A DNA stretch of 38,214 nt from Syntrophorhabdaceae bacterium (GTDB lineage Bacteria > Desulfobacterota > Syntrophorhabdia > Syntrophorhabdales > Syntrophorhabdaceae). The stretch is from contig DASXUJ010000138.1 in the NCBI GenBank assembly GCA_036504895.1, positions 1 to 38,214 on the forward strand, written 5' to 3'. Positions 1-38,214 of the stretch are shown piece after piece (positions within the stretch are counted from its first letter, which is position 1; every line of letters starts with the position of its first letter). A program made the position numbers and the translations under genes. Below the pieces are notes generated by a model. It had not been told where the DNA came from and did no database searches. It saw nothing but the letters and a program-made list of their open reading frames with translations.

Positions 1-711
1 CATCTGCTTGAGATAGAGATAGGTCATGATGTCCGAAGGGAAAAGGCCGCACTTCGCCCCCGCCTCGACTGCCATGTTGGATATGGTCATCCTCTCTTCC
101 ACCCCAAGGTGGTCTATCGTATCCCCGCTGAATTCCATCGATTTATACGTAGCTCCGTCAGCGGAGATCATCCCTATAATCTTTATAATCAAGTCCTTGA
201 CCAATACTGAGGAGGGAAAGGGGCCCCTGATGTCGAATCTGAGGGTTTCGGGAACTCTCATCCATGTCTTTCCGAGTCCCATGGCTACGGCGATATCCGT
301 CGAGCCCATTCCCGTGGAAAAGGCACACAGCGCGCCCCCGGTGCAGGTGTGAGAATCTGCGCCCACCAGGACCTCTCCCGGGGAAAGCATATATTCCGAC
401 ATCACCTGGTGGCAGATCCCTTCACCCACTTCACTGACCTTTGCCCCATAGGCGGCGGCGAAATTCCGTATGGCGACCTGGTCGTTGGAAAGCTCCATTC
501 TCGGGCTCGGCGACCCGTGATCGATGAAAAACGTAATCTTGTCGCCGTCGAAAAGGGTCTTGAAACCCATGGACTCGAATTTCTTTATGGCAAGCGGGGC
601 TGTCCCGTCCTGCAAGAGGATCTTATTCACATTGACTATGGTATAGTCCCCCTGATGCACGTCCGCCCCGGTATTCATGCTCAGGATCTTTTCCGCTAAA
701 GTTTTTCCCAT
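1..711 (-). CDS. Aconitase/3-isopropylmalate dehydratase large-subunit family protein (N-terminal part, cut by window edge)
   Basis: The first 237 residues of an aconitase-superfamily dehydratase, which moves a hydroxyl group on a tricarboxylate or isopropylmalate-type acid using a [4Fe-4S] cluster. Visible family landmarks are the start [19 protein letters not shown], the FIDHGSPSP stretch and the signature [10 protein letters not shown]. The cluster-ligand cysteines normally lie in the part beyond the window. The start is well supported: AGGAG lies 6 bases before ATG at 711. It follows the condensing-enzyme gene by about 17 bases, in the same direction, so the two are probably co-transcribed and act in sequence (condensation, then dehydration/hydration). 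Sequence alone does not separate LeuC, homoaconitase and aconitase. If the neighbour is a Re-citrate synthase, aconitase would be the natural role. Confidence 0.88.
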
Positions 712-728
712 TATTGCTCCTGTTTCAA

Positions 729-2537
729 TTACTCCTCGGCCTTCGTGAGGTCTTCGAACTTGATATCGAACCCGAGAACGCCCACGATCTCGCCGACTTC
801 ATCCCTGATCGGGCCCGACACGGTCACGCAGAGGGCCCCGGTGATCCTGGACGAATAGATGTCGGTCACATTGATTTTCCCGCTTTTTAAGGGGTTGATA
901 AACCAGTCCCTGTCGGAGAAATCTTCATGGAGGTCGATTCGATGGTATTTCGCCCTGTCGAAAACCTGGTTGATATTCTTCGTAATTTTCACGCCCTGAC
1001 TGTCGACGATGTAGGCAAACTGTATATACGGGTATTCCTCGACGATGGTGCTCAGGGTCTCTTCCTGCTTCTCGATATTCATGCTCTTGATAGCCGGATC
1101 CTCTATATACCTCTCTATGAGGTGAGCGGCCATGTCGTAGGCCCTCTTCTTGAGGAGCTGGAATTCGGATACGAATATCTCGGGCACGTATCTCCTCACC
1201 AGGTGCTCTATCTCATTGTCGGAGATTACCGTTACCCGGCCCTCGTCGTATTGCTTCAGGATCCATTTGTTTACCTTGGCGACGCCGGGATGGGTCTTGG
1301 GGACCCGGTCTTTTCCTGTTAAGGCAAAATGGGAGTTTACCCAGTGGGATATGCCCGCGAGACCCGATTTATCGGTGATATTGATCGTGAGGGGCCTGTT
1401 CAGTATCCTGTCCGTATCGAAGGGGATATAGATTTCCTCGTTCTTGACGATGCCGTCGATGTGTACCCCCGCGGAGGTGGCATTAAAATCGACTCCTATA
1501 AAAGGCTGATTTCGCGGGATGAGGTGGCCCAGCTCCTTTTCGAAGTAATTCCTGATATCCGTGATGGTTTGAGTGTCGATCCCGTTCGTGTCGCCTATGA
1601 GGCTGATATACTCCATAACGAGTCCTTCGATGGGGGCGTTGCCCGTTCTCTCCCCTATGCCCAGAAGGGTTCCGTTTACGTAGGCGCAGCCGTAAAGCCA
1701 CGCGCTGACGCTATTTACGATCACCTTATGGAAGTCGTTGTGGCCGTGCCATTCGAGAAGCTCCGAGGGAACGCCCGCGTCGTCGATCATGGCCCGTATT
1801 ACCTTTCCGATCGACCGGGGAAGCGCCGCGCCGGGGTAGGTGACCCCAATGCCCAGGGTATCGCACAGGCGGATCTTGATGGGGATCTTCGCATCTTCCG
1901 AAATACTCATGAGCGCCTGGGCAAAAGGCACGCAAAACCCGTATATATCTGCCCTCGTCACGTCTTCGAGGTGGACTCTCGGTGCGACCCCCAGCTCGAT
2001 TGCGCTTTCGACGATCTTTATGTAATCCTCGAAAGCCCGTGACCTCGTCTTTTTCAATTTGAGAAATATGTGGTAATCCGAGCAGCTGGCGAGGATTCCC
2101 GTTTCCTTGAGGCCCAAGTCCTTCACGAGCCGGAGGTCCTCTTCTTTAGCCCTTATCCAGCCGGTGATCTCCGGGTAGCGATAGCCTTTCTCCCTGCACC
2201 GCTCGAGGGCATCCCTGTCCTTATCGGTATAGAGAAAGAATTCGCTCTGCCGTATTACCCCTTTGGGTCCTGAAAGGCGGTGAAGAAAGTCGAAGAGGTC
2301 TTCGATCTGTCCGGCCGTAAAAGGGGGGCGCGACTGCTGACCGTCTCTGAAGGTGGTATCGGTAATATAAATCTCTTCGGGTGGATCTATGAGCTCTATC
2401 TTGTGATCGAACTTTATCTTGCACACCTCGGTAAAAGGGAACATCTCGCGGTAAAGCTCGGGCTCCTCCACATCGATAAGAGGGTATTTGGTCCCCCGTG
2501 ACACGTTCTTGAAGATGAAGCCCGGCTTCTTCTTCAT
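729..2537 (-). CDS. HMGL-like condensing enzyme (citrate/homocitrate/isopropylmalate synthase type) with C-terminal Cache-like domain
   Basis: A 602-residue two-part protein. Residues about 55-400 form an HMGL-like TIM barrel that condenses acetyl-CoA with a 2-oxo acid: DTTFRDGQ at 60-67 (catalytic Arg, metal Asp), the metal-binding HGHND at 264-268, and the glycine loop [10 protein letters not shown] at 295-304. Residues about 400-480 are a helical linker. Residues about 487-597 resemble a Cache/PAS-like sensor fold, with FSDRDWF, a TDIYSS strand and an ending of the type [11 protein letters not shown]. No signal peptide or membrane segment is present, so the sensor part would be cytosolic. 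Ordinary isopropylmalate synthases carry a LeuA dimer domain for leucine feedback; that domain is not seen here. It starts 1 base after the aspS stop and precedes an aconitase-family gene. The substrate is unproven. Re-citrate synthase is a good candidate because that enzyme is related to homocitrate and isopropylmalate synthases; homocitrate or citramalate synthesis remains possible. Confidence 0.85.
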
Positions 2538-2538
2538 C

Positions 2539-4299
2539 CTAGCCTCCCGCCTGCTCTGCGACGGTCTTCACCTTCAGCTCGTTCAACTGTCTTTGCGACA
2601 CTCGCGAGGGAGCGCCGGTCATAAGGCAGGTGCCTTTCTGTGTTTTGGGGAAGGGGATGACATCCCTGATGCTGTCCAACCCTAAGAGCAGCATGAGGAG
2701 ACGGTCGAATCCGAAGGCGATGCCTCCATGGGGAGGTGCCCCCATATCGAGCGCCTCGAGGAGGAAACCGAATTTGTCCGTGGCCTCCGCCTCCTTAATG
2801 TTGAGTATATTGAACATGGCCATCTGCTCGTCGGTTCTGTAGATCCGGATGCTTCCGCCGCCGATTTCCATACCGTTCAGGACGAGATCATAGGCTTTCG
2901 CCTTGATCGTTTCGAGGTCGCCTTCGAAGCCCCGGACGCTCTGCGTGGCGGAGGTGAAGGGGTGGTGCCTCGCCATAAACCTCTTCTCTTCTTCGCTATA
3001 TTCAAGGAGTGGGAAATCGACGACCCAGAGAAACTCGAAGAGGTCCTTGCGGACAAGACCGTATTTTTCACCGATGTAGAGTCGGAACCTTCCCATGAGC
3101 TCATTGGTCCTGTTCCTGGGGCCCGCCATAATGAAAAGGACGTCGCCGTTGGCGCATCCCATCCTGCCGTCCATGGCTGCCTTCTCCGCATCCTTGAGGT
3201 ACTTCACTATGGGCGACTGAAAAGTGTCGTTCTCCTTACGGATCCAGATGAGCCCGCCGGCCCCCATCTCCTTGGCCGTATCGACCGCGGTGTCCAGGTC
3301 TTTACGGGAGAGGGTCTTGCCTTTCAGTATAAGGGCCTTTATGGCGCCCTTATCCTCGACCGTCTTTTTGAAAACGCCGAGATCGGTCTCGGAGAAGATA
3401 TCGGTAAGGTCGGTCATAAGGAGCTCGAAGCGCAGGTCGGGTTTGTCCGAGCCATAGCGCTCCATGGCGTCATCATATGCCATTCTCCGGATGGGGGTCT
3501 CGAGGGTCTTGCCGGTTACCGCTTCAAACACATGCTTTGTGAGGCCTTCCCCGATGGCGATGACATCGTCCACTTCGGCAAAACTCATCTCTATATCTAT
3601 CTGAGTGAATTCAGGCTGCCTGTCCGCACGGAGGTCTTCGTCCCTGAAGCAGCGGACGATCTGAAAATAGCGGTCAAAGCCGGCTACCATCAGGAGCTGC
3701 TTGAATAACTGCGGGGACTGGGGCAGGGCATAGAAATTGCCCGGATTGAGCCGGCTCGGCACGATGAAGTCCCGCGCGCCCTCAGGGGTGCTCTTGGTGA
3801 GCATGGGGGTCTCGAACTCATGAAAACCGTTGGCTGCCATGTAATCCCGCGTGGTCTTATATGCGACGCTTCTCGTGATGAACGCCTTCTTCACTTCCTC
3901 GCGCCGCATATCGAGGTAACGGTAGCGGAGCCTCAGGGCCTCGTTCGGTTCTTCCTCGTCCAACTGGAAGGGGAGGGGTTTGCATGTATTCAATACTTCA
4001 AAGGAGGCGACATATATCTCCACCTCTCCCGTGGGCAGGCCGGGATTCTCCGTACCCCGGGGACGCAGGTCCACCTTGCCCGTGATGGTGATGACATACT
4101 CCTGTTTGAGGTCTCCTGCTTTTTCGTGGGCTTCCCGTGAAATATCGGGAGAAAAGACTATCTGCACGATCCCGCTCACGTCCCTCAGATCGGCGAAAAT
4201 GAGTCCGCCATGGTCCCTTCTGCGAAACACCCAGCCCGAGAGGGTGATCATCTTTCCAATGTCTTCTTTTGTAACCAGTCCGCAGTATTTATCTCGCAC
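2539..4299 (-). CDS. aspS: Aspartyl-tRNA synthetase
   Basis: A 586-residue bacterial-type class II synthetase that charges tRNA-Asp in the cytosol. The N-terminal OB-fold anticodon domain (GWVFRRRDHGGLIFADLRD, about residues 22-40) is followed by the class II core: motif 2 region FRDEDLRADRQPEFTQID, the QSPQLFKQLLM segment, the inserted GAD domain in the middle, and motif 3 GIAFGFDRLLMLLLG near the C-terminus. The length is normal for the family. The start is GTG at 4299, with a GGGGG run about 8 bases upstream. It is the first gene of a minus-strand unit with the condensing enzyme and aconitase-family gene, and the next ATG follows its stop after 1 base, implying translational coupling. A housekeeping synthetase leading this unit suggests steady expression. 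Whether it also charges tRNA-Asn cannot be judged here. Confidence 0.97.
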   Translation of the reverse strand: MRDKYCGLVTKEDIGKMITLSGWVFRRRDHGGLIFADLRDVSGIVQIVFSPDISREAHEKAGDLKQEYVITITGKVDLRPRGTENPGLPTGEVEIYVASFEVLNTCKPLPFQLDEEEPNEALRLRYRYLDMRREEVKKAFITRSVAYKTTRDYMAANGFHEFETPMLTKSTPEGARDFIVPSRLNPGNFYALPQSPQLFKQLLMVAGFDRYFQIVRCFRDEDLRADRQPEFTQIDIEMSFAEVDDVIAIGEGLTKHVFEAVTGKTLETPIRRMAYDDAMERYGSDKPDLRFELLMTDLTDIFSETDLGVFKKTVEDKGAIKALILKGKTLSRKDLDTAVDTAKEMGAGGLIWIRKENDTFQSPIVKYLKDAEKAAMDGRMGCANGDVLFIMAGPRNRTNELMGRFRLYIGEKYGLVRKDLFEFLWVVDFPLLEYSEEEKRFMARHHPFTSATQSVRGFEGDLETIKAKAYDLVLNGMEIGGGSIRIYRTDEQMAMFNILNIKEAEATDKFGFLLEALDMGAPPHGGIAFGFDRLLMLLLGLDSIRDVIPFPKTQKGTCLMTGAPSRVSQRQLNELKVKTVAEQAGG

Positions 4300-4324
4300 G
4301 CTACACCCCCTGTAAAAGTCATTT

Positions 4325-4354
4325 ATTATATATTCTACCGGGGTTACAAGTCAA
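4325..4354 (-). promoter_or_regulatory. Sigma70-type promoter for the aspS unit
   Basis: On the minus strand a -35 TTGACT (4354-4349) and a perfect -10 TATAAT (4330-4325) are separated by 18 bases. Transcription would start near 4318, giving a leader of about 19 bases before the GTG of aspS. No other good promoter was seen between aspS and the window edge, so it probably drives all three genes. Confidence 0.75.
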
Positions 4355-4422
4355 GGAGTATGGGCCTTGCCGAGCCGCGGCGGACAATCGGGGGGCTGAT
4401 TTTGACGTGCGAGGGGGTTCGG

Positions 4423-5946
4423 TTAAAACTTTCTCATATCGTCCATCCACCCGGGGAACCAGCGGTAATATTCTTTGGGATAGGCCTTCTTGAGGCCGTC
4501 ATAAGTGGCTTTCGCAAGGGTGATGCCTTTCTTTGTGCGATAGAGCTTGACGGAGCCCTCTGTCTCGAGACCGACGAGAAGCGCGTCCAGACCCGAATCA
4601 TCCGTCTCCAGGTACTGGAGCATATCTTCCCGGCTCATGAAGAGGCCGGGATTGACCTTATAATCATCCGCCAGGATAGCAAGGAGGGCGGCGCTGTCCG
4701 GGTTCTTTCGCTTCTCCGGCGCGCCCGAGACCGGCACGGGCACACCCAGCTCCGGATGGGGGACCCTGCGGCGCATTTTCAGCACTCCGTCCATCTGTTT
4801 CACGCCGCTCTTGAAGACGACCTGCCTGCACGCTTCCATGGTGCCGCCGGAGATATGCTCCACCTTCGCGATCTCCATGATCGACTGGGCAGGGTAAAAA
4901 GGCGTGACGCCGTCTCCGCCCATGATCTGAAGACCGTCAAGGCTCGATCGCATGGTGCCTTCCACATTGAATACCTTGGTGACGTTCGATTCGACCGTAA
5001 TATCCCAGCCGAGGTCCCACAAATAGGCCGTGTAGTAGGTGGCGAGGCGGGAGAGCTTGAACTGGATGATAAGGTCGGCGATTTTGGCCTGATTGGCAGG
5101 GATATCGATGGTCGGTTTGTTGAACTGGACCCTTCGTTGAGAATAGGGAACCGCATTCCTCAGTATCTCCCCCTGCCAACCCAGGGTCATGGCGGAGATA
5201 AGGGTCCTCTCGAAATTGAGTCCCGCCGTCATGATCTTCCATCCGTCGCCTTCTTCTCCGATGCGGTTTTCGACGGGGACCTCGACGTCGTCGAAATCAA
5301 GAACGCCATTCTGAATATTCTCGAACCCGAGGACCTCGTTCATTTTTTCCACGGTGAAGCCCGGTGCGCCTTTCTCTACCACAAAGGCGGTGAGGTGGCG
5401 GTATTTCGCAATAGCCGCCGGGTCGTCGCTTGTCCGCACGTAGACAAAGTACCTGCTCGCCACTCCCGCGGAGACAATAAACCTTTTCTTGCCGTTCAGG
5501 ATATATGTATTCCCCTGCCTTCTTCCCCTCATCTCCATGCCCGCCGCATCTGTTCCCGCGAAGGGCTCCGTGATGACGATGGCGCCGATCTCTCCCTGGG
5601 CAATCCGTGGAAGAAAGCGTTTTTTCTGCTCCTCCGTTGCCGCCTCGATAATCTGGCGCAAACCGCCGATCATATTCCCGACCATGATGCGTCCGGGACC
5701 GGGCATGCGGCAGAAGGCCTCCACCACGATGCATGCCCCGGTGGCGCCCATTCCCATGCCGCCATACTCTTTGGGGACCGCGACGCCCGTATAGCCTTTC
5801 GCCGCGATTTTTTCAAAGATGTCCCAGGGGAACTCTCTCTTCCATCTGGCTTCAGCGTCCCGCGGCACCATCACCTCTTCGGCAAAGACTTCCAGCTCCG
5901 CCGCCAGTTTCTTCTGTTCTTCCGTCCACCAGGGGAAATGCTCCAT
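4423..5946 (-). CDS. Acyl-CoA dehydrogenase family protein with extended C-terminus
   Basis: A 507-residue FAD-dependent acyl-CoA dehydrogenase, expected to introduce an alpha-beta double bond into an acyl-CoA and pass electrons to an electron-transfer flavoprotein. The N-terminal helical domain is followed by the flavin-binding signature VITEPFAGTD (124-133) and the C-terminal helical domain with QIMGGDGVT near 340-348. At the site where short- and medium-chain enzymes carry the catalytic Glu (YEGT), this protein reads SGGT (366-369). A glutamate sits instead in NFERTLI (Glu246), the position used by isovaleryl-CoA and long-chain enzymes, so the base appears relocated, not lost. Residues from about 391 to 507 are an extra domain of unknown role, absent from the usual 380-residue enzymes. 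ATG is preceded by AAGGAGG at 9 bases. It is monocistronic by appearance. The substrate is unknown; branched-chain or aromatic-derived acyl-CoA is plausible. Confidence 0.92.
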   Translation of the reverse strand: MEHFPWWTEEQKKLAAELEVFAEEVMVPRDAEARWKREFPWDIFEKIAAKGYTGVAVPKEYGGMGMGATGACIVVEAFCRMPGPGRIMVGNMIGGLRQIIEAATEEQKKRFLPRIAQGEIGAIVITEPFAGTDAAGMEMRGRRQGNTYILNGKKRFIVSAGVASRYFVYVRTSDDPAAIAKYRHLTAFVVEKGAPGFTVEKMNEVLGFENIQNGVLDFDDVEVPVENRIGEEGDGWKIMTAGLNFERTLISAMTLGWQGEILRNAVPYSQRRVQFNKPTIDIPANQAKIADLIIQFKLSRLATYYTAYLWDLGWDITVESNVTKVFNVEGTMRSSLDGLQIMGGDGVTPFYPAQSIMEIAKVEHISGGTMEACRQVVFKSGVKQMDGVLKMRRRVPHPELGVPVPVSGAPEKRKNPDSAALLAILADDYKVNPGLFMSREDMLQYLETDDSGLDALLVGLETEGSVKLYRTKKGITLAKATYDGLKKAYPKEYYRWFPGWMDDMRKF

Positions 5947-5991
5947 ATTCTAAGTCCTCCTTCTGATTTGTTTCGAATGAATGTTCTGCGG

Positions 5992-6007
5992 TCTCATTTT
6001 TATGAGA
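5992..6007. repeat. Inverted repeat in acyl-CoA dehydrogenase leader
   Basis: A perfect 6-bp inverted repeat, TCTCAT-TTTT-ATGAGA, about 45 bases upstream of the acyl-CoA dehydrogenase start. It could form a small hairpin in the 5' leader or be a protein-binding site. No uridine tract follows it on the minus strand, so it is not a clear terminator. Confidence 0.4.
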
Positions 6008-6128
6008 GCGGGCGCGACTGGACGCAATGGTGTCCATCTATATGTATCGTTCTCCGAAGCACTGCACAAAGTGTGCCGTGACGGGGAATCAGACGATAGC
6101 GGGGATTGGGCAGGGGGTGGGCCGGTAT

Positions 6129-6166
6129 TCGTCATATATGACATATAAAAGTGTCACATATGACGA
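6129..6166. promoter_or_regulatory. Double palindromic operator upstream of acyl-CoA dehydrogenase
   Basis: Two 15-base arms, TCGTCATATATGACA (6129-6143) and TGTCACATATGACGA (6152-6166), are reverse complements at 14 of 15 positions around an 8-base spacer. Each arm is itself palindromic: GTCATATATGAC is perfect, its partner matches at 10 of 12. The result is two similar operator sites centred 23 bp apart, about two helical turns, a usual arrangement for two dimers of a TetR/GntR/MarR-type regulator. It lies between the ubiE 3' end and the acyl-CoA dehydrogenase, about 180 bases from the latter's start, so it most likely controls that gene. The regulator is not encoded nearby. Confidence 0.6.
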
Positions 6167-6233
6167 AAGAAGGGGAATAATGCCGGGTGTGACAGGGAAG
6201 CCGGCTGACACGCCGGCGGGGAGAAAACATGGG

Positions 6234-7049
6234 CTATGCCTTTATGCCCGTATGTACTACCGCTATCCCGTTTGAAAGCCTCCGGTATGCCACCCCCCGA
6301 AATCCCATGTGTGTTAACAGGCGTGAAAGCTCATCAGGGGAAGGGAATAGTCTTATCGACTCGGGCAGGTAGGTGTAGGCCTTGCGGGAGCCTACGAAAA
6401 GGAGGCCCAGAAGGGGCATTACGGCGAAGGAGTATAAATCGTAGAGAGCACGGAAAGGACCGAAGGCGGGCTTGGAAAATTCAAGGCACATAAACCTCCC
6501 TCCCGGCTTCAGGACCCGGTGCATTTCCCGGAAGCCGTCCTCCATATGGGTGACATTGCGGATACCGAACCCGACCATGGCGACGTTGAAGCTCTCGGGT
6601 TTACACGCGATCAACTCGGCATCACCCTGAACGAATGCGATCTGTCGTCGTGCCGGAGCGTTGGTTGTTTTACCCCTCCCGGTCACCATCATTTTCAGGT
6701 TGATATCGTAAAGGACTACGTGACCGGCAGGGCCGACCTTTTTCACTGCCAGGACGGAGAGGTCCCCCGTGCCGCCGCACACGTCGATGACCCGCTCTCC
6801 GGGCTTAAGGCCGAGGAGGTTCACCGCTTTCCGCTTCCAGAGATAATGAATGCCGAAGCTGAGGAGGGTATTCATCATATCGTATTTGCCCGCCACCGTG
6901 TCGAAATGGTTGCGCACCCAGTGGGTCTTTTCCCCGGCAGGCACTTTTTTGAACCCGAAATCCGCCGTCTCCCCCTCGAGTGGGCTCGCGAGCCCCTTTG
7001 ACGTGCCTTCGGCCTTACGAGGGGTCCACAGATTTTTTATTGCCGCCAT
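6234..7049 (-). CDS. ubiE: Demethylmenaquinone methyltransferase (UbiE/MenG family)
   Basis: A 271-residue SAM-dependent C-methyltransferase that performs the last step of menaquinone synthesis (UbiE also serves ubiquinone in other bacteria). The family block FDTVAGKYDMMNTLLSFGIHYLWKR is present, followed by the SAM motif VIDVCGGTGDLS and, near the C-terminus, GGRFMCLEFSKP. An anaerobic-type genome with a large nuo operon would use menaquinone, so MenG is the likely role. About 28 extra residues precede the usual FGF start region. The ATG at 7049 is supported by AAGGAG 9 bases upstream, and a TATAAT lies about 45 bases upstream. It stands alone: the BASS-type gene ends upstream of its promoter. 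Confidence 0.93.
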   Translation of the reverse strand: MAAIKNLWTPRKAEGTSKGLASPLEGETADFGFKKVPAGEKTHWVRNHFDTVAGKYDMMNTLLSFGIHYLWKRKAVNLLGLKPGERVIDVCGGTGDLSVLAVKKVGPAGHVVLYDINLKMMVTGRGKTTNAPARRQIAFVQGDAELIACKPESFNVAMVGFGIRNVTHMEDGFREMHRVLKPGGRFMCLEFSKPAFGPFRALYDLYSFAVMPLLGLLFVGSRKAYTYLPESIRLFPSPDELSRLLTHMGFRGVAYRRLSNGIAVVHTGIKA

Positions 7050-7093
7050 TAGCCTTGCTCTCCTTATGGAATGAATAGGTGAATGTATGCTGC

Positions 7094-7122
7094 ATTATAG
7101 CAGAGCCCGAGGATATGCTCCA
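7094..7122 (-). promoter_or_regulatory. Extended -10 promoter for ubiE
   Basis: The minus strand carries a perfect TATAAT (7099-7094) preceded by TGC, an extended -10 element. The -35 position 17 bases upstream (TGGAGC, 7122-7117) is poor. The predicted start is near 7087, giving a leader of about 38 bases that contains the AAGGAG ribosome binding site. Confidence 0.55.
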
Positions 7123-7149
7123 GTCTCACGTGAAGATCGCCTTCCCATC

Positions 7150-8088
7150 TCAGCGGCCGGCCGCCGCCGGATCCGGGGGCCTTCTCTTCGCCCTTAGCTC
7201 GAGCCACACGATATAAAGGATAGCGATTACCGAAGAGACAGTGGCGGGCACCATGGTCTCGGGAGTGAAAAATACCAGTGCGATACCTCCTGCAAGGCTG
7301 TAGTTCTTGAAAGTGCCGAGAAGCACGGCACTCGCGAGCACTCCCGAGGGCACGCGAAAGAATTTACCCGTAAGCTCGATAAGCAGGCCGACAAGAAAGG
7401 TAGTCGCGAAGGCGATATAGCACACCGGCAGAATGGAGAGGGGGTGGTCGAGAAATACGGCCCTGTTGAGGCCGACCATGGTATAGATAATGATAAAAAA
7501 TCCCCAGTTGGTGACGGCGCCGTAATATTTGCCGGTCCGGGCGGGTATCGCCGTAGAGGCCAGAATGCGCGCCAGGATCAGGGGGGCCACGATCAGCTCG
7601 CCAAACATTATCAGTATCCGCAAGGGGTGTATGAAGCCGGATCCGAGGAGCGCCACCATCATGAGGGGAGCTATGGCGAGAGCCCCCAGATAGGCCCCTA
7701 TCGTTCCCGCCAGGGAGAAGGCGGTGTCGCCTTTCACGAACATGGTGAAGGGTATTACGGCCACCGCGGGGGGTACGGACGCGAGGATAAAGAAACCGGA
7801 GCGGAAGGCGTCGTTCGTTACGAATAAGGCAGCGGCCCCGGCCATAAAGAAGGCCTGAACCACGAAGGTCAGCGCGATGCCTGTCAGGGCAGGCGCCAGA
7901 ACGGCGCGAACCGAGATGAAGGCTCCCCACTTCACGTTGATGGTAGCGATGGTCATGATGACTGCCAGGGCGGGAATCGCGGCAGGCTCCACCCATCGGG
8001 CCCCATCTCCCCAGAGAAGTCCCGCCCCGAGTGCGAGGAGCATGACCACATTCCGGTCCCTTAGCATGCGTGCGAGCCAATGGGGCAT
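7150..8088 (-). CDS. Bile acid:sodium symporter (BASS/SBF) family transporter
   Basis: A 312-residue integral membrane protein with about nine or ten hydrophobic segments. The pattern is that of the SBF/BASS family: a short cytosolic start, a VPPAVAVIPFTMFVKGD stretch in the first half, and the conserved GTFKNYSLAGGIAL segment in the second half, where the family has its Na+-binding crossover helix. Members usually import organic anions with Na+; the substrate here is unknown. The tail is basic and proline-rich (RAKRRPPDP). No Shine-Dalgarno motif is visible before the ATG at 8088 and no better in-frame start was found, so the start is uncertain. It follows the tautomerase-like gene by 55 bases in the same direction and may share its transcript. 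Confidence 0.82.
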   Translation of the reverse strand: MPHWLARMLRDRNVVMLLALGAGLLWGDGARWVEPAAIPALAVIMTIATINVKWGAFISVRAVLAPALTGIALTFVVQAFFMAGAAALFVTNDAFRSGFFILASVPPAVAVIPFTMFVKGDTAFSLAGTIGAYLGALAIAPLMMVALLGSGFIHPLRILIMFGELIVAPLILARILASTAIPARTGKYYGAVTNWGFFIIIYTMVGLNRAVFLDHPLSILPVCYIAFATTFLVGLLIELTGKFFRVPSGVLASAVLLGTFKNYSLAGGIALVFFTPETMVPATVSSVIAILYIVWLELRAKRRPPDPAAAGR

Positions 8089-8143
8089 AAGGAGGCAGCC
8101 CTTGGGAGCCGCCCTCAGGGGAGCTGTTTTTCTGTCGCTTCGA

Positions 8144-8347
8144 TCATTTTTGTTTTTGCCGGAGAGAGGTAATAGTCTCGCCTGCCACGCCCCAGTTGTC
8201 CGTCTCCACCTCGTCGATTACCACAAAGACCGTGTGGGGCGGCTTATTCAAGACATCCTGCAGGAGCTGCGTTACCCCCTTAATGAGTTTTACCTTCTGT
8301 TCGGCGGTGACCCCTTCGTTGGTGACTTTGATGTTTACGTAAGGCAT
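8144..8347 (-). CDS. 4-oxalocrotonate tautomerase family protein
   Basis: A 67-residue member of the smallest tautomerase-superfamily group. The start is firmly set by AGGAGG 5 bases before the ATG at 8347, and it yields the Met-Pro start needed to expose the catalytic N-terminal proline. The beta-alpha-beta pattern and ending NWGVAGET fit the family. Compared with 4-oxalocrotonate tautomerase itself, the Arg11 position is Gly/Val and the Arg39 position is Phe; the Phe50 position is Trp. The classical dicarboxylate substrate is therefore unlikely and the reaction is unknown. Some members act in degradation of aromatic compounds. It is probably co-transcribed with the downstream BASS transporter. 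Confidence 0.85.
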   Translation of the reverse strand: MPYVNIKVTNEGVTAEQKVKLIKGVTQLLQDVLNKPPHTVFVVIDEVETDNWGVAGETITSLRQKQK

Positions 8348-8588
8348 CTTCTCCTCCTTTGAGAATGTATTGCAGGGCGCGGCGACCATTACCTCTTCCA
8401 GGTCAGGAAGCGGACAGCGGGTGTTCCCTTCGACAATCCGTCGACAGCACGGGAAGACGTCCCATTCCTCCATAATATATCTTCCCGGGACGGCTCGTCA
8501 AGGCAGCGGTTCAGCGTCCGGGACCGCACGCGAGCCGGGGAGGCCGGGGCAGGGGCTCCATTGCGTCGAGTGCCCGATCAGAGAAAGG

Positions 8589-8604
8589 AAGTGAATTTTT
8601 TCAC
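8589..8604. promoter_or_regulatory. CRP/FNR-type palindrome, distal site of the nuo operon
   Basis: AGTGA-N6-TCACT, a perfect inverted repeat with the CRP-superfamily core GTGA-N6-TCAC. It lies 65 bp (about six helical turns) upstream of a second copy and about 135 bp upstream of the predicted nuo transcription start. The regulator is unknown. Confidence 0.5.
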
Positions 8605-8653
8605 TCCTACATTTCGCGGGGTATCTCTTCTGGATTTAATGTTTTCGGGTATT

Positions 8654-8669
8654 TGTGACTTTTTTCACT
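8654..8669. promoter_or_regulatory. CRP/FNR-type palindrome, proximal site of the nuo operon
   Basis: TGTGA-N6-TCACT matches the classical CRP half-site arrangement TGTGA-N6-TCACA at 9 of 10 positions. Its centre is about 70.5 bp upstream of the predicted start, close to where class I CRP activators bind. With the distal copy it suggests control of the nuo operon by a CRP/FNR-superfamily regulator. Confidence 0.55.
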
Positions 8670-8696
8670 TTTTTTGAAAAAGAGTACAATTTGGTG

Positions 8697-8725
8697 TAGA
8701 CATTTTATAACTAAACCTGTACAAT
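8697..8725 (+). promoter_or_regulatory. Sigma70-type promoter of the nuo operon
   Basis: TAGACA (8697-8702), 17 bases, then TACAAT (8720-8725); each box matches consensus at 5 of 6. Transcription would begin near 8732 with a leader of about 55 bases to nuoA. A second TACAAT at 8685 lacks a good -35. Apart from this promoter and the two palindromes, the gene-free stretch 8348-8786 shows no RNA gene or hidden coding region that I can support. Confidence 0.65.
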
Positions 8726-8786
8726 TGAGAAATCTTTAAAGTGAATTGGATTAGCTCAAAAAACTGGCTACAAAGGACTTCTCGCT

Positions 8787-9140
8787 ATGTTTGAGTATGT
8801 AGCAATTTTCGTGATGTTCTGCCTTGCCGGTATCATCGCCACCGTCATCATAGGGGCTTCCCATCTCCTCGGTCAACGAACCCAAAACAGGATCAAATTA
8901 GCACCCTATGAGTGTGGTACCACGACGATCGGCCCTACCCGCAGAATCATGACCATTCGGTACTATATCGTGGCAATGCTCTTTCTGGTATTTGACATAG
9001 AAGTAATATTTCTCTACCCCTGGGCTGTGGTGACCAAGAAGCTCGGCCTCTTCGGTTTTGTGGAGATGATGGTATTTGTACTCATCCTCTTTATCGGGTA
9101 CATCTACATTTGGAAAAAAGGTGCGTTAGAATGGGAATAG
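8787..9140 (+). CDS. nuoA: NADH-quinone oxidoreductase subunit A
   Basis: A 117-residue membrane subunit of complex I (three transmembrane helices) that joins the membrane arm to the quinone site. Conserved segments visible are [17 protein letters not shown] in the first loop (with the family Cys) and the [14 protein letters not shown] helix. First gene of a 13-gene operon. AAAGGA lies 8 bases before the ATG. Its last codons overlap the start of nuoB by 10 bases, a sign of translational coupling. Confidence 0.97.
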
Positions 9141-9625
9141 AAGATTCTTCATTAGTTAAACCCGTTGATTACATCATAAACTGGGCGCGAAAGAATTCAC
9201 TCTTTCCGGTGACCTTCGGCCTTGCGTGCTGTGCCCTTGAAATGATGGTCGCAAGCTCCGCGGAATACGATATTGCGCGATTCGGGGCGGAAGTGTTCAG
9301 GCCGTCGCCGAGGCAGTCGGACCTTATGATCGTGGCGGGCACCCTTACGAAAAAAATGGCGCCTATGGTCAAGAGAATTTATGAGCAGATGCCGAATCCG
9401 AAATGGGTCATCGCCTTCGGGGCATGTGCTTCATCGGGCGGTATCTTCAGATCTTACGCAGTGGTACAGGGGGTAGACCAGATTATCCCCGTCGATGTAT
9501 TTATTCCCGGTTGTCCGCCGAGACCCGAGGCCCTTCTCAAAGGCCTTATGGAACTTCAGAAGAAGATACAGAAGGAGACGTTAAAAGACAGGCCGTTAAT
9601 AACTTTACCTGGGAAGAGGGCATGA
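9131..9625 (+). CDS. nuoB: NADH-quinone oxidoreductase subunit B
   Basis: A 164-residue peripheral-arm subunit that holds iron-sulfur cluster N2 next to the quinone site. The four ligands are visible: the tandem Cys33-Cys34 in [10 protein letters not shown], Cys99 in FGACASSGG and Cys128 in IPGCPPRPE. The ATG at 9131 gives the expected family N-terminus; a TTG at 9110 would add seven residues with no support. Its stop overlaps the nuoC ATG by 4 bases. Confidence 0.97.
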
Positions 9626-10122
9626 TAAGCAGCAACAGGGTCTTCGAGAAACTTTCAGAGGTTTTCGGGCGAAAAATCATTCATACCGCCATAAATATGG
9701 GCGAGCCTGTAGTCGCATTGGACAAAGGATCGATACGGGAGGTGCTCACCTTCCTGAGGGATGATCCGGAGCTCTCCTATCAAATGCTCGTCGAGCTCTT
9801 CGCCATAGATTGGCAGGGCCAGGAGCCGAGGTTCGAGATTGTCTATATCCTCCGCTCTCTCCTTCACAACGGCAGGGTCACCGTGCGGGCGCGTTGCGGC
9901 GAGGACGGCGTCAAAACAGTAAGCGACCTCTGGAATGCTGCCAACTGGCTGGAACGGGAAGCATTCGATATGTTCGGCATACGCTTCATCAACCATCCGG
10001 AGCTTCGAAGAATTTACACCGACGACGATTTCGAGGGATTTCCCTTGAGGAAAGATTTTCCCCTGGAGGGAAAGGACTTCGATAAGCCCTTTACAGTCCA
10101 CTTTAAGGAAGAAAAGGCGTAG
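9622..10122 (+). CDS. nuoC: NADH-quinone oxidoreductase subunit C
   Basis: A 166-residue peripheral-arm subunit (30-kDa family) that stabilises the interface between the hydrophilic arm and NuoD. The family signature [12 protein letters not shown] followed by [19 protein letters not shown] is complete. The start is the ATG overlapping the nuoB stop by 4 bases. C and D are separate genes here, not the NuoCD fusion found in enterobacteria. It ends directly against the nuoD ATG with no gap. Confidence 0.96.
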
Positions 10123-11295
10123 ATGACAGAATCAAAATATATGACCATCAATATGGGGCCGCAGCATCCCGCGACCCATGGCGTCCTCCAGTTCATCCTT
10201 GAGCTGGACGGCGAGACAGTGGTGAAAAGCACGCCCCGCATCGGGTACCTCCACCGTGGCATGGAAAAGCTCATGGAGGCCAAGACATACTGGCAGGCGC
10301 AGCCCCTTACCGACAGACTCGATTATACAAGCGGCATGTCGAATAACCTTGCCTATTGCCTCGCCGTGGAAAAACTCCTGGGTATCGAGATACCCAAACG
10401 GGCGCAGTACATCAGGGTAATGTTGTGCGAGATGCAGCGTATCGCCGCCCATATACTCTGGCTGTCCACCCATGCCCTTGATATAGGGGCCATGACGCTT
10501 TTCTTCTACGGGTTCCGTGAAAGAGAGAACTGTCTCAAGGTGCTGGAATCGGTTTCCGGCGCAAGACTTATGCCCGACTATATCCGCTTCGGCGGGCTCA
10601 GGGAAGACCTTCCCGACGGCTTCATGGAGGCGGCGAAGACCTTCATAGAGGATTTCCCGCGTAGAATAGATGAATATGAGACACTCCTCACCCAGAACAT
10701 CATCTGGAGAAAACGTACTCAGAACGTAGGCTTCCTTTCCGCGGAAGACGCTATAAGCTACGGGGTTACAGGTCCCGTGCTCAGGGCTTCGGGCGTAAAT
10801 TACGACGTGCGGAAGGCATACCCCTATTCGAGTTACGATGAATTCGATTTCGAGATACCTCTGGGCACCAAAGGCGACGTGTACGAACGATACCTCGTGA
10901 GATTGCAGGAGATGAGACAGTCCGTGAGGATCGTGATGCAGGCTTTGGAGAAGCTGCCGTCGGGACCCATCAATGCTGCGGCCCCCGAATTCGTGCCGCC
11001 CGCGAAGGAATTGGTTCAGAAGGATATGGCAGCCCTTATCCGCCACTTCAAGCTCATGGCGGACGGCATCAAGCCCCCGAAAGGGGAGGCATATGCCTCG
11101 ATAGAATCATCAAAAGGTGAGCTCGGCTTCTATATTATCAGCGATGGCACGAGCAAGCCTTACAGAGTCAGGATCCGGCCGCCGTCATTCCTCAACGTCG
11201 CTTCCATTCCAAAGATGATTGACGGCCAGTTAGTGGCGGACGTAGTAGCCGCCATCGGAAGCGTTGATGTGGTGCTCGGCGAAATAGACAAATAA
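10123..11295 (+). CDS. nuoD: NADH-quinone oxidoreductase subunit D
   Basis: A 390-residue 49-kDa-family subunit that forms the quinone-binding cavity with NuoB. MGPQHPATHGVL near the N-terminus carries the conserved His of the quinone site, and RIGYLHRGMEKL follows. The C-terminal RIRPPSFLNVASIP and IGSVDVVLGEIDK blocks are typical. The nickel-ligand cysteines of related hydrogenases are absent, as expected for a true Nuo subunit. The ATG abuts the nuoC stop; AAGGA lies upstream. Confidence 0.97.
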   Translation: MTESKYMTINMGPQHPATHGVLQFILELDGETVVKSTPRIGYLHRGMEKLMEAKTYWQAQPLTDRLDYTSGMSNNLAYCLAVEKLLGIEIPKRAQYIRVMLCEMQRIAAHILWLSTHALDIGAMTLFFYGFRERENCLKVLESVSGARLMPDYIRFGGLREDLPDGFMEAAKTFIEDFPRRIDEYETLLTQNIIWRKRTQNVGFLSAEDAISYGVTGPVLRASGVNYDVRKAYPYSSYDEFDFEIPLGTKGDVYERYLVRLQEMRQSVRIVMQALEKLPSGPINAAAPEFVPPAKELVQKDMAALIRHFKLMADGIKPPKGEAYASIESSKGELGFYIISDGTSKPYRVRIRPPSFLNVASIPKMIDGQLVADVVAAIGSVDVVLGEIDK

Positions 11296-11306
11296 TAAGG
11301 TTAATT

Positions 11307-13256
11307 ATGGCAGAAGTATTATTCAGTTCATGGCAAGGCGAGATCATCGACAACAGGGGCAAAGGGAAAGACGCCTATGAACCCCTGAAGAAGGCGAAAC
11401 TCCCCGGGGAATTCGACAGGGGTCCCGTGAAAGCATTCATGGGCTGGGACGGCATCATTCTGTGCGATGAGAATGTGGACATGGTAGACATGTCCCTTAA
11501 ATACGCCGAATCGGTTCAGAGGGAGTCGTGCGGCAGGTGCATTCCGTGCAGGATCGGGAGCAAGGTCATCTGGGGGATCCTGAATGCTATGGCCCTGGGG
11601 AATGGCAAAGCGGGCGACATCGGAAAGATAAGGGAAATTGCCGCTACCATTCGGGACGGCTCCAAATGCCAGATAGGGCAGACCGGTTTTATTCCCGTGC
11701 TCCAGGCCCTCGAGTTCTTCGGACCCCAGTTCGAAAGCGCGATCAAGGAAGGGCGAAAAGCCACGTCGGGCGATTACAGAATTTCCGTCACCGCTCCGTG
11801 TATGAGCGTGTGCCCGACCCAACTCGATATACCCAAATATGTTGAAGATATCACCGAAGGGAGATTCTCCGATTCCCTCGCCACCATACGGCAGAATACA
11901 TGCCTCGCCGGTACGTTGGGCAGGGTCTGCGTCAGACCTTGCGAATCGAATTGCAGGCGGGCAAATATCGATGATCCTATATCGATCAAGAGCCTCAAGC
12001 GGTTTGTCGCCGACTATGAGATAGAGAAGAATGTAGAGCAGCCCGTTCGGGAAGTACCCCGGGGCGGCAAAAAGGTGGCCGTGATCGGCGCGGGGCCTGC
12101 CGGACTCTCATGCGCCTACTACCTCGCTCAGATGGGGCACCAGGTAACGGTATTCGAGAAACTGGGAGAACCCGGCGGTATGGCGGCGGTAGGTATCCCC
12201 GATTATCGTCTGCCCCGCTCCGTGCTGACCGGTGAGGGCAAGTTCGTAGAGTCCTTAGGCGTGGAGATCCGCTACAATATGACTATCGGCAAAGATGTGA
12301 CCATTCCGCAGCTTCAGAAGGAGTACGACGCCATCTTCATCGGTGTGGGCGCCCACGGCAGCTCGCCTATGGGTGTGGAAGGCGAAGATAGCGGATATCA
12401 GGGTTTTATTGCCGGCGTGAAATACCTCCTCGATATAAACCTTGGAAAGGATCCCTATCCCGAAGGAAAGAAAGTCGTGGTCGTAGGCGGCGGCAACGTG
12501 GCCATGGACTGCGTGAGATCTTCTTTCAGAGTCGGCAAACCCGATGTGCACCTCGTCTATCGGAGGACCAAGGCGGAAATGCCCGCCGATCCGGTAGAGA
12601 TTCATGAGGCGGAAGAGGAAGGCGTAGACTTTCACTACCTCTGCAATCCCAAAAGGATTATCGCGGAGAACGGAAAGGTGAAAGGCGTGGAATGCATCCG
12701 GATGGAGCTCGGCGAGCCTGACCAGAGCGGACGCAGGAGACCGGTGCCGGTGCCTGACTCCGAGTTTATAATCGAGACCGATATTCTCATACCCGCCATC
12801 GGCCAGATGATTGACTGGTCTTTCCTCGAGAAGAAGGAAGAGTTCACCATTACCCGGTGGAATACATTTCAGGTGAATCAGGAGACCTTCGAGACCTCGG
12901 TAAAAGGCATATTCTCCGCGGGCGACTGCGAGACCGGACCTGACGTGTTGGTGAGGGCATGCGGGAACGGGAAAAGGGCCGCATGGAAAATCGATGAATA
13001 TCTGAAGGGTGAGGAGCCGAAGGCACGGATGGGCGAAAAATTCGTCCGCTTTTTCGGCGACATCAAAGTCTATGATAAAAAAGAAAATGTGGGATTCCTG
13101 GGCGATAAAAAGCGCACGAACCTGAAGCCCATGGAACCGGAAAAAAGAAAATGGGTGTTTGATGAAGTGGAAGAGGGCTATAAAGTGAATGAAGCAATCG
13201 GAGAGGCGTCACGGTGCCTTCGCTGTTACAGAATAGGCATGATTGCGGTAGGGTAA
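11307..13256 (+). CDS. NuoF C-terminal domain fused to GltD-like NAD(P)/FAD oxidoreductase (in place of nuoEF)
   Basis: A 649-residue fusion at the operon position of nuoE-nuoF. Residues about 40-145 match only the C-terminal part of NuoF: ESCGRCIPCRIG with Cys75, Cys78, Cys81, and Cys121 in SKCQIG, the ligand pattern of cluster N3. The NuoF FMN/NADH domain (GRGGAGFPTG-type loop) is missing. Residues about 160-570 are a glutamate-synthase-small-subunit-like flavoprotein: PCMSVCP (Cys165, Cys169), GRVCVRPCESNC (Cys208, 212, 216), FAD motif GAGPAGL (261-267), nucleotide motif VVGGGNVAMD (392-401), VYRR (417-420; RR often reads NADPH) and IFSAGDC. Residues about 605-640 resemble the segment normally at the N-terminus of GltD, ending SRCLRC (Cys637, Cys640). 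The inferred role is electron entry to NuoG from NADPH or another donor, by way of FAD. ATG follows nuoD by 11 bases. Confidence 0.9.
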   Translation: MAEVLFSSWQGEIIDNRGKGKDAYEPLKKAKLPGEFDRGPVKAFMGWDGIILCDENVDMVDMSLKYAESVQRESCGRCIPCRIGSKVIWGILNAMALGNGKAGDIGKIREIAATIRDGSKCQIGQTGFIPVLQALEFFGPQFESAIKEGRKATSGDYRISVTAPCMSVCPTQLDIPKYVEDITEGRFSDSLATIRQNTCLAGTLGRVCVRPCESNCRRANIDDPISIKSLKRFVADYEIEKNVEQPVREVPRGGKKVAVIGAGPAGLSCAYYLAQMGHQVTVFEKLGEPGGMAAVGIPDYRLPRSVLTGEGKFVESLGVEIRYNMTIGKDVTIPQLQKEYDAIFIGVGAHGSSPMGVEGEDSGYQGFIAGVKYLLDINLGKDPYPEGKKVVVVGGGNVAMDCVRSSFRVGKPDVHLVYRRTKAEMPADPVEIHEAEEEGVDFHYLCNPKRIIAENGKVKGVECIRMELGEPDQSGRRRPVPVPDSEFIIETDILIPAIGQMIDWSFLEKKEEFTITRWNTFQVNQETFETSVKGIFSAGDCETGPDVLVRACGNGKRAAWKIDEYLKGEEPKARMGEKFVRFFGDIKVYDKKENVGFLGDKKRTNLKPMEPEKRKWVFDEVEEGYKVNEAIGEASRCLRCYRIGMIAVG

Positions 13257-13269
13257 AGAAGGAATGGGC

Positions 13270-15696
13270 ATGATAACGGTTACAATAGACGGCAAGGAGA
13301 TCCAGGCAGAAGAAGGCAGGACGATACTTGAGATCGCGAGGCAGAACGATATCCCTATACCTACCCTTTGCTATCACGAACATCTCCTTCCCATAGGTTC
13401 CTGCAGGCTGTGCATTGTTGAGATCGAGGGTTACGACAAGCCCATGGCGTCCTGTGATACCGTGGCCCGGGACGGGATCTCGGTAGTCACGAGATCGGAC
13501 AAGCTTTTTGCCATGAGGCAGGAGTACTTGAAGTTCCTTCTCATTCACCATCCCCTCGAATGTCCTATCTGTGATGCGGCAGGAGAATGCCGGCTCCAGG
13601 ACCTCGCATTCGAGCACAAGCTGGAACAGGTCGATCTTTCGGCGGAAAAAGAGGCGAAGAAGGCCGAACCTTATTCCACCTCCCTTATAAGATACGCGGA
13701 AAGCCGTTGTGTCCTCTGTCTGCGCTGTGTCCATGCATGTCGTGAGATTTCGGGAAGAACTGTCCTTGAAATAGCGCAGAAGGGAATACAGGCACGGATG
13801 GCGCCGGTGAACGGCCTTGACTGCATCTCCTGCGGCGAATGCCTGGCGGTCTGCCCGGTGGGCGCCCTCGTCGAACGGGTAAGTCCGCTGAAGAGCAGGA
13901 AATGGCAGACCAGACGGGTTTCGACCACCTGTGCTCACTGCGGATATGGGTGTGGCCTCACTCTCGATGTCTATGGGGATCGAGTTATCACGAAAGTCCT
14001 CACGGACGTGGACCAAATGCCGAACAAGGGAAGCCTCTGTATCATGGGCAGGTTCGGCTATGATTTTGCCAACAATCCCGCCCTTCTTAAAGAAGCGGTC
14101 ATCAAGGAAGAAGGCGTGGCAAAGACTGTGAGTCTCCAGGAATCGGTTGAAGCGGTGGCGGCAGGCCTATCCAGGCTCCTGAAACAGGGCAAGCCCGCGG
14201 GCTTTATCGTCTCTCCCAGGGCCACGAACGAAGAGATCTCCATGATCTCCCAGATCGCAGGCTGTTTTCCCATGAGCACCATAGGGACATCGGGCAATTA
14301 CCATACAGGAAAGGTCCGGGACGTGATGGACCGGATGGGCATCCCGCCCGTCTATAATTACGAGGACCTCGCAGGGTGCGATCTTGTGATTGCCGCAGGC
14401 GCCGACCTCCTCGGAAATAACCATCTCCTTGGAAACAGGGTAAGGGAGGCGGTAAAGAAAAATGGCTCCAGGGTCGCGGTGATAGACCCGTCTCCGACGG
14501 CACTTACCAGAATCGCTGATTCATGGCTCAATATTACGCCCGGATCGGATGCGCTCCTGTTCCAATTGATCGCAAAGCGCCTGTTGACGGAGAAGAGATA
14601 TTCTCCCCAGGGGGAAAAGATAGAGGGCTTCAAGGAACTGTCTGCGGTGGTCGAAAAAATCGACGAAGCTGCGGCCCTGCTTGAATGCGGAACGGATAAA
14701 AAGGCATTCGAGAGATTTATGACGCTTCTTACGGGTGCCGGCAGGATCGCCTTCATCGTGGGCTCCGGTCTGAGTGCGCGTGAGGCGAGTCTTACTTCTC
14801 TTTTCAACGTAAGTCTCCTTTTGGGTTTAGAGGACAGGTGCCTTGTAATGGCGACTTCCCTGCAATCGAATGCGGTCGGGGCGGCAGCGATTCTCCCCAA
14901 TGCAGTGGAGGCCCACCGCGTGGTCACTAACCCGGGGATCGGGGGGCTCTTCATTTACGAAGACGACCCCTTCTCTTATATGAATGCGGCCGAGACGGAA
15001 GAGGCCCTGAAGCAGAAGGCGTTCATTGCCGTCTGCGATGCGCTCCCTTCAAAGGTTGCGGATTATGCCCATGCCGTCATACCCACCGGCACATTTGCGG
15101 AAAAAGAGGGGACCTGCGTTGCGGAGGACGGCTTTGTCAGGAAAGTCCGGCGTGCGCGCTCCGGATCCTCGCAGGGTTATGAATTTCTAAGGGCCCTCGT
15201 GAGAAAGCTCTGCGGCGGTCTCAATCAGAGCGAAAAGGAGACAACGGAAAGCCTTTACAAAAGCGGAGTTCTTGTAAAAGACGGGTCAGGCCGCGAAAGA
15301 ATTGCGGCAGGTTCGTCGGAGAAGCGGTTTATTACGGACGTCGGAACGTCGGAAGTCCGAGGGCAAAGGGTCTGCACCCTGGTCTTGAGGAACGTGTTCC
15401 TGAGCCACCATCTTGCCGATAAAAATACCTATTCTAAAACGGTCTATGTAAATAATCCGCCCGTGGCAGGAGATATGCTCTTTATCTCCGCCGAGGACGG
15501 GAATGCCCTCGGGATCGCGGAGGGGGACATGGTCTGCCTCGAAACCGATCTTGCAACGGTGACGGAGCGTGCTTCGATCAGGAAGGGTCTCAAACAAGGT
15601 GTGGCGGAGTACCGGATGCTCACGAAAAGACAGGAGATCCTGAAGCTTGCGCGGGGTTACGGTAAACATATTGCAGTGACAATGAAAAAAGGTTAA
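13270..15696 (+). CDS. nuoG: NADH-quinone oxidoreductase subunit G
   Basis: An 808-residue subunit that conducts electrons through the peripheral arm. Ligand sets visible in order: [2Fe-2S] N1b (Cys34, 45, 48, 62); N5 (His94, Cys98, 101, 107); two ferredoxin-type sets for N4 and its neighbour (Cys147, 150, 153, 157 and Cys185, 188, 191, 195); and an N7-type set CAHCGYGC plus SLC (Cys221, 224, 228, 257). The rest is a molybdopterin-oxidoreductase-like fold that probably holds no cofactor. The ATG at 13270 is preferred because AAGGA lies 6 bases upstream; the ATG at 13264 touches AAGGA directly. It lies right after the NuoF'-GltD fusion, its probable electron donor. The N-terminal domains also resemble formate dehydrogenase and hydrogenase subunits, but the operon context decides for NuoG. 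Confidence 0.94.
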   Translation: MITVTIDGKEIQAEEGRTILEIARQNDIPIPTLCYHEHLLPIGSCRLCIVEIEGYDKPMASCDTVARDGISVVTRSDKLFAMRQEYLKFLLIHHPLECPICDAAGECRLQDLAFEHKLEQVDLSAEKEAKKAEPYSTSLIRYAESRCVLCLRCVHACREISGRTVLEIAQKGIQARMAPVNGLDCISCGECLAVCPVGALVERVSPLKSRKWQTRRVSTTCAHCGYGCGLTLDVYGDRVITKVLTDVDQMPNKGSLCIMGRFGYDFANNPALLKEAVIKEEGVAKTVSLQESVEAVAAGLSRLLKQGKPAGFIVSPRATNEEISMISQIAGCFPMSTIGTSGNYHTGKVRDVMDRMGIPPVYNYEDLAGCDLVIAAGADLLGNNHLLGNRVREAVKKNGSRVAVIDPSPTALTRIADSWLNITPGSDALLFQLIAKRLLTEKRYSPQGEKIEGFKELSAVVEKIDEAAALLECGTDKKAFERFMTLLTGAGRIAFIVGSGLSAREASLTSLFNVSLLLGLEDRCLVMATSLQSNAVGAAAILPNAVEAHRVVTNPGIGGLFIYEDDPFSYMNAAETEEALKQKAFIAVCDALPSKVADYAHAVIPTGTFAEKEGTCVAEDGFVRKVRRARSGSSQGYEFLRALVRKLCGGLNQSEKETTESLYKSGVLVKDGSGRERIAAGSSEKRFITDVGTSEVRGQRVCTLVLRNVFLSHHLADKNTYSKTVYVNNPPVAGDMLFISAEDGNALGIAEGDMVCLETDLATVTERASIRKGLKQGVAEYRMLTKRQEILKLARGYGKHIAVTMKKG

Positions 15697-15699
15697 GGC

Positions 15700-16698
15700 A
15701 TGGAACCTATTTACTCCATAATCGAACTGGTGGTGAAGAACCTGGTGGTAGTGATGGTCCTTATGGGGCTGGTCGCCTATACCACATTACTTGAGAGAAA
15801 ACTCCTCGGCCGGATTCAGGTGCGGTTCGGGCCGAACAGGGTAGGGCCCTTCGGGCTTCTCCAGCCTATAGCGGACGGAATTAAATCCTTTTTCAAGGAA
15901 GATATTATCCCCGACGAGGCGGATAAGACCCTTTACGTAATTGCCCCGGGGATTTGTCTCTTCACCGCCCTCTCCATGTTCGCGGTCATCCCCTTCGGCG
16001 ACACCGTAACCATCCTCGGCAGGAATATAAAGATGGTAGTGGCGGACATCGATATGGGCGTTCTCTACGTCCTTGCCCTGGCGACACTTGGAGAATACGG
16101 GGTAGTACTCGGAGGCTGGGCATCGGGTAGTAAATACGGCGTTCTCGGATCGCTTCGGGCGGCCGCTCAGATGATAAGCTATGAGACAGCCCTCGGTCTG
16201 GCCGTAATAGGAACCATCATTCTTGCCGGTTCCTTGAGGCTCTCCGATATCGTCGCGGCCCAGCAGGTATCGGGCTGGTTTATTCTCAAATACCCCTTCG
16301 GCTTCATCTTCTACATCATCGCGGGGCTTGCCGAGATAAACAGAACGCCCTTCGACATGCCCGAATCTGAAAGCGAACTGGCCTGTGGGTTCAACATAGA
16401 ATATAGCAGCATGAAATTTGCCACCTTCATGATCGCAGAATACGCTCACATGTTCGTCGTCGCGGGAGTGGCGACTACCCTGTTCCTCGGCGGGTGGTCA
16501 GGGCCATATTTACCGGGACCCATCTGGTTCCTTATTAAAGTTTTTATCTTGATCTTCTTCTTTATCTGGGAGAGAGGGACATTCCCGCGCCTGAGGTACG
16601 ACCACATCATGAAGTTCGGATGGAAGGTGCTTTTGCCCCTTACCCTTCTCAATGTAGTTGTCACCGCCCTCCTCGTGGCATTGGGAGTAATTAAATGA
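15700..16698 (+). CDS. nuoH: NADH-quinone oxidoreductase subunit H
   Basis: A 332-residue membrane subunit with about eight helices that forms the quinone entry channel and links electron transfer to proton pumping. Family blocks: RFGPNRVGPFGLLQPIADGIK in the first loop and EINRTPFDMPESESELACGF in the third, with its conserved acidic residues. It begins 3 bases after the nuoG stop. Confidence 0.97.
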   Translation: MEPIYSIIELVVKNLVVVMVLMGLVAYTTLLERKLLGRIQVRFGPNRVGPFGLLQPIADGIKSFFKEDIIPDEADKTLYVIAPGICLFTALSMFAVIPFGDTVTILGRNIKMVVADIDMGVLYVLALATLGEYGVVLGGWASGSKYGVLGSLRAAAQMISYETALGLAVIGTIILAGSLRLSDIVAAQQVSGWFILKYPFGFIFYIIAGLAEINRTPFDMPESESELACGFNIEYSSMKFATFMIAEYAHMFVVAGVATTLFLGGWSGPYLPGPIWFLIKVFILIFFFIWERGTFPRLRYDHIMKFGWKVLLPLTLLNVVVTALLVALGVIK

Positions 16699-16708
16699 AG
16701 GTGATGCC

Positions 16709-17125
16709 ATGATAATAATTCCGCTCTTGAAAGGGCTTGCCCTTACGGTGAGCAGGCTTTTCACGAAGCCGATCACCATTCAATACCCTGAAAAGAAATA
16801 CAAAGTTCCGGCCAGATGGAGGGGTATTCATTTTTTCAGGAAGAATGACGCGGGTGAGACGACATGCGTCGCCTGCGGTCTGTGCGTCAATGTCTGCCCT
16901 AATGCCTGCATCACCCTCGAGATCGGGGAACGGGCGGACGGAACACGGTATCCTCTTAAGTATGAGATCGATGCGTGGCGGTGCATCTACTGCGGATTCT
17001 GTCAGGACGCCTGCCCGGTCAATGCCATAAGGCTGGGGGAGAACTACGAGCAGGCTTATTACCGGAAAGAGGATTTATGCCTCGATACGAAAAAGCTTCT
17101 TTCCATGAATGAGGAGAAGGCATGA
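16709..17125 (+). CDS. nuoI: NADH-quinone oxidoreductase subunit I
   Basis: A 138-residue ferredoxin-like subunit holding clusters N6a and N6b. Both CxxCxxCxxxCP motifs are present (Cys53, 56, 59, 63 and Cys92, 95, 98, 102). The amphipathic N-terminus anchors it on NuoH. It hands electrons from NuoG to NuoB. Its stop overlaps the nuoJ ATG by 4 bases. Confidence 0.96.
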   Translation: MIIIPLLKGLALTVSRLFTKPITIQYPEKKYKVPARWRGIHFFRKNDAGETTCVACGLCVNVCPNACITLEIGERADGTRYPLKYEIDAWRCIYCGFCQDACPVNAIRLGENYEQAYYRKEDLCLDTKKLLSMNEEKA

Positions 17126-17649
17126 TTGCGGTGGGGTTCAAATGGTTCATCTTTTCTGCGATGGCGATTATTGCCGTGGGCTCCTCTCTTATGATGGTAA
17201 CCAGAAGAAACCCCATCCACAGCGCACTGTGGCTCATCGTGGCCTTTTGTTCCCTGGCAGGGATCTACGTGCTTCTCAACGCGACTTTTATGGCCCTTGC
17301 CCAGGTGATGGTGTACGCAGGGGCTATCATGATGCTGGTCCTCTTCGTGATCATGCTCATTCATCTCGAATCGGACCTGGTGGAGAAGGCAAAGCGCTCG
17401 TTTCCGAAGGCAATAGGAGCGATTATCACTATCCTCCTTTTCGTCCAGGTAGCTGCGGGGATTGCTGCCTTCCAGAACGTGGGGAAGAAGGGCGCCATAA
17501 CCCCTGAGGTCATGGCTGCGGCAGGAAACGCCCAGGTGGTAGGATCGATGCTGTATGGGAAATACGCCTTCGCCTTTGAAGTGGCATCCGTGCTACTTCT
17601 CGTGGGCATCGTGGGGGCGGTGGTGTTGGCAAAAAGAGTCAGGAATTAG
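17122..17649 (+). CDS. nuoJ: NADH-quinone oxidoreductase subunit J
   Basis: A 175-residue membrane-arm subunit with five predicted helices. The conserved helix-3 segment QVMVYAGAIMMLVLFVIML, including the pi-bulge tyrosine region, is intact, as are RRNPIHSALWLI and the final hydrophobic helix. ATGA overlap with nuoI. Confidence 0.95.
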   Translation: MIAVGFKWFIFSAMAIIAVGSSLMMVTRRNPIHSALWLIVAFCSLAGIYVLLNATFMALAQVMVYAGAIMMLVLFVIMLIHLESDLVEKAKRSFPKAIGAIITILLFVQVAAGIAAFQNVGKKGAITPEVMAAAGNAQVVGSMLYGKYAFAFEVASVLLLVGIVGAVVLAKRVRN

Positions 17650-17658
17650 GAGAGGATG

Positions 17659-17970
17659 ATGTTACCCGATATCCCGCAGAATTTGTATTATATCCTGGGT
17701 GCAGTGCTCTTTACCATAGGCGCCGTGGGCGTTATTACCAGGCGGAACGCGATAATCGTCTTCATGTGTGTCGAGCTGATGCTGAACGCGGTGAACCTTA
17801 CCTTTATCGCCTCCGGCAACTTCCTCAATTCCCTTGACGGGGTTATGTTCGTCTTTTTCATAATGGCGGTGGCAGCAGGCGAGGCAGCGGTCGGGCTCGC
17901 CATATTCGTGCTCATTTTCAGGCTAAAAGGCACGATCAACATTGACGATATCCATTTGCTTAAAGGCTGA
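17659..17970 (+). CDS. nuoK: NADH-quinone oxidoreductase subunit K
   Basis: A 103-residue three-helix antiporter-like subunit (MrpC homologue). It has the conserved membrane glutamates, in CVELMLNAVNL and in AAGEAAVGLAI. Two ATG codons stand in tandem; the second (17659) lies 6 bases from AGGAG and is preferred, while the first (17656) would add one Met. Confidence 0.95.
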   Translation: MLPDIPQNLYYILGAVLFTIGAVGVITRRNAIIVFMCVELMLNAVNLTFIASGNFLNSLDGVMFVFFIMAVAAGEAAVGLAIFVLIFRLKGTINIDDIHLLKG

Positions 17971-17981
17971 GAGGGTTTTAA

Positions 17982-19970
17982 ATGGCTGAGTATATCTGGC
18001 TTATCCCCGTGTTTCCCGCAATAGGCTTTCTTATCAACGGCCTTTTCGGGAGGAGTTTTGCGAAAGGCCTTACCGCCTGGGTCGCGTGCCTGTCCGTCTT
18101 CTGCTCATTCGTGGTGTCGGCTTTGATCTTCGCACAGTTCCTCAACCTTCCCGCCGAAGCGAGGGTTTTCGAGATGACCGCCTTCGACTGGATCGTCTCA
18201 GGGGACTTTTCGACCAAGATAGGCTTCAGGATCGATGCCCTCTCCATCATCATGTGTCTCGTGGTGACGGGCGTGGGATCCCTCATTCACATATATTCCG
18301 CAGGTTACATGCACGAGGACCCGGGGTTCAGGCGCTACTTCACCTACCTCAATCTCTTCGTGTTCATGATGCTCATTCTGGTGACGGCGGATAACCTCCT
18401 TCTCATGTTCGTGGGATGGGAAGGCGTGGGCCTCTGCTCATATCTTCTTATAGGGTTCTGGTACGAGAAAGATTCGGCCGCCAATGCAGGGAAGAAGGCT
18501 TTTATCGTAAACAGGATCGGCGATTTCGGGTTCCTCCTTGGCATGTTCCTTCTTGTTTCCACCCTTGCCGCCAAGGGGGTATGGACCCTTAACTATGCCG
18601 AGCTTCAGGCGAATGCGCACCTGATCGGTCCGTGCCTCGCCATTCCCATCACCCTACTTTTCTTTGTGGGCGCCACGGGCAAATCGGCCCAGATACCGCT
18701 CTACGTGTGGCTGCCGGACGCGATGGAAGGCCCCACTCCGGTAAGCTCGCTGATCCATGCGGCTACCATGGTTACGGCGGGAGTCTATATGATCGCGAGG
18801 CTCAATTTCTTCTTTGTCATGGCTCCTACGACTATGATGGTCGTCACCGTCATCGGTCTGTTTACGGCCTTTTTCGCGGCTACCATGGGATGTGCCCAGT
18901 ACGACATAAAGCGCGTGCTCGCCTATTCGACGGTGAGCCAGCTCGGGTTCATGTTTGTGGCAGTGGGTGTAGGCGCGTATGCTGCGGGCATATTTCATCT
19001 TATGACCCATGCCTTCTTTAAAGGTCTTCTCTTTCTCGGAGCAGGCAGCGTCATGCATGCCATGAGCGGCGAGCTCGACATGAGGAAGATGGGCGGTTTA
19101 TGGAAGAAAATACCTATAACCTACGGGACTTTTCTCGTGGCATGTCTCGCCATCGCGGGCGTCCCCGGTCTTTCCGGGTTCTTCAGCAAGGATGAGATTC
19201 TCTGGAAAGCCTTCAGCCTGGATAATGGTAAATTTTGGTATATGGCATTCGGTATGCTCACCGCCGGCATCACCGCATTTTACATGTTCCGCATGTTCTT
19301 CAATACTTTCCATGGCGAGTGCAGGGCCTCCGAGGAAGTAAAGCATCATATCCACGAATCTCCCAAGGTCATGACCATTCCGCTCATGATCCTGGCGGTC
19401 CTTTCGATTGTGGGCGGCTATGTGGGTGTTCCCCATCTATTGGGGGGCTCCAACAGGATCGAGCAATGGCTGGAGCCTATATTCGGCGCGGGCCATCAGC
19501 CTGCCGCGCACGTTGCCTCCTGGTCCTTTTTCAATAACGCCTATGCATCGTCCGGGGCAACGGCCCATGGAGACGAAGCGGCGACGGAGATGACCCTCAT
19601 GGCCATAGCGGTCCTCATAGGTCTTCTCGGTATATTTGTAGCCTGGTTCTTCTATATCAAGAATCCGGAAATTCCGAAGCGCTTCGTGAAGAGGTACAAT
19701 AACTTCTTTACCCTGGTGCACAACAAATATTACGTCGATGAAATCTATGGATTTATTTTCGTAAAGGGGCTTTTCGGGCTCGGCAAACTCTGCAAGAGCT
19801 TTTTTGACGAGAAAATTATCGACGGAGCCATTAACGGAGTGGCATCCCTTATGGGTGGAGTAGGAAGCCTCATCAGGCGCGTTCAGAACGGCCTGGTACA
19901 GGGTTATGCCTTTGCCATGATAATCGGGGCGATTTTTGTGATCTATTTCATAGTGAGAATGATTCCATGA
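17982..19970 (+). CDS. nuoL: NADH-quinone oxidoreductase subunit L
   Basis: A 662-residue proton-pumping membrane subunit, MrpA-antiporter-like, at the far end of the membrane arm. Typical segments: LLLMFVGWEGVGLCSYLLIG with the essential Glu, GKSAQIPLYVWLPDAMEGPTP with the essential Lys region, and SSLIHAATMVTAGVYM. The long C-terminal part after about residue 500, with a final helix, fits the lateral helix of NuoL. Length is normal. Confidence 0.97.
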   Translation: MAEYIWLIPVFPAIGFLINGLFGRSFAKGLTAWVACLSVFCSFVVSALIFAQFLNLPAEARVFEMTAFDWIVSGDFSTKIGFRIDALSIIMCLVVTGVGSLIHIYSAGYMHEDPGFRRYFTYLNLFVFMMLILVTADNLLLMFVGWEGVGLCSYLLIGFWYEKDSAANAGKKAFIVNRIGDFGFLLGMFLLVSTLAAKGVWTLNYAELQANAHLIGPCLAIPITLLFFVGATGKSAQIPLYVWLPDAMEGPTPVSSLIHAATMVTAGVYMIARLNFFFVMAPTTMMVVTVIGLFTAFFAATMGCAQYDIKRVLAYSTVSQLGFMFVAVGVGAYAAGIFHLMTHAFFKGLLFLGAGSVMHAMSGELDMRKMGGLWKKIPITYGTFLVACLAIAGVPGLSGFFSKDEILWKAFSLDNGKFWYMAFGMLTAGITAFYMFRMFFNTFHGECRASEEVKHHIHESPKVMTIPLMILAVLSIVGGYVGVPHLLGGSNRIEQWLEPIFGAGHQPAAHVASWSFFNNAYASSGATAHGDEAATEMTLMAIAVLIGLLGIFVAWFFYIKNPEIPKRFVKRYNNFFTLVHNKYYVDEIYGFIFVKGLFGLGKLCKSFFDEKIIDGAINGVASLMGGVGSLIRRVQNGLVQGYAFAMIIGAIFVIYFIVRMIP

Positions 19971-19980
19971 AGGTGTGTAA

Positions 19981-21564
19981 ATGAGCATGACGTCGATTCC
20001 TTTACTGAGTATCCTGATATTCTTTCCTCTCCTGGGCGCGGTGCTGCTGCTCTTCGCCGACAGAAAGAGAACCCTTTTTATAAAAGTCTTTACCCTGGTA
20101 ATCTCTCTTATCGAGTTTGTCATTTCCCTTCCCCTCTTTTTCCTTTTTGATGAAAAGGCGAAGGTGATGCAGTTCGTGGAGAAGGCGCAGTGGTTTCCGG
20201 AGTGGGGGATCAGCTATTTTCTCGGCATCGACGGGATAAGCCTTCTTCTGGTTATGCTCACCACCTTTCTTACCATTATTTGCGTGCTCTGTTCGTGGGA
20301 ATCCATCGAAGAAAGAGTCAAGGAGTATTACATTACCTTTCTTTTTCTCGAAACGGCGATGATCGGCACCCTGTGCTCCCTCGATCTTATCCTCTTTTAT
20401 ATATTCTGGGAGCTTATGCTGGTACCCATGTACCTGCTCATCGGCATCTGGGGCGGCCCGCGGAGGATTTACGCGGCAATCAAGTTTTTTCTCTTCACCA
20501 TGGCGGGAAGCGTCCTGATGCTCCTGGCCATACTGGCGCTCTATTTTACCTATTTTAATGAGAGCGGGGTTTACACCTTTAACGTGCTGGAGCTTTACAA
20601 GGCGAGCATCCCCATCGTGAAGCAGTATTGGCTCTTCGGGGCATTCGCCCTCTCCTTTGCCATAAAGGTCCCCATGTTTCCTGTCCACACGTGGCTGCCG
20701 GATGCCCATACGGAAGCTCCTACCGCAGGCAGCGTAATCCTGGCGGGAGTACTCCTCAAGATGGGTACTTATGGTTTTCTCAGGTTTGCCATACCCCTTT
20801 TCCCGGGCGCGGCCTTCGACGCGGTGCCTATTATCTCGACACTCGCTGTAATCGGCATCATTTATGGGGCAATAGTAAGCATGATGCAGCCGGACCTCAA
20901 AAGGCTTATCGCCTTTTCGAGCGTAAGCCACCTCGGATATGTAATGCTCGGCATGTTTGCTTTCAATATGCAGGGTATGGAAGGAAGCATTTACCAGATG
21001 CTGAACCACGGCATAAGCACGGGCGGCCTTTTTCTCATCGTGGGTATGGTGTATGAGAGAAGGCACACGAGAATGATCGCCGAATTCGGCGGCTTATCGA
21101 AGGTTATGCCCGTTTTCGCGGTCTTTTTCATGATTATCACCCTCTCTTCTATCGCTCTGCCGGGGACAAACGGCTTCGTGGGAGAGTTCCTCATCCTTCT
21201 CGGGGCTTTCAAGGCCAACAAGGTGTACGGCGTACTCGCCACTACGGGAGTGGTCCTGGGCGCAGTCTACATGCTCTGGATGTTCCAGAGGGTTATGTTC
21301 GGCGTGGTGACCAAAGAAGAGAACAAGAAGCTGAAAGATCTTGGGGCACGGGAGATTCTTATATTGGTCCCCATGGTTTTTCTGATTATCCTCATGGGCG
21401 TTTACCCGAAAATGTTCTTCAAAAAGATGGATACGACTGTGGTGGCGTATATGGCTTTCCTGAAAGGGAAGAGCGCTCAGCATATGCCGGTTTCGCAAGT
21501 TGCGGCGATACCCGGTATGGCGGGCAGCGAAGTGATTGATAAAGCGACGAAATCGACGAAATAG
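19981..21564 (+). CDS. nuoM: NADH-quinone oxidoreductase subunit M
   Basis: A 527-residue antiporter-like pumping subunit. FYIFWELMLVPMYLLIGIWG carries the conserved Glu, and VHTWLPDAHTEAPTAGSVIL and LLKMGTYG are intact. Intact antiporter-type subunits L, M and N mean that ion translocation is expected even though the electron-input module is unusual. It follows nuoL by 10 bases. Confidence 0.97.
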   Translation: MSMTSIPLLSILIFFPLLGAVLLLFADRKRTLFIKVFTLVISLIEFVISLPLFFLFDEKAKVMQFVEKAQWFPEWGISYFLGIDGISLLLVMLTTFLTIICVLCSWESIEERVKEYYITFLFLETAMIGTLCSLDLILFYIFWELMLVPMYLLIGIWGGPRRIYAAIKFFLFTMAGSVLMLLAILALYFTYFNESGVYTFNVLELYKASIPIVKQYWLFGAFALSFAIKVPMFPVHTWLPDAHTEAPTAGSVILAGVLLKMGTYGFLRFAIPLFPGAAFDAVPIISTLAVIGIIYGAIVSMMQPDLKRLIAFSSVSHLGYVMLGMFAFNMQGMEGSIYQMLNHGISTGGLFLIVGMVYERRHTRMIAEFGGLSKVMPVFAVFFMIITLSSIALPGTNGFVGEFLILLGAFKANKVYGVLATTGVVLGAVYMLWMFQRVMFGVVTKEENKKLKDLGAREILILVPMVFLIILMGVYPKMFFKKMDTTVVAYMAFLKGKSAQHMPVSQVAAIPGMAGSEVIDKATKSTK

Positions 21565-21576
21565 AGGTGCCGGTTC

Positions 21577-23034
21577 ATGGATGTTGTAATTCCTGCTTCA
21601 GACTTCAGATGGATATTGCCTGAGATCGCTCTCACCGGCTGGGCGCTTCTGTTGCTGCTCATCGGCGGCTTCGGAAAGGGGACGATTTCTTCCAGGGTCT
21701 CCGGTATCCTATGTCTCGTGGGCTCCCTTTTTACCATATATTATACCGTGGGCCTGTGGGGAACGAGACAGGATGTGTTCAACGGCCTCTATACGATCGA
21801 CGATTACGGGACTTTTCTGAAAGTCCTTTTTCTCGCGATACTCGCCCTCATCGCCCTCATCTCTTTGAAGTACGGGGAAGAGACGGGAATCGGGTCGGGC
21901 GAGTATTACTCGTTGCTTATGTTCGGTGTTCTGGGCATGATGGTAATGGTCTCTTCCCATAGTTTCGTGACTATTTTTATTGGACTTGAGGTGATGTCCC
22001 TTTCGATTTATGTGCTCTGCGGTCTCATGCGGGACAATGTGAAATCCGTGGAAGCTTCGCTTAAATATTTCCTTCTCGGCGCTTTTGCGACCGCATTCCT
22101 CCTTTACGGCATCGCCCTGATTTATGCCTCCACGGGACTGGTCGATGTGGTTGAGCTGAAGCAGTATATCCTTTCGAAGCAACCGGTCGCCGCTCCCATG
22201 TTTTATATCGGCCTCGGGCTTCTCATCGTGGGGTTCGGGTTCAAGATCGCATCGGTCCCCTTTCACATGTGGACGCCCGATGTCTATCAGGGAGCACCTA
22301 CGTCCGTAACGGCCTATATGGCAACCGGGGTCAAGGCAGCGGCCTTCGGGGCCCTCATGCGGGTCTTTTACACTGCCTTCCTGCCGCTTATAAGCGGGTG
22401 GTCCGAGATTCTCTGGGTGATCGCCGTACTCACCATGTGTGTGGGTAACATCACGGCCCTCGTACAGCAGGACGTGAAGCGCATGCTCGCCTATTCCAGC
22501 ATAGCCCATGCAGGATATATTCTGGTGGCCTTCGTTACAGGAGACAAGGTGCTCAGCTCGAGTGTGCTCTTCTATCTGGTGGCATACGCCTTTATGAATA
22601 TCGGGGCTTTTACGGTGGTCATGGTCCTTGGACGGAAAGGCGACGAGAATACGGACATCGAAAGCTATGCGGGTCTCGGTAGACGCCATCCTTTCGTGGC
22701 CCTCTCTATGAGCATATTCCTCCTCTCCCTGGCGGGCGTGCCGCCTTTGGCGGGGTTTGCGGGCAAATTCTATGTTTTCAGTGCAGCGATCAAGGCACAC
22801 TATTACTGGCTGGCCGTAATAGGCGTGCTCACGAGCGCAATAGCCGCATACTATTATCTCAGGGTCATCATGTACATGTACTTCAAAGAGCCTTCAACCA
22901 TGGCGGATCCCGTGGAAAACGAGCCCCAGTACGGGGCATCCATGCTGATCTGCATTTGGGCCCTCCTCCACATCGGTATCTTTCCAAGATATTTCCTTCT
23001 TCTCGCACAGAAGGCAGTGGGGATTTTCAGCTAA
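21577..23034 (+). CDS. nuoN: NADH-quinone oxidoreductase subunit N
   Basis: A 485-residue antiporter-like pumping subunit and last gene of the operon. FKIASVPFHMWTPDVYQGAP, VTAYMATGVKAA and the QQDVKRMLAYSSIAHAGY block are typical. It ends 63 bases before the convergent transglycosylase gene; only a weak hairpin (TGCCG...CGGCA) and no uridine tract was found between them, so the terminator is not evident. Confidence 0.97.
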   Translation: MDVVIPASDFRWILPEIALTGWALLLLLIGGFGKGTISSRVSGILCLVGSLFTIYYTVGLWGTRQDVFNGLYTIDDYGTFLKVLFLAILALIALISLKYGEETGIGSGEYYSLLMFGVLGMMVMVSSHSFVTIFIGLEVMSLSIYVLCGLMRDNVKSVEASLKYFLLGAFATAFLLYGIALIYASTGLVDVVELKQYILSKQPVAAPMFYIGLGLLIVGFGFKIASVPFHMWTPDVYQGAPTSVTAYMATGVKAAAFGALMRVFYTAFLPLISGWSEILWVIAVLTMCVGNITALVQQDVKRMLAYSSIAHAGYILVAFVTGDKVLSSSVLFYLVAYAFMNIGAFTVVMVLGRKGDENTDIESYAGLGRRHPFVALSMSIFLLSLAGVPPLAGFAGKFYVFSAAIKAHYYWLAVIGVLTSAIAAYYYLRVIMYMYFKEPSTMADPVENEPQYGASMLICIWALLHIGIFPRYFLLLAQKAVGIFS

Positions 23035-23097
23035 TAGATTTTGGGCTACGGCAGGGATAAGAATAGCGTGCCGGAAGAATGCGGCAGACGTGACCGG

Positions 23098-24180
23098 CTA
23101 ATTAGCGCCCAGGACGGTAACTGAGGGATAGGCCCTGAGTCTCTTGAGAAATATATCTTTCTTTTCGAAAGGCACATTGACCGTATAGACACCTTTAGGC
23201 AGCCTGTACTTTCTCAAATGGAGGTTATACATCCTGAAGGTCCTAAAAGGCAGGTCCATCGATTTTGCGAAGATGTTTATATGGGTCTCCTGGTCGGTCT
23301 CAAGTGCTACCTCCGCCAACTGGACCGGCTTGTATAACATTTTATCATCGATATAAATGCCGAAACGCTCGTGGTCGGTGATAATCTCCTTCAGCGCAAG
23401 GATTCTGAAGATATACCGCTCCGTCTCCTCGGGCAGAAAAAGCTGGAAAAAGTCGGTACTCTCCTGGTTCTGGACGGCCTCTCTTATCCTGCCGGCCCCC
23501 GCATTATAAGCGGCCATAGTAAGCAACCAGTCTCCGAATTCGCCGTTAAGCCTGCGTAAGTGAGCCAGGGCTGAACGGGTCGCCTTTTTGACGTTGTATC
23601 TTTCGTCCACGTGATCGGAAATGAAGAGGCCTTCTCGCTTGCCGGTCTCTTTGATAAACTGCCACATGCCGGCCGCATTGGCTTTTGAGAGGGAGCGGGG
23701 ATTGAGGTAGCTCTCCGTCACCATGAGGTAAATGAGATCGGCAGGCATACCGGCTCTTTGGATCTCTCCGTTTATCATGGGATAAAACTTCAGGTAGCGT
23801 TTTACGATAACGTGGAGGAGGCCCTTGTTCTCCAGGAGTTGAAAGAATTCACGTTCGAAACGCTCGCGATTGTCCTCACGGGAAAGAAAAACTTTTTTAT
23901 CGCAGAGGAGCAGGGGCTCGCGAAGGTGTTCGGTGGTATAAACGTCCGTTTCCGCAATAAGGCGGGAGACCTCCTTTTCCACGTCGGAGAACCTCTTCTC
24001 CACCGGCGGGCTCTTCTTCGGGGGGTGTTGTGCGGAGGCGTGAGGAGAAAGAAGAAGGAGGAGGGTAAGCCCGCCGGCCCACAGAGGGGCCGACCGGAGA
24101 CGGCGGTCCTTCGAAACAGGGTTTGAAGAACCCCTATCCTTGGTGCAATTCATCTGCATGTCTTTATTTTTCACAGACAT
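23098..24180 (-). CDS. Membrane/periplasmic lytic transglycosylase (SLT domain, MltD-like)
   Basis: A 360-residue exported murein lytic transglycosylase that cleaves the glycan strand with formation of 1,6-anhydromuramic acid. A hydrophobic signal sequence spans about 32-48, with a likely cleavage after SPHASA (residue 50) and an unusually long basic stretch before it. The SLT domain spans about 140-270: catalytic Glu156 in TESYLNP, NAAGMWQFI, and AAYNAGAGRI. The region after 300 ends in a LysM-like or MltD-type module with PKGVYTVNVP. No ribosome binding site is clear before the ATG at 24180; it starts 2 bases past the upstream small gene's stop, so coupling is likely. Met8 or Met10 could be the true start. 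Confidence 0.87.
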   Translation of the reverse strand: MSVKNKDMQMNCTKDRGSSNPVSKDRRLRSAPLWAGGLTLLLLLSPHASAQHPPKKSPPVEKRFSDVEKEVSRLIAETDVYTTEHLREPLLLCDKKVFLSREDNRERFEREFFQLLENKGLLHVIVKRYLKFYPMINGEIQRAGMPADLIYLMVTESYLNPRSLSKANAAGMWQFIKETGKREGLFISDHVDERYNVKKATRSALAHLRRLNGEFGDWLLTMAAYNAGAGRIREAVQNQESTDFFQLFLPEETERYIFRILALKEIITDHERFGIYIDDKMLYKPVQLAEVALETDQETHINIFAKSMDLPFRTFRMYNLHLRKYRLPKGVYTVNVPFEKKDIFLKRLRAYPSVTVLGAN

Positions 24181-24182
24181 TT

Positions 24183-24404
24183 TCAGGAGTCGCTTATTTG
24201 CCGCTTGAGCATCATTATTCTGTTGTTCATCCGCTCGGTGAGCTGTTTCATTTCGACCTGCAGGGCGGCAAGGCTCTCATACTTCTTCCTGTAAAGTATC
24301 TCTATCTCGCCCCTCCAGTGCTCCAGGACCTCGGCCTCATGGCGACTCTTCTCCGCCTCGAATTTCTTCTTGAGCTCCCTGGCAATCTTTTCAGTCATTT
24401 CCAT
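24183..24404 (-). CDS. Small coiled-coil protein of unknown function
   Basis: A 73-residue, highly charged protein predicted to be almost entirely helical. Heptad-like spacing of Leu/Ile/Met with many Glu, Lys and Arg suggests a coiled coil. It has no signal peptide or cysteine. AGGAGG lies 9 bases before the ATG, inside the end of dedA, which it overlaps by 14 bases in another frame; the transglycosylase starts right after it. The tight packing suggests an envelope-related accessory role, but I do not recognise the family. Confidence 0.7.
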   Translation of the reverse strand: MEMTEKIARELKKKFEAEKSRHEAEVLEHWRGEIEILYRKKYESLAALQVEMKQLTERMNNRIMMLKRQISDS

Positions 24405-24966
24405 AGGATTCTTCCTCCTTTTCCTTCACTACGTGCCTGTATATGAGAATGAGGAGAAGCACTCCCGCAAGGACCGCCGGAATAATATAGAGCTCGTATT
24501 TTCTCACGTCATTGGCAAAGATGTAGACTACTTCTCCGAACACATACCCGATAAGAGAGACCGCCACGCTCCAGAGCAGGGCACTTAACGTACTGTAGAG
24601 GAAAAAGGTGCGTTTCTTGATATCCGTACATCCCAGAAGGAGAAGGATTATGCCCCTCACGCCCACGAAAAACCGTACGAGGAAGAGGATGAAATTACCA
24701 TACCTCTTTATGATCCGGTTGGCCAGGGGAATGCGGCAGCGGAGAAACTCATATTTCTCGATCAGGTTCCTGCCCAGATATTTTCCGAGGAAAAAAAAGG
24801 TGCAGTCCCCCAGCATGGTTCCCGTAAAAGCCGCGATCATGACCCGGTTCAGCTCCATATACCGGAGCTTCGAGAAAATGCCCCCGATGAGAACCGTAGT
24901 CTCCCCCTCAAGAAAGGTTCCGACTACGATGGCGATATAACCGTAATGGGCGAGGTATGCATCCAC
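24391..24966 (-). CDS. DedA family membrane protein (VTT domain)
   Basis: A 191-residue inner-membrane protein of the DedA/VTT superfamily, linked in other bacteria to undecaprenyl-phosphate or phospholipid flipping and to membrane potential maintenance. Key points: GTFLEGE near the N-terminus (residues 16-22, with the paired acidic residues), GDCTFFFLGKYLGR, and RFFVGVRG with the conserved arginines. Four to five hydrophobic segments are seen. The start is GTG at 24966. No Shine-Dalgarno is visible, but a promoter lies immediately upstream, so its message may be leaderless. It is first in a set with the coiled-coil protein and the transglycosylase. Confidence 0.88.
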   Translation of the reverse strand: MDAYLAHYGYIAIVVGTFLEGETTVLIGGIFSKLRYMELNRVMIAAFTGTMLGDCTFFFLGKYLGRNLIEKYEFLRCRIPLANRIIKRYGNFILFLVRFFVGVRGIILLLLGCTDIKKRTFFLYSTLSALLWSVAVSLIGYVFGEVVYIFANDVRKYELYIIPAVLAGVLLLILIYRHVVKEKEEESYGND

Positions 24967-24974
24967 GGCTACAT

Positions 24975-25002
24975 TCTATATAGATTAGGAAAGCCAGGTC
25001 AA
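24975..25002 (-). promoter_or_regulatory. Promoter abutting the dedA start (leaderless candidate)
   Basis: Minus-strand -35 TTGACC (25002-24997), a 16-base spacer and -10 TATAGA (24980-24975). The predicted transcription start falls at about 24966-24968, on or next to the GTG initiation codon at 24966, leaving no room for a ribosome binding site. Confidence 0.5.
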
Positions 25003-25052
25003 TATAAGATTTACCGACTTTCCCACGGGACAATTCGTGAATGGCGGCTCCC

Positions 25053-25781
25053 TCACAGGCTTTCGGCCTCCTGCTCCTTCACAAGGCGTTGTTTTTTTTC
25101 ACTAATTTTCATAAGGAGAATGCCTATCTCAAAGAGAAAATAGGTGGGCACTGCAAGAAGCATCATGTTGTAAACATCGGGAGTAGGGGTGATCAGGGCG
25201 GATGCAATGGTAATGATCAGGACCGCGTACCTTCTGGTGCGTACGAGAGTCGTGGATTTCAATATTCCTATTTTACTCAGGATAAGGAGCACTATGGGTA
25301 CTTCAAAGGTGACCCCGAAGGCAAAAATCATGGCCGAGCAGAAAACCACGAAGCGTTGAACCGATATCATCGCCTGAATATGCCCCGTGCCGTAGCTGAG
25401 AAGAAACGAGATGCCTGAAGGGAGGACCACACGATAACAGAAGAGGCTTCCCGCATAGAAGAGGAGGATGGAGAAGATCACGAAGCCGGCCCCCTGAGTG
25501 TGTGTTAATCGCGTGGCCCCATGAAACTCATGCCACGCGAGAATCACCAGAAAAGGAAAGGCGAAGAAAACCCCCGCATACATGGCAAGCTCCACCATAG
25601 CGAGGAATACCTCGGGGAAGCTCATATAATAGAGTTTGATCTGGACGGTGTTAAGAAGAAGACGGAGGAGCCCCTTTGAAAAGAAAAAACTTATTACCCC
25701 GGAAAGGGCCGCAATCGCCAGGGCCTTAAACAGGTATCGCCTCGCCGCCCCCAATGAATCGAGTATGACCGCCTTGTTCAT
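25053..25781 (-). CDS. tatC: Sec-independent protein translocase TatC
   Basis: A 242-residue protein with six hydrophobic segments, the signal-peptide receptor of the twin-arginine translocase. FPEVFLAMVELAMYAG and FGVTFEVPIVLLIL match TatC helices, and TPTPDVYNMMLLAVPTYFLFE is the conserved family block. The N-terminal HLxELR motif of standard TatC is replaced by ILDSLGAARR, so it is a divergent member. A TatA gene lies about 4 kb away on the same strand. Its ATG overlaps the DUF502 gene stop by 4 bases. Confidence 0.88.
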   Translation of the reverse strand: MNKAVILDSLGAARRYLFKALAIAALSGVISFFFSKGLLRLLLNTVQIKLYYMSFPEVFLAMVELAMYAGVFFAFPFLVILAWHEFHGATRLTHTQGAGFVIFSILLFYAGSLFCYRVVLPSGISFLLSYGTGHIQAMISVQRFVVFCSAMIFAFGVTFEVPIVLLILSKIGILKSTTLVRTRRYAVLIITIASALITPTPDVYNMMLLAVPTYFLFEIGILLMKISEKKQRLVKEQEAESL

Positions 25782-26380
25782 TTCAGCTCGCCCCGTGTGG
25801 TGCCAAGGGAAATGATATATTTGAGGGCCTCGTCCACCGACATGCGAAGAAAGGTCAGCTCCTTTTCAGGCACCATAATAAGGTACCCCGAAGTGGGGTT
25901 CGGCGTGGTAGGAACGAAGACGGAGCATAGAACCTCGCGATCCTCGCCAATCACCCTGTTGGTAACGAAACCGATCGCTCTCACGCCCCGGAAAGGGAAA
26001 TCTACGAGGACCGCCTCTTTAAAGGCTCTTTTTGTCTGTGAAGAAAAGGCATCGGTCATATCCTTCACTGAGCTGTAAATGCTTTTGACAAAAGGTATTT
26101 TCGTGAAAACAGCCTCACCGAGGTTAAGCATCTTCTTACCGAGATAATTGGTCGCAAAGATGCCGGTCATATATGCGATGATCACGAGCAGCACCAGCCC
26201 GGTCCCGGGCACGAATATCTCCCTGCCGATAAGCGTGCGGGTGAGCCTGCCCACGAGGGGGTAGATTACGGAATCGACCGATGTTACGACCATATAAATA
26301 AGGTATGATGTGACAATGACAGGGATGAGGATGAAGAATCCGGCGAAAAACTTCGTCTTTACATGCCTCGTAATATCCAT
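25778..26380 (-). CDS. DUF502 family membrane protein
   Basis: A 200-residue protein with two N-terminal hydrophobic segments (about 12-32 and 58-80), followed by a soluble domain with KIPFVKSIYSSVKDMTDAF and FVPTTPNPTSGYLIMVP, the hallmarks of DUF502. The function is not established; homologues are common in bacteria. A short-leader promoter lies directly upstream, and GAGGG precedes the ATG by 3 bases. Co-transcribed with tatC by a 4-base overlap. Confidence 0.88.
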   Translation of the reverse strand: MDITRHVKTKFFAGFFILIPVIVTSYLIYMVVTSVDSVIYPLVGRLTRTLIGREIFVPGTGLVLLVIIAYMTGIFATNYLGKKMLNLGEAVFTKIPFVKSIYSSVKDMTDAFSSQTKRAFKEAVLVDFPFRGVRAIGFVTNRVIGEDREVLCSVFVPTTPNPTSGYLIMVPEKELTFLRMSVDEALKYIISLGTTRGELK

Positions 26381-26388
26381 TTTCCCTC

Positions 26389-26417
26389 ATAGTATAGTCT
26401 GAGAGGCATAAAGTCAA
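26389..26417 (-). promoter_or_regulatory. Promoter of the DUF502-tatC pair
   Basis: Minus-strand TTGACT (26417-26412), 17 bases, TACTAT (26394-26389); an overlapping TATACT at 26396-26391 gives a 15-base spacer. Transcription would begin only a few bases before the ATG at 26380, a very short or absent leader, similar to dedA. Confidence 0.5.
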
Positions 26418-26479
26418 TCGCGAAGTCTTCCCGGGGAGCGAACGCTCCTTCCGTGCTTCGATCAATAGCCGTCCGACGC

Positions 26480-27397
26480 TTATCTGGTCGTGAAAAGTCC
26501 TTCCGCAAAGTCTCTTGCCGTGAAAGGCACAAGATCGTCCATTGTTTCGCCCACTCCGACATAGCGTATGGGAAGTCCGAGGAGGTGGGCGATAGGCAGG
26601 ACGAATCCACCTTTTGCCGTGCCGTCCAGCTTCGTCACCACGATCCCGGTGAGACCTACGGCCTCGTGAAAGGTCTTCGCCTGGACTATCGTATTCTGGC
26701 CGTTCGTGGCATCGACCACGAGCAAAATCTCATGAGGCGCGCCCTCCACCTCTTTCGAGACGACCCTCTTTATCTTCTTCATCTCTTCCATGAGGTTCGC
26801 CTTCGTATGGAGCCGGCCTGCCGTGTCGAGAATGACAATATCGGCGCCCCGGGCCTTTGCCGCCTTAGTTGAATCGAAGGCGACCGCGGCGGGATCCGAG
26901 CCTTCCGCATGCTTGATCACATCTATCTTCAGACGGTCTGCCCATACTTCCAGTTGTTCGACCGCAGCGGCCCTGAAGGTATCGCACGCTCCGAGAAGTA
27001 CGGTCTTCCCCGATTTTTGGTATATATGGGCCAGTTTGGCTATGGTAGTCGTTTTGCCCACGCCGTTTACCCCGAGGGTGAGTATCACGAAAGGTTTATG
27101 CGATTCCGTGATGATCGGCTTCTCGATGGGCAAAAGAAATTGCCGCACCTCTTCTTTCATTACGGTCTCAATATCTTCGACCGTCTTTACAAAGCCTCTC
27201 TTCCATTTGTCCCTGAGGGCATCCATGAGCAGGTCGGTGGTCTCCACACCCGCGTCTGCGAGAACCAGGGCCTCTTCCATAGCCTCGAAAGAATCTTCAT
27301 CGACCGCCTTGCCCTTGACCGCCCACTCGATCCGGGTGCGGATCTGGTCTCTTGTCTTGGTGAGGCCGTTTTTTATTTTATCCAGGAAACTGACCAT
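26480..27397 (-). CDS. ftsY: Signal recognition particle receptor FtsY
   Basis: A 305-residue SRP-type GTPase that docks SRP-bound ribosomes at the membrane. It has the N domain (residues about 1-95) and G domain: P-loop LGVNGVGKTTT (108-118), DTFRAAAVEQL, DTAGRLHTKANLM, and TKLDGTAKGG. The acidic A domain of E. coli FtsY is absent, as in many bacteria. RBS AGGAG lies 12 bases from the ATG. No gene is seen in the 99 bases downstream or the 222 bases upstream. Confidence 0.96.
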   Translation of the reverse strand: MVSFLDKIKNGLTKTRDQIRTRIEWAVKGKAVDEDSFEAMEEALVLADAGVETTDLLMDALRDKWKRGFVKTVEDIETVMKEEVRQFLLPIEKPIITESHKPFVILTLGVNGVGKTTTIAKLAHIYQKSGKTVLLGACDTFRAAAVEQLEVWADRLKIDVIKHAEGSDPAAVAFDSTKAAKARGADIVILDTAGRLHTKANLMEEMKKIKRVVSKEVEGAPHEILLVVDATNGQNTIVQAKTFHEAVGLTGIVVTKLDGTAKGGFVLPIAHLLGLPIRYVGVGETMDDLVPFTARDFAEGLFTTR

Positions 27398-27444
27398 TGT
27401 TGTTCCCGCTCCTTTATTCTGATGATCTCCGTCTTGTCCGTAAC

Positions 27445-27474
27445 CGTATAATCAGCGCAAATAAACCTCTGCAA
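27445..27474 (-). promoter_or_regulatory. Possible ftsY promoter
   Basis: Minus-strand TTGCAG (27474-27469), an 18-base spacer and TATACG (27450-27445). Both boxes are weak, but the location, about 45 bases before ftsY, is suitable. Confidence 0.3.
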
Positions 27475-27619
27475 TCCGGAGTAGGGTGAAAGGGCGTGCC
27501 GCCTCAATCAGAGGCCGCTTTCCGCACATCGGGTCCATTGAGTCGACTCCTTCTCCTGCGTGTGAGAGAAGAAGAAAAATCAGGAGAAAAAGAGGGAGAG
27601 CGAAGGACGATCCGGCGGT

Positions 27620-27874
27620 TTAATCGGAGGGCGGTATGTACTCTTTCCCGCACACCTTGCAGAAACCCTGCTCGTTCACCACGCCTATGCACGCCTCATC
27701 GCTGCAGAGAATACGCGTCGAAAGGTCCGGTTCATCCTCCCGGTCTTTCTCGGGGGCGTCAGAGTCCAAAGCCTCTCCGCAGGCGTAGCAATACGAGCCG
27801 AGCTTCACGATGTTTTCTCCACAGTGGTTACACAGAACGGTCTCTATTTCACCTGCGCATTTTTCGCATATCAT
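27620..27874 (-). CDS. Small zinc-ribbon protein
   Basis: An 84-residue cysteine-rich protein that probably binds zinc. Cys pairs: CEKC, CNHC, CYAC, then a single Cys-x4-Cys (LCSDEAC) and CKVC near the end, giving at least two ribbons joined by an acidic linker (DAPEKDREDEPD). No DNA-binding or enzymatic domain is recognised. The ATG at 27874 is chosen because AAGG lies about 9 bases upstream; a GTG 9 bases earlier touches that motif. It lies between ftsY and a lipoprotein gene. Confidence 0.7.
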   Translation of the reverse strand: MICEKCAGEIETVLCNHCGENIVKLGSYCYACGEALDSDAPEKDREDEPDLSTRILCSDEACIGVVNEQGFCKVCGKEYIPPSD

Positions 27875-27896
27875 ATCTTTCACCTTTCCGGCGGAT

Positions 27897-28292
27897 TTAC
27901 CGCACCGCCCTTACGATCCGGACTACCTTGCCCTCGGTAAATTCGACGTACACCGTATCCGCATTGTCGGGCCAGATCTTCCATTTGGGTATATAGGTCC
28001 AGATTATCTGGTTGTCGGGAGTCTTGCTTACGATATTCGGCTCCCCGAATTTCTTTTTAACTTCATCCTCATTCTTATCTATGAGTGAACTGTCCAGGGC
28101 TACCCTGGCCTGCTTTTCTTTCGGGACCTCTTTTGCCTTTACGGTATCGGCGGATTTCGTCTCCTGTCCCGTCTTTTTTGCGCCGGCCGCAGGAATCTGA
28201 TCCTTTTTTGCCCCATTGAAAAAGGTACAGGAGAAGAGGAAGGTTGCGCAGAAAATGAAAACCCCTGCTTTAATAAGTCCCCTGCCTGACAA
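27897..28292 (-). CDS. BamE/SmpA-like lipoprotein (start uncertain)
   Basis: About 131 residues. With a TTG start at 28292 the protein begins with a 21-residue lipoprotein signal (SGRGLIKAGVFIFC...) and lipobox LFSC, so it would be lipid-anchored. A Lys/Ala/Pro-rich linker follows, then a C-terminal domain of about 60 residues (LIDKNEDEVKKKFGEP, IIWTYIP, VYVEFTEGKVVRI) that resembles the SmpA/OmlA/BamE fold found in outer-membrane assembly factors. An ATG at 28463 stays open in frame but would place 57 odd residues before the signal and has no ribosome binding site. The TTG start has only a weak GGAAA. Function is inferred from fold resemblance only. Confidence 0.6.
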   Translation of the reverse strand: MSGRGLIKAGVFIFCATFLFSCTFFNGAKKDQIPAAGAKKTGQETKSADTVKAKEVPKEKQARVALDSSLIDKNEDEVKKKFGEPNIVSKTPDNQIIWTYIPKWKIWPDNADTVYVEFTEGKVVRIVRAVR

Positions 28293-28294
28293 TG

Positions 28295-28329
28295 TTTTCC
28301 ACAATTTGTGTGGGAAACTTGTGTACAAG
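28295..28329. repeat. Inverted repeats before the lipoprotein gene
   Basis: Two adjoining imperfect palindromes: TTTCCACA...TGTGTGGGAAA (28296-28317) and CTTGT-GT-ACAAG (28318-28329). TTTTCCACA at 28295 is one base from a DnaA box (TTATCCACA). They may be a regulatory site or leader hairpins; a replication role is not supported by anything else here. Confidence 0.3.
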
Positions 28330-28494
28330 CTGTAGGAAGAGTTCCCTAAGCCATTGAAAATTCGTGCGATTTTCTTTCCTCTTTCACTACTTGAGTGACG
28401 AGAAAACACAATAATATCAATTGTTTGCCAAAAAGCAGGGACATAGGGAGAGTCTTTTTTCATGAAGTAAGATTATCATTTGCAATCGAATTTA

Positions 28495-29469
28495 TCAACG
28501 GGTTATGTAAAGGTATTTTCTTGATGCCTTATGAAGCCGTTCCATCATAGCCCTTCCCAGACCGCTTTCAGGTATTTTTTCCGCATAGATTACATCCACG
28601 TCTTCCCTGTCCAATTCGATGAGAAAAGAAAAAAAATTGGCGGCCGCCTCCCTGAGGTCTCCTTTAGGGGAGAGGGTCCTTATATGGCGAACCTCGGGGT
28701 TCCGGGAAAGCTCTTTGAAGGAAAGATAAGAAGATCTGGGGTTCTTTGCCTCTCCGATCGATTCCACAATCACCAGAGGCTTATGGGGTGCGTAATGGTA
28801 AGGGAGTTCTCCGGGAGATTCACACGAGCCGTCATTCTTCTTTTCCATGAGGGGACCCACGGCGCATGTAAGATCTTCGGCCGTGAGCGCCCCGTGCCGG
28901 TGTAGCCGCACGGAATCGGAGGGAAAGGAGACTATGGAGGATTCTATGCCGAAGGCGCTGTCCCCGCCGTCGAGGATGAGAAGGGGCGTATCCTTGAACA
29001 TGGCTGCCACATGGGCCGCCCGGGTGGGACTCATATATCCGAAAGGATTGGCGCTCGGGGCTGCGATAGGGCGGTCCAGGCGCCTGATGAGCTCAAGGGC
29101 TACGGGATGAGCGGGCATACGTATACCCACCGTAGGCAGTCCCGAGGTGACTATATCGGGTATGAGGTCATTCTTTTCCAATATGAGGGTAAGAGGTCCC
29201 GGCCAGAAGCGGCTCGCGAGCTCCGCGGCTTTGGGCGGAACGCTCCTTGCATACCTGCGAAGCCACTCTTTTTCTCCGATGTGAATAATCAGGGGGTCGA
29301 AATGGGGCCGCTTTTTGAGCTCGAAAATCCCTGCCACGGCCAGACTGTTGAGGGCGTCTGCGCCGAGTCCATACACGGTTTCCGTGGGGAAAGCAACGAG
29401 CTCCCCCCGTGTAAGCAAGTCCGCGGCCCGTTGGATCGATGCAGGGAGGTATCCGTCCAGAATTTCCAC
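28495..29469 (-). CDS. L-threonylcarbamoyladenylate synthase (Sua5/YrdC/TsaC family)
   Basis: A 324-residue enzyme that makes threonylcarbamoyl-AMP from threonine, bicarbonate and ATP for the t6A37 modification of ANN-decoding tRNAs. The YrdC domain (residues about 10-190) shows FPTETVYGLGADA, KKRPHFDPLIIHI, RFWPGPLTLIL and AAPSANPFGYMSPT. A linker with PYHYAPHKPL and a C-terminal Sua5 domain follow, so this is the long Sua5 type, not the short TsaC. The start is GTG at 29469, with GAGGA about 12 bases upstream. No partner gene is adjacent. Confidence 0.93.
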   Translation of the reverse strand: MEILDGYLPASIQRAADLLTRGELVAFPTETVYGLGADALNSLAVAGIFELKKRPHFDPLIIHIGEKEWLRRYARSVPPKAAELASRFWPGPLTLILEKNDLIPDIVTSGLPTVGIRMPAHPVALELIRRLDRPIAAPSANPFGYMSPTRAAHVAAMFKDTPLLILDGGDSAFGIESSIVSFPSDSVRLHRHGALTAEDLTCAVGPLMEKKNDGSCESPGELPYHYAPHKPLVIVESIGEAKNPRSSYLSFKELSRNPEVRHIRTLSPKGDLREAAANFFSFLIELDREDVDVIYAEKIPESGLGRAMMERLHKASRKYLYITR

Positions 29470-29670
29470 AGCATCATTGTATCCTCAAGTCCCGTGGTTA
29501 TCAACAGACAAATGGCCGACAGGTGACACGGTCCTGATTCTTCGTCAGACCGAATCTATTTATATAATCTGTTATTGAAGGGAAAGGCACGATTTTACTC
29601 TGTGGCAGAAAAGGCCCACCACTGCCCCGCTCACAGAAGGAAGGGCCGCGAAGGCGGGCAAAAGCCCGGA

Positions 29671-29871
29671 TCAGGCGTTTTTGCTTTTCTCTTGGTTCTC
29701 GTTTGTGGTCTTGGGCGTAATGTCTATCTCATCGGGCTCCTTGATCGATTTCTTGAAGCCCTTGATGCCCTTTCCTATGGCGCCTCCGATCTCCGGAAGC
29801 TTGCCTGCCCCGAAGATAAGAAGCACGATAACCATAATAATGATCAATTCAGGCATTCCAAGACCGAACAT
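29671..29871 (-). CDS. tatA: Twin-arginine translocase subunit TatA/TatE
   Basis: A 66-residue protein that forms the pore of the Tat pathway for folded proteins. N-terminal membrane helix (residues about 5-22), then [22 protein letters not shown], the hinge and amphipathic helix of the family, and a short charged tail. The ATG at 29871 has GGAGG 8 bases upstream; an in-frame upstream start would add residues before the conserved MFGLG and is rejected. tatC lies separately near 25.1-25.8 kb. Confidence 0.94.
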
Positions 29872-30023
29872 AGGCGATCCTCCCTGAGAGAAAGATATCA
29901 TCGCCGGCCCGAATAGTCAATGAGGCTTCGGGTGTGCGGTTTTGAATCGGTTAAAATGAGATCGGCTGCCCCTTCGGCAAAGGCGGAGAGAGGCCATATT
30001 GTGAAAATATTAACATAATTTTA

Positions 30024-30052
30024 TTGACAACATCTCATGGGGTGTTTAAAAT
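30024..30052 (+). promoter_or_regulatory. Sigma70-type promoter of acs
   Basis: Perfect TTGACA (30024-30029), 17 bases, TAAAAT (30047-30052). Transcription would begin near 30059, giving an untranslated leader of about 100 bases before the acs ATG. Confidence 0.75.
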
Positions 30053-30127
30053 TTAGCATCCAAGCAAAAGTTGTGCAGCAGGGGATTGCTCTCAATCGGC
30101 GTCCCGGCAAAAGCGGTATCGCGTTTA

Positions 30128-30148
30128 GTGTAATATCCAATATCACAC
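30128..30148 (+). repeat. Inverted repeat abutting the acs ribosome binding site
   Basis: GTGTAATAT-CCA-ATATCACAC, arms matching at 8 of 9 positions, directly followed by the Shine-Dalgarno AGGAGG (30149-30154). It could act as an operator or as a leader hairpin that tunes translation or mRNA stability. Confidence 0.5.
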
Positions 30149-30159
30149 AGGAGGGTTAT

Positions 30160-32136
30160 ATGGCAGAAGAAGGTAAGTTTTATCCACCAAAAGAATTTGT
30201 TGATCAGGCATATGTAAGCAGCCGGGAGCAGTATGAGAAGATGTGGAAGCAGTCTCTTCAGGACCCCGACACCTTTTGGGGTGAGATCGCATCGGAGCTT
30301 TACTGGGACAAAAAATGGCTGAAGATCAACAGGGAAGACTTCAACAAGGGCGAAGTGGAATGGTTCATCGGCGGCAAGACAAACATCTCCTATAACTGCC
30401 TTGACGCTCAGATCAAAAAAGGAAAGGGCGACAAAACCGCCATTATCTTTCAGGGCGAGCCGGATGAAGACGTAGTAAAGCTCACCTACAAGCAAATGCT
30501 GACGGAAGTATCGAAGTTCGCAAACGTGCTGAAGAAAAAGGGCGTAAGGAAAGGCGACAGGATTGCCATTTACCTTCCCATGATCTATCAGCTTCCCATC
30601 GCCATGCTCGCATGTGCCAGGATCGGCGCCATCCATACAATCGTCTTCGGCGGTTTCTCGGCTGAGGCCCTCAGGGACAGGATCCTTGACGCCGGCGCAA
30701 AACTGCTTATCACCGCGAACGGCTACTGGCGTTCAGGCAAACATGTAAGCTCCAAGGCAAACGCCGACATCGCGTGCGACCTCTGTGCAAAAGAAGGCCA
30801 CACCGTCGATAAGGTAATCGTGGTAAAGAGACTGGCCGGCTTCGACGTTCCCATGAAGGCAGGAAGAGATACCTTCTTCGAGGACGAGCTGGCAGCCTCC
30901 GATATCAGCGACCAGTGTCCCGCGGAAATGATGGATGCGGAAGACCCGTTATTCATCCTCTATACTTCCGGCTCCACGGGAAAACCGAAAGGCGTGCTCC
31001 ATACCACGGGCGGGTATATGGTATATACCTACGCCACATTCAAATACATCTTCGACTACAAAGATAAAGACATATTCTTCTGTACGGCAGACATCGGCTG
31101 GGTGACGGGCCATTCATACATCGTATACGGACCTCTCTGCAATGGCGCAACCTCGATCGTCTTCGAGTCGGTGCCTACATTCCCGAATCCGGACCGGTTC
31201 TGGCAGATCGTCGAGAAGTTCAAAGTCACGAGCTTCTACACCGCCCCCACCGCAATCAGGGCATTGATGAAAGACGGCGAGAAGTGGCCCATGGGTAGAG
31301 ACCTGTCCTCCCTGAGAGTCCTTGGCTCAGTGGGTGAACCGATCGGTCCCGAAGCATGGCTCTGGTACCACAAGTATGTAGGAAGAGAGAAATGCCCCAT
31401 CGTCGATACGTGGTGGCAGACAGAGACAGGCGGCATCCTGATCACGGGCCTTCCCGGCGCATGGCCGCAGAAGCCGGGTTCGGCATCCCTGCCGTTCTTT
31501 GGCGTCGAAGCCCGTTGCTTGCAGTCAAGGTCGTCCGGTGATCTGCCTGCAGTAGACGCGCCCGTGAACGAACAGGGCGAGCTTTGCATCGGCCGGTCCT
31601 GGCCCGGCATGATGAGAGGCGTGTTTGGCGAGCCGGAAAGATTTTTCAATACCTATTTCGTACAGCAGCCCGGGTTCTACTTCTCCGGCGACGGCGCAAG
31701 AAAAGACGAAGACGGCTATTTCTGGCTGATGGGCCGTATCGACGACGTCGTAAACGTATCCGGCCACAGAATGGGTACGGCAGAGGTTGAGGCTGCACTT
31801 AACGGCCTGGCCTCAGCGGTTGCCGAGTCAGCTGTCGTCGGCTTCCCGCACGACATAAAGGGCGAAGACCTTTATGCATATATCATTCTGAAGACGGGCG
31901 TGGAAGGAACGGATGCCCTGAAGAAAGAGCTTGTAGCTCACGTGAGAAAAGAGATCGGTCCTATCGCGTCCCCCGGCAAGATTCAGTTCGTATCAGGCTT
32001 GCCCAAGACGAGATCAGGTAAGATCATGAGAAGGATCCTGAGAAAGGTCGCAGCCGGCGCAATAGACGAGCTCGGCGATACCACGACTCTTGCCGATCCG
32101 TCAGTCGTTGATGAGATCGTGAAGGGAAGGCAGTAA
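30160..32136 (+). CDS. acs: Acetyl-CoA synthetase (AMP-forming)
   Basis: A 658-residue adenylate-forming enzyme that converts acetate, ATP and CoA to acetyl-CoA, AMP and pyrophosphate. Family marks: the ATP loop YTSGSTGKPKGVLHTTGGY near residue 270, TWWQTETGG with the Trp that limits the acyl pocket to acetate, the hinge region SGDGARKDEDGY, GRIDDVVNVSGHRMGTAE, and the acetylatable Lys621 in SGKIMRR. A long in-frame stretch upstream is untranslated leader; the ATG at 30160 has AGGAGG 5 bases before it and the family N-terminus. Monocistronic, with its own promoter and terminator. Propionyl-CoA synthetase is a less likely alternative. Confidence 0.95.
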   Translation: MAEEGKFYPPKEFVDQAYVSSREQYEKMWKQSLQDPDTFWGEIASELYWDKKWLKINREDFNKGEVEWFIGGKTNISYNCLDAQIKKGKGDKTAIIFQGEPDEDVVKLTYKQMLTEVSKFANVLKKKGVRKGDRIAIYLPMIYQLPIAMLACARIGAIHTIVFGGFSAEALRDRILDAGAKLLITANGYWRSGKHVSSKANADIACDLCAKEGHTVDKVIVVKRLAGFDVPMKAGRDTFFEDELAASDISDQCPAEMMDAEDPLFILYTSGSTGKPKGVLHTTGGYMVYTYATFKYIFDYKDKDIFFCTADIGWVTGHSYIVYGPLCNGATSIVFESVPTFPNPDRFWQIVEKFKVTSFYTAPTAIRALMKDGEKWPMGRDLSSLRVLGSVGEPIGPEAWLWYHKYVGREKCPIVDTWWQTETGGILITGLPGAWPQKPGSASLPFFGVEARCLQSRSSGDLPAVDAPVNEQGELCIGRSWPGMMRGVFGEPERFFNTYFVQQPGFYFSGDGARKDEDGYFWLMGRIDDVVNVSGHRMGTAEVEAALNGLASAVAESAVVGFPHDIKGEDLYAYIILKTGVEGTDALKKELVAHVRKEIGPIASPGKIQFVSGLPKTRSGKIMRRILRKVAAGAIDELGDTTTLADPSVVDEIVKGRQ

Positions 32137-32155
32137 GAGAAGCGCGTAATCATGA

Positions 32156-32186
32156 GGCCCCGGGGACACCCCCCGGGGCCTTTTTT
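32156..32186 (+). terminator. Rho-independent terminator of acs
   Basis: A 10-bp perfect GC stem (GGCCCCGGGG/CCCCGGGGCC) with a 5-base loop, followed by six T, 19 bases after the acs stop. Confidence 0.95.
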
Positions 32187-32243
32187 CTCAATTGACCGTG
32201 CCTGTCGCTCGCCGGGAGGCCCGGAACCTGGACCGGTGATTCT

Positions 32244-33179
32244 GTGCTTAATTCTACGAAAGATTTTCACCAACACAAGCTGAATACCCTGGGATGGGAG
32301 CTTACCGTGTGCAATGCCCTTCATCAGGACGGCACTGGGATCAGAAAGATCCTCAAGAAAGACGCGTCCTTCGGATACTTCCTCTTCGATCACCTGTGCG
32401 GCTTTTGCGATATGGACCGGGTAAGGAATATACTCGAGATCGGTGGGGGCTATGGATACCTTATGAGGGATTTCCTCGACCGGAATCCCTCCCTTGAGCC
32501 CGTGATGCTCGATATTTCGCCGGTCCTCCTCGAAAAACAACGGGAAACTTTGAAAGGTAGACGGGTTTTTTTTAGAGAAGAGGATTTCCTGGAGACAGAC
32601 GTCTCGACCCTGCGGCACTTCGATGTGGCAATCATGAATGAAAACCTGGGTGATTTTCCTACGCTGGTAGACATTGGAAAAGAACCGCTTCAGGTCGGTT
32701 TCGACCACTCCGATCCCACTATAAGGAAAGCTGCCGGGTTTATAAAAAAATATGGGCTGGAATTGCCGGAAGGGGACCTGTGCAATGTCAACATAGGGGC
32801 CCTTGAAGCCGTGGAGAAGCTTTGTGTCTCCGGAATGGACCTCATTTACACGGGCGAGCACAGTTGCGAGGCAAGCCCTCCACCCGCCCTGAGATCCCAT
32901 TTTGATATGAAACCGTCATATAACCCGGAAAGAATCTCCCTCATGGGCCATGATGAGTATTCGATCAGGTTTTCCCACCTCGAACAGGTGGCCCGCTCAT
33001 TCGGTTACGAATGCACCCGCGGACCCTTCGCCGATTTTATACCCTTAAGGGAGACTGACGAAGGACTGCGTTCCATCCTCGCGTCGAGAGGACGGTATAG
33101 TGACGAGGGCGAGATGGTATACCAGTTTGTGGAAGACCTCTATAAATATGAATATCTGATTCTGAAGCGGACCATTTAA
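32244..33179 (+). CDS. Class I SAM-dependent methyltransferase, family not recognised
   Basis: A 311-residue protein. Motif I ILEIGGGYGYLMRDFL (about residues 63-78) is a clear SAM-binding loop, followed by VMLDISP, the acidic residue that usually holds the ribose. A later NENLGDFPTL stretch is at the motif IV position and recalls the NE..D motif of MidA/NDUFAF7-type enzymes, but the match is too thin to name it. The C-terminal half has no recognised domain. Start is GTG at 32244 with only weak upstream GG motifs, so translation may start elsewhere. It follows the acs terminator and has no evident partner; the substrate is unknown. Confidence 0.7.
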   Translation: MLNSTKDFHQHKLNTLGWELTVCNALHQDGTGIRKILKKDASFGYFLFDHLCGFCDMDRVRNILEIGGGYGYLMRDFLDRNPSLEPVMLDISPVLLEKQRETLKGRRVFFREEDFLETDVSTLRHFDVAIMNENLGDFPTLVDIGKEPLQVGFDHSDPTIRKAAGFIKKYGLELPEGDLCNVNIGALEAVEKLCVSGMDLIYTGEHSCEASPPPALRSHFDMKPSYNPERISLMGHDEYSIRFSHLEQVARSFGYECTRGPFADFIPLRETDEGLRSILASRGRYSDEGEMVYQFVEDLYKYEYLILKRTI

Positions 33180-33320
33180 AAAGTATGGCCTGGAACAGGC
33201 CGGCAAGGCAATGAATGGGCCTCACGTCTCCTTCTCCACGAGCACGCGCTCTGAGCCACTCCTCTTTCCCGCGAATGGTAGTCGGTGACGGGGGCAAATG
33301 TTTTGTTCATAAGGTGAATT

Positions 33321-33352
33321 AAAAAGGCAGCCCTTTGAGGGCTGCCTTTTTT
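33321..33352. terminator. Bidirectional terminator
   Basis: A hairpin AAAAAGGCAGCCC-TTTGA-GGGCTGCCTTTTTT with a perfect stem and T/A tracts on both sides. It can end the methyltransferase transcript on the plus strand and the convergent MFS transcript on the minus strand. The rest of 33180-33320 holds nothing recognisable. Confidence 0.92.
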
Positions 33353-33372
33353 GAGTGCGGGTGAGGTGGAGA

Positions 33373-34605
33373 TTAGTCTTTTTTCGGCGGTTTCAGCATA
33401 ACAAAGGCGATTATGATGCCGACGATTGCCAGGATGGCGGTGGGATAGAAGGCTTTGAGATAGCTTCCGAAAGTATCCTTGGCCATTCCCGAGATGATGC
33501 CCCCTATGATCGCGCCGAGTCCGTAGGCGCTGAAGACCACGCCGTATTTCTGGGCGTACCCTTCAAGACCGAAGAAGGCCGCGGTAGCCGCGGGGCCAAT
33601 GGCGAGCCAGCCGCCGAGGACCAGCCAGAACCCGCAGAAGGCCACCGCGTAGAGAGTGGTGCTGCCCTTGTCCGCTCCGAGCATCATGAAAGATGCCGCT
33701 AATATAATGATGAAAGAGAGGATCGCGGCATACCGGGGTGTAATCTTATCCGTGAGGGCGCCAAAGATAGGGCGTCCTATGCCGTTGAAAACTGCAAAAA
33801 TAGAAACGAGGAAGGCAGCCATGCCCGCATCGAGTCCGATCACTTCTCTCCCCACGGAGGCGCTGATGCCGATGGCCATAAGGCCGGCAGTGGTTCCGCA
33901 GGTATAGCAGAGCCAAAGACCATAGAAGCTGCTATTCTTGAACATATCGCTGATGGCAAGGGATTTTGCAAGGGCCGCGCCCTTGGGGGGCGTCCAGCCT
34001 GCGGGGATCCACCCCGGTGCCGGGAATCTCATGGGCATGGCGAGAATGACGGTGACGATGAGAAAGGCGACGCCCATGAGGCCAAAGGTATTGAGCGGTC
34101 CATAGGAGCCGATAAGTGTCTTGGCAAGGGGTGCGGTCACGAACGCTGAGGCCCCGAATCCGAGAAGGGACAGCCCCACGGCGAGGCCTTTCTTATCAGG
34201 GAACCAACGAGTCGCTACCGACACCGGGCCGCCGTATACTATGCCTACTCCGGCACCGCCGATGATACTATAGGTTACGATCACCATATATATACTTGAT
34301 GCAAAAGTGGTGAGAATCCATCCCACGCCGACGATGATGCCGCCCAGCATCATGACTTTGCGAGGTCCGTATTTATCGATGAATCTCCCGGCAAAAAAGG
34401 TAAATAGTGCAAATATTGCGATAAATACCATAAAAGGCAGGTTGCCCTGGGTCGCACTGATATTGAAGAGCTCCTCAAGAGGCTTCTTAAAGACACTGTA
34501 CGCGTAAACCGCCCCCAGACACATGTTGATGACCATGTTAAGGATGACGAAAATCCATCTCCCTCCATTTGCCGACATTCCGAATACTTTCGCCGCTTCA
34601 CTCAT
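33373..34605 (-). CDS. MFS transporter, oxalate/formate antiporter (OxlT)-like
   Basis: A 410-residue major facilitator with about 12 hydrophobic segments. The N-terminal GAVYAYSVFKKPLEELF, AGRFIDKYGPRKVMMLGG (the MFS loop 2-3 motif) and VYGGPVSVATRWFPDKKGLAVGL are typical of the OxlT branch, which exchanges organic anions such as oxalate and formate. The substrate cannot be fixed from sequence; formate or another monocarboxylate exchange would suit an anaerobe. The ATG has GGAGGAGG upstream. Its own minus-strand promoter and the shared terminator make it a single-gene unit. Confidence 0.87.
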   Translation of the reverse strand: MSEAAKVFGMSANGGRWIFVILNMVINMCLGAVYAYSVFKKPLEELFNISATQGNLPFMVFIAIFALFTFFAGRFIDKYGPRKVMMLGGIIVGVGWILTTFASSIYMVIVTYSIIGGAGVGIVYGGPVSVATRWFPDKKGLAVGLSLLGFGASAFVTAPLAKTLIGSYGPLNTFGLMGVAFLIVTVILAMPMRFPAPGWIPAGWTPPKGAALAKSLAISDMFKNSSFYGLWLCYTCGTTAGLMAIGISASVGREVIGLDAGMAAFLVSIFAVFNGIGRPIFGALTDKITPRYAAILSFIIILAASFMMLGADKGSTTLYAVAFCGFWLVLGGWLAIGPAATAAFFGLEGYAQKYGVVFSAYGLGAIIGGIISGMAKDTFGSYLKAFYPTAILAIVGIIIAFVMLKPPKKD

Positions 34606-34689
34606 AACGATATTCCTCCTCCCCTATTGATTAGTTCTTTCGACCGACCTTGCCCGGCCACACTTGAAATAAACGATTTGAGTGCAAAG

Positions 34690-34716
34690 TTAGTATACAA
34701 TGGAAGAAATTGTCAA
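34690..34716 (-). promoter_or_regulatory. Probable promoter of the OxlT-like gene
   Basis: Minus-strand perfect TTGACA (34716-34711) followed by TACTAA (34695-34690) at 15 bases, with an overlapping TATACT at 13 bases. Spacing is short in both cases, so activity is uncertain. Confidence 0.4.
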
Positions 34717-34859
34717 GATTTTTGTAAAGAAGAGAAGAATAATTTTCAGATCCTCTCGAAATACAGGTATCACCCAGGAGGAGCGCGGTGCCGGCGGGCG
34801 GGATGGAGGCGGACTGGTGACAAAAAAAGAGGAAAGTGCCCCCGAAGTATCTATTTGTC

Positions 34860-34888
34860 TTGTAACTACTCGTGAGCTATGGTATAAA
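34860..34888 (+). promoter_or_regulatory. Upstream promoter in the str operon leader region
   Basis: TTGTAA (34860-34865), 17 bases, TATAAA (34883-34888). It could drive a long leader into rpsL or a separate small RNA of about 150 bases starting near 34895. The gene-free stretch 34717-35080 otherwise shows no convincing coding sequence. Confidence 0.4.
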
Positions 34889-35080
34889 TACGCTGCAAGA
34901 GGGAAGAACTCTCAGGAGCGGAGCGGAAAAGACCTCAAGAATCTCAAGCTGAGTCGAGAGGGCCGTGAGTCTCGGGGTTTCTGCATGAACCCAGGACTAT
35001 TCTTTCGCGGGGTACGGACCGGTTAAAAACGGTATTCGCCCGGGACGGAAGAACGACGGGGTATATTCGGCATAAATCTC

Positions 35081-35109
35081 TTGACAGAGCAAGGGAAAAT
35101 GTTTAATAT
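35081..35109 (+). promoter_or_regulatory. Main promoter of the str operon
   Basis: Perfect TTGACA (35081-35086), 17 bases, then TAATAT (35104-35109). Transcription would start near 35116, giving a 62-base leader that holds a terminator-like hairpin directly before the rpsL ribosome binding site. Confidence 0.7.
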
Positions 35110-35135
35110 ACACAAGTTTTTTTGCGGGTACATTC

Positions 35136-35164
35136 ATCCCTTGTTAAGAAGGGATTATTTTTTT
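35136..35164 (+). terminator. Terminator-like hairpin (attenuator candidate) in the rpsL leader
   Basis: ATCCCTT-GTTAAG-AAGGGAT, a 7-bp stem with a 6-base loop, followed by TATTTTTTT that runs right into the GGAGGT ribosome binding site at 35165. The arrangement suits attenuation or regulation of rpsL translation, but the stem is only moderately stable. Confidence 0.5.
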
Positions 35165-35177
35165 GGAGGTAAAAGGA

Positions 35178-35552
35178 ATGCCAACCATTAATCAATTAGT
35201 GAGGCTAGGGAGGAAGGTCGTCAAGAAGAAAAGTTCCTCTCCCGCACTTACGAACTGCCCGCAGAAGAGGGGCGTGTGCGTGAGGGTATATACGACGACT
35301 CCGAAAAAGCCTAACTCGGCATTGAGAAAAGTCGCCCGTGTAAGGTTGACCAACAGCATAGAAGTGACGAGCTATATACCGGGAATCGGGCACAACCTCC
35401 AGGAGCACTCCGTTGTTCTTATAAGAGGTGGCAGAGTCAAGGACTTACCGGGCGTAAGATACCATATAATCAGGGGCTCGCTGGATGCAAGCGGCGTAGC
35501 GAACAGGAAGAAGAGCAGGTCGAAGTACGGCGCAAAGAGACCGAAACAATAG
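35178..35552 (+). CDS. rpsL: 30S ribosomal protein S12
   Basis: A 124-residue decoding-centre protein. It starts MPTINQLVR, and the signature [19 protein letters not shown] and the [14 protein letters not shown] loop are complete. GGAGGT lies 7 bases before the ATG at 35178; an in-frame TTG at 35163 is part of the ribosome binding region. In the KKPNS loop the lysine is the position where streptomycin resistance changes occur in other bacteria; the residue here is the normal Lys. First gene of the str operon. Confidence 0.98.
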
Positions 35553-35564
35553 AGGAGCAGGGGT

Positions 35565-36035
35565 ATGCCAAGAAAAGGACATATAGCAAAAAGAGAGAGG
35601 GTGCCTGATCTGAAATACAACGACCTTGTTGTTCAGAGGTTGATAAACTGCATCATGCTCGACGGAAAGAAGAGCACGGCAACCAGAATCGTGTATGGAG
35701 CATTCAACCTGGTTGAAGAAAAGGTGAAAGAAGAGGCCCTCAAGATTTTTCAGAAGGCCATGGACAATATTAAGCCCGAGATAGAGGTTAAGGCGAGGCG
35801 AGTCGGCGGCGCCACGTACCAGGTCCCTGTCGAGGTAAGAGTCAACAGAAAGCTTTCCCTCGGCATACGGTGGCTGATCCGCTATTCAAGGGACCGGTCG
35901 GAGAGGACGATGACCGAGCGGCTTGCCGGTGAAATCCTGGATGCCTACAATAATAAAGGCGGGTCTGTTAAAAAGAGAGAAGATACACATAAGATGGCTG
36001 AAGCGAACAAGGCTTTCGCGCATTATAGGTGGTAA
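35565..36035 (+). CDS. rpsG: 30S ribosomal protein S7
   Basis: A 156-residue 16S rRNA-binding assembly protein at the head of the 30S subunit. [20 protein letters not shown] and [15 protein letters not shown] (the family signature region) are complete, and the RGWLI-type block reads IRWLIRYSR. It follows rpsL by 12 bases with AGGAG upstream. Confidence 0.98.
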
Positions 36036-36045
36036 TAGGTGTTGA

Positions 36046-38139
36046 ATGAGTAAAGGCGGTATCAACGTATTAAGAAACGTGGGCATTATGGCCCATATCG
36101 ACGCAGGAAAAACGACCGCGACGGAGCGGATGCTTTTCTATACAGGCGTCAACACCCGCATCGGTGAGGTGGACGACGGCGCTGCGACCATGGATTGGAT
36201 GGAGCAGGAGAAAGAACGGGGAATCACCATCACCGCAGCGGCTACCACTTGTTTTTGGCGGGATCACAGGATCAATATCATCGACACGCCCGGCCATATC
36301 GACTTTACCATCGAAGTGGGGAGGTCCCTCAGGGTCCTCGACGGCGCGGTGGCCCTCTTTTCCGGTGTGGAAGGGGTGGAGCCCCAGTCGGAAACGGTCT
36401 GGAGACAGGCCGACAGGTACGGCGTCCCCCGCATAGGTTATGTGAACAAGATGGACAGGCCGGCTTCAAATCTCGATAAGTGCGTGGCTATGATGCGCGA
36501 CATATTGAAAGCGAACCCGCTTATACTTCAGATCCCCATAAAGCACGGGGATGAGTTCGTGGGCGTCGTCGACGTCATACGGGAGCATGCCCTCTTCTAT
36601 GATAAGGACCCCAAGGGGCTTGACGTCACGGTAACCGATATTCCGGAAGATCTGAAAGGGAAAGCCGAGGAACTGAAAATAGAGCTTTTAGAAGCTCTTG
36701 CAGAAATAGACGATGTATTCATGGCCGGCTATCTCGATGGTCTTGCCATGGGAGAAGACGAAATAAAAAGAGTGATACGGAAGGGCACGCTCAACGGAAA
36801 TTTTCTGCCCATTCTGTGTGGAAGCGCATTCAAGAATAAGGCGGTACAGCCTCTCCTTGACGCGATCGTCGATTACCTGCCTTCACCCGCCGAAGTATCT
36901 CCTTATAAGTACTGGACGGCGGAAGGGGTCGAAGGCGAGATGGAGGGTAACAAAGATGAGCCCTTCAGCGGACTCGTGTTCAAGATAATGACTGATCCCT
37001 TCGTGGGGCAGTTAAGCTATATACGCATCTATTCCGGCGAGTTGAAGACGGGAGACATGGTACTGAACAGCGCGAGGTCCAGGACGGAGCGTATAGGCAG
37101 GATCCTGCGACTTCACGCAAATAAGCGGGAAGATGTAAAAAGAGTGGAAGCGGGAGACATTTGCGCCATAGTGGGACTGAAGAATGCGAGCACGGGCGAC
37201 ACGCTCACCGGCGAAGACTCGGATATACTCTTCGAGACCATTGAAGTACCCGTACCCGTCGTATCCATCGCCATCACACCGAAAAAGAAAGACGATCTTA
37301 AGAAAATGTGGCTCGTCTTCAACAGGTACACCGTCGAAGACCCCTCAATTACCGTGAAAATGGATAAAGAGACGAGTGAGGTGATACTTTCCGGTATGGG
37401 TGAACTTCACCTTGAGATATTGATGGACCGGGCAAAGAGGGAGCATAACCTGGAAATGATATCGTCCGCTCCTCAGGTGGCGTACCGGGAGACCATCACC
37501 AGAGGTACCACGGGTATCGGCAAATACATCAAGCAGTCGGGTGGCAGGGGGCAGTACGGCCATGTGGTCCTTCAGGTATCCCCTCATGAGGGGGCCGACT
37601 TCATTTTTGAAAATAAGACCGTAGGCGGGGTAATCCCGAAAGAATATATCTCGAGTATCGAGGCGGGCGTCAGGGAGACCTGCGAAAAAGGCATCCTCCT
37701 CGGGTTCCCCCTTATCAACATAAAGGTGGAACTGACGGACGGCTCCTATCACGATGTCGATTCGTCGGAGCTGGCCTTCAAGCTTGCCGCCTCTTTGGGG
37801 CTCAAGCAGGCGGTGCACAAGGCGAATCCCGTTATCCTCGAGCCTATTATGAAAGTTGATATAAACGTACCCCCTGACTGCATGGGAACCGTTATCGGCG
37901 ATGTGTCGTCGAGAAGAGGCAGGATTGCCGAATTGGGGGACAGAAACGATTTTAAATATATAGTCGCCCACATACCCCTGGACCAGATGTTCGGGTATAC
38001 TACCCATCTGCGTTCAGCCACCCAGGGAAGGGGCTACTTCAGCATGGAATTTTTCCATTACACGCCTGTGCCGGGACATATCTATGAAACCTTGATGAAA
38101 AATAGAGAAAAAACAGTAACGGAGGTTCTTTATGGCTAA
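36046..38139 (+). CDS. fusA: Elongation factor G
   Basis: A 697-residue translocase GTPase. G1 AHIDAGKTT, switch II region DTPGHIDFT, and NKMD are intact, followed by EF-G domains II-V including the GRGQYGHV segment of domain IV and the HYTPVPGHI segment near the end. Length and motifs fit canonical EF-G I. The ribosome binding site is weak (AGGTG). Its last 8 bases overlap the tuf start. Confidence 0.98.
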
Positions 38140-38214
38140 GAAAAAGTATGAACGAACGAAACCCCATGTCAACATAGGAACCATTGGACACATAGATCAT
38201 GGAAAGACAACCCT
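38132..38214 (+). CDS. tuf: Elongation factor Tu (N-terminal part, cut by window edge)
   Basis: The first 27 codons of EF-Tu, which delivers aminoacyl-tRNA to the ribosome. [20 protein letters not shown] leads into IDHGKTT (G1 motif; Ile where most have Val). GGAGG lies 6 bases before the ATG at 38132, inside fusA, and the two genes overlap by 8 bases. The rest lies beyond the window. Confidence 0.95.

What the first reader, a model, noticed from the sequence alone, without database searches (positions are those of the whole stretch)
11307..13256. Complex I operon lacks NuoE and the NuoF flavin domain; a NuoF-tail/GltD fusion takes their place
Seen: at the nuoEF position there is a 649-residue protein with the N3-cluster domain of NuoF but no FMN/NADH domain, joined to a GltD/NfnB-like FAD and NAD(P) flavoprotein with an RR pair in VYRR. 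No nuoE is present, yet all seven membrane subunits and a full NuoG are. Known: GltD-like proteins usually take electrons from NADPH. Inference: this complex I may be fed by NADPH or, in a reversed or bifurcating scheme, link NADPH, ferredoxin and menaquinone. Such a design would change the energy balance of the organism.
Basis: partly seen in the sequence, partly recalled or inferred. Interest (0 to 1): 0.82.

Follow-up and report, generated by a model that had tools for sequence, protein, structure and literature searches.

The report
Respiratory complex I with NADPH-type input
In anaerobic bacteria of the Syntrophales and many relatives, the proton pump called complex I has lost its NADH-binding parts and carries in their place a protein that looks built to use NADPH, so these cells probably link a different fuel carrier to energy conservation; some relatives even carry a formate-oxidising enzyme in the same gene cluster.

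Summary
Window 8787-23034 is a tight 13-gene operon, nuoABCD-FUS-nuoGHIJKLMN, with no nuoE and no FMN/NADH domain. FUS (11307-13256) is the N3-cluster tail of NuoF joined to a GltD-type FAD/NADPH flavoprotein. It is no artefact: about 40 other operons of the phylum carry it beside nuo genes, and in 12 genomes of the order it accompanies the only nuoD. The window's own genome also has a separate canonical NADH complex I (contig C115).

I read it as an NADPH-linked complex I (NADPH-FAD-[4Fe-4S]-N3/NuoG-menaquinone), probably reversible. All 50 aligned homologues keep the YRR motif and the Lys and Arg matching StnC K170 and R239, residues of a non-bifurcating flavin; bifurcation here is disfavoured. 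FUS is SfrB-like in layout (SfrAB is Geobacter's NADPH dehydrogenase).

The NuoG is not ordinary: it groups with formate dehydrogenase (FDH) subunits, has an extra [4Fe-4S] motif and a lost active site. In ten sister nuo operons an FDH with an in-frame TGA occupies the NuoG slot (SECIS-like matches in three of three tested). I found no description of this in the papers searched. Function is inferred; nothing was assayed.

The parts
8787..9140 (+). nuoA
   Evidence: PF00507 1.4e-37
9110..9625 (+). nuoB; N2 ligands CC, C, C present
   Evidence: TIGR01957 above cut-off; sequence
9622..10122 (+). nuoC (ORF opens at 9403; likely start at the ATG at 9622)
   Evidence: PF00329; start by comparison with homologues
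10123..11295 (+). nuoD, separate from nuoC; HPATHG and DRLDY motifs present
   Evidence: TIGR01962 582.9 bits, cut-off 459; sequence
11307..13256 (+). FUS: NuoF N3-cluster tail fused to a GltD-type NADPH flavoprotein, 649 aa
   Evidence: AF2 pLDDT 90, pTM 0.88
11529..11669 (+). N3 [4Fe-4S] ligands C75, C78, C81, C121 of FUS
   Evidence: C75, C78, C121 in 50/50 homologues, C81 in 45/50
11790..12032 (+). Fer4_20 domain of FUS: C165, C169, C208, C212, C216 and K231 (= StnC K170)
   Evidence: PF14691; invariant 50/50; alignment to StnC
12069..12965 (+). FAD and NADPH Rossmann domains; R301 (= StnC R239), Y418-R419-R420
   Evidence: PF07992; invariant 50/50
13215..13226 (+). C-terminal CxxC (C637, C640), proposed to complete the distal [4Fe-4S] cluster of the GltD part
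   Evidence: invariant 50/50; role inferred
13264..15696 (+). nuoG of formate-dehydrogenase type, 810 aa: N1b, N5, two full CxxCxxCxxxC motifs, N7; no Sec/Cys-His active site
15700..16698 (+). nuoH
   Evidence: PF00146 1.6e-122
16709..17125 (+). nuoI, eight cysteines for N6a/N6b
   Evidence: TIGR01971 above cut-off; sequence
17122..17649 (+). nuoJ
   Evidence: PF00499 3.8e-40
17656..17970 (+). nuoK
   Evidence: PF00420
17982..19970 (+). nuoL
   Evidence: PF00361, PF00662
19981..21564 (+). nuoM
   Evidence: PF00361
21577..23034 (+). nuoN
   Evidence: PF00361

Best explanation
The operon encodes an energy-converting complex I whose NADH module (NuoE plus the FMN domain of NuoF) has been replaced by a SfrB-like protein, FUS, working with a NuoG related to formate dehydrogenase subunits. 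Proposed path: NADPH gives a hydride to FAD in the GltD part. Electrons pass singly through its two [4Fe-4S] clusters to the N3 cluster in the NuoF tail, or directly to NuoG, then along NuoG (N1b, N4, N5), NuoI (N6a, N6b) and NuoB (N2) to menaquinone, coupled to proton pumping by the membrane subunits. The same path can run backwards, with the proton gradient driving menaquinol-to-NADP+ electron flow. Shown: gene content, domains, conserved residues, conserved operon. Inferred: NADPH specificity, electron path, direction and quinone type.
For: 42 homologue loci have FUS with nuo genes and none has a nuoE or nuoF in that operon. 18 of 46 genomes of the order have the short fusion; in 12 of them a single nuoD exists and lies directly before the fusion, and canonical NuoG was not found. 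FUS and NuoD distances correlate over 26 operons (r = 0.77, 0 of 999 permutations as high). Ligands for N3 and the GltD clusters, and the NADPH motif, are invariant. K231 and R301 align with StnC K170 and R239, residues shown by mutation to matter for NADPH-dependent electron transfer through a FAD judged non-bifurcating (PMC10482914). The AF2 model matches StnC over 478 residues at 2.2 A. [quoted passage not shown] PMC2825233). The nuo core keeps N2, N6a/b and quinone-site motifs.
Against: No activity, complex or expression data. The distance from GltD clusters to N3 or N1b could not be measured. The extra [4Fe-4S] motif of this NuoG could change the path. The genome also holds a canonical NADH complex I, Stn-like genes and a HydB-GltD hydrogenase, so the physiological role is uncertain. 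NADH use cannot be excluded by sequence alone.
Confidence: 0.72

Rival explanations
1. A direction choice within the main explanation: the complex runs mainly in reverse. Menaquinol from acyl-CoA oxidation is driven uphill by the proton gradient to make NADPH, which the HydB-GltD hydrogenase and Stn then turn into H2, NADH or reduced ferredoxin.
For: Relatives are Syntrophales, often syntrophic (general knowledge). The same genome has a HydC/HydB-GltD/HydA cluster and Stn-like genes that could consume NADPH; an acyl-CoA dehydrogenase and a UbiE/MenG-type methyltransferase lie beside the operon.
Against: Sequence does not reveal direction; the genome also has a canonical complex I.
Confidence: 0.4
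2. FUS is a bifurcating or confurcating centre linking NADPH, ferredoxin and menaquinone.
For: The GltD fold is shared with NfnB, whose FAD bifurcates; R301 aligns with StnC R239, the counterpart of NfnB R201.
Against: The cluster ligand is Lys as in StnC, not Glu as in NfnB (50/50). No HydB/StnB-type FMN module is in the operon. The StnC flavin with the same Lys and Arg is judged non-bifurcating (PMC10482914).
Confidence: 0.08
3. FUS and NuoG form a soluble SfrAB-like NADPH dehydrogenase that happens to be encoded within the operon, while the 11-subunit Nuo core takes electrons from ferredoxin or another donor.
For: SfrAB-like and FdhA-FUS pairs occur without nuo genes; 11-subunit cores without an N module exist (PMC11238625; PMC5736913).
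Against: The position between nuoD and nuoG is conserved through many families; FUS distances track NuoD and NuoH; FUS keeps the NuoF N3 domain, which in complex I sits next to NuoG.
Confidence: 0.15
4. NuoE and NuoF of the second operon (C115) assemble with this complex and FUS is an accessory.
For: A complete nuoEF pair exists in the genome.
Against: That pair belongs to its own E. coli-type complex with its own NuoG. 12 relatives have only one nuoD, in the fusion operon, and no canonical NuoG. FUS and NuoF would compete for the same site.
Confidence: 0.04

Closest known systems
SfrAB, NADPH dehydrogenase / NADPH:Fe(III) oxidoreductase of Geobacter
   Same: Two-protein module: SfrB is GltD-like and SfrA NuoG-like (PMC7483475). 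Pairs that I label SfrAB-like by layout (L185-L189) have a short NuoF-tail/GltD fusion 44-46% identical to FUS plus a NuoG-like partner.
   Different: The SfrAB-like pairs are not next to membrane subunits. Their SfrB-like members lack C81 of the N3 motif. Their link to the Geobacter accession was not checked here.
StnABC / NfnABC transhydrogenase (PDB 8oh5, 9bov, 9n5u)
   Same: Best structural and sequence match for the GltD part, including K170, R239 and the C-terminal CxxC region.
   Different: In StnC the GltD domain is inserted into NuoG in one chain, and a NuoF/HydB-type FMN module (StnAB) is the partner; here GltD is fused to an FMN-less NuoF tail inside a complex I operon.
Canonical 14-subunit complex I (Nuo), and 11-subunit forms without NuoEFG
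   Same: All membrane and Q-module subunits, the N3 domain and a NuoG-like subunit.
   Different: No NuoE, no FMN/NADH domain, FDH-type NuoG with an extra cluster motif, GltD flavoprotein added.
HydABC-type hydrogenase with a HydB-GltD fusion (same genome, C44)
   Same: Same order, NuoF tail then GltD; 44% identity over FUS 41-641.
   Different: Keeps the thioredoxin-like, FMN and SLBB parts and pairs with an [FeFe] hydrogenase; forms a separate clade (100 SH-aLRT).
Formate dehydrogenase alpha subunits (6tg9, 9wxb, 9ktl, 7vw6)
   Same: Closest solved relatives of the window NuoG by sequence and by predicted fold.
   Different: Window NuoG lacks the Sec/Cys-His active-site motif.

Membership tests
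Complex I (Nuo/NDH-1) | Q and P modules NuoABCDHIJKLMN | tested here: met
Complex I (Nuo/NDH-1) | NuoE and full NuoF with FMN/NADH domain (14-subunit form) | tested here: not met
   No PF01512 or PF01257 match in the operon; all matches in the genome lie on other contigs
SfrAB | Short NuoF-tail/GltD protein next to a NuoG-like partner | tested here: met
SfrAB | Nesting in the SfrB-like clade (L185-L189) | tested here: not met
   These five form their own clade (100); window FUS lies outside it. That they are SfrB is by layout only.
SfrAB | NADPH-specific dehydrogenase activity | not testable with these tools
   needs enzyme assay
StnABC/NfnABC transhydrogenase | GltD domain with Lys cluster ligand and Arg near FAD | tested here: met
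   K231 = K170, R301 = R239; 50/50
StnABC/NfnABC transhydrogenase | GltD inserted in NuoG in one chain, with StnAB FMN module | tested here: not met
NfnAB | Glu ligand at the FAD-proximal cluster | tested here: not met
   Lys in 50/50; Glu at the aligned place in 5jca and 5vj7
Formate dehydrogenase alpha subunit (for window NuoG) | Sec/Cys-His active-site motif | tested here: not met
   STIGTSGNYHTGKVRDVMDRM at the aligned position
Formate dehydrogenase alpha subunit (for window NuoG) | Grouping with FDH alpha subunits apart from NuoEF-type NuoG | tested here: met
   100 and 99 SH-aLRT, quick tree, root assumed
Flavin-based electron bifurcation | Two acceptor branches from one flavin, with ferredoxin dependence | not testable with these tools
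   residue evidence argues against it

The most novel reading that the evidence does not exclude
Across this bacterial phylum complex I carries a swappable input module built from an NADPH flavoprotein (FUS) and a formate dehydrogenase. In several families the FDH looks intact, with selenocysteine, giving one membrane machine that joins formate, NADPH and menaquinone to proton pumping. In Syntrophales the FDH site decayed, re-creating a NuoG and leaving an NADPH-linked complex I.
Probability: 0.5. Interest if true: 0.87.

Novelty: new variant of a known kind. Interest (0 to 1): 0.72.

Why it matters
Complex I is usually taken as an NADH enzyme, with cores lacking the NADH module assumed to use ferredoxin or an unknown donor. 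An NADPH-linked form that is common in one phylum would alter energy budgets for anaerobes that live near the thermodynamic limit. The FDH-bearing sister operons give a series from apparently active formate dehydrogenase to inert NuoG inside the same operon, which makes the old idea that NuoG came from a formate dehydrogenase directly testable. Annotations that count such operons as NADH dehydrogenases would be wrong.

Tried and rejected
Sequencing or assembly artefact: rejected, same operon in many independent assemblies. Chance ORF or frameshifted NuoF: rejected by conservation and by the AF2 model. N module encoded elsewhere: a canonical nuoEF exists but belongs to another complex. Weak NuoF matches before the nuo genes in L171 and L175 are RnfC-like genes beside an RnfB-like one, by reading the sequence; the NuoE/NuoF-like matches in L035 are a divergent HydC/HydB-like cluster on the other strand. 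Split 345 + 540 aa NuoG in sister operons first looked like a divided gene; reading across showed one in-frame TGA in an FDH motif, and SECIS_3 matches span the TGA region in all three loci tested, below the family cut-off (61.5, 60.7 and 36.6 bits, cut-off 63). Simple folding of the 50 bases from the TGA was not significant by shuffles (mean z -0.8). TIGR01973 does not separate NuoG from FDH: TGA-containing FDH-like frames can pass its cut-off. Direct measurement of cluster distances was not possible, as no coordinates are released. Paper searches for NuoF/GltD, SfrAB with complex I, NuoEF in Deltaproteobacteria and FDH in the nuo operon found no description of this arrangement; the library lacks most subscription journals, so absence is weak evidence. 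One malformed family search and one malformed paper query gave nothing.

Full report
What is in the window. ORF 11307-13256 (649 aa) begins with the iron-sulfur tail of NuoF (NADH_4Fe-4S, residues 62-144) and continues as a GltD-type protein: Fer4_20 (162-242) and a two-nucleotide oxidoreductase domain (255-553). There is no Complex1_51K domain. It lies in a 13-gene run from nuoA (8787) to nuoN (23034) with gaps of -31 to +12 bases. NuoB, NuoI and NuoD keep the cluster and quinone-site motifs. No nuoE is present.

The rest of the genome. The genome (4.35 Mb, 138 contigs, listed as 100% complete) has two NuoD genes. The second, on C115, is in an operon with nuoA, nuoB, a fused nuoCD, nuoE, nuoF (426 aa), nuoG, nuoH and onward. 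Its NuoG matches E. coli NuoG with 888 bits over the full length. So this organism has a canonical NADH complex I as well as the variant. It also has Stn-like genes on C73 (StnC-like 1253 aa, 870 bits to 9bov_A) and, on C44, a HydC / HydB-GltD (1032 aa) / [FeFe]-HydA cluster. That HydB-GltD is the closest paralogue of FUS in the genome (44% over 41-641).

Distribution. In named genome contigs, nine loci with the fusion at 62-82% identity came back (L029-L037, labelled Syntrophus, Syntrophales or Deltaproteobacteria MAGs), and those with enough flank show nuoABCD-FUS-nuoG-HIJKLMN. Within the order, 18 of 46 genomes carry the short fusion. Twelve of these (G001-G003, G008, G011, G013, G015-G019, G029) have exactly one NuoD, directly before the fusion, and no canonical NuoG at the threshold used: for them the variant appears to be the only complex I. 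The other two members of the window's genus that were sampled (G031, G032) lack it, so presence is patchy. Across the phylum 97 of 395 sampled genomes have a match covering most of the first 260 residues, mostly in frames of about 640-730 aa. Counting all loci fetched, 42 (one genome twice: L029 and L148) have FUS with nuoD or nuoH beside it, 24 of them outside the order and its named MAG contigs; none has a nuoE or nuoF in that operon, judged by BLAST against one NuoE, one NuoF and HydB/HydC. The three loci with any such match are RnfC-like genes (L171, L175) and a divergent Hyd-like cluster (L035). Other fusions stand next to FDH- or SfrA-like genes without nuo.

Chemistry suggested by residues. 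In 50 aligned fusions these are invariant: C75, C78, C121 (N3; C81 in 45, glycine in the five SfrB-like ones), C165, C169, C208, C212, C216, K231, R301, Y418-R419-R420, C637 and C640. Counting along the HMMER alignment, K231 and R301 fall on StnC K170 and R239; NfnB-type proteins have Glu at the first place. Published cryo-EM and mutants of StnC show that K170 and R239 matter and the authors conclude that its FAD does not bifurcate (PMC10482914). The GltD part of FUS lacks the usual N-terminal CxxC of GltD; the invariant C-terminal CxxC (637/640) may supply these ligands (inference). AF2 gives a confident single-chain model (pLDDT 90, pTM 0.88), best matched by 9bov_A and 8oh5_C (478 residues, 2.2 A for the latter). 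I could not obtain coordinates, so cluster spacing is untested.

NuoG. The window NuoG has N1b, N5, N7 and two complete CxxCxxCxxxC motifs (149, 187); the C115 NuoG has a single-cluster pattern there. Its best solved relatives are FDH alpha subunits by sequence; by predicted fold (pLDDT 89) FDH alpha subunits rank first with complex I NuoG close behind. At the FDH active-site position the window has no Sec or Cys. In a quick ML tree with eleven NuoEF-type NuoGs, four E. coli-type NuoGs, SfrA-like and FDH-type proteins, the window NuoG falls with Sec-FDHs from FUS loci (100 SH-aLRT), apart from NuoGs that pair with NuoEF (99-100) (smaller tree). Support is SH-aLRT only and the root is assumed.

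A graded series. In ten nuo operons outside the order (L157, L161, L164, L166, L169, L170, L171, L174, L175, L176) the NuoG slot holds a protein with one in-frame TGA in the motif DHCARLUHS..VAGL..GSGAMTN; L156 has such a gene just before nuoA. SECIS_3 matches lie at the TGA region in L161, L169 and L157 (61.5, 60.7, 36.6 bits; cut-off 63). Others have degenerate sites: L173 (C, no His), L154 (T), L159 (S), L153/L158 (C without His), L163/L168 (G). The Syntrophales NuoGs have lost the motif. Regaining a Sec active site is unlikely, so loss from an FDH ancestor is the simplest reading (inference).

How it most likely works. Shown: gene order, domains, ligands, homology. Inferred: NADPH reduces FAD; single electrons go through the two GltD clusters to N3 and on to N1b, N4 and N5 of NuoG (or enter NuoG directly, as in StnC, where GltD delivers to a cluster of the NuoG domain), then N6a/N6b, N2 and menaquinone, with proton pumping. 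Thermodynamically (own knowledge) either direction is possible. With a HydB-GltD hydrogenase and Stn-like genes in the same genome, reverse flow to make NADPH from menaquinol during syntrophic growth is plausible, as is forward respiration. A UbiE/MenG-type methyltransferase and an acyl-CoA dehydrogenase next to the operon fit a quinone and acyl-CoA setting but prove nothing.

Comparison with what is known. SfrAB of Geobacter is the closest characterised two-protein module: believed to pass electrons from NADPH into electron transport (PMC2669807; PMC2825233), with SfrB GltD-like and SfrA NuoG-like (PMC7483475). The pairs I call SfrAB-like (L185-L189) were identified by layout, not by accession. 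StnABC is the closest structural relative of the flavoprotein part. 11-subunit complex I forms without NuoEFG are known and their donors are unsettled (PMC11238625; PMC5736913); Geobacter has a 12-subunit form whose content I did not check. I found no paper describing a GltD fusion, or an FDH, inside a complex I operon; the library is partial.

Verdict. The NADPH reading is likely; bifurcation is unlikely at this flavin. I rate it a new variant of complex I, with the FDH-bearing sister operons as the more surprising part.

Noticed in passing
L157, L161, L164, L166, L169, L170, L171, L174, L175, L176 (and L156 upstream of nuoA): Selenocysteine-type formate dehydrogenase alpha subunit in the NuoG position of a nuo operon with the NuoF-tail/GltD fusion; SECIS_3 matches at the TGA in three of three loci tested.
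   Followed up: partly
L144, L151, L162, L177, L179, L182, L184: Fusion plus FDH alpha subunit without nuo genes: probably a soluble NADP-linked formate dehydrogenase.
   Followed up: partly
L057 9317-14641 (G000 C44): HydC, HydB-GltD fusion (1032 aa) and [FeFe]-HydA: a hydrogenase with both an FMN/NADH part and a GltD/NADPH part; its HydB-GltD is found in most genomes of the order.
   Followed up: partly
L059 57-5602 (G000 C73): StnB/StnC-like transhydrogenase genes (StnC-like 1253 aa).
   Followed up: partly
L214, L216, L219: HydB-like NuoF next to NuoG and NuoH: another unusual complex I input module in the phylum, with NuoG near the SfrA/FDH group.
   Followed up: no
L220, L221: HydB-GltD-like protein (or its end) next to a TGA-containing FDH alpha subunit, in L221 also before nuoH.
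   Followed up: no
L171 1745-4074, L175 15480-17809: RnfB- and RnfC-like genes directly before the FDH-bearing nuo operon.
   Followed up: no
[quoted passage not shown]
   Followed up: no
G031, G032 versus G000: Two other genomes of the window's genus lack the short fusion while more distant genera have it: patchy loss or transfer.
   Followed up: no
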